Shown in pieces: positions 1 through 64,000 of a stretch of 64,000 bases of DNA. Where the stretch lies: assembly GCA_945878405.1 (NCBI GenBank), contig CAMCTJ010000008.1, positions 62,001-126,000 on the forward strand, written 5' to 3'. The position numbers were made by a program, and so were the translations under genes. Under the pieces are notes generated by a model, which saw only the letters and a list, made by a program, of their open reading frames with translations, had not been told where the DNA came from and did not search any database. Source of the DNA: Bdellovibrio sp. ZAP7 (lineage in GTDB: Bacteria; Bdellovibrionota; FAC87; UBA2466). Positions within the stretch are counted from its first letter, which is position 1. Every line of letters begins with the position of its first letter.

Positions 1-1
1 T

Positions 2-574
2 TTCTCTGGTGATAAAAAGTTGCCCAGCCGCTCTCGAGCCTTGTTAAGCTTTTATACAGCATCCAATGGCGACCCATTCAGAGAAGTTCTGATTGATGAA
101 AGAATGTTAAAAAGAGACCAGTTTTCCCAATATAAATCTTCCTTTACTCCCCAAGGTGATCCTGCCAGTTGGGACTTAAAGGAAAATTATGTGATTCACT
201 CGGACCTTTACTTCTCCAGAACCCCGCAAGGGCCTGCCATCATTGCCGTAGGCAGCGAGGAGGGAAAAACGCGCAGAGCAGTTTTCTTTGACAAGGGAAC
301 TCTCCTGTTGAGCCGGCTCGAATGGAGAGAAGCGAATCAGGAAATCGCTTGGAACTTTCGAGGAAGTAAAAAGGTTTCAGGGGATGGCCTGTTTCCAGAT
401 GAAATGACGTTCTCAGTTGATAATCGAGTAATCGTCCAGTCTAATCTGATTTCGCGTCAATTCTTAAAAGGTAAATCCAAGACCCAATGGTTGGATAAGT
501 TTTCCGCAAGCTCCAAATCATCAATGTCTCCTAATCTTGAGGAGGGGCTGAGAATTTTATTGGGCTACCGATGA
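2..574 (+). CDS. 5'-truncated hypothetical protein (possible envelope protein)
   Basis: The reading frame is open from the left edge of the window, so the N-terminus lies outside; only the last ~190 residues are visible. I do not recognise the family with certainty. The visible part alternates short hydrophobic and polar strands (for example FREVLIDERML and MTFSVDNRVIVQS), a pattern that resembles LolA-like or lipoprotein-type beta-sheet domains, but this is only an impression. The stop codon overlaps the priA start in an ATGA arrangement, so the two are probably co-transcribed and translationally coupled. An internal TTG at 20 is unlikely to be the true start because coding sequence continues upstream of it. 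Confidence 0.6.
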   Translation, partial: FSGDKKLPSRSRALLSFYTASNGDPFREVLIDERMLKRDQFSQYKSSFTPQGDPASWDLKENYVIHSDLYFSRTPQGPAIIAVGSEEGKTRRAVFFDKGTLLLSRLEWREANQEIAWNFRGSKKVSGDGLFPDEMTFSVDNRVIVQSNLISRQFLKGKSKTQWLDKFSASSKSSMSPNLEEGLRILLGYR

Positions 575-2586
575 TTGTTGATGTAGTCGTTCCTTTTCGA
601 GTTAACTCCTCATTTCACTATCGAATCGATCCCGAATTGGGCAAGGAGATTAATGAGGGGAGTGTGGTGGAAGTCCCCTTAGGCACAAAAAAAACGCATG
701 CTTTTGTAGTGGGGTTTCCCACAAAAACAGATGTTCCTGAGGAAAAGCTAAAGAACGTTTGCCAAGTATTGAAAAGCGAACCTGCTTTCGATGCGAACAT
801 GCTGCGATTGTTGCGGTGGACATCAGATTATTATTGTCATCCCTTAGGTGAGGTATTTGATGCTGCTATTCCTCGGTTGAATTTAAAACCAAGAAAACGG
901 AAAGCTTCTACCAAAGCAAAAGAAATTGATTTTGGGGTTCTTGGAAAAGAGAGCGCTCAAAAACCAGTTCTCACTCAAGAGCAAAAGCAAGCCCTGGAGG
1001 AAATATTAAGTCCTTCAGAGACACGACCTGTTTTACTTCACGGAGTTACGGGGAGTGGAAAAACGGAAGTTTATCTTCGTGTCGTGGAGTCCATTCTTGG
1101 GGAGGGTAAAGGCGCTATCATTTTAGTTCCTGAAATCGCTCTCACCCCGCAATTGATGGGACGATTTGCGGCTCGTTTCCCAGAGCAGGTCGCCGTTCTT
1201 CACAGCGATCTAACGCCCTCAGAGCGATCTAAACAGTGGGAACGAGTTTTTAAGGGAGAGGCCCAGGTGGTGGTCGGGGCGCGGTCTGCCATTTTTGCAC
1301 CTGTAAAAAAACTAGGTCTGATCGTAGTCGACGAAGAACAGGAAGCCTCTTTCAAACAAGAGGACTCTCTTCGGTATCATGCTAGAGATCTCGCTGTTGT
1401 CAGAGGAAAGTTTGAGAATGCTAAAGTTATTCTGGGAACTGCGACTCCCTCACTAGAGAGCTATGCAAACGCAACTTCCGGTCGATACTGTTATGTTCAA
1501 TTGCTAAAAAGAGTCCATGAGCAACCACTTCCTAAAAATTATTTAGTCGATGTGAAAGACAAGAGCCAATGGTATCAGGCAAGAACCCCCTGGCTGAGTC
1601 GATATTTAGTCGAACGTTTGGAAGAAACTCTTTCAGCAAAAAAACAGGCGATACTTTATTTGAATCGCCTCGGGTTTGCACATTTCTTATTTTGTCGCGA
1701 CTGTGGACATACCTACCGCTGTAAAAACTGTGATGTCGCTTTGACTTACTATCAAACTCCTCCCAGCCTAAAGTGCCACTATTGCGGAATGCAGCAAGCC
1801 GTTCCAAAACAGTGCAGTGAATGTGAGGGGACAGAACTTGATTCCCTAGGTTTGGGAACAGAGCAAGTTGAACGGCAATTACAAAAAATCTTCCCTGGCG
1901 CCAGAATTGGGAGAATGGATCGGTCTCAAATTAAAAATAGAAAAGAATTGGAAAATATTCTTCAATCTATTTCTCGAGGAGAAATCGACATCATCATTGG
2001 CACGCAAATGGTGGCAAAAGGCCATGATTTTCCCGGAATCTCCCTGGTGGGTATTTTAATGGCTGATGCAAGTTTGAATATTCCCGATTTTCGAGCTAAC
2101 GAGCGCACCTTTCAAATTATTACTCAAGTTTCGGGGAGGGCTGGGAGAGCTGGGGATCCCGGGGAAGTGGTTATCCAAACACTTAATCCCCAACAACCCA
2201 TTCTTCGATGGGCCAGTGAAAATAAGAGCTTGGATTTTTATACTACCGAGTTAAATGCTCGAAAGATGTTTGCCTTTCCCCCTTTCCAGCGACTCGCCTT
2301 ACTTCGATTTCAACATACCGATCCCAATTTGGTTCACAAGTATTCGGAAGAAATAGCTCGTTTCCTCAGATCAGAGATTCAAAAAAATGGTTTTCAATGT
2401 CAGGTCTTAGGTCCATCAGAAGCGCCCATTTCTCGTCTCAAGAGCCTTTATCGCTGGCAATGTTTGGTCAAAGCGGCATCCGTTAAAGAGCTACAGGTTC
2501 TCTTAAAGAGAGTGAGTCAATTTGATATGGCGGGAAAAAGCAAAGTAAAACTCGCAATGGATGTAGATCCGATTAACTCCCTTTAA
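571..2586 (+). CDS. priA: Primosomal protein N' (replication restart helicase PriA)
   Basis: Restarts stalled replication forks: binds branched DNA, unwinds 3'-5' and loads the replicative helicase. The 671-residue length is slightly short of the E. coli protein. Seen in order: the N-terminal 3'-DNA-binding region, a Walker A motif GVTGSGKTE at about residue 157, a DEEQ box (DEAH-like Walker B) near 252, then the family-specific zinc-binding segment at about 375-420 with paired cysteines (CRDCG, CKNCD, CHYCG, CSECEG), followed by the second helicase lobe with SGRAGRAG. The ATG overlaps the upstream stop by four bases. Identification rests on the combination of helicase motifs and the inserted cysteine cluster, which is diagnostic of PriA. 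Confidence 0.97.
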   Translation: MIVDVVVPFRVNSSFHYRIDPELGKEINEGSVVEVPLGTKKTHAFVVGFPTKTDVPEEKLKNVCQVLKSEPAFDANMLRLLRWTSDYYCHPLGEVFDAAIPRLNLKPRKRKASTKAKEIDFGVLGKESAQKPVLTQEQKQALEEILSPSETRPVLLHGVTGSGKTEVYLRVVESILGEGKGAIILVPEIALTPQLMGRFAARFPEQVAVLHSDLTPSERSKQWERVFKGEAQVVVGARSAIFAPVKKLGLIVVDEEQEASFKQEDSLRYHARDLAVVRGKFENAKVILGTATPSLESYANATSGRYCYVQLLKRVHEQPLPKNYLVDVKDKSQWYQARTPWLSRYLVERLEETLSAKKQAILYLNRLGFAHFLFCRDCGHTYRCKNCDVALTYYQTPPSLKCHYCGMQQAVPKQCSECEGTELDSLGLGTEQVERQLQKIFPGARIGRMDRSQIKNRKELENILQSISRGEIDIIIGTQMVAKGHDFPGISLVGILMADASLNIPDFRANERTFQIITQVSGRAGRAGDPGEVVIQTLNPQQPILRWASENKSLDFYTTELNARKMFAFPPFQRLALLRFQHTDPNLVHKYSEEIARFLRSEIQKNGFQCQVLGPSEAPISRLKSLYRWQCLVKAASVKELQVLLKRVSQFDMAGKSKVKLAMDVDPINSL

Positions 2587-2613
2587 ATGGCGGGCTGTGA
2601 CATGAGCTTCTTC

Positions 2614-2642
2614 TTGTGAAAAAACAGAGGCCATGATGAAAT
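2614..2642 (+). promoter_or_regulatory. Possible promoter of the outer-membrane protein gene
   Basis: TTGTGA (2614-2619), a 17-base spacer and TGAAAT (2637-2642) resemble a housekeeping-sigma promoter with 4/6 matches in each box. The -10-like box ends 8 bases before the GTG start at 2651, so the mRNA would have almost no leader. The match is weak on its own; it is listed because the same geometry recurs elsewhere in the window. Confidence 0.3.
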
Positions 2643-2650
2643 AAAGCATT

Positions 2651-3352
2651 GTGAAATCATTTCTTACATTTAGTCTCTTATTGGCTTTCGTCTCAACGGC
2701 AGTGGTTGCAGCAAACTTACCCCCCGCACCAACCAATCAGGCTGAGTTTGAAAAAGAATCAAGTTCGGTAGTACGGAACAAGCTGTATTACAAACCAGGG
2801 AAATTCGAATTAGCCGCAACCGGCGGCTTGATGCCTTACGATGATGTCAACAATCAGTACTTTATCGGGGGAAAGCTAGCGTGGCATCTGACCGATTCTT
2901 TCGGTTGGGAAATATTGGACGCTCAGAAAGCTTCCGCCTCTATTACCTCTTGGGCGAATAACTTAGTAAATGACAAAAACATTACCAATCTTCAAACGGC
3001 CCAACTGGATTATGTAGCGACTACGAACCTTCTTTTCTCTCCTTTTTACGGAAAAATTCGAGTCTTTGGTTCTTCTCTGGTTTACTTTGATCTTTATACC
3101 GTTGTGGGAGCTGGATTAGCGGGAACAAAAACGGTAAAACTCAGCAAAGGTAGTCCTGAGTCGACCATTCGAACTGGTTTGGATCCCGTTGTTGATTTTG
3201 GTTTAGGGTTTAAGTTTTTCTTAAACCGATCGATGGGACTTATTCTTGATTTAAGAGATTACTTGGCGTTTTCGGAAACCTACGGAAAGCGATCACCAAA
3301 AAGCAACTATACCGTATTTGTTGGAGTTAATTTCTTCTTGCCGAGCTTCTAA
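2651..3352 (+). CDS. Outer-membrane beta-barrel domain protein
   Basis: A 233-residue protein with a clear signal peptide (hydrophobic LLLAFVSTAVVA, cleavage probably after AVVAA). The mature part consists of amphipathic strands separated by glycine/asparagine turns and ends in an aromatic residue (SF), as is usual for barrels inserted by BAM. The overall style (a soluble N-terminal linker, then GKFELAATGG and repeated strands) fits the outer-membrane barrel domain family common in Myxococcota and Bdellovibrionota; this assignment is from recall. The GTG start is taken because it begins the signal peptide, although no Shine-Dalgarno sequence is visible. Its 3' end overlaps the convergent lgt gene by 26 bases. 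Function is unknown; a structural or pore role is likely. Confidence 0.8.
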   Translation: MKSFLTFSLLLAFVSTAVVAANLPPAPTNQAEFEKESSSVVRNKLYYKPGKFELAATGGLMPYDDVNNQYFIGGKLAWHLTDSFGWEILDAQKASASITSWANNLVNDKNITNLQTAQLDYVATTNLLFSPFYGKIRVFGSSLVYFDLYTVVGAGLAGTKTVKLSKGSPESTIRTGLDPVVDFGLGFKFFLNRSMGLILDLRDYLAFSETYGKRSPKSNYTVFVGVNFFLPSF

Positions 3353-4130
3353 AGTAAAAGTACGCGCCAATCCCACTCACTGCCAGCATCAATAGGGATA
3401 AAATTTGGCCCATGCTAAGACCCAAAAACAAATACCCAATATGGCTGTCCGGCTCTCTGAAAAACTCGACCACAAATCGACTCAGACTGTAGCCAAAGAG
3501 AAAAACAAAAGATAGCTGGCCATCTCTTCTTAACTTTCCCTTCAAAAACCAAAGAACAGCTGACAGAACAACCCCTTCTAAGAAAAGCTCATAGAGCTGA
3601 GAGGGGTGGCGAGGAAGAGGGCCTCCGTCCTTAAAAACAACCCCCCAAGGTACGCTTGTGACTCTTCCGTATAGTTCACCGTTGATAAAGTTTCCAACGC
3701 GTCCAAGTACTAGACCCGGAGGTGTCGCTAAAGCCAGCGCATCCGTAAAATTCCAGAAGGGAAGCTTTCTTTTTCTGCAGAAGAGAACAGCAGCGAGGAT
3801 TCCACCTATCAATCCACCGTGAAATGAAAGTCCACCCTTGTAGGTTTCAAACAAATAAAGGGGATTGTTGATGAGGTTTTGCGAGTCATAAACTACACAA
3901 TAAAAAATTCGAGCACCGATCACTGTTCCCATAAGAAGCCAAACAATAAACTGTTCAATGTCTTGCGGGGTGAACTTAAAACGCGATTCCTTTGCGAGCC
4001 GAACCAAAATCCACCTTGCGAGAATGAAACCGCCAACATAAAGCAACGAATACCATCGAACCTGAAGCGGGCCCCAAATGTGAAGCAGAACCGGATCAAT
4101 CTCTGGTTGTACAAAAGATGCTAGAGTCAT
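3327..4130 (-). CDS. lgt: Prolipoprotein diacylglyceryl transferase
   Basis: Transfers a diacylglyceryl group from phosphatidylglycerol to the lipobox cysteine of prolipoproteins in the inner membrane, the first step of lipoprotein maturation. The 267-residue protein has about seven membrane segments. The family signature GRVGNFINGELYG is complete at residues 143-155, and HGGLIGG and RHPSQLYE, both typical of Lgt, are present. Several predicted lipoproteins in this window (at 4814-5947 and 12347-12667) would be substrates. The gene is apparently transcribed on its own; its 3' end overlaps the convergent outer-membrane barrel gene. Confidence 0.97.
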   Translation of the reverse strand: MTLASFVQPEIDPVLLHIWGPLQVRWYSLLYVGGFILARWILVRLAKESRFKFTPQDIEQFIVWLLMGTVIGARIFYCVVYDSQNLINNPLYLFETYKGGLSFHGGLIGGILAAVLFCRKRKLPFWNFTDALALATPPGLVLGRVGNFINGELYGRVTSVPWGVVFKDGGPLPRHPSQLYELFLEGVVLSAVLWFLKGKLRRDGQLSFVFLFGYSLSRFVVEFFREPDSHIGYLFLGLSMGQILSLLMLAVSGIGAYFYFRSSARRN

Positions 4131-4175
4131 AATGAAATCTTAACCGGAGTTATGTGTTCTCGTTAGCGAAATTTT

Positions 4176-4817
4176 CTAGTCGATAAAAAAGATAATTCCA
4201 GAAGAAAAACCGGTTTGAACTCTAAAGTTATCGAATGGAGTTACTCCCGCTTCTAAGTCAAAAGTAAGATCTGATTTCGGAGCCATTTTAATTCTCAGAC
4301 CAGTACTGGTGCCAGCTCGGTATCTAAAAAGGGCAGGGGTAGTTTGCGAGGTATTTGCTACTGATATTCTGGAAAAGAGATAATCAACCCTCTGAGAAAT
4401 TCCTGCGTGCCATAAAAGACCACTCTTCATAACTAAAGCGTAAGAGACTCCCAGGCCGGCTTCTAGGACATTTTGAGTAATGGAAATATCTCCCTCGCTC
4501 TGAGGCTTTAGAAAATAACCAAGGGATGGCTTTAAGAAAAATCTGGGGGCTAAAGGATAAATCAAATTGGCTCTCAACCCATAAAGGAGCTGCAATCCCG
4601 CAATATCCCCAGAAGAGGAGTTTTTCACTCCGATTGTTCCCATCTCAAAGCCGATGGCGGTTAATTCAGAGCGATTAGATTTTTTTTGAATTTGAAGACG
4701 ACCTGTTTGGGGGAAAGTACTCGCTTGTTCTCGAGCCGGAAGCAGGGGAGGTGGGGTGCGTAGTTTGGCCTCAATAGGAAACGCTACGAAAGAAATCAAG
4801 AGAAGTGCCCGAATCAT
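4176..4817 (-). CDS. Putative outer-membrane protein
   Basis: A 213-residue protein with an N-terminal signal peptide (IRALLLISFVAFPIEA) followed by a proline-rich linker and then about eight to ten amphipathic strands (GLQLLYGLRANLIYP, FFLKPSLGYFL, LEAGLGVSYALV, FDLEAGVTPF), ending in hydrophobic and aromatic residues. This is the profile of a small outer-membrane barrel. No specific family recognised. The start codon overlaps the stop of the upstream lipoprotein gene (ATGA), so the two are expected to be translated together and may act together at the cell surface. Confidence 0.7.
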   Translation of the reverse strand: MIRALLLISFVAFPIEAKLRTPPPLLPAREQASTFPQTGRLQIQKKSNRSELTAIGFEMGTIGVKNSSSGDIAGLQLLYGLRANLIYPLAPRFFLKPSLGYFLKPQSEGDISITQNVLEAGLGVSYALVMKSGLLWHAGISQRVDYLFSRISVANTSQTTPALFRYRAGTSTGLRIKMAPKSDLTFDLEAGVTPFDNFRVQTGFSSGIIFFID

Positions 4818-5947
4818 TGAAATCCTCCCGCGGCACCAAAGGCATTTTGATAAATTTGTTGGACCCGAGTGTTGTTGTTTGTTCCTAAGGCCTGCAAGTG
4901 GCAGTTTTTTAAAGTGCCAAAACTGATTGGGACTTGAGAGGACGCTAACCCAGTACAGCTGGCAAGGTTATTAATAAAGCGAACCAAACTGCGTCCATTG
5001 GCTTCATGTCCAATCAGCTGCCCAATTTGGTATTGAGCTGCCGCCCAGACAGCTCCTCCATCATGGGAATCAAAGTCTATTGAATTAGTAATCGCGCTTA
5101 GCTGACCCGTTGTGAGGTATTTGGGGTGAGATAAATCACGATCGCCATCTCCTTGAGGGAAACTACAATGAAAGAAGCTGGGATCACCTGTTGCTAAAAA
5201 AGCAAAGTAATCTGCAAAACCCTCTTCAAAGGCAGCTAAAGTGTTTTCGGACTCGCTAGATAAATTTTTTCCTGCTTCGGAGCGTTTATTGTGAAAAAGA
5301 TATTGGGCCACCATGTGGGCATATTCGTGAATGAGTACTCCAGCATTGAATCCCAAAGGGATGCTCGAAATTTCCTTATTGGGGAAATGTAAAAAATAAT
5401 CGCGTGGCCCATTAGCTCCTTCGATCTGAGCATAAGCTGCGTTATCCGAATAAAGTTGGTCCGAAGAAGGCTGCGATTTTAACTCTGCGTTTTGAACGAT
5501 ATAGGTATCTCGCATATTGGGGACAATATTGAGGAGATCGCCACTGGGGTCGAGGTTCTTAAATAAAAGATATCCCTTCTCAATTCCATAGTAGAGGCTG
5601 ACTCCAAGAAGAGTATCTTTATCGAGTGGTGCATAAGACCCATTGGAACCAGAAAATTGCACATCTAGCCCCTGAAATCCTAAGCCTAGTTTAAAAATGT
5701 TTGAGTCGCTCTCCAAGTCATCCGGGTGGACAACGACTCTTCCCAAAAGTCCTTGAAGGTTCGAAATGTTTTCAATTGTTTGAAGAGAAGCGCTCCGAAT
5801 TTGATACTGACAAGAGGGGCCGACAGGCTGAATAACCATCATGTTAACTGGTCCCAGAGGAAATTGTTGGGTACAAGAAGTAAGTCCTAAACCCAAGAGA
5901 GCTAAGATGAGGGGGAACCCCAGTTTTTTTGAAGCAACCTTCAACAT
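4814..5947 (-). CDS. Putative metallopeptidase-like lipoprotein
   Basis: A 377-residue protein with a lipoprotein signal peptide and lipobox LTSC (mature Cys at about residue 25). The residue after the Cys is Thr, not Asp, so by the usual rule it may go to the outer membrane. A zincin-type HEYAH motif lies at about residues 206-210 and is followed about 30 residues later by EEGFADYFAF, where the downstream Glu could be the third zinc ligand, as in gluzincin-like peptidases. I do not recognise the exact family, and catalytic activity is inferred only from these motifs. It is co-transcribed with the outer-membrane protein downstream (four-base overlap). A Shine-Dalgarno-like AAGGA lies upstream of the ATG. 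Confidence 0.7.
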   Translation of the reverse strand: MLKVASKKLGFPLILALLGLGLTSCTQQFPLGPVNMMVIQPVGPSCQYQIRSASLQTIENISNLQGLLGRVVVHPDDLESDSNIFKLGLGFQGLDVQFSGSNGSYAPLDKDTLLGVSLYYGIEKGYLLFKNLDPSGDLLNIVPNMRDTYIVQNAELKSQPSSDQLYSDNAAYAQIEGANGPRDYFLHFPNKEISSIPLGFNAGVLIHEYAHMVAQYLFHNKRSEAGKNLSSESENTLAAFEEGFADYFAFLATGDPSFFHCSFPQGDGDRDLSHPKYLTTGQLSAITNSIDFDSHDGGAVWAAAQYQIGQLIGHEANGRSLVRFINNLASCTGLASSQVPISFGTLKNCHLQALGTNNNTRVQQIYQNAFGAAGGFQ

Positions 5948-6235
5948 GAGAGGAAATCCTTTTCCAATTGAGGAGCAGGAGTTGGGCCGTCTCGTGATGG
6001 CGTCTTCGGTATGAATACTCTGCGCAAAAAGCTCCGGGAATTTAAGAAGGGACGTAGAGCGTCACTCGACTGTCTATTAATTGACTACCCAAAGAGAGAA
6101 CATCTTGATTAAGCGAATGGATTTCATGGGGAAATGATTCAGGCTATGAAAAAGGTGTCTAAATTTTAGGCACTGGTTCCATATTTTTACGTAGAGGTTT
6201 TTGGTGAAGATATTGCAGTTAAATAGGTTAGATTT
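5948..6235. other. Intergenic region between divergent genes, no gene seen
   Basis: These 288 bases lie between the lipoprotein gene (leftward) and the J-domain gene (rightward) and must hold both promoters. I saw no tRNA, no convincing hairpin and no coding sequence with a ribosome binding site; one short ATG frame at 6011-6112 lacks any supporting signal. The right end is AT-rich. A weak TTGGTG (6201-6206), 17 bases, TAGGTT (6224-6229) pair could drive the rightward gene. Confidence 0.4.
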
Positions 6236-6907
6236 ATGGCCATCGACTCAAAAAAATACCGTGATTATCTTCATCAGACGCGTTCTCACCCTGAGACTAC
6301 TTCTTTAGATTCAAACTCAAAAAACCCCCGTTACCTGTATTGGAGCGTGCCGTGTTTTTTAGTTTTGGAGTGGTTTCTTGAAACTCGTTTTGATGGGCTG
6401 CCAACGGGACTCAGTTTTCCATTTGGGTTTTTATTATTCTGGGCTTTTTACTATACCTATCTCAAACCTGGGCATCTCGAATCGAAACTTCAGTCCTCTG
6501 ATCGATGGGAAAATTCAAGTGTGATAAGCGTGGTTCTTGAAGCCTCGATTTGGTTCGTGAAAATAGTTTGTGTTGAGCTATCTGAACTACTTTTAATTCG
6601 CTGGCTGGGAAAAGCTGCGCCAAAGCCTAAACCCAGCTCACAAAAGGCAAATCGATCTACCCCTCCACCCATTGTTCCAGATGTATTGCCCAAGGAAATT
6701 GAGAACGCTCTGTCTTTACTGGGACTCAAAGGCTGCAGAGATTGGAACTTGATTCATAAACGTTATCGAGAACTAGCCAAAAAATTTCATCCCGATTTGA
6801 ACCCAGATATCACAACGGTAGGAAATCGATTTATTATCTATGACGGAGCCTATCGTCGCTTGAGTTTAGTCAAAGAAAAATATTTCCAGACTTCCCCCAA
6901 AAGTTAA
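6236..6907 (+). CDS. Membrane protein with C-terminal J domain
   Basis: A 223-residue protein with an N-terminal half containing about two to three hydrophobic segments (YLYWSVPCFLVLEWFL, FPFGFLLFWAFYYTYL, WFVKIVCVELSELLLI), a proline/serine-rich linker at about residues 136-158, and a C-terminal J domain. The J domain carries the Hsp70-stimulating HPD motif at about 185-187 in the context RYRELAKKFHPDLNP. Membrane-bound J proteins recruit DnaK to a membrane site; here the partner is unknown. The J domain is short and its C-terminal helices are only partly recognisable. There is no zinc-finger or substrate-binding domain, so this is a specialised class C-type J protein rather than DnaJ itself. 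Confidence 0.75.
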   Translation: MAIDSKKYRDYLHQTRSHPETTSLDSNSKNPRYLYWSVPCFLVLEWFLETRFDGLPTGLSFPFGFLLFWAFYYTYLKPGHLESKLQSSDRWENSSVISVVLEASIWFVKIVCVELSELLLIRWLGKAAPKPKPSSQKANRSTPPPIVPDVLPKEIENALSLLGLKGCRDWNLIHKRYRELAKKFHPDLNPDITTVGNRFIIYDGAYRRLSLVKEKYFQTSPKS

Positions 6908-6960
6908 AAGGCTCTCATCTTCCACTTGCCAATCGCTGTTCTCCCAAGCACCCTCAATAC

Positions 6961-7416
6961 GTGAAAAAACTCTTGGCTATTTTTATCGCCTCTGGGGCTT
7001 TTATTGGGTATTTCCCGATTGCTCCCGGAACGATGGGGTCCCTGTTAGCGCTTCTAATAATTTGGTACTTAAAGAGTTTTCCTTGGATAGTTTTGGTTCT
7101 GACAACTATTGCGCTGCTAGTCATTGGCATTTGGGCGGCTGGCGAGACGTGTCAAATTCTTAAAAAGAAAGATGCTTCTCAAGTTGTGATGGATGAAATT
7201 GTCGGGATGATGATCACTATGATAGGACTTCCCTTGACTCCTTATTGGTTAGTGATTGGATTTTTTGTTTTTAGAATTTTAGACATAGTGAAGCCTTCCC
7301 CCGCTAAGTATTTTGACGAAAAAGTAGCTGGGGGCGTGGGAGTTATGATGGACGATGTGATCGCGGGAATTTATGGAAACATCATTTTGCAATTGATGAT
7401 GCGAGCTCAGATTTGA
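6961..7416 (+). CDS. pgpA: Phosphatidylglycerophosphatase A
   Basis: Dephosphorylates phosphatidylglycerophosphate to phosphatidylglycerol in the inner membrane. The 151-residue length fits the family. Family motifs visible: FPIAPGTMGSLLAL near the N-terminus, VMDEIVGMM at about residue 79 (Asp/Glu presumed to bind metal) and KYFDEKVAGGVGVMMDD, with hydrophobic helices between them. The GTG at 6961 starts directly at the first hydrophobic helix. The gene lies 31 bases upstream of recA; in many proteobacteria cinA sits between pgpA and recA, but it is absent here. Phosphatidylglycerol made this way would also serve Lgt (3327-4130). Confidence 0.93.
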   Translation: MKKLLAIFIASGAFIGYFPIAPGTMGSLLALLIIWYLKSFPWIVLVLTTIALLVIGIWAAGETCQILKKKDASQVVMDEIVGMMITMIGLPLTPYWLVIGFFVFRILDIVKPSPAKYFDEKVAGGVGVMMDDVIAGIYGNIILQLMMRAQI

Positions 7417-7447
7417 AAATAAAATTTAACGAATAAGAGGAGAAAAA

Positions 7448-8617
7448 ATGGAGATCAACAAAAACGACAAGTTAGCAAGACCCGAAAATGTAGACAGACA
7501 AAAAGCAGTCAGCATGGCTCTGATGTCGATTGAAAAACAATTCGGCAAGGGCTCTATCATGAAGTTAGGAGAGGGTCGCAAACTTGCCATGGATTTAGGA
7601 GTTATCTCCACTGGAATCTTGGGTCTTGATTTAGCTACTGGCGTTGGAGGAGTTCCGCGCGGAAGAATTACTGAAATTTATGGACCTGAGTCCTCTGGTA
7701 AAACGACGATTGCACTTTATGCAATTGCTCAAGCTCAACGAGAAGGTGGAGTTTGCGCATTTATCGATGCCGAACATGCTCTTGATGTTGTTTATGCAAA
7801 AAAATTAGGAGTGAATACCGATGATCTCCTCATCTCTCAGCCTGATACTGGAGAACAGGCTTTAGAAATCGCCGAAATTTTGGTTCGTAGCGGTGGTGTA
7901 GATGTCATTGTAATCGACTCAGTTGCTGCCTTGGTACCTAGAGCCGAATTGGAAGGGGATATGGGGGACTCACACATGGGTCTTCAAGCTCGATTGATGT
8001 CTCAAGCATTGAGAAAGCTTACCGGCTGTATTAGCAAATCAAAAACCAGTCTCATTTTTATTAACCAACTCAGAATGAAGTTGGGGGTTATGTTTGGTAA
8101 TCCAGAAACCACTACTGGTGGAAATGCATTGAAGTTTTATGCTTCTTTGAGAATGGATATTCGTCGTATTTCCGCTATTAAAAATGGCGATGATATTATG
8201 GGAAGCCGCACACGAGTAAAAGTGGTTAAAAATAAAATGGCTCCTCCTTTCCGAGAAGTTGAGTTCGATATTCTCTTTGGAGAGGGGATTTCTCGTGAAG
8301 GCGACATTATTGACCTAGGGTGTCAATACGGCATCATTGAAAAGAGCGGTTCCTGGTTTGCCTATGAAGGCGAAAAATTAGGCCAGGGTCGTGATAATAC
8401 AAGGCAATTTCTCAAGGAACATCCGGAATTTGTCGATAAGATCCGAAAGCAAGTCGAAGCTAAGGCGGTTAAAGATGGAGGGTTAGTCCTTTCTTCTCAA
8501 GTGCCTAGTGAAGACGGACGCGGAGAGCCTGTTGAAAAGTCTGAATCCAAAGACAAATTTGCCGGAAAAACTCCAACAGCTGGAGGAGTTCGAGCAAATC
8601 CTAAAAAAGGCGACTGA
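7448..8617 (+). CDS. recA: Recombinase RecA
   Basis: Forms filaments on single-stranded DNA, catalyses strand exchange and activates the SOS response. Conserved motifs: GPESSGKTT (Walker A, residues 79-87), [12 protein letters not shown] (Walker B), the [11 protein letters not shown]1 region and [21 protein letters not shown] (loop L2 region, written in part). A strong ribosome binding site (AAGAGGAG) precedes the ATG. The 389-residue protein is longer than E. coli RecA because of an extended charged C-terminal tail after about residue 340; this tail is encoded where the following ATPase gene begins in another frame. I saw no recognisable LexA box just upstream. Confidence 0.98.
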
Positions 8618-9800
8618 GAAAAAAGCTTCTGACGTTCACCTGAAGGTGGGCTTACCGCCCATCGTTCGGGTGAACGGCAATCTCTACTACTTAAATTCAT
8701 CTGATTCTGAAAAAGTCGTTCGACTAACAGCCGAGCAGCTAGGCCAATGGGCTTTGGCTCTCATGACTCCTCGTCAGCTGGAAAAATTTGAAAGCGGAGA
8801 AGAAGTCGATCTTGGCTATGAAAGCACTGAGACTGGGCGCTATCGAATCAATATCTGTTACCAGCGTTCCAACACCCGGCTGGTTTGTCGCCATATTCCC
8901 GCCCATATTAAAAATTTTGAAGAGCTCTATTTGCCATCTGTTATCGAGGAACTAGCCTCATTACCGCGAGGCCTCATATTAATCACGGGTACCACGGGCA
9001 GTGGTAAATCAACGACCCTGGCTGCCATCATTGATTACATTGCTAAAAATCGTTCATGTCACATCATCACCATTGAAGACCCTATTGAATTTAGTTTCAA
9101 AGATCGAAAAAGCATCATTACTCAGCGCGAGGTTGGGCTTGATACCGGCGGGTTTACTAAGGCTCTCAAATACGCATTACGCCAGGATCCCGATGTTATT
9201 TTAATTGGGGAAATGAGAGATGAAGAAACTATGCGAATGGCTCTCTCCGCTGCTGAGACAGGGCACCTTGTACTTTCTACGCTTCACACACTCGATGCAG
9301 TCGAAACAATTAATCGAATCGTCGGTAGTGTGGATGGCTCACTTCAAGATCAAATGAGGCATCAACTTTCCGCCACTTTAAATGGGGTTGTTTCTCAAAG
9401 ACTCATTCGACAGAAAGATGGCAAGGGAAGAATTCCTGCTTTGGAGATTTTAATCAACAATCTTCGTGTTAAAGAAATGATTCTGGATCCGAGTCTCACT
9501 CAAGATCTCCGCAGAGCGATTGAGGACGGAAGGCATATTGGGATGCAAACGTTTGATCAAAGCCTCATGGAACATTATAAAAAGGGCCTGATTACCGAAG
9601 AAGAAGCGCTCCTTCATTGCAGTAATGTCCAGGATTTTCAACTGCGCTTAGGGGGAGTAGTTCCTGGCCAATGGGACGAAAAATCCGAAGGGGGAGGCCG
9701 TAAAAGTCGAAAGCAGCAAATTGCTGAAGCTCTCAAAAATAAGGAAACTGAGAACGAAAAAATTGAAGTAGACCTCGCCGAACCCAAGAAAGCGTCTTAA
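8532..9800 (+). CDS. PilT/PilU-family type IV pilus retraction-type ATPase (PilU-like)
   Basis: Hexameric cytoplasmic ATPase of the type that disassembles type IV pili. N-terminal [11 protein letters not shown], Walker [10 protein letters not shown] (about residue 153), Asp box ITIEDPIEF, Walker [13 protein letters not shown] and His box [10 protein letters not shown] are all present. The C-terminal part (GMQTFDQSL, then [17 protein letters not shown]) resembles PilU more than PilT, and the AIRNLIRE motif of PilT is not conserved. The gene begins inside recA. TTG at 8532 is preferred because GGAGAG lies just before it; GTG at 8508 and TTG at 8559 are alternatives. All options overlap recA by about 60-110 bases. 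The product is 422 residues with a charged tail. Confidence 0.88.
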
Positions 9801-9870
9801 AACCCCATCCAGATTTGTAAAATACTCGGTTCGCAGCTATCTTGGAGCTTTAAAACCCTAGGAAGTGCTT

Positions 9871-11250
9871 ATGGCAGGAAAACTAGAATTCAAAAAAGAG
9901 GTAGCCAAATCCGGAAAGGTTCAGCCCTACCCGTACCAATATTCATCAGATTTTGTTGAACCGGACTGGCGACGTCTACCTGGGTATAAGAACGTTACAA
10001 AAGAAGAGTGGGAAAGCGCTCTTTGGCAGAAAAGAAACTTAGTTAAAAGTACTAAACAATTAAAAGACATTTTTGGGGATTTAATCTCGGATAGCCTTCT
10101 TCTCGAGATCCAGCAGGACCAGCAAGAAAGAGCGACTATGGCTCTTTTGGTTCCACCTCAAATGATTAACACCATGAACGAAAAGGATCTGAAATCAGAT
10201 CCTGTGCGTCGTTATATGCTGCCTGCTGTTTCTGAAAGAGATCGTAAGTGGCCGAGTCACCCCAAATCTGGTCGAGACAGTCTTCACGAAGCTGAGATGT
10301 GGGTTGTAGAGGGATTAACCCATCGGTATCCAACCAAAGTGTTAGCAGAGCTTCTTTCCACATGTCCCCAATATTGTGGTCATTGCACAAGAATGGACTT
10401 AGTGGGAACCAGTGTCCCGCAGGTTCCCAAAAGAAAATTTGAACATGGTCAAAAAGACCGTCTCGAGTCTATTTTAGAGTATTTATCAAAGACCCCTTCT
10501 GTTCGAGATGTAGTCGTTTCCGGGGGAGATATTGCCAATTTGCCAGCCGAGACCCTTGAAGGGTTTGTTTCACGTCTTCTGGATTTAGAAAACATCCGAG
10601 ATATTCGTTTAGCTAGTAAGGGCCTCATGGGAGTCCCCCAACACTTTCTTCAAGACGAGGTCTTGAAGGCGATGGATCGTCTTGCGAAAAAATCGGTTTC
10701 TCGTGGCGTGAACCTGGCTCTCCACACTCACGTGAACTCTGCTCAATCCGTAACTCCTCTAGTTGCTAAGGCAGCTAGAAAGTTGCTGGATATGGGATTT
10801 AGAGATGTAAGAAACCAAGGAGTTCTTCTGCGGGGAGTGAACGACTCCCAAAAAGCTCTTTTAGATTTGTGTTTCAGACTTCAGGATCATGGCAATATCT
10901 TGCCTTATTATTTTTATATGTGTGACATGATTCCGAACTCGGAACACTGGAGAGTTTCAGTGGCGCAAGCTCATAAATTACAACACGATATCATGGGTTA
11001 TCTCCCAGGCTTTGCTACTCCTAGAATCGTCTGTGACGTTCCATTCGTAGGTAAGCGATGGGTTCATCAAGTTCACTCTTATGATCGAGTAAAAGGTATT
11101 TCTCACTGGACCAAAAACTATTTAACGAGCATCGAGTGGGATAAACCAGAAGCTCTCAATCAGCTTTACGATTATTACGATCCGATTGATACGCTGCCTG
11201 AAGAAGGGCAGAAGTTTTGGGAAGAGGAAATTGAACGACTCAAAAATTAA
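9871..11250 (+). CDS. KamA-family radical SAM protein (lysine 2,3-aminomutase-like)
   Basis: Family members move an amino group between adjacent carbons using SAM, a [4Fe-4S] cluster and PLP. The cluster motif is CPQYCGHC (cysteines at about 165, 169 and 172), matching CxxxCxxC. In lysine 2,3-aminomutase the PLP lysine sits in a GGGGK loop; here the aligned segment is CDVPFVGK, which keeps the Asp and Lys but not the glycine run. The other substrate Asp appears kept in CDMIPNSEHWR. Lysine as substrate is therefore possible but unproven. ATG 9871 is chosen because GGAAG lies five bases upstream; the GTG at 9865 would sit inside that site. The stop overlaps the convergent pfkA stop within TTAA. 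Confidence 0.85.
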   Translation: MAGKLEFKKEVAKSGKVQPYPYQYSSDFVEPDWRRLPGYKNVTKEEWESALWQKRNLVKSTKQLKDIFGDLISDSLLLEIQQDQQERATMALLVPPQMINTMNEKDLKSDPVRRYMLPAVSERDRKWPSHPKSGRDSLHEAEMWVVEGLTHRYPTKVLAELLSTCPQYCGHCTRMDLVGTSVPQVPKRKFEHGQKDRLESILEYLSKTPSVRDVVVSGGDIANLPAETLEGFVSRLLDLENIRDIRLASKGLMGVPQHFLQDEVLKAMDRLAKKSVSRGVNLALHTHVNSAQSVTPLVAKAARKLLDMGFRDVRNQGVLLRGVNDSQKALLDLCFRLQDHGNILPYYFYMCDMIPNSEHWRVSVAQAHKLQHDIMGYLPGFATPRIVCDVPFVGKRWVHQVHSYDRVKGISHWTKNYLTSIEWDKPEALNQLYDYYDPIDTLPEEGQKFWEEEIERLKN

Positions 11251-12350
11251 GAGTCGCCAAAATGAATGCCGCGATGACGGGCGCCCTGCAGAAATAAAGA
11301 GTCGGGATTTACAAATCGATTTTTACCAGCTCCTGTCTCTAAGGGAACCAGTTCAACAGAATCATTTCTGTAAGCAACCATCGAGTCGTACTGTCCGTCC
11401 ATTAAAGCCTTAACAGCGGCCACCCCAAATCGGCTGGCGAGGATTCTATCAAATCCAACGGGTGAACCCCCCCGAAGTAAATGGCCCAATACAATCGCTC
11501 GACATTCTCGACCTGTTAGGTTCTCAAGCTCAGTAGCTACTTGATGGCCAATTCCACCTAAGCGCGTGGGCTCAGGTGAGTCTTCAATCACTCTCTGAAC
11601 AGTGACATTCCCACCTACTGGTTTGGCTCCTTCAGCAACGACAACGATAGAGTATTTCTTTCGGGTATGGTGTGTGTCTTTGAGAAAAGCTGCTACTTTT
11701 TCAAGCTCGAAAGGAATCTCCGGTATCAAAATGACATCGGCATCTCCTCCGAGACCGGCAAAGAGCGCAATCCAACCAGCATTTCTTCCCATGACCTCTA
11801 CAACCATCACTCGGTGATGGGATTCAGCAGTCGTGTGAAGTTTATCCAGTGCCTCAACAGCAGTGCTCACAGCAGTAAAGAAACCAATCGTCAGTTCTGT
11901 TCCATTTAAGTCATTATCAATCGTTTTTGGAATTCCAACTACTTTTAAACCCTTCTTTGCAAACCCATGAGCCATCGTTTGAGTTCCATCACCACCGACA
12001 ACAATCAACGCATCTATTCCGGCAGATTTGAAATACTCCATGCATTTATCAGAGTGATCTTCGTACGATTTTTTTCCATTTTTAGTTACGGGAACTCGAA
12101 AGGGGCTGTCCACATTTGATGAGCCGAGAATCGTGCCTCCTTTAGAAAAAATCCCTGTCGTATTAGACAAATCGAGAGGCACAAATTGATTTTCCAATAG
12201 TCCTTTAAATCCATTTGGTATACCCACTACCGAAATTCCGTATTCTAAAATCGCAGTTTGAACAACCGATCGAATTGCAGAATTTAATCCGGGACAGTCT
12301 CCTCCTCCGGTAACTAGAGCAATTTTTTTAATGGGATGCTGTGAGGTCAT
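11247..12350 (-). CDS. pfkA: 6-phosphofructokinase (group III-like)
   Basis: Phosphorylates fructose 6-phosphate in glycolysis. Motifs: TGGGDCPGLNSAIR (residues 14-27), GGDGT (119-123), PKTIDND (141-147) and MGRNAGWIAL. In the family, Gly after GGD favours ATP while Lys in PKTIDND is found in pyrophosphate-dependent enzymes (ATP enzymes often have PGTIDND). This protein has the mixed Gly/Lys combination, so the phosphate donor cannot be fixed from sequence, although ATP is favoured by the GGDGT. The 367-residue length fits the longer group. Its start overlaps the upstream lipoprotein stop by four bases, suggesting coupled translation. Confidence 0.93.
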   Translation of the reverse strand: MTSQHPIKKIALVTGGGDCPGLNSAIRSVVQTAILEYGISVVGIPNGFKGLLENQFVPLDLSNTTGIFSKGGTILGSSNVDSPFRVPVTKNGKKSYEDHSDKCMEYFKSAGIDALIVVGGDGTQTMAHGFAKKGLKVVGIPKTIDNDLNGTELTIGFFTAVSTAVEALDKLHTTAESHHRVMVVEVMGRNAGWIALFAGLGGDADVILIPEIPFELEKVAAFLKDTHHTRKKYSIVVVAEGAKPVGGNVTVQRVIEDSPEPTRLGGIGHQVATELENLTGRECRAIVLGHLLRGGSPVGFDRILASRFGVAAVKALMDGQYDSMVAYRNDSVELVPLETGAGKNRFVNPDSLFLQGARHRGIHFGDS

Positions 12351-12667
12351 TTGTATTTAATAGCAAAAGCTTGAAGGTCGGTTAAAAAACCCACTTGTTC
12401 GAAATGCACATCAATTAAGGCATCGGCCCTTAATTCTTTTCCTCCCGTGATCAAGCGTTCCATTGCGCCATCATAAGTCAGGCTTCGAGCATGTACACGT
12501 CCCAGGTACTCATAGGGTTGCCCAAAAGCCCGACTGGTCCAAATCACTTTGGGAGTTTTAGGGGTACCTGTTTCTGAGGCAAAGGCAGTCTTAGGAGATT
12601 CGATAATTTCCGTGCTGCTGCACCCCGTCAACAGGATGATTGCCGATAAAAACAATGCCTTTAACAT
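12347..12667 (-). CDS. Small lipoprotein upstream of pfkA
   Basis: A 106-residue predicted lipoprotein with signal peptide and lipobox LTGC (Cys at residue 16), followed by serines rather than Asp. The mature domain contains EYLGRVHARSLTYDGAMERL and ADALIDVHFEQVGF, a pattern that reminds me of the small YbjQ-like alpha/beta fold (an amphipathic helix, then ADAxIxVxF), but the similarity is faint. Its stop overlaps the pfkA start. Pairing of a surface or periplasmic lipoprotein with a cytoplasmic glycolytic enzyme is probably a shared transcript rather than a shared function. Confidence 0.7.
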   Translation of the reverse strand: MLKALFLSAIILLTGCSSTEIIESPKTAFASETGTPKTPKVIWTSRAFGQPYEYLGRVHARSLTYDGAMERLITGGKELRADALIDVHFEQVGFLTDLQAFAIKYK

Positions 12668-12765
12668 GCTAATCTTTTAACTGAATTGAACTCAAACGGG
12701 AATAAAAATGTCGGATTTAGGAGTGACGCTGGTGTTTTGATTCAGGGAGAGTAAAATCCCGGAAA

Positions 12766-13536
12766 ATGGAAGGCTATCGACTTAGAGTTATTTCTTACAA
12801 TATCCACCAAGGGATCACGGTGCGACGAAATCGTCTCAGTCTTTCCATTCTCAAAGAAGCTCTTCAGGAACTGAAACCCGATTTGGTTTTTTTACAAGAA
12901 GTGGCCGGCAGCTCTATCGAAAAACTAGGGAAATTATGGCCTGAAAAAGTAGCCAATCAACTTGAGGGATTGGCTGACGAAATGTGGCCTCATTTTGCCT
13001 ATCAGAAAAACGTTATTTTTTCTCGACACCACCACGGGAATGCAATCATGAGCCGCTATCCGATTTCAAATTTTGTTCTAAAAGATATTACGCTTGGAAA
13101 ATTAAAAAAACGGGGCATTTTGCATGGGATTATTCATATTCCCAGAGAAGATACAAAAAAAGAGCTGGTGGTTCATGCAGTCAATGCGCATCTGGGATTG
13201 TTTCAGTTTGAAAGACAGTTTCAAACTAAAGAACTTATCGAATATGTAAAAAAGACAATCAATCCTGTGAGTCCTTTGCTGATTGCAGGCGACTTTAATG
13301 ATTGGCGCCAGCGAGTGACAAAAGAACTCCAACACCGACTCCATGTCCAGGAGGCTTTCGTCTCCTCAGGTCAAAACCATGCTCGAACTTTTCCGAGCCG
13401 TTTGCCCATACTTCAACTAGATCGGATTTATTTTAGACAGGCACACATGAAATCTGCCTCTTGCTTGAAGGGTAGAAAGTGGACCGTCTTATCCGATCAC
13501 CTTCCTATTATGGCTGATTTGGTAATCCAGGCTTAG
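12766..13536 (+). CDS. Endonuclease/exonuclease/phosphatase (EEP) family protein
   Basis: A 256-residue metal-dependent phosphoesterase of the EEP fold. Visible motifs: RVISYNIHQG (metal-side Asn), LVFLQEV (catalytic Glu), HHGNAIMSRYPI, GDFNDWR (Asp/Asn catalytic pair), LDRIYF and SDHLPIMADL (catalytic Asp-His). The substrate could be DNA, an inositol phosphate or a phospholipid; members of this size without a signal peptide are often annotated only as EEP proteins. No Shine-Dalgarno sequence precedes the ATG; instead a TAAAAT (12752-12757) ends 8 bases upstream. The 3' end overlaps the convergent FHA-TPR gene by 29 bases. Confidence 0.88.
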   Translation: MEGYRLRVISYNIHQGITVRRNRLSLSILKEALQELKPDLVFLQEVAGSSIEKLGKLWPEKVANQLEGLADEMWPHFAYQKNVIFSRHHHGNAIMSRYPISNFVLKDITLGKLKKRGILHGIIHIPREDTKKELVVHAVNAHLGLFQFERQFQTKELIEYVKKTINPVSPLLIAGDFNDWRQRVTKELQHRLHVQEAFVSSGQNHARTFPSRLPILQLDRIYFRQAHMKSASCLKGRKWTVLSDHLPIMADLVIQA

Positions 13537-15010
13537 AGGCGGGAGCTGGTGAGGGAGATTCCTGCGTTACGAGAGCTTGATGACCACAACTTGCTTGAAA
13601 CCCTAGCTTGCAAGCTTGGGAAAAGTAAGATTCTGCTTCTGTTCGCTGTCCTTGTTCCCAATAGACCAACCCAAGAAGATGTAAAGCTTCCAATCTTCTA
13701 GGTGCTTCGGGAGTCTTGGAAAGAAGATTGATAACATTCGCTAGTTTTGGAATGGTTGCGAGATACTCTTTGTCGTAAAAGTTAATGTAAGACAGAGCCA
13801 ACAATGCCCGAACTTCATTTGGATTCTGGCTCAGCCATTTTTCGGTAATTGCCTTAGCTCCTGTCATATCTTGCAAGTTCAACTTGGTAGCAGCTAACTG
13901 TTCCAGCACTTCTTGATCATTTGGGGAAAGTGCGAGCGCTTTCTCGTAAACTGCCTCAGCTTCTTTTAATTTTTTGGCTTGCGCTAGAACAGCTCCCTCC
14001 AGTCGGTATCCGATCGTGCTGTCTGGAGCAATCTCTGTTTGGAGAGCTTTGGAAATAATGATAGCTCGCTCAAAAGACCGGTTAAGTTCTGGATGTTCCA
14101 AGAGGAGAGTTGCAAGTTCTAAAAAGAGTTCCTTTTCTTTGGGAGATTCCTTAATCAGTTTGTCGATTGTTTTTAAATGTTCAAGCGCAAGAGCCTGAAA
14201 ACCAGCACTCAGATAGGCCTTCGTTAATTTAAAATGAATCGATTTTGATGGATTTTGATGTTCGATTGAAGCTTTGTAATTCTGGATAGCGGGCTCGAGT
14301 TTTCTTTGTTTTTCGTAGAGCTCTCCTAGCACCTCTTCGAGCTCAGGATGGTTGGGAACTTCTTTTTGCAGGGCAATCGCTAAATTAAAAGCTTGAAGAG
14401 GTTGTTCCCTCTGAATTTCCTTTCGAATGGCTGCAAGAGCTGTATCGATGTTTTGATTTGATTTAAGTTCACTCGAGGAAGACTTAGTTCTTAATAGGTT
14501 TACCCCTAAAAACAAAACTAAAAATCCCGAGAGCACGAGAGCCAGAGGCCTTTTGGGTTTTTGGCTCATAGGGGGTCTTTTGCCAATCACCGTGGGGCTC
14601 GGCTCTTTTTCGGTATCTGCAGGGGGTTGCGAAGCGATTTGAATTTTCTCGGTCTTAAGAACCGGTTCTTTTCTTGTGTCTTGGGTAAACTCTGGTGTTA
14701 AACCCATTTGACAATCCAGAACCGTGTTTCCAATTTGAATTTTGTCCCCATCCTTTAATTCACCTGTTCCAAGAGTGCTTCCATTGATTTGACACCCATT
14801 CAAGCTTTTCAGATCAGTAAAGTGGACCTTTCCAGTATCGGAATTGAATTCCAATTTAATGTGTTCTCGAGAAATGCGAGGATCATTAATGATAATATCT
14901 GACTTTGTACGACCAACGATCATGGGGCCTGGACGCAAAAGAAACATTTTGCCCTTGTCGTTTCCCTCGATCACGACCAGTCGAGCTGAAAATGAAGAGT
15001 GAGAGGCCAT
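13508..15010 (-). CDS. FHA-domain protein with membrane segment and TPR repeats
   Basis: A 500-residue protein. An N-terminal FHA domain (about residues 10-90) with MIVGRTKSDIIINDPRISREH and LKSLNGCQING keeps the phosphothreonine-binding Arg, Ser, His and Asn. A single transmembrane helix follows at about residues 170-190 (LALVLSGFLVLFLGVNLL), then about eight TPR-like helical hairpins. The FHA domain would be cytoplasmic and the TPR region periplasmic, so the protein could link Ser/Thr-kinase signalling with an envelope complex; this is inference. The ATG at 15010 is preferred over the upstream GTG because the FHA domain begins immediately after it and a promoter-like element (15024-15052) ends just before it. 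Confidence 0.85.
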   Translation of the reverse strand: MASHSSFSARLVVIEGNDKGKMFLLRPGPMIVGRTKSDIIINDPRISREHIKLEFNSDTGKVHFTDLKSLNGCQINGSTLGTGELKDGDKIQIGNTVLDCQMGLTPEFTQDTRKEPVLKTEKIQIASQPPADTEKEPSPTVIGKRPPMSQKPKRPLALVLSGFLVLFLGVNLLRTKSSSSELKSNQNIDTALAAIRKEIQREQPLQAFNLAIALQKEVPNHPELEEVLGELYEKQRKLEPAIQNYKASIEHQNPSKSIHFKLTKAYLSAGFQALALEHLKTIDKLIKESPKEKELFLELATLLLEHPELNRSFERAIIISKALQTEIAPDSTIGYRLEGAVLAQAKKLKEAEAVYEKALALSPNDQEVLEQLAATKLNLQDMTGAKAITEKWLSQNPNEVRALLALSYINFYDKEYLATIPKLANVINLLSKTPEAPRRLEALHLLGLVYWEQGQRTEAESYFSQACKLGFQASCGHQALVTQESPSPAPASKPGLPNQP

Positions 15011-15023
15011 CAGATTCTTTTCG

Positions 15024-15052
15024 GTATAATTCTCACTGAAATTCAGAGCCAA
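15024..15052 (-). promoter_or_regulatory. Possible promoter of the FHA-TPR gene
   Basis: On the minus strand TTGGCT (15047-15052), 17 bases and TTATAC (15024-15029) form a reasonable housekeeping promoter. Transcription would start near 15017, leaving a leader of about six bases before ATG 15010. This supports the shorter start for the FHA protein. Confidence 0.4.
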
Positions 15053-15139
15053 GATGATAACTATCTGCGGCACTCACTTTTTGCTGCGCATTGAGGAAAT
15101 GACCAGCTAATATAGAGAAACAAAAGGGATTTTTCAGTC

Positions 15140-16696
15140 TTGACGCAAGATACCGCAAAAAGAATTCAACGAGCCAGTCTCCTCATGGTGTTGAGTATTT
15201 TTCTTTCTCGCATTTTGGGATTTTTAAGAGAGTGGGTACTTGCAAGAACCGTCGGTGCAAGTGAGATGGCTGATGTTTACTTAGCCTCATTCACAATTCC
15301 AGACTTTTTAAATTATTTGATGGCCGCAGGAGCATTGAACATTTCTTTGATTCCGATCTTAGCGTCCTACACGGGCGAAGGAAAAGACGAACAAGGTAAA
15401 CGGGTTTATCAAACTTTGTCGACTGTATTAAGTTCTGGAATGCTGGTTTTGGTTTTAGTTTGTCAGCTTTTTGCCGGAACCCTAGCTTCTTGGGTAGCGC
15501 CCGGCTTTTCTCCGGAACAACACGAAGTTCTTACTGATCTCATGCGGTTGATCCTTCCTGCCCAATTTTTCTTTTTTTGGGGTGGTATGGCCAATGGTGT
15601 GCAACAGACTCATGGAGTTTTTACATACTCCGCAATTGCCCCTCTTCTTTATAATTTGAGCATTGTTCTCATTGGAGTTTTCTTATATCCGCTCTTGGGG
15701 GTTTCTTCTTTCAGTGTTGGAGTATTAGTGGGTGCTTTCATTGGTTATGGTCTTTTTCAAATAGTGGGTTTGATTAAACTTGGTTATCCCATCATTCCTA
15801 AACTTCACTGGGATTTAGAAAGTCGAACTGCTTTTAAAAAATATCTTTGGATGAGTGTGCCCATCATGCTTGCATTTTCACTCGTGGTTGCCGACGAATG
15901 GATTTCAAAATATTTAGCGAGCTTTATGAAAGTGGGAGCAGTAAGCCGGCTCAGTTACGCACGGACAGAAATGAGAATTCCGATTGCTATTATTGGGCAA
16001 GCAGCGGGGATTGCAAGCTACCCACACCTTTCAAGGCTCTGGGCCAAAAGGGATTTTGCTGAGTTTGGAAACACCTTCACTCGGGAATTACAAAAAATCT
16101 GGGCTCTGGGGCCAATTGCAGCAGTTTTAACGTTTACCCATGCTCTTCCGATTACTGATTTTATTTATGGAGGGGGAAAACTCACCCCTGAAGATCTTCG
16201 AGAGACAGCTGAACTTCTTCAATTGATGGGTTTGGGAGTCGTTTTTTGGATATTTCATATCCTGCTGTCACGAGGTTTCTATGCAACTCAAACCACTTGG
16301 TTGCCCTCGCTCTGGGGAACTTTAACAACCCTTTTGTTTATTCCGGTTTATGTAAAGCTTTCTCAAGTGTGGGGTGTTCATGGTTTAGCTTTGTCGGGCA
16401 CACTAGGAATTGCTTTCTATGTAGCCACCCTGAGCTGGATGTTGGGAAGACATTTGAAAAAGAATCAAACCTCGATTTCGTTTAAGCCACTTTGGAAATT
16501 TGGTTTTCAGTGGTCTCTCGTGATTTGTATTCTTGGCGCGATATCTTTTGGGCTCTCGAAATTAGGAATCTATCATTCGACAAGGCTGTCAGCGTTGGTG
16601 GACGTTACCGTTGCGCTAGGAGTACTCACCAGCATCGCTCTTTTGTTATTGAGAAAAGTTTTCGCCAAAAGCACTCCTGGCGGAGCTCTTTTTTAA
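15140..16696 (+). CDS. murJ: Lipid II flippase MurJ (MviN)
   Basis: Moves lipid-linked peptidoglycan precursors across the inner membrane. The 518-residue protein shows about 14 hydrophobic helices. The N-terminal region SIFLSRILGFLREWVLA with TVGASEMADVYLASFTIPDFL is typical of MurJ, where the conserved Arg residues line the cavity; AGALNISLIPI follows. The start is TTG at 15140, the first in-frame option before this region, with a weak AAGGGAT upstream. The 3' end lies three bases from the convergent mutase gene. The gene is divergent from the FHA-TPR gene. Confidence 0.94.
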   Translation: MTQDTAKRIQRASLLMVLSIFLSRILGFLREWVLARTVGASEMADVYLASFTIPDFLNYLMAAGALNISLIPILASYTGEGKDEQGKRVYQTLSTVLSSGMLVLVLVCQLFAGTLASWVAPGFSPEQHEVLTDLMRLILPAQFFFFWGGMANGVQQTHGVFTYSAIAPLLYNLSIVLIGVFLYPLLGVSSFSVGVLVGAFIGYGLFQIVGLIKLGYPIIPKLHWDLESRTAFKKYLWMSVPIMLAFSLVVADEWISKYLASFMKVGAVSRLSYARTEMRIPIAIIGQAAGIASYPHLSRLWAKRDFAEFGNTFTRELQKIWALGPIAAVLTFTHALPITDFIYGGGKLTPEDLRETAELLQLMGLGVVFWIFHILLSRGFYATQTTWLPSLWGTLTTLLFIPVYVKLSQVWGVHGLALSGTLGIAFYVATLSWMLGRHLKKNQTSISFKPLWKFGFQWSLVICILGAISFGLSKLGIYHSTRLSALVDVTVALGVLTSIALLLLRKVFAKSTPGGALF

Positions 16697-16699
16697 GTG

Positions 16700-18232
16700 T
16701 TAGGGGCGATAGCGCCCGTAGACGGACTCAAGGGCTCCCACGATTTCTCCGAGGGTCACAGCATTTTTCACCGATTGAAAAATGGATGGCATTAAATTGA
16801 GGTCCTCTTTAGCTGCCCGAATAAGATCTGATTTGCATTCTTCAACCTGCTTCAGGTTTCTACGACTTTTGTAGCTTTGAAGCCGGGCAACTTGTTCTTT
16901 CTCCACGCGAGGATCAATTTTAAGAATGGGGGGACTTGAAGTCGTTTGCTCTTGATAGGCATTTAAACCCACAATCAGCTTTTTCTTGTTTTCAATATCC
17001 ATTTGATAATCATAAGCAGCTTGCTGGATTAAGTTTTGTTGGAATTGCTGTTCGATACAACTGACCACGCCTCCTCGTTTACTCATATCCTCAATAAGAG
17101 CCAAAGCCTCTGTTTCCAGAGAGTGAGTCATCGATTCCAGAGCGTAACTTCCTCCGAGCGGATCAATAAGGGCGGCAAGCCCGCTCTCGTTGGCGATTAC
17201 TTGTTGGGTTCTGAGAGCTACTGTTGCAGCTTCTTCAGTAGGTAAGCCTAGAGCTTCATCTCGAGAATTAGTATGAATAGATTGAGCTCCCCCTAAGACT
17301 GCTGCCAAGCACTGAAGGGTTACTCGAACGACATTGGTATCAATTTGAACAGGGATCAGGGTGCTTCCAGCCGTTTGGGCATGAAATCTCAATAGTAAGG
17401 ATTTGGGATTTCTGGGTTTGTATCTTTCTTGAATGAGTTTTGCCCAAAGCTGCCTAGCCGCTCGAAATTTAGCGACTTCTTCAAGAAAGTCGTTGTGGAC
17501 GTTGAAAAAGAAAGAAAGTCTTGGAGCAAAATCATCAATGGATAAGCCACGAGCTAGTGCCCCTTCGACGTAGGTGAGGCCATCTGCCAAAGTAAATGCA
17601 ATTTCTTGAACCGCTGTGGAGCCCGCTTCTCTGATGTGATAACCACTAATCGAAATAGTGTTCCATTCCGGTACTTCCTGTTTGCAGAACTCGAAAATAT
17701 CCGTCGTGATTTTTAGACTCGGTTTCGGAGGGAAAACATAAGTTCCGCGAGCGATATATTCTTTTAAAATGTCATTTTGAATGGTGCCTCGGAGTTTTTT
17801 TCGATCAACTCCATTTTTCTCAGCCACTGCGAGATAAAAAGAAAGCAGGATTCCAGCGGTGGCATTGATGGTCATAGAAGTGCTCACCTGATCCAGCTCA
17901 ATCTGATTTAAAACGATTTCCATGTCTTCCAGAGAACTAATGGCGACCCCCACACGACCCACTTCGCCTTGAGCGAGTTCGTGATCCGAGTCAAACCCCA
18001 TCTGGGTAGGGAGATCGAAAGCGATACTAAGGCCGGTAATTCCTTGAGAAAGAAGATAGCGATAGCGTTCATTGGAAGTTTTCGCATCCCCAAAACCCGC
18101 ATATTGGCGCATCGTCCAGGGTTTTTGTGTGTACATGGAGGGGTGAATCCCACGGGTAAACGGAAATTCCCCTGGCTTCTTTAAGGAAATGTTCTGCGTA
18201 TCTTCGGCGGTATAAAGCTGCTTTTTATTCAC
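16700..18232 (-). CDS. Methylmalonyl-CoA mutase-type large (catalytic) subunit
   Basis: Catalyses B12-dependent carbon-skeleton rearrangement of acyl-CoA. The 510-residue protein is only the TIM-barrel, CoA-binding part; the C-terminal B12-binding domain (DxHxxG) is absent, so a separate small subunit is required and none is seen in the window. [11 protein letters not shown] (Tyr44) corresponds to the Tyr found in methylmalonyl-CoA mutases, whereas isobutyryl-CoA mutase carries Phe there, which favours methylmalonyl-CoA. [17 protein letters not shown] is typical of the archaeal/split-subunit type. The GTG start is taken because the -10-like TAAACT ends only six bases upstream. It is divergent from an amino-acid dehydrogenase whose products could feed this pathway. 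Confidence 0.9.
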
Positions 18233-18238
18233 AGGCGG

Positions 18239-18267
18239 AGTTTAGTGAAGAGTCTCAACAAACTCAA
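18239..18267 (-). promoter_or_regulatory. Promoter of the acyl-CoA mutase gene
   Basis: On the minus strand TTGAGT (18262-18267), 17 bases, TAAACT (18239-18244), then 6 bases to the GTG start. The predicted transcription start coincides with the first base of the start codon, so the mRNA would be leaderless. No Shine-Dalgarno sequence is present. Confidence 0.45.
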
Positions 18268-18278
18268 GCATGACAACC

Positions 18279-18292
18279 AGCGTTAAAACGCT
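18279..18292. promoter_or_regulatory. Palindrome in divergent promoter region (possible operator)
   Basis: AGCGTT-AA-AACGCT is a perfect 6+6 inverted repeat with a two-base spacer, placed between the mutase gene and the divergent Leu/Val-type dehydrogenase gene, just upstream of the mutase promoter. Its position suits a regulator controlling both genes. The protein that binds it is unknown. Confidence 0.4.
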
Positions 18293-18361
18293 TTGTGTTC
18301 AGTGTTTGCTTGCTGCACTACCCATCCCATTGGTAGAGTGGCCCTTTTTCCGGAGGCCCCT

Positions 18362-19474
18362 ATGGCGAACGTTGAAACCATTTTTCAGGGTGAACACGAA
18401 CAAGTCGTTTTTTTCACTGATCCGGTGAGCGGTCTTAAATCTATCGTAGCCATTCATAATACGCAGTTAGGACCCGCTCTGGGAGGGTGCCGAATGTGGA
18501 ACTACGAATCTCCTCAACAGGCGCTAGAAGATGTTTTGCGTTTATCAAAAGGCATGACCTACAAGGCAGCAGTGGCAGGGCTTAACTTGGGAGGGGGCAA
18601 GGCGGTCATTCTTGCCGATCCCAAAAAAGAAAAATCAGAAGCTCTTTTTAGAAGTTTTGGATCTTTTATTGATTGCTTGGGCGGGCGTTACATTACTGCT
18701 GAAGACGTGGGAACTGACGTGAATGACATGGAATATATTTTCACGGAAACCGATCACGTCGTCGGAGTTGCTGAAACCCATGGGGGCTCTGGAGATCCTT
18801 CTCCTTGGACTGCTAAAGGAGTGCTGGAAGGCTTAAGAGCCTGTGTTGAACACCGAATGGGAAAATCGGAGCTAAAGGGCTTAAGGGTTGCTGTTCAAGG
18901 TGCTGGTCATGTGGGTTCTTATCTCGTCGAGCTCTTTTGTGAAAACGGAATGAAAGTCTTTGTTTGTGACATTGACCGAAAGCGCTGCGAGGCTCTGGCA
19001 GAGAGATATCCAGGTAAAGTTTCTATCGTTTCTACTGATGAAATTTACGAAGTTGATGTCGATGTGTTTTGTCCGTCTGCTTTAGGGGCTGTTCTGAATG
19101 AAAAAACGATTCCCAAATTAAAATGTGCCATTGTCGCCGGAAGCGCAAATAACCAGTTAGCTACGGATGAGTGTGGGGATGAACTATTCAAAAGAAACAT
19201 TCTGTACGCTCCGGATTATGCGATTAATGCAGGTGGCTTAATGAATGTCTCAATCGAATTAGGTGGCTACGATGAGCGTAGAGCTAATCGAATGATTAGA
19301 AACATTTATTATTGCATTAAAGCTATTCTCCAACATTCAAGTCAGGAAAAACTACCAGAATATCGCTGTGCAGATCGAGTTGCTGAAAAAAGAATCAAGG
19401 AAATCAGTCGACTCAAGGGACGTTACAAAGGTGAGAACAAGCCAACGTTCCATGGAAGGGTCGTTCGACGTTAG
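18362..19474 (+). CDS. Leu/Val/Phe dehydrogenase (Glu/Leu/Phe/Val dehydrogenase family)
   Basis: NAD-dependent oxidative deamination of a branched-chain or aromatic amino acid to its 2-oxo acid. The 370-residue length matches leucine/valine/phenylalanine dehydrogenases. Seen: LGPALGGCRMW (substrate glycine loop), LSKGMTYKAAVAGLNLGGGKAVI (the two lysines of the active site; quoted across a short stretch), the AEDVGT motif, the Rossmann fingerprint VQGAGHVGSYL and the NAGGLMNV motif. ATG 18362 is chosen over an upstream frame start because GGAGG sits five bases before it. The gene is divergent from the acyl-CoA mutase, consistent with valine breakdown leading to propionyl-CoA and methylmalonyl-CoA. 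The last base is shared with the GTG of the next gene. Confidence 0.92.
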   Translation: MANVETIFQGEHEQVVFFTDPVSGLKSIVAIHNTQLGPALGGCRMWNYESPQQALEDVLRLSKGMTYKAAVAGLNLGGGKAVILADPKKEKSEALFRSFGSFIDCLGGRYITAEDVGTDVNDMEYIFTETDHVVGVAETHGGSGDPSPWTAKGVLEGLRACVEHRMGKSELKGLRVAVQGAGHVGSYLVELFCENGMKVFVCDIDRKRCEALAERYPGKVSIVSTDEIYEVDVDVFCPSALGAVLNEKTIPKLKCAIVAGSANNQLATDECGDELFKRNILYAPDYAINAGGLMNVSIELGGYDERRANRMIRNIYYCIKAILQHSSQEKLPEYRCADRVAEKRIKEISRLKGRYKGENKPTFHGRVVRR

Positions 19475-20643
19475 TGAAATCAAAAAAGTGGGTAGCTCAA
19501 CGCTACCAAATCAACAAACAAGTTCACTCTATATTGAAGTCCGGGCACCCATGGATTTTTAGAAGCCATGTCAGTTCTGCTATTGAGATTTTTGAGGCCG
19601 GCCAGCTTTTAAAATTGGTGGACCACGAAAACAAAGTTTGCGGCTACGGTCTTTACGATCCTGAGGGCCTCATTGCTATTCGAGTCCTTAAAGACTTTCA
19701 GGAGAACGATCCAACCCTTTGGTTTTCCAAGAAACTGGAAAAGGTTTTAAAGAAAAGAATCAATCTTCGAAATTACTCAGACGCGTTTCGAGCCATTCAC
19801 GGTGAGAACGATGGCTTTCCCGGAGTTGTGTTAGATGTTTATGGTTCTAGTGGAGTTTTGCAAACCTATTCTGCAAGTGTTGATCTCATGGGTCGTTATC
19901 TTGCCGGGCTTGCAGTTCGCGAGTTAGGACTCACAGAACTCATCTGGAAAACGCCTACTAAGCGGAGCTCTGTCAAAGAAACTACCCCTATTCGAACCCT
20001 AAGAGGGCATTTGCCGAATCAAGTTAGGTTTCGAGAAGGCAAGATGACGTTTACGGTACAAATTGGCTCAGGACAAAAGAGCGGAGCTTTTTTAGACCTC
20101 AGAGCGTTACGTAAATGGTTGAGTTCCCAAAATCTTAGCGGGAAAAGAGTCTTAAATCTGTTCAGTTACACGGGCACTTTAGCTTTAGCTGCAGAGACAG
20201 CGGGTGCTCAGGAAATTTGGAATGTGGATATTTCCAAAGGAGCTTTGGAAAGCGCTGAAAAATTTCATGTTATTCAAAAGAAAAAACACCGTTTTATCCA
20301 AGCGGATGTTTTTGAGTGGTTAAGAGAACTTTCAGATAGGGAAAAATTTGATCTGATTATTGTGGATCCGCCGCAGATGACAAGCCAGGTTGCCCAAGTT
20401 CCTGTTGCCCTCCGCGCTTATCGCCAATTGTATTCTCTGAGCTTAAAACACTTGAAGCCCAAAGGGATCATTGTGGGAGCGTGTTGTACTTCTCGAATTG
20501 ATCGGAAGAAGTTTAAAGAAACAGTCTGTCCGGTTTTGGTTCCGCCGCTCAAGGTGTTGAAAAGTCTAGAGCCTGAAGACGATCATCCCGTCGGCTTTCC
20601 CGAGGGAGATTATTTAAAGGTCTTTATTTTTGGTGGGGCTTAA
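19474..20643 (+). CDS. RlmI-like class I SAM-dependent rRNA methyltransferase
   Basis: A 389-residue protein with an N-terminal PUA-like RNA-binding domain (HPWIFRSHV, a typical opening of this family), a middle domain, and a Rossmann methyltransferase domain with NLFSYTGTLALAA (SAM-binding), a DPPQM motif (catalytic motif IV) and a cysteine motif (ACCTSRID) as in 5-methylcytosine RNA methyltransferases such as RlmI. The likely product is 23S rRNA m5C; the exact position is not determinable. The GTG start overlaps the dehydrogenase stop by one base, so the pair is co-transcribed. The stop overlaps the convergent small gene within TTAA. Confidence 0.88.
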   Translation: MKSKKWVAQRYQINKQVHSILKSGHPWIFRSHVSSAIEIFEAGQLLKLVDHENKVCGYGLYDPEGLIAIRVLKDFQENDPTLWFSKKLEKVLKKRINLRNYSDAFRAIHGENDGFPGVVLDVYGSSGVLQTYSASVDLMGRYLAGLAVRELGLTELIWKTPTKRSSVKETTPIRTLRGHLPNQVRFREGKMTFTVQIGSGQKSGAFLDLRALRKWLSSQNLSGKRVLNLFSYTGTLALAAETAGAQEIWNVDISKGALESAEKFHVIQKKKHRFIQADVFEWLRELSDREKFDLIIVDPPQMTSQVAQVPVALRAYRQLYSLSLKHLKPKGIIVGACCTSRIDRKKFKETVCPVLVPPLKVLKSLEPEDDHPVGFPEGDYLKVFIFGGA

Positions 20644-20861
20644 GGCATTTCGACTTCGAGTTGTTGGGCAAGATCTTTTAGAAGCGTTAGGGAATAAATA
20701 AGGCCAAGAGTTATAGCAATAATCGCGACGCTACCAATGATTTTGGTTCTTTTTGACCAGTTGGGATTTCTCCAAAGCAGCGGTAAGGCAAACGGCCCAA
20801 GAAACGCGGTAGCGACCAGGAAGACCCAGAAACTATCAATGACTTTGATTTTGCTTTTCAT
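20640..20861 (-). CDS. Small two-helix membrane protein
   Basis: A 73-residue protein with two hydrophobic segments (FWVFLVATAFLGPFALPLLW and IIGSVAIIAITLGLIYSL) separated by a basic loop, RNPNWSKRTK. The PLLWRNPNWS element looks like a motif of a small conserved membrane protein family, but no function is known to me. A GGTGAG ribosome binding site precedes the ATG, which lies three bases after the stop of the outer-membrane protein gene, so it is the last gene of that operon. Confidence 0.6.
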   Translation of the reverse strand: MKSKIKVIDSFWVFLVATAFLGPFALPLLWRNPNWSKRTKIIGSVAIIAITLGLIYSLTLLKDLAQQLEVEMP

Positions 20862-20864
20862 TAC

Positions 20865-21953
20865 TCACCAGGGATTAAATCCGACAATTAATTGGATTTG
20901 GTAAAAACGTTCTTCTTTTTCCCAGAGTTTTTCACCCAGTTCTTTTGCATAAGATGAAAAATGAAGTTTTGTGTGAGGTGGAAATTCCAGACTTAAGCCG
21001 TAAGTCGCGTACCCCTCAGAGAGTCCTGCTCTGAGCCCGAAATATTTATGTCGAAATTCAGTACCCAAATGAAGAGTCTTTAGGAAAAGAATTCCTTGAA
21101 ATTGATTTTTCAGATCTGCAGTGATGTTTAACACCGATTCTTTGTTGAGCGAGTATTGGAGAAGGGTTCCAAAGTGATAGGAAGCTTCCAGGTGCGAAGG
21201 CGCAGAGGTCCCGCTTACTTTTTGGAAGGAAGTTCCCCCAATGTTTTCGATCGTGCCTGCAAAGCGAATCAGAGGAGACGACTTCGTTACTTGGGGAAGC
21301 GTCAGGAGGACGCCCGCGTTCATGGGAAAGCCGTAACCTACACCCGTATATTTCTGTAAGGCGGTCCAGGGGTCGCTATTGACCGTTGAAGAATCCATCC
21401 CCAGTTCTGCGAGCAAGTCTCCAACGGCTTTATTTAGTTCAATGCTACTTCGTTGAACTGCTCGAATTCCAAAGCCAAAAGAAAAATAGTCGCTAAAGGG
21501 AATTCCAAAAGCTAAAGCCACCCCAATGTCATTGTAGGCAAAGACATCGACATTTGTGCCCTGAAGAGAATTTAATTCGAAAAGACCAAACCCTTGATTG
21601 TAGACACTGAGACCGAAGTAGGGAGTAATTAAAGTCGGTTTCAGTCCAAGTCCCAGAGATTGTTTATTGGAATTTATAAAACTGTCTGTTTTTCCATCAA
21701 ACACTGCTTGATGGATGCGGCTCAGAGTATCCATTCCATCCACTAGCAGTTGGCCATCGAGAACATGAAGGTGGAAAGTTTTGTTTTTGGCAAGAGCGGC
21801 GGGGTTGTAAAAAACTGACGTTGCATCGTCTGCCAAAGCAATAAAAGCATTTCCCATTCCCGTTGCTCTAGAAAATTCATAGCTCGGACGGAGTAAAGTG
21901 GCCCCTGCGTTCAGAGAAATTAGGAGAACAAAAAATGAAATTGCGATTTTCAT
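20865..21953 (-). CDS. FadL/PorV-like outer-membrane protein (second of a pair)
   Basis: A 362-residue protein with a signal peptide (ISFFVLLISLNAGA). The mature N-terminus carries ATGMGNAFIALADDATSVFYNPA, the hallmark of the FadL/PorV/UPF0164 outer-membrane families, where a loop follows the first strand. The rest is an array of amphipathic strands ending in W. FadL members carry hydrophobic compounds across the outer membrane, while PorV members act in secretion; which applies is unknown. ATG 21953 is chosen because it opens the signal peptide; it starts one base after the stop of the paralogous upstream gene. Confidence 0.82.
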   Translation of the reverse strand: MKIAISFFVLLISLNAGATLLRPSYEFSRATGMGNAFIALADDATSVFYNPAALAKNKTFHLHVLDGQLLVDGMDTLSRIHQAVFDGKTDSFINSNKQSLGLGLKPTLITPYFGLSVYNQGFGLFELNSLQGTNVDVFAYNDIGVALAFGIPFSDYFSFGFGIRAVQRSSIELNKAVGDLLAELGMDSSTVNSDPWTALQKYTGVGYGFPMNAGVLLTLPQVTKSSPLIRFAGTIENIGGTSFQKVSGTSAPSHLEASYHFGTLLQYSLNKESVLNITADLKNQFQGILFLKTLHLGTEFRHKYFGLRAGLSEGYATYGLSLEFPPHTKLHFSSYAKELGEKLWEKEERFYQIQLIVGFNPW

Positions 21954-21954
21954 A

Positions 21955-23034
21955 TTAGAAACTAATGGTGTACCGGAGGAAGTATCTTCGATCCTCTTGA
22001 TAGGTATCAACGGTTCCAATTTCCTTTGCGTAGGTGCCAACTTCTAAGTGTCCTCCTTTAAGCCGCGCCCCCATACCCCCCGTAAAATACATTTGGTTTA
22101 AGCCAGCCCAAAAAAACAGGACATTACTGCTTTGTATTTCCAATCCAAGATGAAAGTGTTTTCTCCACGGAAAGTAATAGCTTTCGATATTTTGGTAATC
22201 CACTGAAAGGGTGCTGGACCATTCTCGATTAAATTTGGGACTGATTGAAAAACCAGCATGGAATGATTGAGGGACCTTTTCCGGTGCGCCAGGGGATTGA
22301 GGGTTTAAATAATGAGTCTCTTGGAAAAAAGTATCGAACATGTTCATCCAGGAAATGCCCAGTGTCGGGAGAAATCGATGAGGAAGAACTAGGAGCATTC
22401 CCGTGTCTACTCTTAAACCCATTCCCTCTCTAAAAAGAGAATTGAGTTGTGTTTCAGTTAAACTATTAAGAGCGGAATGTTGAAAAACTCCTTTCATTTG
22501 ATTTCGGTAAACGCCTTTGACCGAAATGCCTAATCGCAAAATATTTCCGGCAAATGCATGAGAATACCCAAGCGATGGGATGATGTCCTGACGAGCATCG
22601 ATATCAAGTGCACTGCCATCTGAGCGAGCCGCCAATTGTGCATTTCCCAAAATAGCAAAACTAAAATTTCTGAAGGTGATTGCTGGAAGGGTTGAAAAGC
22701 TGAAAAATTGATACTGATCTGGATTGTTCTGAAAGGGAGAGAGTAAATGGTGCAAGCCAATTGCCTTGTTTTCTAAAAGGGTTCCGGCAGACTCTCCGTT
22801 GATATGTGCCTCTCCCACAACCAAATGAAGCTCAGTATTTTTCTTACGAAAGCGAGTAAAACCGGCTGGGTTGTAGAAGTGAGATGCATAACCGGAAACC
22901 GATGCAGTACATGCATTTCCTTGAGCAAGGCAGAAGCCAGATTGATAAGAATCAAAAAACTCATCTAATGCCATGACGGGTTCGATAAGGAGACTAAAGA
23001 GAACAAAGGCAAGTTGTATTGTGCGACGCGCCAT
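21955..23034 (-). CDS. FadL/PorV-like outer-membrane protein (first of a pair)
   Basis: A 359-residue paralogue of the next gene. It has a signal peptide (QLAFVLFSLLIEPVMA), then NACTASVSGYASHFYNPAGF, the equivalent of the ADDATSVFYNPA element, and many barrel strands ending in YTISF. It keeps the overall layout but lacks the exact GMGNAF pattern, so the two proteins have diverged and may carry different substrates. ATG 23034 is preferred because it begins the signal peptide and has AAGG upstream; an earlier TTG is possible. It leads a three-gene leftward operon. Confidence 0.8.
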   Translation of the reverse strand: MARRTIQLAFVLFSLLIEPVMALDEFFDSYQSGFCLAQGNACTASVSGYASHFYNPAGFTRFRKKNTELHLVVGEAHINGESAGTLLENKAIGLHHLLSPFQNNPDQYQFFSFSTLPAITFRNFSFAILGNAQLAARSDGSALDIDARQDIIPSLGYSHAFAGNILRLGISVKGVYRNQMKGVFQHSALNSLTETQLNSLFREGMGLRVDTGMLLVLPHRFLPTLGISWMNMFDTFFQETHYLNPQSPGAPEKVPQSFHAGFSISPKFNREWSSTLSVDYQNIESYYFPWRKHFHLGLEIQSSNVLFFWAGLNQMYFTGGMGARLKGGHLEVGTYAKEIGTVDTYQEDRRYFLRYTISF

Positions 23035-23108
23035 TTTGAGACCTTCAGTTACCAAGAGTTCTTAAGACTGTTCGGTAATTGTGAAGGAAAAGTGTAGAGT
23101 GGACCCAA

Positions 23109-24203
23109 ATGGTTTCGATGCAAGGTGATAAACCCCCTCATTTGAGAGGGGTTCGATTAAGCGAGATTCCTCAAATCCCATGGCTTGAGAAACTGGTTCG
23201 TGCTGTAAAGACCCTCGAAGTCTTGCTTTTCAAGATCCTTCAGATTTTCGATTTATATCGGCCCCAAAAACTCATTGTGGGCATTCCTTCAATCGCAACC
23301 CGAAACTTCACCTTGATCCAGGCAGCCGTTTACAATGGGAGTCAAGAAGAGGTCCTCGGCTTCAAGCCTCGTCGCTTGATCTATCGAATCCTGAAGGGAC
23401 TCCCTGATCTCGAGCTCTTTGAGCGAGTGCGTTTTCAACTCTCCGTAGGTGAAAACTCGCTACGTTCCGTGGAAGCTAGCACAAGGACGAGAGGTTTTAT
23501 TCAACTACAATTGCCTTGGTCTGTGACTTCAAAGGCCCCCAGAGTTTCTCGGCTTAAACTATCTCCCACTGGTGTTGAGACTCTCGTCGGTTCGATCAAA
23601 CTAGGGGAATATGAGGTTCTGAGTGCACCGGTATTTTTCCTAAATGACAAAATCAAACATATTATTATTTCGGACATCGACGATACGATAAAAGAATCAC
23701 ACATCCTAGAAACAACGGGGATGAAACAGATTGTATCGAGTCTATTTCGAGGAAATTATTATCGCTACGAGGCTATTAAGGGAATGCCTGAGCTTTATCA
23801 GGGGTTAGATCGGCCTGATACCCTGATCATCTACCTGACGAGTACTCCCTTTCAGTTAGCCCCGTTCTTACTTAAGTTTTTGCGCGACAACCGTTTTCCA
23901 GAAGGGCCTGTTTTTCCTCGATGGCTTGGTTATCGAAAGTTTAATCACAAATTTCGTGTCTTAAACAAAATCTTAAGCCAAATACAAAATCAAAAAGTGT
24001 ACTTGGTGGGAGATAGTGGGGAGCTTGATCTTCAGATCTATCGGCGCATTTCAGAAACTCCGAAGTTTGGTGAAGGTGTATCAAAAATATTAATTCGGCA
24101 CGTTCCTGGAACAGTTCTTCCCAAACTGAAGAGCTCTAGAGAGCTTCTTTTTTCGGATATTGAGGAACTGAAAGAGCAGTTTGCAGAGATTCTCAACGCC
24201 TAA
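23109..24203 (+). CDS. App1-type phosphatidate phosphatase domain protein (DUF2183)
   Basis: A 364-residue protein whose second half holds a HAD-like catalytic domain: ISDIDDTIKESH (DxDxT nucleophile motif, about residue 190), YLTSTPFQLAPFL (motif II Thr/Ser) and VYLVGDSGELD (motif IV). This set matches the App1 phosphatidate phosphatase catalytic domain. The first ~180 residues contain beta-strand-rich sequence typical of the domain preceding it. A role in lipid turnover is inferred. There is no Shine-Dalgarno sequence; TAGAGT (23095-23100) ends 8 bases before the ATG. No signal peptide or membrane anchor is evident. Confidence 0.82.
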   Translation: MVSMQGDKPPHLRGVRLSEIPQIPWLEKLVRAVKTLEVLLFKILQIFDLYRPQKLIVGIPSIATRNFTLIQAAVYNGSQEEVLGFKPRRLIYRILKGLPDLELFERVRFQLSVGENSLRSVEASTRTRGFIQLQLPWSVTSKAPRVSRLKLSPTGVETLVGSIKLGEYEVLSAPVFFLNDKIKHIIISDIDDTIKESHILETTGMKQIVSSLFRGNYYRYEAIKGMPELYQGLDRPDTLIIYLTSTPFQLAPFLLKFLRDNRFPEGPVFPRWLGYRKFNHKFRVLNKILSQIQNQKVYLVGDSGELDLQIYRRISETPKFGEGVSKILIRHVPGTVLPKLKSSRELLFSDIEELKEQFAEILNA

Positions 24204-24234
24204 AATGCTAGAATAAGAAAAAACGGGGATCCTC

Positions 24235-24954
24235 ATGAAAACCTTGCTCTTAGTTTTTTTAGTTTCCAGCTTTGTTTGGGCAAAACAAACCAGTTATTTA
24301 AATTATGAAGAACCACCGGGTTGGAAATGTGAGCTCTCAACTCAGGGCGTGTTTTTTTGTGAAAGCCCAAAAGAAGAGCAGCGCGAGGAATCTCTTATCC
24401 TGATCTTTGGTGCTCCGGCCACTGAGAACGATACTTTTCCAAATTATGAACAGTACTTAAATAAAACCAAGACCATCCTGGATGAATCCGGGAAGACTGT
24501 AGAATCAAAAGTTACTTTTGTTCGACGAAGAAATATAAATGGCTTCGAATGGATTGATTCGCTTCAACAAAATTCTGAAATCTCTGGTTGTTGGACTCGT
24601 TATCTGGCTACCGTTCAAAAACCTCTCGCGATCTTGGTGACCTATGTCGTCTGTGACAAGTTTTACACGGAACTGACACCTGCTTTTGAAAGAATGGTTG
24701 CTTCGCTCAAGCCCGTTTCTGATTTTAAGTTTTCGGAAAATCGAAAAGATTTAGCTCTGCCAGGGACTGAATTAGGGAGTGTTCTCAAGAGTCATTTTGA
24801 AAAGAAGTTGTCGAAAAAAAATACTGCTCAACCCGAATTGCCGAAACCAGGGCAATCGTCGTCACCGCTCTTGTATGTGATTATTGGGATACTCATAGGA
24901 GGAGTGGTTTTGATGAGAGCAAAAAAGAAGACCCAAAAAAGCAAGAAAGCCTAA
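24235..24954 (+). CDS. Secreted or membrane-anchored hypothetical protein
   Basis: A 239-residue protein with an N-terminal signal peptide (LLLVFLVSSFVWA), a soluble domain of about 180 residues containing two cysteines early (GWKCELSTQGVFFCES) and two later (SGCWTRY, VVCDKF), and a C-terminal hydrophobic anchor (LLYVIIGILIGGVVLM) followed by a lysine-rich tail. The topology suggests a periplasmic domain held in the inner membrane with a positive cytoplasmic end. Family not recognised. It lies 31 bases after the App1-type gene in the same direction. The stop overlaps the convergent tolC-like gene by four bases. Confidence 0.7.
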   Translation: MKTLLLVFLVSSFVWAKQTSYLNYEEPPGWKCELSTQGVFFCESPKEEQREESLILIFGAPATENDTFPNYEQYLNKTKTILDESGKTVESKVTFVRRRNINGFEWIDSLQQNSEISGCWTRYLATVQKPLAILVTYVVCDKFYTELTPAFERMVASLKPVSDFKFSENRKDLALPGTELGSVLKSHFEKKLSKKNTAQPELPKPGQSSSPLLYVIIGILIGGVVLMRAKKKTQKSKKA

Positions 24955-26309
24955 TGAGCTATTTCAGTAATTTCTCTGCCAACTGCTTTGGACAGTTTGG
25001 CTAAGGCTAAATTAAGTGAATAAAGAGTTTCGATATGATTTTTTCTTGCTAAGCCACTGCCTTCGAGTGACTCAAGAAGGTCTTTCGCGGGGGTAACTCC
25101 CACGGTCCACCCCATCGAGTTAGAAACAAACCATTTTTTTGCAGTGTCTTTTCTTCGGGCGGCAACTTCGAGACTTTTTTCAGCTTGTTCTAGTTCATAG
25201 AAAGCTTTCTTGACCTCAAGTTCAATACCAGGAACTGCGTAGGCTTCGGTGGCTTTTAACTTAGCAGCTTGAGCTCGTTGCTCTTGGGCCTCGGCAGAAT
25301 GTCTTTTGAACTCTAAATCAATTTTTAAGCCGAGTCCTAAACCGCCCTGAGGCCGATTGAAAGGATCGAAAGCAAACTGAGAGTTTTGTCTGGTCCGCAC
25401 TGGAGACCAATTGAGCTCGGTGAATCCACCGAAGAAAACCACCGGATAATCCTGAAGTTGTTTAGCATCAGCAAGTGCTTCATAGGCTTGAATGCCCGCG
25501 GGCAAAGCTTTGAGTTCGGGTCTATTGGCTTTTGATAGTTGAATGTATTCGTCGAGGGTTTTCTTTTGATAATTGGGAACGCTTAAAGAATTGTCGGCGA
25601 CTTTTGAGAATTCGGCTCCTGAGAGCCAGGCCAAAGCCTTTTCGGCCGTCTTTTTTGCAGCATCTGCATAAAGAGCTTTCTGATCCAAATCATCGAGAGC
25701 CGTTTTCAGGCGATACATATCGTGAGGCTTAACCGATCCCTTTTTATCTTCTTCTTTCAGACTCTCTTCTGCGCTATCAACCGCTTCTTTCAAAAAGCTC
25801 GAAAGACTTTCCAAGAGCCTCTCAAATTCGCAGGCCATGAGATAGCCGTAGTAAATTTCTTTTGCTTGATAAAGAACTTCATTTCTTTTTGCTTGGGTTA
25901 GTTCTGTTTTGGCAGTCAACTGGCTCGTTGCTGCTTTTTCATAACTGCTCAGCATGCCAAAAGTGTAGAGAGGTTGCGCAAATTCAAGAGATCCACGCAA
26001 AAAGGGGCCCCATTTATTGAGATTGGTTTTGGAATTAAGGGCATCTCCCGTTTCTTCAAAAATAGGGGCTCCCAAAATACCCGCTGAGGCTTTGGGCCAA
26101 AAAGCAGCTTTAGCTCGATCTAACTGAGAGCGAGCTATTTCAATTTCCTGTGCGGTTTCCTGAACAAGACCGTGGTTCTGACTATTTTTCAGGAGTTCTT
26201 CAAGCGTCAACGTGGGGGCACTGGGCTGGGGATTTTCAGACTCAGCAGCTAGAAGGCGCTGCGTCGAGAATGAAAGCAGTAATAAACCGATAGAGATAAA
26301 TAATTTCAT
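24951..26309 (-). CDS. TolC-family outer-membrane efflux protein
   Basis: A 452-residue protein with a signal peptide (FISIGLLLLSFSTQRLLAA) and the repeated coiled-coil architecture of TolC/OprM trimers: LTLEELLKNSQNHGLVQETAQEIEIA-type helices (quoted only in part), YEKAATSQLTAKTELTQAKR and a second similar half. Outer-membrane exit ducts of this kind work with an inner-membrane pump and a periplasmic adaptor; neither is encoded nearby, so the gene is an orphan here. ATG 26309 is preferred over TTG 26321 because it starts the signal peptide. Its start is only 11 bases from the first possible start of the divergent gene. Confidence 0.85.
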   Translation of the reverse strand: MKLFISIGLLLLSFSTQRLLAAESENPQPSAPTLTLEELLKNSQNHGLVQETAQEIEIARSQLDRAKAAFWPKASAGILGAPIFEETGDALNSKTNLNKWGPFLRGSLEFAQPLYTFGMLSSYEKAATSQLTAKTELTQAKRNEVLYQAKEIYYGYLMACEFERLLESLSSFLKEAVDSAEESLKEEDKKGSVKPHDMYRLKTALDDLDQKALYADAAKKTAEKALAWLSGAEFSKVADNSLSVPNYQKKTLDEYIQLSKANRPELKALPAGIQAYEALADAKQLQDYPVVFFGGFTELNWSPVRTRQNSQFAFDPFNRPQGGLGLGLKIDLEFKRHSAEAQEQRAQAAKLKATEAYAVPGIELEVKKAFYELEQAEKSLEVAARRKDTAKKWFVSNSMGWTVGVTPAKDLLESLEGSGLARKNHIETLYSLNLALAKLSKAVGREITEIAH

Positions 26310-26320
26310 AGGTCTACTCA

Positions 26321-27850
26321 ATGGTTGCCCGCAATCGACTTTTAAACTGCCAAAAGCGTCTCAGCCAAAGTTTTCGGCGCTCAGCACGCATGTACTTAGG
26401 AGATTTACCTACTCACCTAAAAACGTACTCTTTAGAGTATTACCGAGAACTCAGTTCTTACAAAAAAATAACCTTTAAAAACAATATCTTAGATGAGGTC
26501 ATGGGTTCGCAGATTATTTTGTGCGGAGATTACCACAGCTCCTCGCAGGCACAAAGAACGGTTCTTCGGATTTTGCGAGAAATATTGCAGGGCATCAAAA
26601 AAGAAAGAAAAACCCTCTACTTAGGTCTCGAGATACTTCGGGCGCAAGACAACATCCGAGCCCAACAAGTCACTCATTCGGAAATCTCCGAGAGTCAGTT
26701 CCTAGACGCAATTGCATTTCATCGCTGGGGCTTTAACTGGCAGAACTATGCTCCGTTGGTGGAGTTTGCTCGACAATGGAAGGTACCTCTTTTTGGGTTG
26801 AGTCCGGACCGGATGGGTTCACTGGAAAGTCGTGATGCCTTTGCCGCTCGGATGATCTCCCATTGGGCTCAGCAGGATCCGAATGCCGTTATTTTTTGTT
26901 TAATGGGAGATTTGCATCTCGCCCAGAATCATCTGCCTCGAGAAATTAAATTGGAACTAGAAACCAGACAGGTGTCGAAACGAATTCTTACCATTCATCA
27001 AAACTATGATGATCTTTATTGGAAATTGGTTCAGAAAAAAAGAGATCACCAAGCCGAAGTGTTGCAACTTGATAAAGATGTGTTTTGTATTTTGAATACT
27101 GCGCCTTGGATAAAACTGCAAAGTCACCTGAGTTCCATTGAAGAAAATCCAGGTGTGGAAGATTCTTTCGAGCCCTCCGATACTGCGCTTCAGCTGATCG
27201 AAGGAATCGCCTATTTTCTTGGCGTAAGAAAAAAAGAAATTGGAAATGGGGCCGACATAGATATTCGTGAATCTCCGGACTCACGCAGCTATTTCTCGTA
27301 TTCCGAGAAAGTTTTCTATATTGGCTCGGCTAATCTGAATCACCTAGCCAAGTTGTCTTCCCAATATCTCCATTCAAAGCTGAGTGGTTTTGGCGGTGTC
27401 TTTGAAGATCCCCAGAGAGATTTTTACCCCTGGGTTTGGGTTGAAACGTTGGGCTATCTCGGCTCAAAAATCATTAATCCCAAAAGGAAGTGCCAAGGAA
27501 TAATCGATTTTAAATCTGCTTCTGATCCAGCCATGAAAACAGCTTATCGACACATCAAGAGAGAGTTTTTGTTTCCAAGGAGAGGGTTAAAACAAAGTTC
27601 CCACTTTTGGCCAAGAAAGAAGTATACGGTTCAGGAGTTGATGATGTCTCAGCAGGTTGCCCTCCTTCTTGGAAAGCTACTTGGCCAAGCCATGTTTGAA
27701 CTTATTCTGAAAAATAAAATATCTTTGTCCTTTCTGCGCGATCTTTTCAAGACTGCATTTGGCCCAGAAGCTGAATCACTCTATTTTGAGTGGTGCCAGA
27801 GAGTAGATTCCCATTCCTTAAGAAACTTCTCGTATCGAGAAAAGTTGTAA
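26321..27850 (+). CDS. ChaN-like protein with long uncharacterised C-terminal region
   Basis: A 509-residue protein. Its N-terminal half shows the motif set of the ChaN/EreA-like (Tiki/TraB) superfamily: GDYH at residues 69-72, a conserved Glu in LGLEIL (104) and GDLHLA at 195-200. ChaN proteins bind haem or act as metal-dependent hydrolases. There is no signal peptide or lipobox, so unlike classical ChaN lipoproteins this one is probably cytoplasmic. Residues from about 260 to 509 do not resemble a domain I know; they contain YRHIKREFLFPRRG and other basic segments. The start is uncertain: ATG 26321 is only 11 bases from the divergent start, and ATG 26390 is an alternative. Confidence 0.75.
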   Translation: MVARNRLLNCQKRLSQSFRRSARMYLGDLPTHLKTYSLEYYRELSSYKKITFKNNILDEVMGSQIILCGDYHSSSQAQRTVLRILREILQGIKKERKTLYLGLEILRAQDNIRAQQVTHSEISESQFLDAIAFHRWGFNWQNYAPLVEFARQWKVPLFGLSPDRMGSLESRDAFAARMISHWAQQDPNAVIFCLMGDLHLAQNHLPREIKLELETRQVSKRILTIHQNYDDLYWKLVQKKRDHQAEVLQLDKDVFCILNTAPWIKLQSHLSSIEENPGVEDSFEPSDTALQLIEGIAYFLGVRKKEIGNGADIDIRESPDSRSYFSYSEKVFYIGSANLNHLAKLSSQYLHSKLSGFGGVFEDPQRDFYPWVWVETLGYLGSKIINPKRKCQGIIDFKSASDPAMKTAYRHIKREFLFPRRGLKQSSHFWPRKKYTVQELMMSQQVALLLGKLLGQAMFELILKNKISLSFLRDLFKTAFGPEAESLYFEWCQRVDSHSLRNFSYREKL

Positions 27851-27876
27851 ATTAAGACCCGGTGCGACAAGTCCTA

Positions 27877-27901
27877 AAAAGTGAATGGTATTCACTTTTT
27901 C
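27877..27901. terminator. Rho-independent, probably bidirectional terminator
   Basis: An 11-base perfect inverted repeat (AAAAAGTGAAT, loop GGT, ATTCACTTTTT) with T-runs on both strands. It ends the ChaN-like gene 26 bases after its stop and separates it from the propionyl-CoA carboxylase promoter. Confidence 0.7.
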
Positions 27902-27908
27902 CTTATCT

Positions 27909-27936
27909 TGACAGCCCCCGACCTCGGTGTAGGATT
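27909..27936 (+). promoter_or_regulatory. Promoter of the propionyl-CoA carboxylase operon
   Basis: A perfect -35 box TTGACA (27909-27914), a 16-base spacer and a -10 box TAGGAT (27931-27936, four of six). Only 8 bases separate the -10 box from ATG 27945, so transcription would begin within about two bases of the start codon and the mRNA would be effectively leaderless. No Shine-Dalgarno sequence fits in the remaining space. Confidence 0.6.
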
Positions 27937-27944
27937 TGCCCCTT

Positions 27945-29495
27945 ATGAACCTCGAAGAAAAGTTTCAAAAGCTCCATCAGTTTCACTCTCAGGCTGAATT
28001 GGCCGGTGGCGTGGAACGTATCCAACAACAACATGAAAAGGGAAAAATGACAGCGCGCGAGCGCCTTCAGTTTTTTCTTGATGAAGGAAGTTTCGTTGAG
28101 CTCGACAAATTTGTGACTCATCGTTGCTCCGACTTCGGCATGGAAGATAAGAAAATTTTGGGAGACGGAGTAGTAACTGGATATGGAACTGTTTCCGGGC
28201 GCCACGTTTATGTTTTCGCCCAAGATTTTACAGTTTTTGGAGGGTCTCTCTCCGCAACGCAAGCTCAAAAAATTTGCAAAATACTCGACTTAGCGATGAA
28301 GAATGGGCGTCCAGTGATTGGCCTTTGCGATTCTGGAGGCGCTCGAATTCAGGAAGGCGTGGAGTCTCTCGCTGGCTATGCAGAAATTTTTTATCGTAAT
28401 ACTTTGGCCTCTGGAGTGGTCCCTCAAATTTCCGTTATCATGGGCCCCTGTGCAGGCGGAGCTGTTTACAGTCCGGGACTTACCGATTTTATCTTCATGG
28501 TAAAAAAGTCCAGTTACATGTTTTTGACTGGGCCTGATGTGATCAAAACAGTAACCCACGAAGATGTAACGATGGAAGAATTGGGGGGAGCCGTTACCCA
28601 CTCTACTAAAAGTGGTGTTTGCCACATGGCAAGTGACGACGAAAAGAGTTGCTTGCTCTTGGTGCGCGAACTTTTAAACTTTTTGCCATCAAACAATGTC
28701 GATGAAGTACCTAAGATTAAAACAACGGATCCAGTTCAGCGAACTGAACCAAAGCTTCGAACCCTAATTCCTGAAAATTCCAAACAGGCTTACGACATGA
28801 AAGAAGTAATCGAAGCCGTATTGGATGATAATTACTTCTTAGAAATCCAGAAGGATTTTGCAGCGAACTTGCTCATTGGGTTCGGTAGTTTGGGCGGAAA
28901 AAGCGTTGGTATTGTAGCTAATCAACCAGCCGTATTAGCGGGTTGTTTGGATGTGAATGCTTCTGACAAAGCAGCGCGGTTCGTGCGCTTCTGTGATGCT
29001 TTCAATATTCCCTTAATTACTTTTGTGGACGTTCCCGGTTTTCTTCCCGGAACTGAGCAAGAATATGGCGGCATTATCCGTCATGGAGCGAAATTGCTTT
29101 ACGCTTATTCGGAAGCGACAGTACCGAAAATTACTGTCATTACCCGAAAAGCGTATGGTGGAGCTTATTGCGTGATGGCTTCCAAGCAGTTGCGCGCTGA
29201 CATTAACTTCACATTCCCAACCGGGGAAATTGCGGTCATGGGACCCGAAGGTGCTGTCGCGATTGTTTTTAGGAACGAGTTGCAAAAGGCAAAGGATCCA
29301 GTCTCTGAAAAGAATCGATTGATTCAGGATTACTCGGATACTTTTGCGACGCCCTACAAAGCTGCGGAGATGGGCTTTGTGGATGAAATTATCTTTCCTG
29401 AGCAAACAAGATACAAGTTGGCTCAGGCTCTAGAAATGCTCAAAAATAAACGGGATCGAATGCCTCCCAAAAAACACGGGAATATTCCACTGTGA
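27945..29495 (+). CDS. pccB: Propionyl-CoA-type acyl-CoA carboxylase, carboxyltransferase (beta) subunit
   Basis: Transfers CO2 from carboxybiotin to an acyl-CoA, most likely propionyl-CoA, giving methylmalonyl-CoA. The 516-residue length and motifs ([57 protein letters not shown], and [12 protein letters not shown] in the second half) match PccB/AccD5-type subunits with both crotonase halves fused. The Asp that selects propionyl over acetyl substrates cannot be placed confidently by eye. The ATG at 27945 fits a leaderless promoter. The stop overlaps the next start by four bases. The epimerase (60528) and mutase (16700) that follow in the pathway are also in this window. Confidence 0.93.
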
Positions 29496-30988
29496 AACCA
29501 AAGAGAATCTTAGTTGCCAATCGAGGTGAAATAGCTTTGCGGGTGATGAGGGCCTGCCGTGAGATGGGGTATGTTCCTCTTGCGATTTACTCGAAAGCAG
29601 ACAGAAGCTCTCTTCATGTGGCGAAATCAGATGGAGCGGTTTGTGTGGGAGAAGGTCCCTCCATTCATAGCTATTTAGATATTGATGCGGTTATCAAAGC
29701 GGCAAAAACACTCAAAGCAGATGCGATTCATCCGGGTTATGGATTCCTCTCTGAAAAAGCTGACTTTGCGAAAGCAGTTGCCCAAGCAGGACTAGTTTTT
29801 GTAGGTCCCTCAGCTGAGGCTATTTCGACCATGGGCGATAAAGTGATGGCCCGAAAGACCATGGAAAAGTTGGGTCACTTGCCTCTAGTTCCAGGTACTA
29901 AAGAAGGCTTAAGTGATGAGAATGAAGCTTTCAAAGCAGCAAAACAAATTGGTTTTCCCGTTATGATTAAAGCCCTCGCTGGCGGCGGGGGGCGCGGTAT
30001 GCGTGTGGTGAACTCTGAAGATGAGTTTATCAATCTGTTTCGTAGAGCTTTTTCCGAAGCGCAAAAAGCTTTCGGAGATGGACGAGTTTATTTAGAAAAA
30101 TATGTTACTTCTCCTCACCATATCGAGGTTCAGATTATTGCCGATACTCACGGCAATGCAGTTCATCTTTATGAGCGAGAGTGTTCTGTACAGAGACGTC
30201 ACCAAAAAATTATCGAAGAGAGTCCAAGTCCATTTATTAGCGCAGACACAAGAAAGAAACTTTGTGAAGCTGCAGTAAAGGCTGTCAAAGACATCGGGTA
30301 TGTCAATGCCGGCACTATCGAGATGTTAGTAGATGAGAATCAAAATTTCTATTTCATGGAGATGAATACTCGTCTCCAAGTGGAACATCCGGTTACCGAA
30401 TGGATAACGGGAAGGGATCTTGTTAAAGAACAGCTGAGAGTAGCTTTTGGCGAAAAACTCTCGTTCCGCCAGGAAGACCTCAAACAAAATGGTCACGCCA
30501 TTGAGTTTCGTATCTGTGCTGAGGATCCGGAGAAATTCTTACCTCAAGCTGGAAAAGTGACCGGAGTAAGTTTCCCTGGAGGAATGGGTGTTCGGGTTGA
30601 TTCCCACTTATATCGAGGATACGAAATCCCAGTTTTTTATGATTCGATGGTTGCTAAATTAGCTGTTTGGGGAAGGGACAGAGCAGAAGCCATTGAGCGA
30701 AGCCGAGCAGCTTTGCTGGATACCGTGATTAATGGTGTAAAAACGAATATCCCGGTTCATTTACAAATTTTAAACAATCCTAAGTTTATTAGCGGAAATT
30801 ACACGACCCGGTTAATCGGAGAAGACTTTAATTACGAGCCGAAAAAACCTAGTCCTGAAGATCTCAAAATGGCTCTGATATCTGCCGCGGTAGCTGCCTA
30901 TAATCGTGAGTACCGAGGTCCGGACAGACGTCAATCAACGGAAACCTCTTTATGGAAAAAAGTAGGCCGCGAGGAGGGACTTCGGTAA
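29492..30988 (+). CDS. Acyl-CoA carboxylase, biotin carboxylase subunit
   Basis: ATP-dependent carboxylation of biotin. The 498-residue protein opens with [20 protein letters not shown], followed by HPGYGFLSE, the ATP-grasp glycine loop [13 protein letters not shown] (about residue 160), [17 protein letters not shown] and [15 protein letters not shown]. It is about 45 residues longer than plain AccC; the extra tail (from about 450) is polar and may contact the carrier subunit. The four-base GTGA overlap with pccB and TAATG overlap with the carrier gene show a tight operon. It could be named pccA or accC; the carrier domain is encoded separately, unlike mammalian PccA. Confidence 0.94.
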
Positions 30989-31494
30989 TGCTGTTCTATA
31001 TTAATTATCAAGGCGAAGAATATAAAGTTAGGGTAGAGCAAAAAGATGGACAGTATTCCGTCTCTGTTGGCGGAGAACCCGAAGCTCCTGTTGAGATTTC
31101 ATTCTATGGAAATGATTGCACGCTCCTTCACGAAAAAGGCGTGTTTCACGCTAATGTCGTTGGCGATAAGTCAGATTACACAGTGTGGATCCCGGAAGGA
31201 AACCTCTCGTTCTCTGTTGAGAGTGAATACCGAAGAATTGTGGGACTTCTCAGAGGACAGAATTTAAATACTGAAAATAATGTCTATTCTAAAATGCCCG
31301 GAAAGATCATGAAGATTACCGCAAAAGAAGGCGATAAGATTCAGAAAGGACAGGGCATCTTGGTCATGGAAGCCATGAAAATGGAAAATGAGATCAAAGC
31401 CCTTATTGATGGACAAATCAAAAGAATCTGCGTGAAAGAAGGTCAGGCCGTTGAGACGGGAACCCTCTTGGCTGAAATTGCTCCCGAAGAATAA
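30988..31494 (+). CDS. Biotin carboxyl carrier protein of the acyl-CoA carboxylase
   Basis: A 168-residue protein carrying biotin between the carboxylase and the carboxyltransferase. The biotin attachment site is VMEAMKMENEI, with the target lysine at about residue 131, 38 residues before the C-terminus, as expected. The N-terminal ~90 residues contain a beta-rich region (FYINYQGEEYKVRVEQKDGQ) similar to the linker domain of PCC/MCC alpha chains. ATG 30988 is selected because a GAGGAGGG sequence lies nine bases upstream and it overlaps the preceding stop as TAATG. The upstream in-frame ATG at 30952 lies inside the previous gene. Confidence 0.93.
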   Translation: MLFYINYQGEEYKVRVEQKDGQYSVSVGGEPEAPVEISFYGNDCTLLHEKGVFHANVVGDKSDYTVWIPEGNLSFSVESEYRRIVGLLRGQNLNTENNVYSKMPGKIMKITAKEGDKIQKGQGILVMEAMKMENEIKALIDGQIKRICVKEGQAVETGTLLAEIAPEE

Positions 31495-31499
31495 ACGCC

Positions 31500-32840
31500 C
31501 TATAAACGTTCATTAAAAGTTGGAAACGACCATTTTGCCACGACGGATCCGGCTGGCAACTTGCTAAGCTCGCCACCTCTACCACAAGGGAGGAGTCGTA
31601 TTGTTACCGGAATAGAGTGGTGTAAATTCCACATATGTTCTAGGTTTTCTTGTGCCCCGACAACACGTTGAAAAGTAATCTCTGGATTGCGGGGATCAGA
31701 ACAAGTTTCAATATAGATACCGGTGGTGGAATCTGGGAGATTTTTTAAATATTCATGTACTCCCTGTTGGGATTCTTTCCATTCCAGCCATCGAATACGG
31801 TAAACCTGATAGAAAACAGGAAGAGCAGACAGAAAAAATACGACCAGAGCCCATCTTCGTAGAGATAAGTCTTTAAGCAGTTGTACATCTAGGCAAAATA
31901 CTAAAACCCAAATGGTAAAAAAACCGGGAAGGAGAAGCCATCCAGGCGAAAAAAAAGAATGTCCTAAATGAGGAGCCACCAATAGCCCCAGAAAAGGCAG
32001 AAATAAACAAAGACGCATGAGAAACCGATTATTAAAAAAGTTAATCCTCGGGTGACTCAAAACGAGAGCAAGGACTGGCAGGAGGAGTAGGCAGCCGAAG
32101 TAGAAAAGAGGTTTTACCAAGGTATCCCAAGAAAGGTGAGGCTTATATCCGGGATTAAAAGGGAGAAGTCCCAGCCTGAAAATAAGAAATGAAATCATTA
32201 AGCCAAAATGGGCCATGAGAAGGTATTTTTTTTGTCGAACAAGTCTCAAAGAATAGGCAATGGCCAGTAAAAATAGAGGTAAGAAAACACTCGATTCTTT
32301 GAAACCCAAGGCTAAGAAATAAACCAGCACTGAAAAGACAGAAGACCAAACAGAGTTTTTCGAGAAAAGATAACTTGCTAACATGAGAAGAAATATTTGC
32401 GGAGTGTTCATCATTCCTTCTCCTACCCAAACGACACTGGCAAAGTGGATACTCAAAGAGCACAACACGATCGTGATAAACAGTTCAGAAAATTTGGACT
32501 CTCCTGCCAGTGACTGAAGTGTTTTTCCTCCCAGGAGAGTTCCAGAAACTAAAAATCCCCAATGGGCGAGTGTCCAGAGCACCGAGTTAAAAGAAAACAA
32601 CTGATATCCAACCCAAATGATATATTTGAATAAAGGTCTGAAAAACCAAACCTCTTCATGTTGCGGCGAGGTAAACCAAGTTGGTTTCCAGAGAAATGCC
32701 CAGTCACGCGGGAGAACAGTGACGGCGTTGCCCAGCATTAGCCAATCATCGTGCCTGAAATAGATAAAGGGACTCAGGGCAAAATAGAACAAAGTCATGA
32801 AGATCAAAGCGATTGCAGAACTAGAGGGGACCGATTTCAT
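31500..32840 (-). CDS. Polytopic membrane protein, possible GT-C glycosyltransferase
   Basis: A 446-residue protein with about ten to twelve transmembrane helices. Near the N-terminus is YFRHDDWLML, an acidic DDW motif after the first helix, and further on WFFRPLFKYIIW; such an acidic motif in the first periplasmic loop followed by RPL is typical of GT-C-fold lipid-linked sugar transferases. The C-terminal ~100 residues form a soluble domain with cysteines (ETCSDP, LLPCGRGG). Donor and acceptor are unknown. The stop lies five bases from the carboxylase carrier stop on the other strand. It is the first of three membrane proteins of glycan type in alternating orientation. Confidence 0.65.
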   Translation of the reverse strand: MKSVPSSSAIALIFMTLFYFALSPFIYFRHDDWLMLGNAVTVLPRDWAFLWKPTWFTSPQHEEVWFFRPLFKYIIWVGYQLFSFNSVLWTLAHWGFLVSGTLLGGKTLQSLAGESKFSELFITIVLCSLSIHFASVVWVGEGMMNTPQIFLLMLASYLFSKNSVWSSVFSVLVYFLALGFKESSVFLPLFLLAIAYSLRLVRQKKYLLMAHFGLMISFLIFRLGLLPFNPGYKPHLSWDTLVKPLFYFGCLLLLPVLALVLSHPRINFFNNRFLMRLCLFLPFLGLLVAPHLGHSFFSPGWLLLPGFFTIWVLVFCLDVQLLKDLSLRRWALVVFFLSALPVFYQVYRIRWLEWKESQQGVHEYLKNLPDSTTGIYIETCSDPRNPEITFQRVVGAQENLEHMWNLHHSIPVTIRLLPCGRGGELSKLPAGSVVAKWSFPTFNERL

Positions 32841-32977
32841 GGGGATTAACGAATTCTACCCTAACGAGTGAGGCAGCTGTTCCTGCCGCGCGTTAAAATT
32901 CTCTTATTTCGCCATCAATAATTTATATAAAAAAGTCGATAAGATTTAGGAAGTTTTAATACAGCCAAGGAGTAGGC

Positions 32978-34408
32978 GTGTATCAGGTTGCTCGAAGAGA
33001 ATTTTTTAATCCTAGCATTTTCAGTCCTTATTTTCTTTTGCTCATTGTGCTTTTAGTGGGACTGGCCACTTACTTGGCGCACCAGTTACTTTTTGTTGGC
33101 TCCGGAATTTATTATCTCTATTTGTTGATGATTATTCAGGTCACTCCCTTTCTCATTCAGTTTGGAAAACAGAAATTTAACTTCATTGGATTTACTCTTT
33201 TTAACCATTTCTTTTGCTTTTCCGTTCCAAAATACAACCAAGTGAAAGACCTGTTACCCCACGGTGATATTTATCCGGAATCGGTATGGGCGATAAAAGA
33301 GCTGATCAATTGCTCTATCATTATGGCAGCTTGCTACTATGTATTCCGCACATTTGTTTTTTATTCATTTGTTGAGCGAGAAAAATACCAATTGCTCACG
33401 CTGTCTCGAGTCCAGCTGTTCGTGGTAGCTCTCTACGTGCTTGGTATGCCAGTAATCATTGATTACTTACCTTCCTGGGCTTTGATATTTCACTTTGCTG
33501 CGGTTGCGGCGGACATGGTTCTTCTGATGTGTGCTCACTCTCCAGAAAATGAGCGCATGAGTAAAATCCTAAGAATTGGTGTTTTTATTTCAGCGGTCCT
33601 CTATTTTATCAAGACGGGTATGTTAACAATGGTGGGTAACCTCGCAGGCTATCTTTTTATTGCCTCTTGTCTTCGACGTCAGTACCGAATTCTGTTTATC
33701 CCAGTCGTCCTGACGCTCTTGGGCTCAGCGATACAAGTTGTGAAAGCTCCGTATCGAAATGCAATTTTCTCTAATCCGACTCTCGGTTATGAGGATCGTC
33801 TGACAGTCCTTGGGGGTCTCTTATATTCTCACTATGTTGACGATGCTGAAGTAGCTGAAGAAGATGAAAACAACCCTGATGGACATGAGCGTCGAGACGT
33901 TGGTGATTCACTTCTTCATGGTTTCTCGCGATTAGGCGATGACTCACTCGAGCGAGTGATGACCTGGACGCCTTCTCTAGTTCCTTTTTGGGAGGGAAGT
34001 TCCTATGAGAGTATTCCTTATCTTTTTATTCCACGAGTCCTGTGGCACGACAAACCAAGTCGCCATATTTGGAATAAATTTGGAAGAACCTATGGAATTC
34101 TCAGCGAAGATGATGTCAGCACTTCAGTGGCTATTAATTATTTTGCCGAAGGCTACATGAACTTTGGGATTATGGGAATGTATGTAGTTGCGGTTATCAT
34201 GGGATTTCTCATTGCGGGTACTGAAAGACTGTCCTATTACTTTTTGGGAGGTTATTTCTACTTTACCTTTATGGCGTTCCTCATGCCTGTAATGGCCTAT
34301 GCATCTGATCTTGGTAGTGTGATTCAATCCATCATGATTGTTAGTGCCGTTTTATTTTTGTTTAGAAAGCAGTTTCAGAAGATGGCACTTAAAGACGATT
34401 ACTCTTAA
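32978..34408 (+). CDS. Polytopic membrane protein, possible O-antigen/oligosaccharide polymerase
   Basis: A 476-residue protein with about ten membrane helices and a large hydrophilic region at about residues 280-360. That region ends in YLFIPRVLWHDKPSRH, resembling the IPRxLWPDKP motif I associate with Wzy-type oligosaccharide repeat unit polymerases. This is an impression from one motif plus topology. The GTG start at 32978 has a good ribosome binding site (AAGGAG). The 3' end overlaps the next gene, on the opposite strand, by 20 bases. Polymerisation of a surface glycan is a plausible but unproven role. Confidence 0.6.
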   Translation: MYQVARREFFNPSIFSPYFLLLIVLLVGLATYLAHQLLFVGSGIYYLYLLMIIQVTPFLIQFGKQKFNFIGFTLFNHFFCFSVPKYNQVKDLLPHGDIYPESVWAIKELINCSIIMAACYYVFRTFVFYSFVEREKYQLLTLSRVQLFVVALYVLGMPVIIDYLPSWALIFHFAAVAADMVLLMCAHSPENERMSKILRIGVFISAVLYFIKTGMLTMVGNLAGYLFIASCLRRQYRILFIPVVLTLLGSAIQVVKAPYRNAIFSNPTLGYEDRLTVLGGLLYSHYVDDAEVAEEDENNPDGHERRDVGDSLLHGFSRLGDDSLERVMTWTPSLVPFWEGSSYESIPYLFIPRVLWHDKPSRHIWNKFGRTYGILSEDDVSTSVAINYFAEGYMNFGIMGMYVVAVIMGFLIAGTERLSYYFLGGYFYFTFMAFLMPVMAYASDLGSVIQSIMIVSAVLFLFRKQFQKMALKDDYS

Positions 34409-36284
34409 GAACGCTATATCTCATGCCCTTTTTCGCCATTTGTGAAAAATGCTCGTCTCTAATCTCCTTCGAGACAAAATAAAGCGCAACAAAATCTGTT
34501 CCATATTTTACGATAACAGTCTCATAACCATTTCTTTCAAGCGCGCTCAAGCCACCAAAGAGAGCATTATTTAAGAGCCTGAATTTTTGATCCCATCTTT
34601 GTAGTGCAATCGATATATCAGAGGTGTTCAACTCTTCCGGGTGGTAATTGTCCAGCAAATCTCCGAGCATGAAATCAAATGCATAAAAAATGCCCGGCTT
34701 TTTTTCATCTAAAAGATTTAGCTTGGTTCGTTTAAAGATCAAGTGGGGAAGTTCGTTTTGTGTGGATGCTTTTGAAAATAATAGTGGATTGGAGCGAAGG
34801 GGACTCTGAGCTATTTCGAGATTAGTCACACCGAGAAAGTCTAAGGCTTCTCTCTCAGCAAAAAACATGAGTGTTGCTAATTCAGAGGAACCAATCACTG
34901 TCTGAGGACTGGTCGTTTCTCTGAGGTGATAACCCAAACGAGAAAGAGTGTGGATGCGTTGATTCCCTCTTCCCGTTTTTTTGTTGTGAATCCCTGATAA
35001 GGACGTGTTTCGAGTGAAAAGGCTTTCTCCAAGTCTTCTGAAACTCCCTGAAGGAAAGTAAAGAATAGCCAAAAGAAATATGCCAAGAAGGGGAACTAAA
35101 AGACCCGAAGGTTTATTAGCATTAGAAAAAACTTCAGAAAAAGAGATGAGTCCTATTAGGAAACAGAAAAAGGAGAATGGAAAAAGATATCTGCCCCAAG
35201 CCGGGGGAAACCAGTCTCCACCCGACAGATAATAGGGGAGGGAGAAAAGAAATAGTAAAACTAATATTTGGATTGGTTTCTTGTGTTTTAGGTAATCGCC
35301 ACCTCTTTTGTGTTTGATTAACGAGCACAAAACTAGGCAGAGAAAAAAAGCAGCTCCCCCAGCTACTAAGTCTAGGAATAAGTTTCGGATACCCAACAAA
35401 AAGAAAAAAAGATTTCCAATAGAGGATTTGTAGATAATCGGAACCGGGATAGCTCTGCCAAAATAAGAAATTCGCCAGATCGTTAAGCCTATTACCGGAA
35501 GCACCATAATCATCAGGCTGATAGAAACTTTTGGCGTCTTTAGCTTAGGCTTAGTGAAAAATAGCAGGAATAAAAAAAGTAAAACAGTAAACCACAGTCC
35601 CTCTAACCTAACCAGAGGGACGAGGGAAAGAAGAAAACATCCTAAATACCACCTTGGCTTTTCCTCTTGGTCAAAAACCAGAAAAAACAAACTCCATAGG
35701 ATGAAGGCCGAGAAGAACAAAACCGTGAAGCCATTTCCTGTGTTTAATAATAAAGGTGGGTAGAGAAGTAGGAGAGGATAGGCCCAAACAGAAAACTTTT
35801 CCCCTCCAAAGCTTATTAAAAGGCGCCGGCCCCCCAAAATGCAAAACCAACCCGCTAAAAGTTCGATCACAAAATTAGTTTCAATGAGAGGAAGGCCGAT
35901 CCTTTTTAGTAAGCCTAAGGAGAAAAAGGGTAAAAAATCTACAATGCCCTCTATTTTTTCAAGTCGATTAAAGGAAAAGTTTCCCGTTTCAGCCAAGTGT
36001 TGAGCGTGTCTTAAACTAATAAAAAGTTCATCCCAAGGTTGAAATAAAAGAAAAGCAGCTAGAGTCAAAGTCACAAACCCACCGAAGGCGCTCAGTCTTT
36101 TCCAAATGGTTTTACCAGTTTGTGTAAATTGAAGAGCTGACAAAAAACAAAAGGCAAAGCTTAGAAAGAGACCCAACTGAAAAAAAGTGGGAAGTCCCTT
36201 GATCAAAAAAGCCCCTCGAAAGAACGAATCAAAAAAACCGGGAATTTCCTGTGGGGCCTCAAAAAAGTGAACAGAGGAAAACAC
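34389..36284 (-). CDS. Polytopic membrane protein, AftB-like GT-C family
   Basis: A 631-residue protein with about twelve hydrophobic helices in the first 430 residues and a soluble C-terminal domain. PWDELFISLRHAQHLAETGN followed by EGIVDFLPFFSL resembles the DDAFISxRYxxNLxxGxG and EGxTNFLW pattern of AftB-like and related GT-C transferases, and SGGDWFPPAWGRYLFPF matches another conserved block. These enzymes use lipid-linked sugars to add residues to glycans. The base composition is markedly A/T-rich with many Phe and Leu codons, as usual for such proteins. The GTG start at 36284 is likely because it is first in frame; a TAAACT lies 5 bases upstream of it. Confidence 0.65.
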   Translation of the reverse strand: MFSSVHFFEAPQEIPGFFDSFFRGAFLIKGLPTFFQLGLFLSFAFCFLSALQFTQTGKTIWKRLSAFGGFVTLTLAAFLLFQPWDELFISLRHAQHLAETGNFSFNRLEKIEGIVDFLPFFSLGLLKRIGLPLIETNFVIELLAGWFCILGGRRLLISFGGEKFSVWAYPLLLLYPPLLLNTGNGFTVLFFSAFILWSLFFLVFDQEEKPRWYLGCFLLSLVPLVRLEGLWFTVLLFLFLLFFTKPKLKTPKVSISLMIMVLPVIGLTIWRISYFGRAIPVPIIYKSSIGNLFFFLLGIRNLFLDLVAGGAAFFLCLVLCSLIKHKRGGDYLKHKKPIQILVLLFLFSLPYYLSGGDWFPPAWGRYLFPFSFFCFLIGLISFSEVFSNANKPSGLLVPLLGIFLLAILYFPSGSFRRLGESLFTRNTSLSGIHNKKTGRGNQRIHTLSRLGYHLRETTSPQTVIGSSELATLMFFAEREALDFLGVTNLEIAQSPLRSNPLLFSKASTQNELPHLIFKRTKLNLLDEKKPGIFYAFDFMLGDLLDNYHPEELNTSDISIALQRWDQKFRLLNNALFGGLSALERNGYETVIVKYGTDFVALYFVSKEIRDEHFSQMAKKGMRYSVLKSNRL

Positions 36285-36388
36285 AGCTTAGTTTAGCATG
36301 CCTACGATATTCTTGTGGAATTCACGGGTGATGCAACGCGCAAAAACGGGGTTTATTGAGCTCTTATTTTGTACCGATAGGTAGCTAT

Positions 36389-37738
36389 ATGAGTCAGCTT
36401 ACTAAACTATTGAGTTTTGCTGTTAAAAAGCGAGTGAGTGATATCCATTTTTCTTCAGAGGAACCCATTCGATTTCGAATGGATGGTGATTTAGTTGCGA
36501 TTGATGCCAATCCCATTAATTCTGAAAACCTACAAAATTTGTTATTTGAACTCTTAACCCCAGAGGAACAATCAAAGCTATTCAAGGAAAAGAATCTCGA
36601 TAAGAGTTACGCACTTCCTGGAGTCGGGCAGTTTCGAGTAAATATCTTTTTTAATCGTAAGGGAATAGCGGCCGTACTACGGTCGATTCCTGTTCAAATT
36701 CCTTCTTTTGACAGTTTGGGTTTGCCGGAAGTGATTCGAAAAGTTGCCGAAAAACCCAGGGGACTTATTCTTGTAACAGGTCCTACCGGTTCTGGGAAAT
36801 CCACTACTCTGGCAGCTGTTATCGACTATATTAATTCCAGTTTTCCCTATCATATTTTGACAGTTGAGGATCCCGTTGAGTTTATTCATCCATCCAAAAA
36901 ATCACTCATTAATCAACGAGACATTGGTCATTCTTGTCATAGTTTTCAGGATGCCCTGAAGTACGCACTCAGAGAAGATCCTGATGTTATTTTGATTGGT
37001 GAGCTAAGAGATTTAGAAACAATCTCTTTAGCTTTGACGGCTGCTGAAACGGGACATCTCGTTTTGGGAACTCTTCACACCCGTGGAGCCGCTGCTTCGA
37101 TTGATCGCATGATTGACTCTTTTCCATCCGGACAACAATCCATGATTCGAGCTATGATCGCAGACTCATTACTCGCAGTAATAAGCCAGAGCTTGCTAAA
37201 GAAAGCTAATGGAAGTGGAAGAGTCGCTGCTTATGAAATCATGGTCGTTAATAATGCAATTTCGAATTTAATCCGCGAAGGTAAAGTGTTTCAAATGGAG
37301 GGGGTCATCCAAACAGGCAAGAAAGATGGAATGGTCCTGATGGAGCAGAGCTTGATGGCCTTAATTTCCCAGGGAGTTATAACAGCTGAAGAAGCTGCTC
37401 CTTATTTAAAAAATCCGCCACCAGTTACGAGCTCTTCGAATCTGAAGCCAACTTCTCCACCGGTCTCAAAACCCAAATTAACCCCTGTTGTTCCGCCATC
37501 CAAACCACAAGCGATTCAGCCAGCACCCGAGAATTTAGAAGCCAATTGGCAGATTCAAGATTCCGAATTGATCGATTTCAGTGTCCCATCGGAAGAAGGA
37601 ACTCCAGCAAACGTGCTCGATCTTCCTTCGGATGAGGATGATTCCCTGTCTTCAGTTTCGGTTAAATTGACTGATGTCTCCCAGCCAGCTCCCAAGGTTG
37701 GAGTTACCCCACCCCCCCTCAAAAAGAAGGCCGGATAG
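36389..37738 (+). CDS. pilT: Type IV pilus retraction ATPase PilT (classical type)
   Basis: A 449-residue cytoplasmic motor that depolymerises pili. SDIHFSSEEPIRFRMDG, Walker A GPTGSGKST (about residue 131), LTVEDPVEF (Asp box), [14 protein letters not shown] (Walker B) and GHLVLGTLHT (His box) are intact, and AISNLIREGK preserves the AIRNLIRE retraction motif. The C-terminus adds about 90 residues rich in Pro and Ser (from roughly residue 355) that classical PilT lacks. ATG 36389 with AGGTAG upstream is chosen over a TTG at 36356. No pilin or pilus assembly gene is adjacent. A second, PilU-like ATPase sits at 8532-9800. Confidence 0.92.
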   Translation: MSQLTKLLSFAVKKRVSDIHFSSEEPIRFRMDGDLVAIDANPINSENLQNLLFELLTPEEQSKLFKEKNLDKSYALPGVGQFRVNIFFNRKGIAAVLRSIPVQIPSFDSLGLPEVIRKVAEKPRGLILVTGPTGSGKSTTLAAVIDYINSSFPYHILTVEDPVEFIHPSKKSLINQRDIGHSCHSFQDALKYALREDPDVILIGELRDLETISLALTAAETGHLVLGTLHTRGAAASIDRMIDSFPSGQQSMIRAMIADSLLAVISQSLLKKANGSGRVAAYEIMVVNNAISNLIREGKVFQMEGVIQTGKKDGMVLMEQSLMALISQGVITAEEAAPYLKNPPPVTSSSNLKPTSPPVSKPKLTPVVPPSKPQAIQPAPENLEANWQIQDSELIDFSVPSEEGTPANVLDLPSDEDDSLSSVSVKLTDVSQPAPKVGVTPPPLKKKAG

Positions 37739-37765
37739 CCCCAAAAGGCCTGGTTTCCTTACTGA

Positions 37766-37794
37766 TTGACGCCCCCCTCCTAAATTGGTTCAAT
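37766..37794 (+). promoter_or_regulatory. Promoter of the nucleoside-degradation operon
   Basis: TTGACG (37766-37771, five of six), a 17-base spacer and TTCAAT (37789-37794, four of six). The -10 box ends 8 bases before ATG 37803, the same geometry as the pccB promoter. There is no Shine-Dalgarno sequence, so a leaderless mRNA is predicted. Confidence 0.55.
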
Positions 37795-37802
37795 TCACCG
37801 AT

Positions 37803-38477
37803 ATGAATGATTCTAAAAAATTAGCGTCGTTAATTGACCACACCTTGTTGCGTAAAGATGCCACGGAACCAGAATTTGAAAAACTCTGTCAGGAAGCTAT
37901 TCAGCAGGGTTTCAAAACGGTTTGTGTCGAGGCCCAGTGGCTCCCGTTTGTTACCCAAAAGCTGAAAGGTTCCTCAGTAATGCCGATCGCAGTGGTTTGC
38001 TTTCCGGAAGGGACAGCCTCTACAACTGAAAAAATCGAAAAAACACGCGCGGCAGTTAAAGCGGGCGCTCAAGAAATCGATATGGTTTTGAACCGTGATT
38101 TCTTGAAGGCACGAAAATACGGAGACGTTCTTCAAGATATTAGAGGAGTAGTGGAAGCCGCTGGAAAAGCCCCGGTAAAAGTCATTTTGGAAACGAGTGA
38201 ACTAAACCACGAAGAAAAAGCTATCGCCTGTGCTCTTTCTAAAATCGCTGGAGCAGCCTTTGTTAAAACTTCTACTGGATTTTCAAAATCAGGGGCAACT
38301 GTTGAAGATATTCGTTTGATGCGTCAGGTGGTGGGGCCTGAAATGGGGGTAAAAGCTTCCGGGGGAGTCCGCTCTCAGGAAGACGCAATCAAAATGGTAG
38401 CGGCTGGAGCTTCACGTTTAGGAACTTCTGCTTCTGTTGCTATTGTTACCGGATCACAAGGACAAACTAGCTATTAG
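37803..38477 (+). CDS. deoC: Deoxyribose-phosphate aldolase
   Basis: Cleaves deoxyribose 5-phosphate to acetaldehyde and glyceraldehyde 3-phosphate. The 224-residue TIM barrel opens with LIDHTLLRKDAT and carries the Schiff-base lysine in FVKTSTGF (about residue 154) and the assisting lysine in GVKASGGVR (about 183). It is first in a six-gene nucleoside operon. ATG 37803 is chosen because it fits both the family start and the promoter spacing; an in-frame TTG at 37785 lies inside the promoter. The stop is two bases before deoB. Confidence 0.95.
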   Translation: MNDSKKLASLIDHTLLRKDATEPEFEKLCQEAIQQGFKTVCVEAQWLPFVTQKLKGSSVMPIAVVCFPEGTASTTEKIEKTRAAVKAGAQEIDMVLNRDFLKARKYGDVLQDIRGVVEAAGKAPVKVILETSELNHEEKAIACALSKIAGAAFVKTSTGFSKSGATVEDIRLMRQVVGPEMGVKASGGVRSQEDAIKMVAAGASRLGTSASVAIVTGSQGQTSY

Positions 38478-38479
38478 TT

Positions 38480-39679
38480 ATGAATTCCAAGAAAGAATTT
38501 AAGCGTTTTATCTGCTTGGTCGCTGATGGTTTCGGAGTCGGCGAAGCGCCCGATGCTGTTCGGTATGGAGATCAAGGGTCCAACACATTGGGAAATACTG
38601 CTCGAAAAGTGGGAGGCCTCAAACTTCCTAATTTAGAGAAATTAGGTTTGGGATGCTTAGGTCATTTTGAGGGAATCCCATCTACTCCAAATCCTCTCGC
38701 TCTTGTTTCTCGGTTAGCTGAGAAAAGCGCCGGAAAAGATACTACTTCGGGGCATTGGGAGATCGCTGGAGTTGTGACTGATAAGCCATTTCCTCTTTTT
38801 GAAAATGGCTTTCCCACTGAGTTGGTGGATGAATTTGTCCGAGCTGCTCAGATTCCCGGAGTCTTAGGAAATCGCCATGCGAGCGGGACTGAAATTATAA
38901 AAACTTTGGGTGAGGAACATTTAAAGACTGGAAAGCCGATTCTCTACACTTCTGGAGACTCGGTATTTCAATTAGCAGCTCATGAAGACGCCTTTGGTTT
39001 AAAAAGACTTCATGAAATTTGTGAGATAGCGAGAAAAGTCACTCTTCCTTATCAAATAGGTCGAGTAATCGCCCGACCTTTCATTGGAGATAGTTCATTT
39101 ACTTTTAAAAGAACAGAAAACCGGAGAGATTATTCTCTCACTCCAGGAACCAATTGTTTGGACGTCATTAAAAAGAGTGGAATCGAAGTAATTAGCGTTG
39201 GAAAAATAGACGATATCTTTGCGCATCGGGGAATTTCGTACGGAAATCATACTGGTAACAATCCAGATAGCTTAAAAGCCACTTTAGATTTTATTAAAAA
39301 AACAAAAGGGCAGAAGGCTTTTATTTTCGTAAATCTTGTAGATTTCGATATGCTCTTCGGGCACCGAAGGGATCCCTTGGGCTATGCCAAAGCCCTTGTT
39401 CACTTGGATGAGTTTTTACCGAAACTTCTTTCCGAACTTACAGAGGAAGATTGCTTAATGATTACCTCTGATCATGGATGCGATCCTACTTTTCGTGGAA
39501 GTGATCACACTCGAGAATTCGTTCCTCTCATCGCCTATTCCCCAAACTCTCAAGGGGCTCATTTGGCTGATCGCGGAACATTCGCAGACATTGGGGCCAC
39601 TCTCTTGGAAGCTTTTCATTTGTCCAAGAACGAGGTCCCTGGAATCGGATATAGTTTCTTATGCGACCTTCAGAAATAA
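38480..39679 (+). CDS. deoB: Phosphopentomutase
   Basis: Interconverts (deoxy)ribose 1-phosphate and 5-phosphate, linking the nucleoside phosphorylases to deoC. The 399-residue alkaline-phosphatase-fold protein shows VADGFGVGEAPDA (metal and nucleophile region), SNTLGN, AGKDTTSGHWE and the second metal block ITSDHGCDPTFRGSDHTRE. The start follows the deoC stop by two bases and depends on reinitiation or on a weak site within deoC. The 3' end overlaps deoA by 19 bases. Confidence 0.95.
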   Translation: MNSKKEFKRFICLVADGFGVGEAPDAVRYGDQGSNTLGNTARKVGGLKLPNLEKLGLGCLGHFEGIPSTPNPLALVSRLAEKSAGKDTTSGHWEIAGVVTDKPFPLFENGFPTELVDEFVRAAQIPGVLGNRHASGTEIIKTLGEEHLKTGKPILYTSGDSVFQLAAHEDAFGLKRLHEICEIARKVTLPYQIGRVIARPFIGDSSFTFKRTENRRDYSLTPGTNCLDVIKKSGIEVISVGKIDDIFAHRGISYGNHTGNNPDSLKATLDFIKKTKGQKAFIFVNLVDFDMLFGHRRDPLGYAKALVHLDEFLPKLLSELTEEDCLMITSDHGCDPTFRGSDHTREFVPLIAYSPNSQGAHLADRGTFADIGATLLEAFHLSKNEVPGIGYSFLCDLQK

Positions 39680-40995
39680 TTTCCCAAAAAAAGAGGGGCA
39701 AAGAACACACTTCCGAAGAGCTTTGCCAATTTCTCGACTCTTTTTTAAAAGGAGACGTGACCGACTACCAAATGTCGGCATGGTTAATGGCAGTTTGTTT
39801 TAGAGGCATGACTGCTCAAGAGCGGACCGAGTGGACCCGGCTCATGTGGAAGTCCGGAGAATCATTTAAGCGGCTGGAACGAGAAACTTACTGGGTAGAT
39901 AAGCATAGCACCGGCGGAGTGGGGGATAAGACGTCACTTATTTTGGTTCCTGTTGTTTCAGCTGCTGCTAAAAAACACTATGGGACGGGAAAGGTTAAAC
40001 TTCCCATGGTTTCTGGCAGAGGTCTTGGTCACACCGGTGGAACTCTTGATAAACTCGAAGCTGTTCCTGGGTTTTCCCCAGTGAAAACTGTAGACGAGGC
40101 CCTCCAACTTTTAGATCGAAATGGTTTTTTTATGATTGGCCAGACCGAGGAAATCGCTCCAGCTGATCGTCGTATTTATGCCCTCCGAGATGCAACAGCC
40201 ACTGTCGATAGTATTCCCCTCATCGTATCCAGTATTCTATGTAAAAAACTTGCTGAAAGCCTCGATGGAATTGTGTTTGATGTGAAGATGGGGAGTGGAG
40301 CTTTTATGAAAAGTTCCCAAGCCGCCAAGGAGCTAGCCGAAGCTTTGGTTTCTACGTCAAAAGTTCAAAAAGTTGATGCGGTTGCAGTCATTAGTCGAAT
40401 GGACGAACCCAATGGAAAAGCGATCGGTAATTTTGTTGAGGTAGAAGAGTGTTGGGAGTTTTTAGAAGGAAAACAAGAAGAGGGACTTAAGCGTCTAGTA
40501 ACTGAGTTGGGAGCTCGGATGCTTTGCTTGGCAGGGCGCAGGACCTTCTCTTTAGAGAAATGCCGTCAGCTCATTGAAGAAGAAAGCGCAAGCCCTCAAG
40601 CCCGAGAGCTGTTTCAAAAAATGTTCGAGAATCAAGGCGGAAAGTGGTCTGAGTTTGTGCGAGCAAGAGAGAGCCTCCCCGCGGGCTATGTTCAGTTTTC
40701 GTTACCTTCCGAAAACTCAGGATTTTTATCTCGTTGTGACGCTTTAATTCTAGGCGAGTGGGTCCAAAAAAGAGGCGGGGGCAGAAGAAAAGTTTCTGAT
40801 AACGTGGATCATCGAGTGGGAGTAGTTTTAAGAAAAAAACAAGGAGATCCTGTTAAAAAAGGTGAATCGCTTGCAGAAGTAATCATTAAAAAAGAGGAAA
40901 TGGAGTCAAATATTAAAGACGAGTTACTTTCGGCTTTTGAAGTGACTGCTGTTTCCCCTGAAAAAGAGTCGTTGATCGTGGAGGTGGTTGAGTGA
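39661..40995 (+). CDS. deoA: Thymidine/pyrimidine-nucleoside phosphorylase
   Basis: Phosphorolysis of thymidine or deoxyuridine to base and deoxyribose 1-phosphate. The 444-residue length is usual. VDKHSTGGVGDKTSL (phosphate site) and MVSGRGLGHTGGTLDKLE are the diagnostic motifs of the family; DVKMGSGAFM follows. Thymidine-only versus broad pyrimidine specificity cannot be told by eye. Start overlap with deoB (19 bases) and stop overlap with the purine phosphorylase (TGATG) show tight coupling. Confidence 0.94.
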   Translation: MRPSEIISQKKRGKEHTSEELCQFLDSFLKGDVTDYQMSAWLMAVCFRGMTAQERTEWTRLMWKSGESFKRLERETYWVDKHSTGGVGDKTSLILVPVVSAAAKKHYGTGKVKLPMVSGRGLGHTGGTLDKLEAVPGFSPVKTVDEALQLLDRNGFFMIGQTEEIAPADRRIYALRDATATVDSIPLIVSSILCKKLAESLDGIVFDVKMGSGAFMKSSQAAKELAEALVSTSKVQKVDAVAVISRMDEPNGKAIGNFVEVEECWEFLEGKQEEGLKRLVTELGARMLCLAGRRTFSLEKCRQLIEEESASPQARELFQKMFENQGGKWSEFVRARESLPAGYVQFSLPSENSGFLSRCDALILGEWVQKRGGGRRKVSDNVDHRVGVVLRKKQGDPVKKGESLAEVIIKKEEMESNIKDELLSAFEVTAVSPEKESLIVEVVE

Positions 40996-41810
40996 TGGAA
41001 AAATTGGAACAGGCAAAGAAAGTGATATTAGCCAAATTTGGGGAGATGCCCAAAACGGTGATTACTTTGGGAAGTGGTTTGGGGAGTTTGCTTGAAAAAA
41101 TAGAGATTGAAAGCGAAATAGGATTTTCTGAGATCCCTCATTTTAAGTCTGCGACCGTCGCAGGCCATTCCGGAAAGCTAGTCGTTGGAAAATTAGGAGC
41201 CAAGCGAGTAGCCTGCCTTAAAGGCCGGCTTCATTACTATGAGGGGTATTCGATGGAAGAAGTCGTTTTTCCCTTTCGGACATTAGCTTGGTGTGGAGCC
41301 GAAACATTCTTGCTTACGAACGCTGCAGGAGGGATCCATCCAGACATGAAGCCTGGTGAGCTCATGCTCATTACCGATCACATAAACCTCATGGGCGATA
41401 ATCCTCTGATCGGAACTAATCATGAAAAGCTCGGGACTCGATTTCCTGATATGAGCCAAGTTTATCAATCTGGCCTTCGAAATGTGATTTTAGAGATTGC
41501 CCACCGACAAGGATTAAAGCTACGGCAAGGAATCTATGCAGGAGTGTATGGCCCATCCTATGAAACACCTGCCGAGGTGAATATGTTAAGGAGGCTGGGC
41601 GCTGATGCTATCGGAATGTCCACCGTGCCCGAAGCGATTGCTCTCAACCACATGGGGAGAAAGATTGTTGCAGTCTCTTGTATTACCAACTTGGCCGCCG
41701 GAGTGGGGGAGGGATCCCTTAATCATGAAGAAGTATTAGCCGCAGCAAAGCTAATTCAAGAATCTTTTTCACTCTTAGTTAAGGAGTTTTGCAATGTCGT
41801 ATCAAAATAA
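40995..41810 (+). CDS. punA: Purine-nucleoside phosphorylase (trimeric, PunA-type)
   Basis: Phosphorolysis of (deoxy)inosine and guanosine. The 271-residue protein has ITLGSGLGSLLE, GHSGKLVVG, CLKGRLHYYEGYS, TNAAGGIHPDM (purine site), GPSYETPAE, MSTVPEA and CITNLAAG, all typical of the trimeric class. ATG 40995 overlaps the deoA stop as TGATG and is preferred to the GTG at 40992. A GGAGG run within deoA precedes it. The 3' end overlaps cdd by 17 bases. Confidence 0.94.
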   Translation: MEKLEQAKKVILAKFGEMPKTVITLGSGLGSLLEKIEIESEIGFSEIPHFKSATVAGHSGKLVVGKLGAKRVACLKGRLHYYEGYSMEEVVFPFRTLAWCGAETFLLTNAAGGIHPDMKPGELMLITDHINLMGDNPLIGTNHEKLGTRFPDMSQVYQSGLRNVILEIAHRQGLKLRQGIYAGVYGPSYETPAEVNMLRRLGADAIGMSTVPEAIALNHMGRKIVAVSCITNLAAGVGEGSLNHEEVLAAAKLIQESFSLLVKEFCNVVSK

Positions 41811-42243
41811 AGATTATCCGCTGAGACCCATAAAAGAGCTTGAGAAATCGCTAAAGAAGCCCGTCGAATTGGCTCATCAGGTGCGTAAGAATGCATACGC
41901 TCCTTACTCACAATATTTAGTTGGGTGCGTAATTGTCGATAGCAAAGGAAAAGTGTTCACAGGCTGCAATGTAGAGAATGCATCTTATCCAGCAGGTCTC
42001 TGCGCTGAAAGAACAGCGATTGTGAAGATGGTTTCTGAGGGTGGAAAAAAAATAAAAGAAATCGTTTTGGTTGGCTCTTCGTTAGAGCCAGTTTTTCCTT
42101 GTGGTATGTGCCTTCAAGTAATTCAGGAGTTCGGTGAAGGCTGTCGAGTCACTTCCATCGATCCGAAGGGGAAAGTATTTAGACAAGTTCCACTCAGTGC
42201 TCTTTTTCCTTTTGGCTTTACTCCGGATAAACTCCATCAATGA
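41794..42243 (+). CDS. cdd: Cytidine deaminase
   Basis: Hydrolytic deamination of (deoxy)cytidine to (deoxy)uridine, which can then go to deoA. The 149-residue protein is of the small tetrameric class: NVENASYPAGLCAERTAI carries the first zinc Cys and the catalytic Glu, and FPCGMCLQVIQEF the other two zinc cysteines. A clear AAGGAG ribosome binding site lies within the punA end, and the stop overlaps the next gene start (ATGA). The N-terminal ~25 residues precede the usual domain start. Confidence 0.95.
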   Translation: MSYQNKDYPLRPIKELEKSLKKPVELAHQVRKNAYAPYSQYLVGCVIVDSKGKVFTGCNVENASYPAGLCAERTAIVKMVSEGGKKIKEIVLVGSSLEPVFPCGMCLQVIQEFGEGCRVTSIDPKGKVFRQVPLSALFPFGFTPDKLHQ

Positions 42244-43580
42244 CTTCTGAGAAAAAAAAAATAGATTCGGTAGTCTGGGGCGCCACCGTGATTACGATGG
42301 ACGCTTCTCTGAACGTCATTTCGGATGCAGTCATCACCATTTCCAACGGGAAAATTCAGAGTATTTTTTCTCAAAAAGATTTTACTCCATCCAATAGGGT
42401 GGAAAGCATCGATGCAAGAGGTTGTTTGGTCATGCCGGGACTCATCAACGGACACACCCACGTGGGAATGACCCTGCTTCGTGGGATTGCCGATGATCTT
42501 CCGCTTCACGATTGGCTAAGAAAACATATTTTTCCTCTGGAAAGAAAGTTAGGAAATCAGGAATTTGTCAGTCTGGGAACAAGACTAGCTTGTTTAGAGA
42601 TGATTCGTTCTGGCACTACGTTGTTTAATGACATGTATTATTTCGAAGAGGCGACTGCAAAAACAGCCAACGAAATGGGTGTTCGATCCATTTGTGGTCA
42701 AACTTATGTCGAAATTAGTGGGGTTGAAAAAGCAAGTGAGGTCTTCAAAAAGTTCGACAGTTTTTTTTCAGAAATCCAGAAATACAAATTAATAACGGGA
42801 GCGCTGGCTCCCCATTCCATTTATGGGCTCTCCGAAAAGCTCTGGATAGAAATGGTGGCCTACGCCCGACAACACGATCTGATGATTCATACTCATTTGT
42901 GTGAAACAAAGGAAGAAGTCGATCGAATTAAAGCAGAGCGTGGAGTTTCCCCCATTGAATGGTTTGATTCCATTGGATTATGGGAGAGAAAAACTGTTTG
43001 TGCTCACGCCATCGAACTAACTTCTGCCGATATTTCCTTTTTGGGAAAGCGAAAAGTTGGGATTGTCTACAATCCAGAAAGTAATCTGAAATTAGGAAAT
43101 GGGATTTGTCCGGTAGTTGAGCTTCGTGCAGCGGGCGCGCCCATCTCTTTTGGAACCGATGGTACTGCGAGTAATAATAATTTAGATCTCTTTCGAGAAG
43201 TTGATTTTGGCACAAAGATTCAGGCTTTTAAGTATGGAGTGGGAAAGTTGCCAGCTCTTGAAAGCGTCAAAATGTTGACGATTGAAGGGGCGAAAGCACT
43301 TCACATGGATCATTTGGTCGGTTCCTTAGAGGAAGGAAAGTCTGCCGATTTGATTGTCTTGGATATCAGCGCACCTCACGCGGTACCACTCTATGATTGG
43401 TATTCCTATTTAGTTTACAGTGCTTCTCAATCCGATGTCCGAGACACCATGGTAGCGGGACAACTCCTGATGAAAAATCGTCAGATGCTTCGCTGCGATG
43501 AAAAAATGATTTTAGACGAGGCACTGCGTTGGGGAATTCAAATAAAAGAACTCAATACCTTGCTTCAGAATCGCGGATGA
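42240..43580 (+). CDS. Amidohydrolase of the SAH/MTA (adenosine-type) deaminase group
   Basis: A 446-residue TIM-barrel metal hydrolase. NGHTHVGMTLLRG (HxH metal ligands), DLPLHDWLRKHIFPLE (a block shared by S-adenosylhomocysteine/5'-methylthioadenosine deaminases), IHTHLCET, CAHAIEL and SFGTDGTASNN (catalytic Asp) are present. Members of this group deaminate adenosine-type nucleosides; in this operon the likeliest role is to convert (deoxy)adenosine to inosine for the purine phosphorylase, which does not handle adenosine well. The precise substrate is inferred from context. It is the last gene before a strong terminator. Confidence 0.85.
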   Translation: MTSEKKKIDSVVWGATVITMDASLNVISDAVITISNGKIQSIFSQKDFTPSNRVESIDARGCLVMPGLINGHTHVGMTLLRGIADDLPLHDWLRKHIFPLERKLGNQEFVSLGTRLACLEMIRSGTTLFNDMYYFEEATAKTANEMGVRSICGQTYVEISGVEKASEVFKKFDSFFSEIQKYKLITGALAPHSIYGLSEKLWIEMVAYARQHDLMIHTHLCETKEEVDRIKAERGVSPIEWFDSIGLWERKTVCAHAIELTSADISFLGKRKVGIVYNPESNLKLGNGICPVVELRAAGAPISFGTDGTASNNNLDLFREVDFGTKIQAFKYGVGKLPALESVKMLTIEGAKALHMDHLVGSLEEGKSADLIVLDISAPHAVPLYDWYSYLVYSASQSDVRDTMVAGQLLMKNRQMLRCDEKMILDEALRWGIQIKELNTLLQNRG

Positions 43581-43612
43581 ATTGATTATTTTCTTTAGTC
43601 GTGTGAAAATTA

Positions 43613-43639
43613 AAAGAAGATAGCCCAGCTATCTTCTTT
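43613..43639 (+). terminator. Rho-independent terminator of the nucleoside operon
   Basis: A perfect 12-base stem (AAAGAAGATAGC / GCTATCTTCTTT) with loop CCA, 32 bases after the amidohydrolase stop. The stem ends in three T's, so it is likely a terminator even though the U-tract is short. It separates this operon from prkA. Confidence 0.7.
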
Positions 43640-43704
43640 CAAACACTTCGTTCAGGCCCTTAACTCTCAAGTTGAAATTTGATCGAAATCCTAAAGGAGA
43701 ATCC

Positions 43705-45780
43705 ATGTCTTCCTCAGCCCTGGATATCAAAAGCTTCATTGGCGAACTGCAAGATCTTGATCGGTATAAAAAGATTAACTGGGAGGGCACGCTCCAACAA
43801 TATATTGAACTAGTTAAAGAGCGGCCCGAGATCTCCAGAAATGCCTTTCAGCGCCTTTATGACTGTATCAATCATTTCGGCTCTGAGGATTATGTAGAAT
43901 TCAAAAAGAAAATTACGGCCTATAACTTCTTTAAAGACCCCATAGAAAATGGAAAAGACGCGGTTTTTGGAATTGATGTTCACCTCCAAAAATTAGTAAA
44001 CGTACTGAAAGCGGCGGCGCAAGGTTACGGTACGGAAAAAAGAGTGATCTTACTTCACGGTCCTGTTGGTAGCGCGAAGAGTACGATTGCTCGAATGATA
44101 AAAAAAGGTGTGGAGTGGTACTCGCACACTGATGAAGGAGCAATGTATACCTTCAAGTTTCGAATTGAAAACGACGCACTCGCCCGAGAAATCTTGAATG
44201 GTCAAAAAGAGTTTTCAAGCCCGATGAATGAAGACCCTCTGAAGCTCATTCCGCAGGAGTATCGAAAAAAGATCTGTGAAGAGATCAATCGCGGTCGAAA
44301 AGACGGACACCGGGTAACAATCGATGGCGACTTATCGCCTCCGATGCAATTCATTTGTGATAAATTGATGCACCACTATGCGGGTGACTGGACCAAAGTG
44401 GTAGATCACGTGGTGATTACCAGACTGCTCCTGTCTGAACGAAATCGCATCGGGATTGGTACCTTCCAACCTAAAGATGAGAAAAACCAGGACTCCACGG
44501 AGCTTACAGGAGATATTAACTATCGGAAAATTGCGGAATATGGTTCCGATTCGGACCCCCGCGCGTTTAACTTCGATGGTGAGTTCAATGTTGCAAATCG
44601 TGGGGTTCTAGAATTCATCGAAGTACTTAAACTCGATGTTGCTTTCCTCTACGACCTCTTAGGGGCTTCTCAGGAACATAAAATCAAACCTAAGAAGTTT
44701 CCTCAAATGGATATTGATGAAGTAATCATTGGGCATACTAACGAACCCGAGTATCGAAAGCTCCAAAACAACGAATTTATGGAAGCTTTAAGAGATCGTA
44801 CGGTGAAGATTGATATTCCCTACTGCACGAAGCTCGTGGAAGAAGTAAAAATTTACAAGAAGGACTTCAACCCAAGAAAAATTAAAGCCAGTATTGCACC
44901 CCACACACTGGAAATGGCGAGTATGTGGGCAGTGTTAACCCGATTAGAAGCTCCCAAGAAACACAACCTTTCCCTCTTACAGAAACTCAAATTATACAAC
45001 GGAAAGACACTTCCCGGATTCACGGAAGACAACGTACGTGAACTCAGAAAAGAAAGCGTTCGAGAGGGTATGGAGGGCATTTCTCCTCGTTACATCCAAG
45101 ATAAGATTTCCAATGCATTGGTGGGAACAAAAGATGGAGTCGTTGCAAGTATCAATCCGTTCATGGTTCTTAACGAACTGGAATCGGGCTTGAGAAGCCA
45201 TTCGCTTATCTCATCTGAGGATAAAAGAAAGCACTTCCGAGAATTATTGGCGGTGGTCAGACAGGAGTATGAAGACGTCGTAAAAAGTGAAGTCCAGAGA
45301 GCCATATCAGCAGATGAAGAGGCTATGGCGAGACTCTGCGGAAACTATATCGACAACGTGAAAGCCTACACCCAAAGAGAGCGTGTGAAGAATAAATACA
45401 CGGGTCAGGACGAGGAACCAGATGAAAGGCTCATGCGTTCTGTTGAGGAAAAAATCGATATTCCTGACAGCCGAAAAGATGATTTCAGAAGAGAAATCAT
45501 GAACTACATAGGTGCATTGGCACTTGAGGGCCGTCAGTTCGATTACAAAACAAACGAAAGACTCCACAAGGCTCTTGAGTTGAAGCTTTTTGAAGACCAA
45601 AAGGACACGATCAAATTAACGAGTCTTGTCTCCAATGTGGTGGATGCGAATACCCAGGCAAAAATTGATATCGTCAAAACTCGTTTAATTAAGAACTACG
45701 GATACGATGAGGTCAGCGCAACCGATGTACTTAACTTTGTTGCCTCGATCTTTGCTCGTGGCGATGTGAAACGAAAGTAA
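43705..45780 (+). CDS. prkA: PrkA-type AAA protein (serine kinase/protease-like)
   Basis: A 691-residue protein of the PrkA family, AAA ATPases reported as serine kinases or as ATP-dependent proteases, acting in sporulation, nitrogen starvation and stress together with YeaH/YhbH and SpoVR. The Walker A loop is [16 protein letters not shown] (about residue 118); [31 protein letters not shown] and [15 protein letters not shown] are family-typical blocks. ATG 43705 with AGGAGA just upstream is chosen over an in-frame TTG at 43672. It starts a four-gene rightward set (prkA, yhbH-like, spoVR, receiver-GAF). Confidence 0.93.
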
Positions 45781-45808
45781 ACGTCCTAACCAAGGAACGG
45801 TTCGGTTC

Positions 45809-46912
45809 ATGATAACTGGAATTAAAAGGGACCATCAGCGATTCAAGCAGATCGTTAAAGGCAAGATCAAGCAGAACCTGAAGAAGTATATGACCCAAGG
45901 AGAAATCATTGGGCGTCAGGGGAAGGACTATGTCAGGATACCGGTCCACCAAATCGATCTTCCTCACTTTCGATTTGGTCAACGTCAATCAGGCGGTGTG
46001 GGCTCTGGCGATGGCCAACCGGGTACGTCACTGGGCCAAGAGGGTGAACAAAACGGGCAAAAAGCTGGGAGCTCTGAAGGGGAACATACGTTAGATGTTG
46101 AAGTTACGCTTCAAGAACTTGCCGAAATGCTCGCTCAAGAATTAGAGCTGCCGCGCATTCAGCCGAAGGGTCAGGGGTCCCTCTCCTCACAGAAAAATAA
46201 ATATACTGGGATTCACAATGTCGGTCCGAACAGTCTCCGTCACCTCAAACGAACCTACCGAGAAGCCTTGAAACGGCAGATCATTTCAGGACTCTACGAT
46301 CCCAAAAACCCGGTCATTGTTCCTATCAAGAGAGATTTTCGGTTCCGCACTTGGAAAAATATTCAAAAGCCCCAAAACAATGCTCTGATTGTCTATATGA
46401 TGGACGTCTCTGGAAGTATGGGGGATGAACAAAAAGAAATCGTAAGAACCGAGTCATTCTGGATCGATACTTGGATTAGAAGCAATTATAAAGACATTGA
46501 TATTCGATACATTATTCACGATGCTGCTGCCCGTGAAGTAGACGAAAACACTTTCTACCACACTCGTGAGAGTGGCGGGACCCTCATCAGCTCGGCGTAC
46601 AAGCTCTGCCTCGATTTAATCTCCAAGGAATACCCAATTGATGAATGGAACATCTACGTGTTTCACTTTAGTGATGGGGACAATTGGTCAGCCGAAGATA
46701 CAAAACTCTGTGTAGATCTTTTAAAAGCGGATTTGGTACCGAAATGTAATTTATTCTGCTACGGGCAAGTTGAGAGTCGTTATGGTAGTGGCCAGTTCAT
46801 TAAGGACCTCATGGAAAATTTCCAAGAGGAAGGTCGACTAGTAACTTCCAAAATTGAAAATAAAGAAGCTATTTACCGCTCTTTGAAAGAGTTTCTGGGA
46901 AAAGGCAAATGA
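45809..46912 (+). CDS. YhbH/YeaH family (DUF444) vWA-like protein
   Basis: A 367-residue member of the DUF444 family that is nearly always paired with prkA and spoVR. The N-terminal region is basic ([20 protein letters not shown]). The C-terminal half has a von Willebrand A-like fold with [12 protein letters not shown], a complete MIDAS-type DxSxS at about residues 199-203, and a second [11 protein letters not shown] element. The role is unknown; MIDAS proteins often bind partner ATPases. AAGGAA precedes the ATG and the stop overlaps the spoVR start (ATGA). Confidence 0.92.
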
Positions 46913-48405
46913 GGCACCAATTACCACCAGAATTGCACAAGGCCCATCAGGAAATCCGTGAGATCGCGCGGGGATATGGTCTGAATACGTTCGATATCAT
47001 TTTTGAATTGGTCGATTACGATGAGATCAATGAGGTTGCTGCACTCGGTGGCTATCCTACTCGCTACCCTCACTGGCGCTTTGGGATGGAGTATGACTAT
47101 CTCAACAAGTCCTATACTTATGGTCTTCAAAAGATTTACGAATTGGTAATCAATAATGATCCTTGTTATGCGTATCTACAAAAGGGCAATCCAGTCGTAG
47201 ACCAAAAGCTGGTCATGGCCCACGTTTATGGTCACTGTGACTTTTTCAAGAACAATATGTGGTTTTCACAGACCAACCGAAAAATGTTGGACGAAATGGC
47301 AAACCACGCAACTCGAATTCGTGAGTTTCAAGATCGCTTAGGCGTAGAAGTAGTAGAGAATTTTATTGATCAGTGTCTCTCAATCGATAATTTAATTGAT
47401 CAGTACTCAGTATTTAAAACCGCCACAAACACGCAGAAGCCCAGCCTGTTGTTAGAGGAACGAGAATCAGAAACTCCGACCAGCGCCGGAAGATTCCAGA
47501 GCAAGGATTATTTAGAAAACTTTGTCAATCCTCGATCCTATATTGACGAACAAGAAAAGAAGATCAAAGAAGGGCAAGACAAGCTAAGAAGGTTTCCCCT
47601 CAAACCAGAGCGAGATGTGCTTGCCTTCCTCATTAACTTTGCTCCGCTTGAAGGGTGGCAACAGGAAATCTTGTCGATTGTAAGAGAAGAAGCCTATTAT
47701 TTTGCTCCCCAAGCGGCAACGAAGATCATGAACGAAGGCTGGGCCAGTTACTGGCACTCAACGATCATGACTCAACATGTTCTCAAAGATTCTGAAGTGA
47801 TTGATTATGCGGATCACCACAGCGGAACGGTCAGCAGTCGGCCCGGGCAGCTGAATCCCTACAAAATGGGGATCGAGCTTTTTAGGGATATAGAGGAGCG
47901 GTGGAATAAGGGTAAATTTGGAAAAGAATACGATGAGTGCGAGGATGCCGGCGTAAAAGAAAAGTGGGATAAACAGGTAGGTCTCGGACGCCAAAAGATT
48001 TTCGAGGTAAGAAGACTACATAACGATGTTACTTTCTTAGATAGCTTTTTAAATGAAGAGTTTTGCGTTCAACAAAAGCTATTCACCTACGGGTTTAATC
48101 GCAGAACTGGCCAGTATGAGATCGTTGATAGAGACTGGAGAAAAGTGAAAAACCAACTGTTGTTTTCACTCTCTAACTTTGGACAGCCCATCATTCTCGT
48201 TGAAGACGGAAATTTTCAAAATCGGGGCGAGCTGCTCCTCGTTCACCAACACGAGGGTTTAGATCTCGAATTCGACAAAGCGACTGAGACGATTAAAAAC
48301 ATCTTCTCACTTTGGGGAAGGCCCGTTCACCTGATGACCAAATATAACTCACAAGCAAAATTGTTGAGTTATGACGGTAAAGAAATTCACGAGAAAGATG
48401 CGTAA
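46909..48405 (+). CDS. SpoVR family protein
   Basis: A 498-residue protein with the family features [26 protein letters not shown]-like segment (here [16 protein letters not shown]) and an HHSGTV stretch, followed by [17 protein letters not shown]. SpoVR proteins work with PrkA and YhbH in spore cortex formation in Bacillus and in stress responses of Gram-negatives; the molecular activity is not established. It overlaps the previous stop by four bases, so the three genes form one translational unit. Confidence 0.93.
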
Positions 48406-48424
48406 ATAAGAACTGGAGTGCAAT

Positions 48425-49411
48425 ATGAATGCTTCTGAGACAAAAGAGAAAATGCCCAAAAGATTGATTTTGGGAGAAATGTCAGCCACAAAGTTTTCGA
48501 TCATTTCTGATTGGCTCAAGAAAGACAATGTGGTGGTAGATTTTGCAAACGATGCTGAACTCCTCATCGAAAAAATTTCGGAGGAATCGTACCAGCTCTG
48601 CGTGGTCAATTGGTTATTAGGCGGAATAGGGCCTTTTGAACTAATCAGAAAAATTCGCTCCAGTTCTAAGAATCCCGACGTAAAAATCATGGTGGTTTCC
48701 AGGCAGGTCCAAAAGGTTAATATTCAAAATGCTATTTCAGCGGGAGCCCATGATTTTGTGGCAGAACCTTTTGAAAATGAAGTGGTGTTGAAGCGGATTC
48801 TTTATCACCTATCGCCCCAAAGCACGATGGACGCATCCGAATATGAGGATCGGGAAATCTCAAATAATGACGAATTGGAGCTTGTGAATCTATGCCTTGA
48901 AGTTTGTGAGAAATTAAGCAGAACGGAGAGGGGCCAGGAGCCGCACTCGCTCCATGAGGCAGTGAGTAAAATTGGCCAGGCTCTGGGTTCTAATCGCACT
49001 TCTCTTGTCATCGCTGATGTGGGAGAAACGTCAGGAGTCGTATTAGCCAGCAGTGATGATCCGAGCTTTCACAACTTTCCTATCTCCTTAGATAAGTACC
49101 CGGAAATCCAGCATGTAGTCTTTTCGGGAAAGGTGGTCCTCATCCCAGACGTCACTGCGAATACCCTGACTCATGAAATCAATAAAAAGGTTAAGTCGAT
49201 TCCCATTGGTTCGTTATTGGTTTTTCCAGTTAGGTATCAAAATGAGGTCATTGGAGTACTGACCATACGTCGTCCAAAAGCCAGTGAAATGCCATCTTAC
49301 GATAAATTACGGGTGTTACAGGCTCTTGCAAACCTGATGGCTGCCCAGTCAAATATTCAACTTTTACTCCGCAAGATTTATCGAGACCATCAACGGACTG
49401 GAACGGAATAA
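48425..49411 (+). CDS. Degenerate receiver (pseudo-REC) plus GAF domain protein
   Basis: A 328-residue protein 19 bases after spoVR, with GGAG upstream of the ATG. Residues ~12-125 follow the response-regulator receiver pattern, but the phospho-accepting Asp is replaced by Asn (CVVNWLLGG, N62), the conserved Lys by Glu (FVAEPF, E114) and the acidic pair near the N-terminus is reduced to GEM. The Ser of the switch position (VVSRQ, S92) remains. The protein therefore cannot be phosphorylated in the usual way. Residues ~150-320 form a GAF-like sensor domain (GSLLVFPVRYQNEVIGVLTI). No output domain is present. Position suggests it regulates or senses for the PrkA module. Confidence 0.8.
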   Translation: MNASETKEKMPKRLILGEMSATKFSIISDWLKKDNVVVDFANDAELLIEKISEESYQLCVVNWLLGGIGPFELIRKIRSSSKNPDVKIMVVSRQVQKVNIQNAISAGAHDFVAEPFENEVVLKRILYHLSPQSTMDASEYEDREISNNDELELVNLCLEVCEKLSRTERGQEPHSLHEAVSKIGQALGSNRTSLVIADVGETSGVVLASSDDPSFHNFPISLDKYPEIQHVVFSGKVVLIPDVTANTLTHEINKKVKSIPIGSLLVFPVRYQNEVIGVLTIRRPKASEMPSYDKLRVLQALANLMAAQSNIQLLLRKIYRDHQRTGTE

Positions 49412-49504
49412 AAAGTTAGCAAAAAACGTCATTTAACCCCCTAGACGGATATGTTTCACATCGCTATGCTCATTAATCTATTCTTTGGGCTGTAGGAGGA
49501 TTCA

Positions 49505-50794
49505 ATGTCTGAATCACATGTTTCGGACAGTGTTATTGTCGGTTGGGAAAATCATCCATTTTACTCCGGCGTCCTGGGCGCCATGGAAAGAGCCGGCCGA
49601 GCTATCCAAATAGATCGAAACGTATTCAATCGTTTGTCTAAACCCAAAAGAGTTCTTTATGTCTCGGTTCCTGTTCGCATGGACGATGGAACGATTCAGG
49701 TTTTTGATGGATTTCGAGTCCAGCACAATACGACTTTGGGTCCTGCTAAAGGGGGAATCCGTTATCACATCGATGTTAATTTAGCGGAAACTTCTGCTTT
49801 GGCCATGCTCATGACTTTAAAAAACTCTCTCGTCGGGCTTCCATTAGGAGGCGCTAAGGGAGGAGTTCGTTGTGATCCTAATAAACTCTCTCGAAAAGAA
49901 AAGCAGGCTTTAACTCGAAGGTACACGACTGAAATATCGATGCTTCTGGGACCAGAGAAGGACATTCCCGCACCAGATATCGGGACCGATGCTCAGACTA
50001 TGGCTTGGTTGATGGATACCTATAGCCAGCAAGTAGGGCATGCAGTGCCCGGGGTAGTGACTGGAAAACCCATCGAAATTGGGGGCTCCTTGGGACGGGT
50101 CGATGCGACCGGACGAGGCGTGGTTTATACGGTAATTGAAGCATCCAAAAGACTTCGTTTAGATTTAAACGACAAAACGCGCGTTGCGATTCAGGGATTT
50201 GGAAACGTTGGGTATCACTCCGCAAAGATTTTGTCTGATGTTGGATGTTCGATTGTAGCTGTCAGCGATGTTTCGGGCGGAATTTATAATACGAAGGGCG
50301 TCGCGATTGAAGAATTGCGCGCCTACATTGCCCAAAACAAAACGGTCAAAGGCTTTCCTGGGGGAGATTTCGTCAGCAATGATGAACTCCTCGAACTCGA
50401 TGTCGATATTTTGATCCCCGCAGCGCTGAGTGGCCAAATCACTGAAAAAAATGCAGATAAGATCAAGTGTAAGATCCTAGCAGAAGGAGCAAATGGGCCT
50501 ACCAGTCCAGAGGCGGACGCCATCCTTTTTGACAAAGGGGTGTTCACGGTCCCCGATATTTTGGCTAACTCTGGGGGAGTGATCGTTTCCTATTTTGAGT
50601 GGGTTCAAGGCTTGCAGAAGTTTTTCTGGAGCGAAAAAGATGTAAATAACAAGCTCTGGGAAATCATTTCGAACGCTTTTAATCGCGTCTATGATTTTCA
50701 CTCTGGAAACAAGATGGACATGCGCCACTCAGCGATTGCTGTTTCGCTTGAGCGGCTTTCTAAAGCCATGCTCTATCGAGGCTTCTTTCCCTAA
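49505..50794 (+). CDS. gdhA: Glutamate dehydrogenase
   Basis: Interconverts glutamate and 2-oxoglutarate. The 429-residue hexameric-class protein has GPAKGGIRYH, LPLGGAKGGVRCDP (substrate lysines), PAPDIGTDAQTMAW and the nucleotide-binding IQGFGNVGYHSAK, followed by ANSGGVIVSYFEW. GTAGGAGG precedes the ATG, and the intergenic stretch before it contains no other gene. Cofactor preference was not judged. It sits convergent with purA with no spacing between the stops. Confidence 0.94.
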   Translation: MSESHVSDSVIVGWENHPFYSGVLGAMERAGRAIQIDRNVFNRLSKPKRVLYVSVPVRMDDGTIQVFDGFRVQHNTTLGPAKGGIRYHIDVNLAETSALAMLMTLKNSLVGLPLGGAKGGVRCDPNKLSRKEKQALTRRYTTEISMLLGPEKDIPAPDIGTDAQTMAWLMDTYSQQVGHAVPGVVTGKPIEIGGSLGRVDATGRGVVYTVIEASKRLRLDLNDKTRVAIQGFGNVGYHSAKILSDVGCSIVAVSDVSGGIYNTKGVAIEELRAYIAQNKTVKGFPGGDFVSNDELLELDVDILIPAALSGQITEKNADKIKCKILAEGANGPTSPEADAILFDKGVFTVPDILANSGGVIVSYFEWVQGLQKFFWSEKDVNNKLWEIISNAFNRVYDFHSGNKMDMRHSAIAVSLERLSKAMLYRGFFP

Positions 50795-52084
50795 TTAGAA
50801 AGCTTTCTTTAGGTCGATGACCTGTTCTCGTCCTGCTCCAGTCGACAAGAGATTGATTCTTGCCCCTGTTTGCGTTTCAATGAACTTCAAATAGTTTTTG
50901 AAATTCTGTGGAAGCTCATCATACTTTCGTATTTCTGTTAGGGGCTCTTGCCAGCCGGGAACTGTTTCGTAGATAGGTTTTACTCTATTTAAAGAATCTG
51001 TGTCCGCAGGCAAGGTATCAATTGTTTTTCCATCTAGTTCGTAGGCGGTACAGACTTTTAATTCAGAAATTCCAGAAAGCACATCCGACTTGGTGATAGC
51101 CAAGTTTTTAATCCCAGAAACTCTCAGGGCATATTTCACTGCCACTAGGTCCAACCATCCACAACGTCGTGGGCGTCCCGTGGTTGCTCCAAACTCATGG
51201 CCCGTTTCCCGAAGCCTATCTCCCATGGCATCCTTGAGTTCCGTGGGAAAAGGCCCTTCGCCCACTCGAGTTGAGTAGGCTTTAATGACTCCCACAAAAA
51301 GCGTATCGACTGGAACTCTGGCCCCAAGACCCAAAGCGGCTTGCGAGGGTAAAGTGTGTGATGAGGTGACGTACGGATAAGTACCGTAGTCCATATCTAG
51401 AAGAACCCCTTGCGCTCCTTCGTAAAGAATCTTCTTTCCCTCAGCAATCGAATCGGCCATCAGTCTCGAAACATCTTTCACAAAGGGTTTTAGTTTCTTG
51501 CCGATTTCTCGGTATTTGGATTGGAACTCTTCCATATTTACCGGAGGAACGCCGTAGTATTTTTCGAGAAGAAAATTCTTTTCTTCTAAATTAGCTTTCA
51601 AACGTTCTTCAAAGAGCTTTTCATGAAAGAGATCGGAAACGCGAAGCCCTCTTCGAGCTGCTCTATCTTCATAGGCGGGGCCAATGCCTCGTTTGGTCGT
51701 TCCAATTTTTCCCGCCTTTCGACTCTCTCTCGCAGCATCTAAGTGCTTATGGTAGTCGACGATCAAATGACATCTGTCTGAGAGCCAAATTCGATTTTCT
51801 AGGTCGGGTACTCCCGCTTGGCGCAAGACTTCTACTTCTTTGAGAAGGTTTTCAGGGTCGACTACAACGCCCGAGCCAATCGCACACGCTGTGTGAGGGT
51901 GAAGAATGCCGGAGGGAATCAGATGCAGAATGGTTTGCTTGCCTTCAACTACTAAAGTATGTCCGGCGTTATTTCCACCTTGAAAACGGGCGACGATTTC
52001 TGCAGAGGAGGAATAGTAATCAACAATTTTTCCTTTGCCTTCATCTCCCCATTGAACCCCGATGATAACTACTGCTTGTGGCAT
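50795..52084 (-). CDS. purA: Adenylosuccinate synthetase
   Basis: Joins IMP and aspartate with GTP, the first step from IMP to AMP. The 429-residue length is standard. GVQWGDEGKGKIVDYYS (P-loop-like), GGNNAGHTLV, GTTKRGIGPAYEDRAAR, EGAQGVLLDMDYGTYPYVTSS and TTGRPRRCGWLD are all present. AAGGAAG lies before the ATG. The start follows serA by 17 bases on the same strand, so it may be co-transcribed with the serine genes. Confidence 0.97.
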   Translation of the reverse strand: MPQAVVIIGVQWGDEGKGKIVDYYSSSAEIVARFQGGNNAGHTLVVEGKQTILHLIPSGILHPHTACAIGSGVVVDPENLLKEVEVLRQAGVPDLENRIWLSDRCHLIVDYHKHLDAARESRKAGKIGTTKRGIGPAYEDRAARRGLRVSDLFHEKLFEERLKANLEEKNFLLEKYYGVPPVNMEEFQSKYREIGKKLKPFVKDVSRLMADSIAEGKKILYEGAQGVLLDMDYGTYPYVTSSHTLPSQAALGLGARVPVDTLFVGVIKAYSTRVGEGPFPTELKDAMGDRLRETGHEFGATTGRPRRCGWLDLVAVKYALRVSGIKNLAITKSDVLSGISELKVCTAYELDGKTIDTLPADTDSLNRVKPIYETVPGWQEPLTEIRKYDELPQNFKNYLKFIETQTGARINLLSTGAGREQVIDLKKAF

Positions 52085-52101
52085 TTTACTTCCTTCTTTC
52101 C

Positions 52102-53697
52102 TTATAAATAAATGGGTCTCACCATGAGCATCCCTCGAATGGCTTGTAAACTTTCAATAGCCTTATCCGACGGTTCCGAATCGATATTGATGAGTGCTAT
52201 CGCTTCTTTCTTTTTCGGATCTCGTCCCAAATGCATTCGAGCAATATTGATTCCCTGGCTGCCTAAGACAGTTCCCAGCGAACCTACGACACCAGGCTGA
52301 TCGACGTTCCTTGTAAAAAGGAGATGCCCTTGAGGTATTGCATCGATATTAAAATGATCAATTTGAACAATTCGAGGCTCTTCTTTACCAAAAAGGGTAC
52401 CTGCAACACTGACCTTCCTCTCTGCTTCAACTGAAAGCTCAATCAGGCTATTGTAATCGGGGCAGTCACCTTCAAAAGATTCCTCCACTCGAATCCCACG
52501 CTCTTTCAGAAGCTTTCGGGCATTTACAAAATTCACTGGAGTTGAAAGAAGCGGACTTAAAAATCCTTTCAAAACTGACAGGGTCAGTACTTCTCGATTG
52601 TATTGTGAAACAGTGCCCGCAAAATGAACTTTCAGCTTTTCAATTTTCTGCGGCGAGGCAACTTGTGCCAAAAAGCCTCCTAAGCGCTCGGCTAAGAGCA
52701 AGTAAGGCTTTAAAACACTGAGTTGATCCAAAGAAATACTGGGGACATTCACTGCGTTTTTTAAAACGCCTTCTCTGACATACAGAGCGATCTGCTCAGC
52801 AGACTCAAGTCCCACTTGGACTTGAGCTTCGTCTGTGCTGGCTCCCAAGTGCGGAGTCATAACGACGTCTTGTCGTTTCAAAAGGGGAGAATCAAGCGGC
52901 AAGGGCTCTGTTTCAAAAACATCGAGAGCCGCTCCAGCCAATATTCCCTCATCCAAAGCTTTCATCATAGCCGTTTCGTCGACAATTCCGCCTCTGGCAC
53001 AATTGATAAGATAAGCTCCGCGCTTCAGCTTCTTGAATGCTTTTTCGTTTATCAAATGCTTGGTCGAGGGAATCAAAGGCACATGCACACTTAAGTAGTC
53101 CGAAACCTCTAAAAGCCCATCAAAACTTTTGAGATCAATTCCAAGTTTCGCTGCAGATTCGGCACTCACGTAAGGATCATAAGCACAGACTTTCATCTCA
53201 AGACCTTGGGCTCTGGAAGCCACGACTTTTCCAATATTGCCCAAACCTAATAGGCCGAGCGTTTTTCCTCGGAGTTCATTGCCCTGATAGAGTTTCTTTT
53301 CCCATTTACCGGCTCGAAGAGAAGCGTCCGCTTGAGGGACATTTCGAGTGATTGAGAAGAGAAGGGCTAAAGCATGTTCGGCAGTCGTGACAATGTTTCC
53401 GGTAGGGGCATTCATTACGATGACCCCTCTATCGGTAGCTACGGGAACGTCCACATTATCAAGTCCAATCCCTGCTCGAAGGACGATTTTCAAATGACTC
53501 GTTTGTTCTAAGAGATCTCTATCGACCTTGGTGCGAGAACGAACCACTAGAATGTCAGTATCTTTAATTTTTTCTTTAAGAGCGGACCGCTCAAGAGCAG
53601 AATGCACTTCTAATTCAATCTGGGATATTTTCTTAAGGGCTGCAATACCCTCTTCGGCAAGCCCATCTGCAATGAGAACTTTCACTCGTTTATCCAT
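52102..53697 (-). CDS. serA: D-3-phosphoglycerate dehydrogenase
   Basis: Oxidises 3-phosphoglycerate to phosphohydroxypyruvate, the first step of serine synthesis. The 531-residue protein is the long type: catalytic domain with ILVVRSRTKV, LGLLGLGNIGKVVASRA (NAD-binding), NCARGGIVDE and MTPHLGASTDEAQ, then an intervening substrate-binding domain and a C-terminal ACT domain (about residues 455-531; RNVDQPGVVGSLGTVLGSQG) that usually gives feedback inhibition by serine. ATG 53697 is chosen because family sequence begins there; it overlaps the upstream aminotransferase stop by eight bases. Confidence 0.95.
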   Translation of the reverse strand: MDKRVKVLIADGLAEEGIAALKKISQIELEVHSALERSALKEKIKDTDILVVRSRTKVDRDLLEQTSHLKIVLRAGIGLDNVDVPVATDRGVIVMNAPTGNIVTTAEHALALLFSITRNVPQADASLRAGKWEKKLYQGNELRGKTLGLLGLGNIGKVVASRAQGLEMKVCAYDPYVSAESAAKLGIDLKSFDGLLEVSDYLSVHVPLIPSTKHLINEKAFKKLKRGAYLINCARGGIVDETAMMKALDEGILAGAALDVFETEPLPLDSPLLKRQDVVMTPHLGASTDEAQVQVGLESAEQIALYVREGVLKNAVNVPSISLDQLSVLKPYLLLAERLGGFLAQVASPQKIEKLKVHFAGTVSQYNREVLTLSVLKGFLSPLLSTPVNFVNARKLLKERGIRVEESFEGDCPDYNSLIELSVEAERKVSVAGTLFGKEEPRIVQIDHFNIDAIPQGHLLFTRNVDQPGVVGSLGTVLGSQGINIARMHLGRDPKKKEAIALINIDSEPSDKAIESLQAIRGMLMVRPIYL

Positions 53698-54859
53698 TTT
53701 GTCCACTTTCCAAGAAGGATTGGGCGGCCGCTCCGACTCCTTTTCCAAATTGAAGATCATGACCGAGCTTTTTCAAAGTAATTTCCAAGGCCCCTAAGAC
53801 AGAAATCATATCGAGCTCATCAAACCAACCCAAATGAGCTACCCGGAAGATTTTTCCCTTGTACTGATCTTGTCCTCCCGCGATGGTGATTCCAAAATCG
53901 TCGCGCATGAGGGAGATAATTTTTTTGCCTTCTGGAATAGAAGGAGGCACCCAAACTGAAGTGACTGAATCCCCTGGGGTCTTTGCAAAAAGTTCGAGGC
54001 CCATCGCTTTGAGGCCTTTACGAGTCGCTTCTGCAAGTCTCTGATGGTGATTGAAAATCGCTGGCAGCCCCACAGTTTGCATATTCTTCAAAACGAGATC
54101 GAGTCCACAAATCAAACTGACTGCCGGTGTCCAAGCCGTTTCACCAGTGAGGGCAGCTTTATCTTCCGCTTTTAGACTGTAATAAAAGTGAGGGATGTTC
54201 GATCGCTTACGAGCCTCTTGAGCCTTTTGTGAAAGCGCTAGGAAAGCAAGGCCAGGGGGCAACATGAAAGCTTTTTGACTGCCACTCACCACGGCATCAA
54301 GACCCCAGCTATCCATGGGAAGATTACAAACTCCCAGCGCCGTGATGGCGTCTACTACGACCAGTGCATCGCTGTGTTTTTTTACGACTTCAGCAATTTC
54401 TTTTACTGGGTGAAATACCCCGGTAGAAGTTTCAGAAGCTTGAAAGAGAACTGCTTTTACCTGAGGGTGAGTTTTTAACAGTTTCTCAATTTCTTTGGGA
54501 TCGGCAGCTTGTCCCCACTCAACTTTATAAACATGGGGAGTGAGACCAAAAGCTTGAGCAAGCTTTGTCCAACGCTCTCCAAATTTTCCGCCATCAATGA
54601 CGATGACTTCATCTTTTTGGGCAAGGCAATTGACGATGGTGGCTTCCATCGCGCCACTGCCGGAAGCTGCAAACAAGTAAGTGGGCTGTGTCGTTTGAAA
54701 GACGAACTGAAGGCCTTTTCGAACCCGCTCTAAAATCGCAATAAACTCTTTAGTACGGTGATGAAGGGTGGGTTTGCTCATCTCCAGAAGGACAGCTTCG
54801 GGAACTGGGGTTGGACCAGGAGCAAAAATACGGAGTTTTTCAAATACTGGATGTTTCAT
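53690..54859 (-). CDS. Class V aminotransferase (serine/phosphoserine type)
   Basis: A 389-residue PLP enzyme. FAPGPTPVPEAVLLEMSKP and HHRTKEF are typical of alanine-glyoxylate/serine-pyruvate aminotransferases; the PLP lysine is in SGSQKAFMLPPGLA, and the Asp that pairs with PLP nitrogen is in VVVDAITALGV. Overlap with serA indicates it supplies the transamination step of serine synthesis (phosphohydroxypyruvate to phosphoserine), a role class V members of this subgroup play in several bacteria. A separate serB was not seen in the window. No clear ribosome binding site precedes the ATG. Confidence 0.9.
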   Translation of the reverse strand: MKHPVFEKLRIFAPGPTPVPEAVLLEMSKPTLHHRTKEFIAILERVRKGLQFVFQTTQPTYLFAASGSGAMEATIVNCLAQKDEVIVIDGGKFGERWTKLAQAFGLTPHVYKVEWGQAADPKEIEKLLKTHPQVKAVLFQASETSTGVFHPVKEIAEVVKKHSDALVVVDAITALGVCNLPMDSWGLDAVVSGSQKAFMLPPGLAFLALSQKAQEARKRSNIPHFYYSLKAEDKAALTGETAWTPAVSLICGLDLVLKNMQTVGLPAIFNHHQRLAEATRKGLKAMGLELFAKTPGDSVTSVWVPPSIPEGKKIISLMRDDFGITIAGGQDQYKGKIFRVAHLGWFDELDMISVLGALEITLKKLGHDLQFGKGVGAAAQSFLESGQNG

Positions 54860-54953
54860 AGTAATTTCGATTGGTTAGGTTTATGAGTCGGTGGAAAAGG
54901 CTATTGGAGGGGGGAGGGGACGTCAAGGAATAATAAAAACACAACAAAATCAT

Positions 54954-54972
54954 ATACTTATAAAATAAGTAT
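54954..54972. promoter_or_regulatory. AT-rich palindrome, possible operator
   Basis: ATACTTAT-AAA-ATAAGTAT is a perfect 8+8 inverted repeat with a three-base spacer. It ends at the first base of a -35-like TTGATT for the small gene at 55078, so a bound repressor would block that promoter. It also lies upstream of the divergent aminotransferase. Confidence 0.45.
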
Positions 54973-55000
54973 TGATTTCAGAATGGGGTTCAGGCATTAT
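54972..55000 (+). promoter_or_regulatory. Possible promoter of the two small genes
   Basis: TTGATT (54972-54977), 17 bases and CATTAT (54995-55000), with TATAAC overlapping the same position. Transcription from here would give a leader of about 70 bases. The -35 box touches the palindrome at 54954-54972. Confidence 0.35.
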
Positions 55001-55077
55001 AACGCATCTCGTCAATTTGATGTGCTCGCAGCAATTGGGTCAGGTCCGTTTAACAGTAACTTTTTTTGGGGGTGTTA

Positions 55078-55275
55078 ATGTTAGAAAACGTAACTGGTTT
55101 AGAATCAAACAAAGTCATTGCTCTTAAATCGAAGAAGTCTCAAGAAATCTCACTAAAAGAGCTTTGTCAGGATGAAGATATCGCAACTTTGTTTCGCTTA
55201 GTTTGCGAATACGATCTTCGTAAAGAAGCTATCGCAGCTATTGAAAAGCGTCTGTTTAATATCAAAAGCATGTAA
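55078..55275 (+). CDS. Small hypothetical protein (65 residues)
   Basis: A 65-residue soluble protein with no membrane segment. It is acidic in the middle (ELCQDEDIATLFRLVCEYDL) and otherwise helical, ending in EKRLFNIKSM. Family not recognised; the pattern suggests a small helical bundle or a regulatory peptide. ATG 55078 follows a G-rich stretch that could serve as a ribosome binding site; GTG at 55072 and TTG at 55066 are alternatives. It is the first gene of a two-gene unit with an operator-like palindrome upstream and a strong terminator downstream. Confidence 0.55.
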   Translation: MLENVTGLESNKVIALKSKKSQEISLKELCQDEDIATLFRLVCEYDLRKEAIAAIEKRLFNIKSM

Positions 55276-55323
55276 GTAAAATCCGTTTCCGTTCCTTGTC
55301 TCTTTTTATTTTTTGGAGGGGGC

Positions 55324-55506
55324 ATGAAGAGATTCGTTTGGGTTTTAGTCATTACAAGCAGTCTTGGTTTTGGTGCTTCCAAGCCCCTTCCTTCTAAAAA
55401 GAGTAGAAACAAAAGAAAATCTCTCACCACAGCGCAGATCTACAAGCACGGCCCTTTTAGGGGCGGGGCTACGATTGCCGCGCCGTCCGCCACACTTTTT
55501 AATTAA
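55324..55506 (+). CDS. Small secreted hypothetical protein (60 residues)
   Basis: A 60-residue protein with a signal peptide (RFVWVLVITSSLGFGASK) and a very basic mature part of about 40 residues (KKSRNKRKS) that ends in Gly/Ala-rich sequence. An excellent ribosome binding site (GGAGGGGG) precedes ATG 55324. A short, cationic, exported product without cysteines could be a peptide acting in the periplasm or outside the cell; this is inference. A terminator follows 24 bases after the stop. Confidence 0.6.
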   Translation: MKRFVWVLVITSSLGFGASKPLPSKKSRNKRKSLTTAQIYKHGPFRGGATIAAPSATLFN

Positions 55507-55529
55507 GAGCTGTGTATCGCCAATAAAAA

Positions 55530-55581
55530 CCCCCAGAGGCTCTAGGTGAAATCACCTGATCGTCCCTGGGGGATTTTTTTT
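55530..55581 (+). terminator. Strong compound-hairpin terminator
   Basis: An outer stem CCCCCAG (55530-55536) / CTGGGGG (55566-55572) encloses a second hairpin AGGTGA (55544-55549) / TCACCT (55552-55557). A run of eight T's follows (55574-55581). It ends the two small genes. The opposite strand lacks an equally good T-run, so direction is +. Confidence 0.85.
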
Positions 55582-55601
55582 AGGAGTTTACTTAAAAGTT
55601 C

Positions 55602-56468
55602 TTAAGCGGCTTCTCCCTCTTTCTGTTTCGTTGTACCGCCTTCGATACCCATCGGCTTCGTCATAGCGAAGAACTGGATATTGAGCTGGTAAACAGAATC
55701 AGTGGGGTTGTGAGTTTGGTTACTCGCAATTCCCAAGAGGAGTTCCTGAATCTGCCGTCTGACTTCAGCCACCTTATCCATGGGAAGGCTTAAGGTCATA
55801 CTTTCAAAGTCCTGGGTTTCAGGCCCTTGAGTATAGAGCGACTGAGCCGCAAGTTCTGCCATTTGTTCGTAGTGAATTTTCTGGCTGAGAGCAGCTGTTT
55901 GAGAGTCGATTTCTGTCGTGTCGACTGCTTCCAGCATATCGCCCTTGCAAGCTACAAATTTTAGTTTCTGGAGAAGACCCAGCGATTCTTTGGCTTCTTC
56001 TTCAGAGATTGCTGGCACCAAGCTTTGAGCAATCGTAGCAGCATCGTTCTTTACGGCACCTTTCTTCACCATTTCTCGAATGGCTGAGTGATACCACTGA
56101 TGGTAGTAGTCATAGAGCTCAGGAATGAGCGTTTTGACTTTAAAGAGTTCTCTCAAATACATGAGCTTTGCTTCGAATACTTTTTTGCGAGGCAAGTGCT
56201 CACATTGATTGTGCTCAACCATGTAGCGGAAGAATTCCGATTCGTGGTTGTCTAAGCGAAGGCCCTTTGCAAACTTTGCAATCGCATCAAAGCTTAAATT
56301 GCGTTTGCCATCCATCACCAACTTTAAATAGTTGGGTGAACCAAAGCCTGCAGCTTTTGAAAAGTTTCTAAAGGAGAATACCGGATCAGCTTCTTTGAGC
56401 TGGCGATAACGATCCTTCAAGAAGTCTCGATAGTCTGAAAAGTTATAGATGTTTGATGCGATAGTCAC
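55602..56468 (-). CDS. TIGR02147-family protein
   Basis: A 288-residue protein of the TIGR02147 (DUF4423-containing) family, which is expanded in Bdellovibrio and Fibrobacter and is thought to act in regulation. The N-terminal part is helical and resembles a short HTH-like region (FRNFSKAAGFGSPNYLKLVM, then FDAIAKFAKGLRLDNHESEFF), in which a repressor-like helix-turn-helix is plausible. The DUF4423 part follows (EAVDTTEIDSQTAALSQ, ESMTLSLPMDKVAEVRRQIQ). The GTG start has GGGGGAAG before it. It converges on the small two-gene unit, which may be its target. Confidence 0.85.
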   Translation of the reverse strand: MTIASNIYNFSDYRDFLKDRYRQLKEADPVFSFRNFSKAAGFGSPNYLKLVMDGKRNLSFDAIAKFAKGLRLDNHESEFFRYMVEHNQCEHLPRKKVFEAKLMYLRELFKVKTLIPELYDYYHQWYHSAIREMVKKGAVKNDAATIAQSLVPAISEEEAKESLGLLQKLKFVACKGDMLEAVDTTEIDSQTAALSQKIHYEQMAELAAQSLYTQGPETQDFESMTLSLPMDKVAEVRRQIQELLLGIASNQTHNPTDSVYQLNIQFFAMTKPMGIEGGTTKQKEGEAA

Positions 56469-56554
56469 AGCTTCCCCCTTTTACAGGTTAAAAAGTTGAT
56501 TGCCCCATTTGCTTGAGAGAGATTGCAACGCTTTTGCCAAAGTCAGGGGAGTGG

Positions 56555-56725
56555 ATGCTTTTAGAAAACATTGTTATTTCAAGTGGTTACGGTATTGTTG
56601 ACGGGTGGTATTCTCTTTTACACGCGACCACTGCGAGTGATGGAAAACTGACAGCATTCTCTAAGTTCTTGAAATCACTGTATCCAAACTGTATCGACTC
56701 TTTACAGAGGGGAAAATCACAGTGA
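56555..56725 (+). CDS. Possible small protein upstream of folC (56 residues)
   Basis: A 56-residue frame with ATG 56555 three bases after AGGGGAG and a stop overlapping the folC GTG start (GTGA), the layout of a translationally coupled pair. The sequence has a hydrophobic core (LLENIVISSGYGIVDGWY) but no membrane segment or known motif. It may be a real small gene or only a leader peptide; an upstream TTG at 56513 is less likely. Confidence 0.4.
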   Translation: MLLENIVISSGYGIVDGWYSLLHATTASDGKLTAFSKFLKSLYPNCIDSLQRGKSQ

Positions 56726-57957
56726 ACAGTTTTTCTTGGGAATCTTTTCTAGAGCAGTTGGGAGGCGAGAAACGCATTCATTACTCGCTCGAAAACCTTC
56801 TTGGAGCACTCAAAGAAGCGGGTCATCCTGAAAAAACTGTAAAGTCTTTGGTCATTGCAGGCACAAACGGCAAGGGCAGTACGACTCTCTTTATTAGCGA
56901 AGCGCTGAAAACCCATGGCGCTCGCGTGGCGACTTACCTTTCTCCCCATCTCCAACACTTAAGAGAACGATTTCAAGAGGGGCTTCGTCCCTGGTCAGCC
57001 GAGCGCCTAAGCGGACATGTGGAGCGCCTAGCTCCGCTCGCCCAGAAATGGAAGTTGAGCTACTTTGAGTTCCTGACCCTCATCTTCTTTTGGGATTCCG
57101 CTCAGACCCATCCGGATTTCAATATCTTAGAAGTGGGAATGGGCGGGCGCCTAGACGCCACCAATGTGACCGAGCCCAAAGGGGTGGTGTTAACCAATAT
57201 CAGTTGGGACCATGCGGAGTACTTGGGAAATACCCTTGAGAAGATTCTTGTCGAGAAAATGGGGGTTCTTCGTTCTGGAGTGCCGGTGGTGAGTGGGCTT
57301 CAGGAGCCTACTTTAAGAGAAATTCTTCAAAAGGAATGTGAACGGGTTTCTTCTCCTTTGTACTTTACCGATTCTGTTCCCAGAAAAGTTCTTCGAAAAA
57401 ATTGGGAGGGACAAGAAGTCCTCATTGATGGTCACAACTTTTTTCTCAAGAATCCCTCTGGGGGGGCTTTGGAAAATGCGGTTACCGCTTATTTATTTTT
57501 AAGAAAAGTTTTTCCCGAAATTCCGGTTTCAACACTTCAATTAGCTTTTCGCTCGATGGTGAATCCGGGCCGTTTGGAAATAGTGCAAGAAAACCCAAGA
57601 ATTATTCTGTCGGGAGATCATAACGTAGCAGGGATGAAAACCTTAACCGACACTCTTCTGGAGCTGGGAGCTAAAAATCTTTATGTGCTGTGTGGGTTTG
57701 GTCCCGATAAAGAAGCTTCTCAAATGATTCAAGCTCTTTTGCCATTTTCAAAAGAATTATTACTCACTCGAGTGCCAAGAGCGCGAGGGGAGTACGATGA
57801 GAAATACCAAACACTTGCAAAGTATGAAGAGGATCCCGCGAAAGCTTTAAAAGAGTTGCTAAAGAAGCTGACTCCTCAAGACGCGTTACTCATAACCGGA
57901 AGTCTTTATCTTGTAGGTGATCTGAGAGGACTTTTTCGAACTATCGAGTCCGTCTAG
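56722..57957 (+). CDS. folC: Folylpolyglutamate/dihydrofolate synthase
   Basis: Adds glutamate to dihydropteroate or tetrahydrofolate. The 411-residue protein is a Mur-ligase relative with VIAGTNGKGSTTLFISEALK (P-loop) followed by YLSPHLQHLRERF, NILEVGMGGRLDATNV, TNISWDHAEYLG and a DKEASQMIQ C-terminal region. The GTG start has GAGGGGAAAA upstream. The C-terminus overlaps the convergent charged membrane protein gene by 17 bases. Confidence 0.94.
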   Translation: MNSFSWESFLEQLGGEKRIHYSLENLLGALKEAGHPEKTVKSLVIAGTNGKGSTTLFISEALKTHGARVATYLSPHLQHLRERFQEGLRPWSAERLSGHVERLAPLAQKWKLSYFEFLTLIFFWDSAQTHPDFNILEVGMGGRLDATNVTEPKGVVLTNISWDHAEYLGNTLEKILVEKMGVLRSGVPVVSGLQEPTLREILQKECERVSSPLYFTDSVPRKVLRKNWEGQEVLIDGHNFFLKNPSGGALENAVTAYLFLRKVFPEIPVSTLQLAFRSMVNPGRLEIVQENPRIILSGDHNVAGMKTLTDTLLELGAKNLYVLCGFGPDKEASQMIQALLPFSKELLLTRVPRARGEYDEKYQTLAKYEEDPAKALKELLKKLTPQDALLITGSLYLVGDLRGLFRTIESV

Positions 57958-58624
57958 AGCTTCTTCTAAAAGGCAAAGCTTCTTCGCCCGTGCTAGGCCT
58001 AGCTGCTATTCCTAACTGAGATTGTTTTAAAGGCTCAAGCGCTCCCAGAACAGCTTGTCTTGCGGATTGAGATAAGGACAAACTCACCAGAGATAGGAAA
58101 ACCGCAACGATACTGGCAGCAGTTGCAAATTTCGTGATGAACAAGGTCTTAGGAGCTTGTTGCTGGGGTCGTAAAAATTCGTTCGTATCAAAATCAAGAC
58201 TTGGTGGAGGAGCTTGAAGTTTTTTCGAGTTCTCTAAGATCAAAGCAACGGATTCAGAAAGTTGTTTAATCGCAGCCCATTGGTCTAAAGCAGGCTCGCT
58301 TGTGACTGGTGTTGCAACAGGTGCGGGTCCAGAAACTTCTGCTTTTTCTTCAGCAACAGCAACCGTTTCTACTTTTTTAGCACGTGGTTTTCTAGGCTTT
58401 CTGGGTTTCTTAACGGATTCTTCGGCAAGCACTTCTTCAGAAGCTTCCACAGTTTCTTTTTCTTCTTCTTCTTCTTCTGCAGGCGTCTCTTCGGCAATCA
58501 CTTCGCTATCTGTCTCAGCCAGAAGCTCAGCTTCTTCTGATTCAGCTTGGTTAGAGTCTTCTATCGTCAAAGTCGTTTGAGTATTTTCAATCTCTGCTTC
58601 AGTTAGTTTCTTGCGACGACCCAT
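57941..58624 (-). CDS. Charged membrane-anchored protein with acidic and lysine/arginine blocks
   Basis: A 227-residue protein. The first ~30 residues are polar (GRRKKLTEAEIEN), residues ~35-75 are strongly acidic with a run of Glu, then KKPRKPRKPRAKK, an AT-hook-like basic block, then a Pro/Ala linker and at ~165-190 one membrane helix (FATAASIVAVFLSLVSLSLS). The short C-terminal part is basic. ATG 58624 is chosen because AAGGGTGGG sits just before it and MGRRKK makes a sensible start; upstream in-frame codons lack support. Family not recognised; the layout suggests a membrane-tethered nucleic-acid or protein-binding factor. Confidence 0.65.
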   Translation of the reverse strand: MGRRKKLTEAEIENTQTTLTIEDSNQAESEEAELLAETDSEVIAEETPAEEEEEEKETVEASEEVLAEESVKKPRKPRKPRAKKVETVAVAEEKAEVSGPAPVATPVTSEPALDQWAAIKQLSESVALILENSKKLQAPPPSLDFDTNEFLRPQQQAPKTLFITKFATAASIVAVFLSLVSLSLSQSARQAVLGALEPLKQSQLGIAARPSTGEEALPFRRSSRRTR

Positions 58625-58779
58625 AACCCACCCTTCAAAAAAGGCCCACTGGCCGGCCCTTACAAAAGCAACCTGTATGCCATCAGAATTCAAGGGTAAT
58701 TCGGGCTGGGAGTGGCTTAAAACTGACAAAAATCGGCACTTTTAGCGCGGTTTTGCGGCTCTGAGTTCGGGGGCTAACA

Positions 58780-59847
58780 CTACAACACGCCCCGTTTTTC
58801 TTGGTCTCTCTCAATCGAACGGAAAAGAGCTCCAAAATTGCCTTCACCAAATGAAAGGTGATTCTTTCGTTGAATGATCTCAAAAAAGATGGGTCCAATT
58901 AAATTTTGAGTGAAGATCTGAAGCAGGTAGCCTTCTTCATCACCATCAATCAAAATCCCGAGTTCTTGAATAGTGGAATGGTCTTCGGTGACGTTCGGAA
59001 CTCGTTCAAAAACGGTTTTATAATAATCAGGTTCTACTTCGAGCATACTAACGTTAGAAGATTTTAATTCTCTGAGCGACCGAACAATATCTTGGGTTAA
59101 AAGGGCTACGTGCTGGATGCCAGCGCCTTTGTACTCTCTCAGATATTCATTGATTTGCGATTTTTCGTCGCTTGCTTCATTAATCGGAATACAAAAACTT
59201 CCATCTGGAGATCGGAGCGCATAGGAAGTGAGACCCGTTTTCTTTCCTTTGATGTCAAAATAACGAACTTCAGTGAAACCAAAAATATTCTTATAAAAAC
59301 CCGCCCACTGTTCCATGGTTCCCGAAGGAACATTATTGGTTAAGTGATCGACGAGTGCAAACCCTTTGGTCTTGTAGGCCATTTCGCCTTTTATGACGGA
59401 TTCAAAACCCATTTCGTCGTAGCATTTTCCATCTTTGTAGTGGTCGATAAAGTAGATGAGGCTATCGCCAATTCCGTAAATAGCGGGAATCGGGTGGCCA
59501 AGTTTGTCTTTGTAATCCCCTTCTGTACAAGCCCGAGCGCCTCGAGCAACAGCTTCTTTTAAAGCTTCTTTTGCATTTTTTACTCGCCAGCCCATCGAGC
59601 AGATAGAGGGGCCATGCATTTCCGAAAAGCGGGAAGCAAAACTACCCGGTTGAGAGTTGAGTAACCAATGAATGTCATGCTGTCGGTAGTAATCAACCTT
59701 GATTCGGGTGTTTTGTTTTAATTTTGCAAAACCCAAATTGATAAAAAGTTGTTCCAGAGTTTGGGGTTTGGAAGTCGCATATTCAATAAATTCGATTCCA
59801 GCGAGTCCAATCGGATTTGGATTTTTTGTTTCTGTAGGATGGGTCAT
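58780..59847 (-). CDS. hpd: 4-hydroxyphenylpyruvate dioxygenase
   Basis: Converts 4-hydroxyphenylpyruvate to homogentisate in tyrosine breakdown, using non-haem Fe(II). The 355-residue length is usual for bacteria. The iron ligands are visible: His in VDHLTNNV, His in AGIQHVALLT and Glu in FFEIIQRKNH; GEGNFGALF near the C-terminus is the family signature. A GGGAGG ribosome binding site precedes ATG 59847. No homogentisate dioxygenase is near, so the later steps lie elsewhere or the product makes a pigment or quinone. Confidence 0.95.
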   Translation of the reverse strand: MTHPTETKNPNPIGLAGIEFIEYATSKPQTLEQLFINLGFAKLKQNTRIKVDYYRQHDIHWLLNSQPGSFASRFSEMHGPSICSMGWRVKNAKEALKEAVARGARACTEGDYKDKLGHPIPAIYGIGDSLIYFIDHYKDGKCYDEMGFESVIKGEMAYKTKGFALVDHLTNNVPSGTMEQWAGFYKNIFGFTEVRYFDIKGKKTGLTSYALRSPDGSFCIPINEASDEKSQINEYLREYKGAGIQHVALLTQDIVRSLRELKSSNVSMLEVEPDYYKTVFERVPNVTEDHSTIQELGILIDGDEEGYLLQIFTQNLIGPIFFEIIQRKNHLSFGEGNFGALFRSIERDQEKRGVL

Positions 59848-60011
59848 TTGAGCCTCCCGTTTTTCCTATTATTGTGAGGCCAGATTCTAAAGATTGCCAG
59901 TACATATCGCAATAACTGACTACACTTTGGTCACTTCTTTTTTACGCTCAAACAATTCGAAACTAGAAGTGGTTCGACGCTTCAGGTAAAATCATAAGAA
60001 AAGGGAAATCC

Positions 60012-60506
60012 ATGAGGAATGTTTTAATGCTTCTGGGATTGGTCTGCGTCTTTCTAGGAGCCAGTGCTCTGGCCGAGACAACTGCCCCAACCCCTGCAAA
60101 TCCCCCGGCTGTTTCCGGAATGAATAAAGGAACCGTGAATACCGATTCGGGATCCTCCATTCCGGGCCCCTTAAAGCCCAGTGGCTATATTCAGGCCTTA
60201 GATCCAAGCTTTTTCGATGCGCCGGTAGATAATAAAAATACTCCACCTGGGCTTTCGCCCAAGGGAAGGGAGTTTGATGCGGATCCGGATTACAACTCTG
60301 AGCAGAGAGAAGAATGGCTCAGAAAGTGTGCCCCGTATAAAGATCAAGATTCTAAGCTTTTCAGGGAATGTTTTTTTAGAGAAAAAGATAAAATGCGTTT
60401 AGAGCTTCGGGAAAAATTTGATTCGGTGGAGAGACGGCAAGGCGGCAAGGGCAAATCTTTGCAGGATTTGATTCAATCCAATCCTTCCAGTGGCGGTTTT
60501 GATTGA
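60012..60506 (+). CDS. Secreted hypothetical protein
   Basis: A 164-residue protein with a signal peptide (MLLGLVCVFLGASALA), a proline-rich N-terminal region (TTAPTPANPPAV), then a charged helical segment with two cysteines (LRKCAPYKD and FRECFFREKDK) about 20 residues apart. The cysteines could form a disulphide. Family not recognised. AAGGGAAA precedes the ATG. It lies 21 bases before the epimerase gene on the same strand but is probably unrelated in function. Confidence 0.65.
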   Translation: MRNVLMLLGLVCVFLGASALAETTAPTPANPPAVSGMNKGTVNTDSGSSIPGPLKPSGYIQALDPSFFDAPVDNKNTPPGLSPKGREFDADPDYNSEQREEWLRKCAPYKDQDSKLFRECFFREKDKMRLELREKFDSVERRQGGKGKSLQDLIQSNPSSGGFD

Positions 60507-60513
60507 TCTTGGG

Positions 60514-60519
60514 TAGTCT
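60514..60519 (+). promoter_or_regulatory. Possible -10 box for methylmalonyl-CoA epimerase
   Basis: TAGTCT ends 8 bases before ATG 60528, the same geometry as pccB and deoC. It lies in the palindrome GGGTAG-T-CTACCC (60511-60523), which with the following T's could also act as a small terminator. No good -35 box is seen, so this is weak. Confidence 0.3.
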
Positions 60520-60527
60520 ACCCTTTT

Positions 60528-60941
60528 ATGTCCATTAAACTATCTCACATAGCAATTGCATGCCCCCAAATTCATGAGGTCGCCGAGAAATTGCGCGCGA
60601 TTTCTTTAGAAATCAAAAGCGAGCATGACGTACCGACGGAAAAAGTACGAGTGGCCATGCTGCCACTGCAGGTTTCTTCAGGGGTCTGCATTGAGTTACT
60701 CGAGCCCCAAACGAGCGATTCCCCCATCAGCAAATTTTTAGAAAAGAAGCCTCAGGGAGGCATTCATCATTTATCTTTTGAAGTAAATGGAATAGAAGAT
60801 TGGGCCAAGAAACTTGAAAAAGCCGGGATGACGGTTCTTCCCCCAGGAATTCGAAAAGCAGCTCGGGGGAGAGCTCTTTTTATTCATCCTAAAAGTTTTG
60901 GTGGAGTTTTAGTTGAATTAGAAGAAATAGAGCACCCATGA
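60528..60941 (+). CDS. mce: Methylmalonyl-CoA epimerase
   Basis: Interconverts the S and R forms of methylmalonyl-CoA between the carboxylase and the mutase. The 137-residue VOC-fold protein has LSHIAIACP (His metal ligand), EKVRVAMLPL, CIELLEPQTSDSPISKFLEKK, GGIHHLSFEV (metal His) and FIHPKSFGGVLVELEE (metal Glu), matching the family in order. Together with pccB/carboxylase/carrier at 27.9-31.5 kb and the mutase subunit at 16.7 kb it completes the propionate route except for the B12 subunit. The stop overlaps the rhomboid start by four bases. Confidence 0.92.
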   Translation: MSIKLSHIAIACPQIHEVAEKLRAISLEIKSEHDVPTEKVRVAMLPLQVSSGVCIELLEPQTSDSPISKFLEKKPQGGIHHLSFEVNGIEDWAKKLEKAGMTVLPPGIRKAARGRALFIHPKSFGGVLVELEEIEHP

Positions 60942-61708
60942 ACAATCGATTCGATCAAGTAAGTCCAGCCCCTCCTTTAACCACGAATTCGAAGATCATC
61001 ATTTCGACGTGTGTAGCCTCCTATTTCCTGGACTTTTTTCTTACCAATCTTGGATTTCGACCGGGTGGGCTTTATCTCACGGATATTTTGGGCTTGGTTC
61101 CCGCGCGCATTATCAATGACCTATGGCTCTGGCAGTTTGTGACCTACATTTTCATGCATGGGACCCCCCTCCACCTTTTGCTCAACATGCTCATCTTGTG
61201 GTTTTTCGGATCTGAAATGGAACTGAAATTGGGAAAGAAGGGCTTCTTAGTTTACTTTTTTATCTGTGGGATTGGAGCTGGCGTATTTAATTTTCTGGTT
61301 AATACGATCTTTTTAGATGTTTCTCGTTCTTATACTCCGATCATTGGGGCAAGTGGGGCTATTTACGGAATCCTCGCTGCTTACGGAATCTTTTTTGGCG
61401 AAAGATACATGTTGGTGTTCTTTTTGTTTCCCATGAAAGCTCGTTATTTTGTCCTCCTGATGGCCGCTATCGAATTAATCACGGGAGTTCAATCAAGAGC
61501 CCAAGATAATGTAGCGCACTTCGCTCATTTAGGAGGAATGGGGATCGGAGCTCTCTATATTTATTTGAAATATTTGCGTCCTCGTGGCGGCAAGGGCGGT
61601 GGAAAAAATAAGGAAGCTGAACGAGAAAGGCTTCGTCGTCAATTTACTTTGATTGTGAATGAAAGTGGCGGTAACAAACCCGATTCTGACGGTCCTCGTT
61701 GGAACTGA
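60938..61708 (+). CDS. Rhomboid-family intramembrane serine protease
   Basis: A 256-residue inner-membrane protease with six or more helices. The catalytic Ser is in GASGAIYG (Ser139) and the catalytic His in HFAHLGGMG (about residue 198). HLLLNMLILWFFG is the conserved HxxxN block that lines the active site. The C-terminal tail after about 215 is basic (GGKGGGKNKEAERERLRR) and cytoplasmic. Substrates are unknown. ATG 60938 overlaps the epimerase stop (ATGA). The stop abuts the convergent ftsK stop with no spacing. Confidence 0.9.
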   Translation: MNNRFDQVSPAPPLTTNSKIIISTCVASYFLDFFLTNLGFRPGGLYLTDILGLVPARIINDLWLWQFVTYIFMHGTPLHLLLNMLILWFFGSEMELKLGKKGFLVYFFICGIGAGVFNFLVNTIFLDVSRSYTPIIGASGAIYGILAAYGIFFGERYMLVFFLFPMKARYFVLLMAAIELITGVQSRAQDNVAHFAHLGGMGIGALYIYLKYLRPRGGKGGGKNKEAERERLRRQFTLIVNESGGNKPDSDGPRWN

Positions 61709-63769
61709 TTAATCTTTTTGGTTAGGGTTTTTTCCAGAAAAGTCGATGTAGTTGGAAGAGTAATCTTTTCCATTGATGCAGTACTTAACTACTTTTTTCA
61801 ACTCTTCTTCTGTGACGAAAGTACCATGCATTCTCTGAAGGGGTACTGCAGGTCGAGTCATCAAGCAGTCTCCTCGCCCAATTAATTCTTCAGCTCCTGA
61901 GGTGTCTAACACAGTTCTCGAGTCGATACCTGAGGGAACTTTAAAGGCCAAACGGGAAGGAATATTTGCTTTGATTAAGCCAGTGATCACATCTGTTGAG
62001 GGACGCTGAGTTGCAATGACCAAGTGAATTCCCGCTGCTCGTGCTTTTTGAGCCAATCGGGTAATCGCGACTTCTACCAATTGACCTCCCGACATCATTA
62101 CATCTGCCAATTCGTCGACGACAATCACAATGAAGGGCAATTTATCTTCTGGACGCTTTTGTTTTTCGTTATAGGAATCTAAATTCTTGGATCCCGTTGC
62201 GGCAATGAGACCATAGCGTCTTTCCATTTCCATCACGGCCCAGCTAAGGGCATTGTATGCCACTCCATTATCCGTGATTACATTGGTAATAAGATGGGGA
62301 AGACCATCAAAGACATTCAACTCTAACATTTTAGGATCAACGAGAATAAGTCGTAGTTGGTGAGGACTCATTCGGTAGAGGAAGCTCATGAGAAGTGAGT
62401 TGATAAATACTGATTTACCAGAACCCGTCTGACCAGCAACGAGCAAGTGAGGCATGCTTGCGAGATCTGCATAAACTGGTGTTCCATCCGTTGCTTTTCC
62501 CAGAACGACAGGAATTCGAATTTTCTTATCCTCAAATCCCTTTTCAGAAACGAGTTCTTTCAAAGTAATAGTTTCCGCTTGAGGTCTAGGCACTTCGATA
62601 CCCACAACCGTTTTTCCGGGAATCGGTGCAACGATTCGAAGTTCTCTCGTTCCTAAGACAATGCCCAAGTCGTCTTGGAGAGAGGCAATCTTACTCAGTT
62701 TGACGCCGGCACTGGGTTTGAATTCATAAGTGGTGAGAACAGGTCCCTGGCTAACAGCTACGACTTCGCCGGTGATTTGGAACGACAAAAGATGTTCACA
62801 AAGCTTTTGGATGTTTTCTCGAAGTTCTCCTTTAGACATCTTCTTCGCGTTGCCCGAGTCACCTCTTAAAAGCCTGGGAGAAGGAAGGGAATAAGATCCT
62901 TTGAATGGAATTATTTCTTTGAAGGTGAAAATCTTTTCTCCGGCTTCCTCATTTTCTTCTGAAGAAGAAGCGGCAGCATTGTTTGGAATTTCATTTTCAG
63001 CAGCTTCGGTCGATTCTGGGTCAACTTCTGCAGCTTTCTTTCGGCTTTTTCTGGCAGGCTTCTTCGGTTTAGAAGTGGCTTCAACTGGTTTTGCAGCGAC
63101 TTTAGGCTGAGCTTTTTCCTCTTCTTCACCCTCGATTTCCTCTTCAACCACTTCTTCTTTCTTGGCTTTCTTTTTGGAAGTTTCGTCTTCTGGAAAAACC
63201 TGTCTCCAAAAAGACAGTAGGGAAAGACCAGTGCTTAAGAGCAGAGTCACTAAAAAGCCGCCAACCACTAGGATCAAGGTGCCGGATGTATTTAAATAAT
63301 TTTCTAAAAAGCCACCAATCGTTTTTCCAATCCATCCTCCTTGAAGAAGACTAGCTTCTGGTGAACTCGTCGAGAAGAAAAGGTGACTTGCAATTGAACC
63401 TAAAAAAGTTGCAAAGACTCCGCCTAAGAGCTGAATAGAAATAGTACGAACGGAAACTCCGCGAAAAGCACAAACCGCTGCGGCGATAGTCATTAAAACA
63501 ACTGAATAACCAACGATTCCTAAAGTTCCTAAAAACAACTCAGAGAAGAGGGCTCCCACCAGACCACCCATATTATTAATGTGATCAAATCGGCCACTAA
63601 ACAAATTAAAACTATCTAAAGGAAGGTACGAAGTAAGGGCGATAAACTCAAAAAGAGCGATAAGCGAGTAGATCGATCCTTTGATCTCCTGAGTTACTCG
63701 TTCGGTCTTTGGGCTTTCAGTGGTATCAGCTTGAAACAGCTTGTCCCAAAGCGCTTTAACGCTAAACAT
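61709..63769 (-). CDS. ftsK: DNA translocase FtsK without the C-terminal gamma domain
   Basis: Pumps chromosome DNA at the division septum. About four N-terminal membrane helices (residues ~25-185) are followed by a charged linker rich in Glu and Lys, then the alpha/beta motor with GQTGSGKSVFINSLLMSF (about residue 443), VDPKMLELNVFDGLPHL and VVDELADVMM, ending at RMHGTFVTEEELKKVV plus ~25 residues. The winged-helix gamma domain that reads KOPS sequences and activates XerD is missing: 686 residues end where gamma should follow. GAGGAG precedes the ATG. The next sequence downstream is rhomboid coding on the other strand, so no gamma remnant remains. Confidence 0.93.
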   Translation of the reverse strand: MFSVKALWDKLFQADTTESPKTERVTQEIKGSIYSLIALFEFIALTSYLPLDSFNLFSGRFDHINNMGGLVGALFSELFLGTLGIVGYSVVLMTIAAAVCAFRGVSVRTISIQLLGGVFATFLGSIASHLFFSTSSPEASLLQGGWIGKTIGGFLENYLNTSGTLILVVGGFLVTLLLSTGLSLLSFWRQVFPEDETSKKKAKKEEVVEEEIEGEEEEKAQPKVAAKPVEATSKPKKPARKSRKKAAEVDPESTEAAENEIPNNAAASSSEENEEAGEKIFTFKEIIPFKGSYSLPSPRLLRGDSGNAKKMSKGELRENIQKLCEHLLSFQITGEVVAVSQGPVLTTYEFKPSAGVKLSKIASLQDDLGIVLGTRELRIVAPIPGKTVVGIEVPRPQAETITLKELVSEKGFEDKKIRIPVVLGKATDGTPVYADLASMPHLLVAGQTGSGKSVFINSLLMSFLYRMSPHQLRLILVDPKMLELNVFDGLPHLITNVITDNGVAYNALSWAVMEMERRYGLIAATGSKNLDSYNEKQKRPEDKLPFIVIVVDELADVMMSGGQLVEVAITRLAQKARAAGIHLVIATQRPSTDVITGLIKANIPSRLAFKVPSGIDSRTVLDTSGAEELIGRGDCLMTRPAVPLQRMHGTFVTEEELKKVVKYCINGKDYSSNYIDFSGKNPNQKD

Positions 63770-63863
63770 CTACTCCTCTTCTTTCTTCTGCCGCTCTCAA
63801 ACGGCATACGTGAGATTTGCAAGCTAAGTGCCGAAAGGAGCTGGAATAAAGTCAATCATTTCA

Positions 63864-64000
63864 ATGGGTAACAAGCCTTCAAAAGGGGGATTTCTCTACA
63901 AAAAGGACAGAAATTGTCACTGGTGTCTAACCCACTCCAGACTTATTAAACCTCTGATAGGGCTTGAGAAGGCGGTGATTCCGGACTTAAACTGTGATGA
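63864..64000 (+). CDS. 3'-truncated frame with a CxxC motif, possibly HNH nuclease-like
   Basis: From ATG 63864 the frame stays open to the window edge (45 codons). It encodes GNKPSKGGFLYKKDRNCHWC, where the CHWC pair after a short basic segment resembles the start of small HNH-type nuclease domains. The catalytic part would lie beyond the window, so the call is tentative. GTG at 63828 is an alternative start. An AAAGGAG at 63834-63840 is too far from the ATG to be its ribosome binding site. Confidence 0.35.
   Translation, partial: MGNKPSKGGFLYKKDRNCHWCLTHSRLIKPLIGLEKAVIPDLNCD

Follow-up and report, generated by a model that had tools for sequence, protein, structure and literature searches.

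A pseudo-receiver-GAF protein kept behind spoVR in the PrkA-YhbH-SpoVR operon of one Bdellovibrionota-like order

The window, which is the whole stretch of 64,000 nucleotides that was analysed, comes from a 2.24 Mb genome (G000) and contains the three genes of the PrkA-YhbH-SpoVR (YeaG-YeaH-YcgB) stress module, a module that is widespread and whose input is poorly understood. The three families recognised by Pfam are adjacent and co-directional, and the locus differs from the usual module by an extra fourth gene, found in this order only, which encodes a pseudo-receiver-GAF protein (RecGAF). The original prediction had placed this gene directly after spoVR in a PrkA-YhbH-SpoVR locus; the Pfam matches confirm the trio, and recGAF starts 19 bp past the spoVR stop. 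The genes and the parts of RecGAF are as follows.

43702..45780, + strand: prkA, with AAA_PrkA and PrkA C-terminal domains (PF08298, E=3.9e-87; PF06798, E=1.7e-87)
45809..46912, + strand: gene for a YhbH/YeaH-type DUF444 protein (PF04285, E=1.2e-87; NCBIfam NF003711, E=9.7e-182)
46909..48405, + strand: spoVR (PF04293, E=2.4e-138), its start overlapping the yhbH stop by 4 bp
48425..49411, + strand: recGAF, pseudo-receiver-GAF protein (N62, E114, M19; S92 and F111 kept)
48458..48811, + strand: pseudo-receiver domain, residues about 12-129 (DSSP of the AlphaFold2 model; Pfam)
48938..49348, + strand: GAF domain, residues about 172-308 (AlphaFold2 model; Pfam PF01590, E=2.3e-10)
49355..49399, + strand: C-terminal helix, residues 311-325, with the LLRKIYRD motif (AlphaFold2 model; alignment conservation)
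49505..50794, + strand: gdh, Glu/Leu/Phe/Val dehydrogenase family (PF00208, E=1.1e-76), 93 bp downstream of recGAF

The prkA reading frame is open from a TTG at 43672, with the ATG at 43702 as the likely start. Between the upstream amidohydrolase gene and prkA, an inverted repeat read by eye (GAAGATAGC-CCA-GCTATCTTC, window 43616-43636) is a possible terminator at the upstream edge of the operon. Neither sigma-70-like promoters nor terminators are in excess in the region. At the downstream end, an alignment of the recGAF-gdh gap from three sequences of the window's genus weakly indicates that a CCTAGACG block with a putative -10 box is conserved there and may serve gdh as a promoter of its own.

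The recGAF reading frame begins with ATG and encodes 328 amino acids, in which Pfam recognises Response_reg (residues 25-125, E=4.6e-13) and GAF (residues 176-307, E=2.3e-10) and no other domain. The AlphaFold2 model, computed from a family alignment of 49 sequences (mean pLDDT 89.6, pTM 0.86), has a complete (beta-alpha)5 receiver joined by a linker helix to a GAF fold; a C-terminal helix spans residues 311-325, and there is no output domain. A Foldseek search with this model returned the Rec-GAF histidine kinase structures 6oap, 6oaq and 6ob8 as the best whole-length solved matches, along with many receivers. The protein thus belongs to the receiver family (PF00072) by profile and fold, with Foldseek in agreement, and to the GAF family (PF01590) by profile and AlphaFold2 model, and the predicted arrangement of a receiver-like and a GAF-like domain with no output domain is borne out by Pfam and the AlphaFold2 model. 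Inspection of the translation and the alignment by eye did not find the NKFDE motif (N-K-Xn-F-X3-D-E) of cyclic-nucleotide GAF domains in RecGAF, and across the alignment of RecGAF orthologues no Cys or His of the GAF domain is invariant; classical cyclic-nucleotide, haem or metal-cluster binding by this domain is therefore not favoured by the sequence.

In a phmmer alignment to solved receivers, including 3lte, the phospho-acceptor Asp position of RecGAF is occupied by N62 and the conserved Lys position by E114, as originally predicted, and the second of the two metal-binding acids is additionally replaced by M19. The first acid is kept as E18, and S92 retains the Ser/Thr position. These changes are shared by the orthologues encoded beside the trio, even though their identity to the window protein is only 41-68%. 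Position 62 is Asn in 8/8 and position 114 is Glu or Asp in 8/8, which excludes that the window protein is a one-off copy, a possibility the prediction had raised against itself. In all eight, the first metal acid is kept (E18 or Asp), the second has been lost (M19 and others) and Ser/Thr92 and Phe111 are retained. Both members of a sister pair from family f7 have Asn and Glu at the Asp and Lys positions, which brings the loss of Asp and Lys to 10/10. Among the 44 other family rows from the phylum, Asp is retained in 89% and an acid occurs at the Lys position in none.

RecGAF therefore fits the definition of a pseudo-receiver as a protein recognised as a receiver in which key catalytic residues are gone (PMC12632262), and to judge from these residues it cannot be switched by aspartyl phosphorylation. 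Like the bacterial pseudo-receivers described in that work, it keeps the PF00072 fold, has lost D, K and DD2 and has kept DD1 and T, and action through interaction or ligand binding is to be expected. It differs from them in its GAF partner, in having no output domain and in the residues gained: in pseudo-receivers Asp usually gives way to Glu and Lys to Arg (PMC12632262), so that Asn together with an acid at the Lys position makes RecGAF a less usual pseudo-receiver. The retained positions S/T92 and F111 are those of Y-T coupling, which only 47% of pseudo-receivers keep (PMC12632262).

In each of the eight genomes that carry recGAF beside the trio, the reading frame is open and full-length; about a fifth of the protein's residues are invariant, and its GAF core is well kept. 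Within the receiver of this clade, beta5, the alpha4-beta5 turn, alpha4 and alpha5 are the more conserved parts (mean 0.70-0.91), and alpha1-beta2-alpha2 are less well kept (0.46-0.54). The C-terminal helix has a mean conservation of 0.64 in the trio-linked clade versus 0.24 among the other family members; L315, R316, I318 and Y319 are invariant in the clade and poorly conserved in the wider family. This pattern marks alpha4-beta5-alpha5 and the C-terminal helix as candidate contact surfaces. The dN values are 0.25-0.33 for RecGAF versus 0.05-0.11 for PrkA, YhbH and SpoVR, with synonymous sites saturated; Gdh values, which had been computed on a wrong paralogue, are left out of this comparison.

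Full-length, high-scoring relatives of RecGAF are encoded in seven genomes of family f1, the window genome included, and in one genome of its sister family f2. In seven of these carriers recGAF lies directly after spoVR on the same strand, with gaps of -1 to 44 bp. In G003, the remaining carrier, the contig with spoVR and the contig with recGAF each end in one arm of a shared inverted repeat (alignment score 108 versus 31 for the best of 200 shuffles; 10-nt terminal overlap), so recGAF very probably sits behind spoVR there too, past the hairpin. With this one case inferred across an assembly break, the domain pair is conserved beside prkA/yhbH/spoVR in 8/8 carriers. The G003 repeat itself (L039:1-93 and L020:3563-3689) is long and imperfect with arms of about 80 nt; it apparently broke the assembly and is possibly a small mobile hairpin element.

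The adjacency of recGAF and spoVR persists despite different upstream neighbours in G006 and G003 and different downstream neighbours in G006 and G005. In G003, gdh does not follow recGAF, which is still found with spoVR; gdh follows in the other seven carriers. Since a larger neighbourhood is also conserved in the order amidohydrolase, trio, RecGAF, gdh, purA and serA, the adjacency is in part plain shared descent, and taken alone it is weak evidence.

The wider Rec-GAF family was collected with a profile, which matched in 62 of the 369 phylum genomes searched; a single-sequence search of genome contigs and an alignment search of viral contigs returned no relatives. In a tree of 63 rows, the eight trio-linked proteins form one clade (support 100/98), the two f7 proteins group beside it (99/96) and nine Myxococcota proteins form a separate group, the tree also holding the 44 remaining phylum rows. 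Family members from other phylum families have the same architecture and show full-length homology (profile E 1e-66 to 1e-117); unlike RecGAF, they mostly have an intact Asp and Lys or Arg, no conserved C-terminal helix and no link to prkA. In three of them (L029, L030 and L031), which have no output domain, the Asp is intact and the Lys position holds Lys or Arg. The L029 gene lies beside secG and divergent from tmk-holB, and flanking genes of similar sizes are found at L030 and L031. The Myxococcota proteins (L079-L087) are homologous to RecGAF in their N-terminal Rec-GAF half and differ in their length of about 540-590 amino acids, in their retained Asp and, in the one that was scanned, in the presence of PAS and HisKA domains in the same protein; their fetched flanks contain no SpoVR gene. 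The prediction had named homologues lying mostly far from prkA as a finding that would refute it; this is true of the wider family and untrue of the orthologous clade.

PrkA has strong matches (E below 1e-50) in 90/97 phylum genomes searched, with weak or partial matches in the remaining genomes. Linkage of recGAF to the trio was found in one order only, in eight genomes, among the phylum genomes searched. Genus g6, which belongs to the same family f1 as most carriers, has no RecGAF match in 6/6 genomes; its trio is kept, and gdh directly follows spoVR in 5/5 genomes with a readable locus. The trio tree joins g6 to the other f1 genomes and leaves f2 outside, so the absence of recGAF from g6 is best read as a loss, and the retention of the trio and gdh there indicates that recGAF is dispensable. 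G004 has no RecGAF match either, but its prkA contig ends inside the operon, so that this genome counts neither as a carrier nor as a loss. In the two f7 genomes (L041/L174 and L042/L175), prkA is apart from yhbH-spoVR and recGAF is near neither. The Rec-GAF tree joins family f7 to the trio-linked clade (99/96) and the trio tree does not, so the N/E state does not trace to simple vertical descent; horizontal transfer or an old paralogue with losses may lie behind it.

The dead phosphorylation site is fixed across the clade, the protein has Rec and GAF folds in the model, and its close linkage to the trio is kept. The explanation we favour, at a probability of roughly 0.45, is that RecGAF is a phosphorylation-independent Rec-GAF adaptor, kept behind spoVR in one order, which tunes the trio in that order only and is driven by a ligand or by dimerisation. 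The gene would already have stood behind spoVR in the ancestor of one Bdellovibrionota-like order and have been retained as a fourth member of the trio's transcription unit, so that it would be co-transcribed and its product made together with the trio. The protein would be a cytosolic adaptor or sensor, blind to aspartyl phosphorylation, which may pair through its GAF domain or terminal helices and may contact PrkA, YhbH or SpoVR via alpha4-beta5-alpha5, the clade-specific C-terminal helix or both. The GAF domain, by ligand binding or dimerisation, would then tune the activity of the module in this lineage only. Against this explanation speak the absence of recGAF from g6, the conserved larger neighbourhood, the f7 pair encoded away from the trio genes and the faster evolution of RecGAF relative to PrkA, YhbH and SpoVR. 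A more specific version, in which RecGAF with its charge-swapped active site belongs to the PrkA-YhbH-SpoVR machine of one order as a ligand-responsive fourth subunit, we regard as rather unlikely; if true, it would give a direct handle on what switches PrkA-YhbH-SpoVR.

The prediction had proposed a phosphorylation-independent trigger for the module. The fixed loss of Asp and Lys and the position kept beside spoVR agree with the first part of this proposal, and the distribution contradicts a general trigger: PrkA is widespread, linkage is confined to eight genomes of one order and the gene is absent from g6, so RecGAF as a general component or trigger of the module was rejected. It is probably a lineage-specific add-on to the stress module, and the triggering of the module in other bacteria is not explained by it.

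Several other explanations were weighed against the adaptor. Possible, though somewhat unlikely, is that recGAF is a passenger of the regulon, which uses the trio promoter and responds to the same stress while its protein acts on another target. Neither the f7 relatives with the same N/E state nor the wider family of 44 rows adjoins prkA or spoVR, the intact member L029 adjoins tmk/holB and secG (Pfam) and g6 retains the trio without recGAF, all of which a passenger would accommodate; it accounts less well for a gene that stays beside spoVR in 8/8 carriers although the flanks have been replaced in several. We consider it improbable that RecGAF serves the downstream enzyme of the glutamate-dehydrogenase family, as its regulator or sensor in nitrogen metabolism, and not the trio. 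The gdh gene comes after recGAF in seven carriers, and NtrC binds yeaGH, the E. coli counterpart of prkA-yhbH, which is required under nitrogen starvation (PMC4664914). However, gdh is 17-346 bp away, farther than spoVR in most carriers, the 93-bp gap in the window holds the genus-conserved block that could be a separate promoter, and the two genes occur apart, recGAF without a following gdh in G003 and gdh without recGAF in g6.

A decoy or scaffold in a phosphorelay, in which RecGAF would bind a histidine kinase or another receiver and modulate its pathway while itself unphosphorylated, is quite improbable. Such roles have been proposed for other pseudo-receivers (PMC12632262), the best fold match to RecGAF is a Rec-GAF histidine kinase and the scanned Myxococcota homologue combines Rec-GAF-PAS-HisKA in one protein and is followed by a histidine-kinase gene. 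Yet no kinase gene was seen beside recGAF in the window or in the sampled orthologous loci, and alpha1, one of the helices that usually face a kinase, is comparatively poorly conserved. Three of five active-site residues are gone, the gene is absent from g6 and it evolves faster than its neighbours, as expected of a degenerating response regulator heading to loss; this is nevertheless hardly credible for a protein that is full-length in 8/8 genomes, in which Asn62 and the acid at 114 never vary and the GAF core and C-terminal helix are well kept. Decay was rejected on the fixation of the altered residues.

No report of a pseudo-receiver-GAF protein beside prkA was found in the open-access literature. 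As a named protein of one lineage, RecGAF offers a bait for contacts of the module and a target for ligand screens. It also represents a traceable case of a pseudo-receiver clade in a new operon, with an intact Asp and Lys in most members of its Rec-GAF family. For PrkA itself, kinase activity was not detected with the B. anthracis protein (PMC13001217).

Two further observations concern the module in other genomes of the phylum. In nine of those sampled, a divergent gene for a PP2C-type phosphatase adjoins prkA or lies within a few genes of it, which makes this phosphatase a possible different signalling partner of the module (L049, L050, L051, L056, L061, L062, L064, L068, L069 and L070; families f8, f9, f13, f16, f17 and f19); L069, the tenth locus, has the phosphatase gene but no labelled PrkA reading frame. 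In G039 (L173:100-5786), a gene for an 801-aa AAA protein with only a weak AAA_22 match is followed by one for a 1094-aa fusion protein, which joins SpoVR-like and DUF444/vWA (YhbH-like) domains behind a hydrophobic N-terminus resembling a signal peptide. This natural fusion suggests that SpoVR and YhbH work together.
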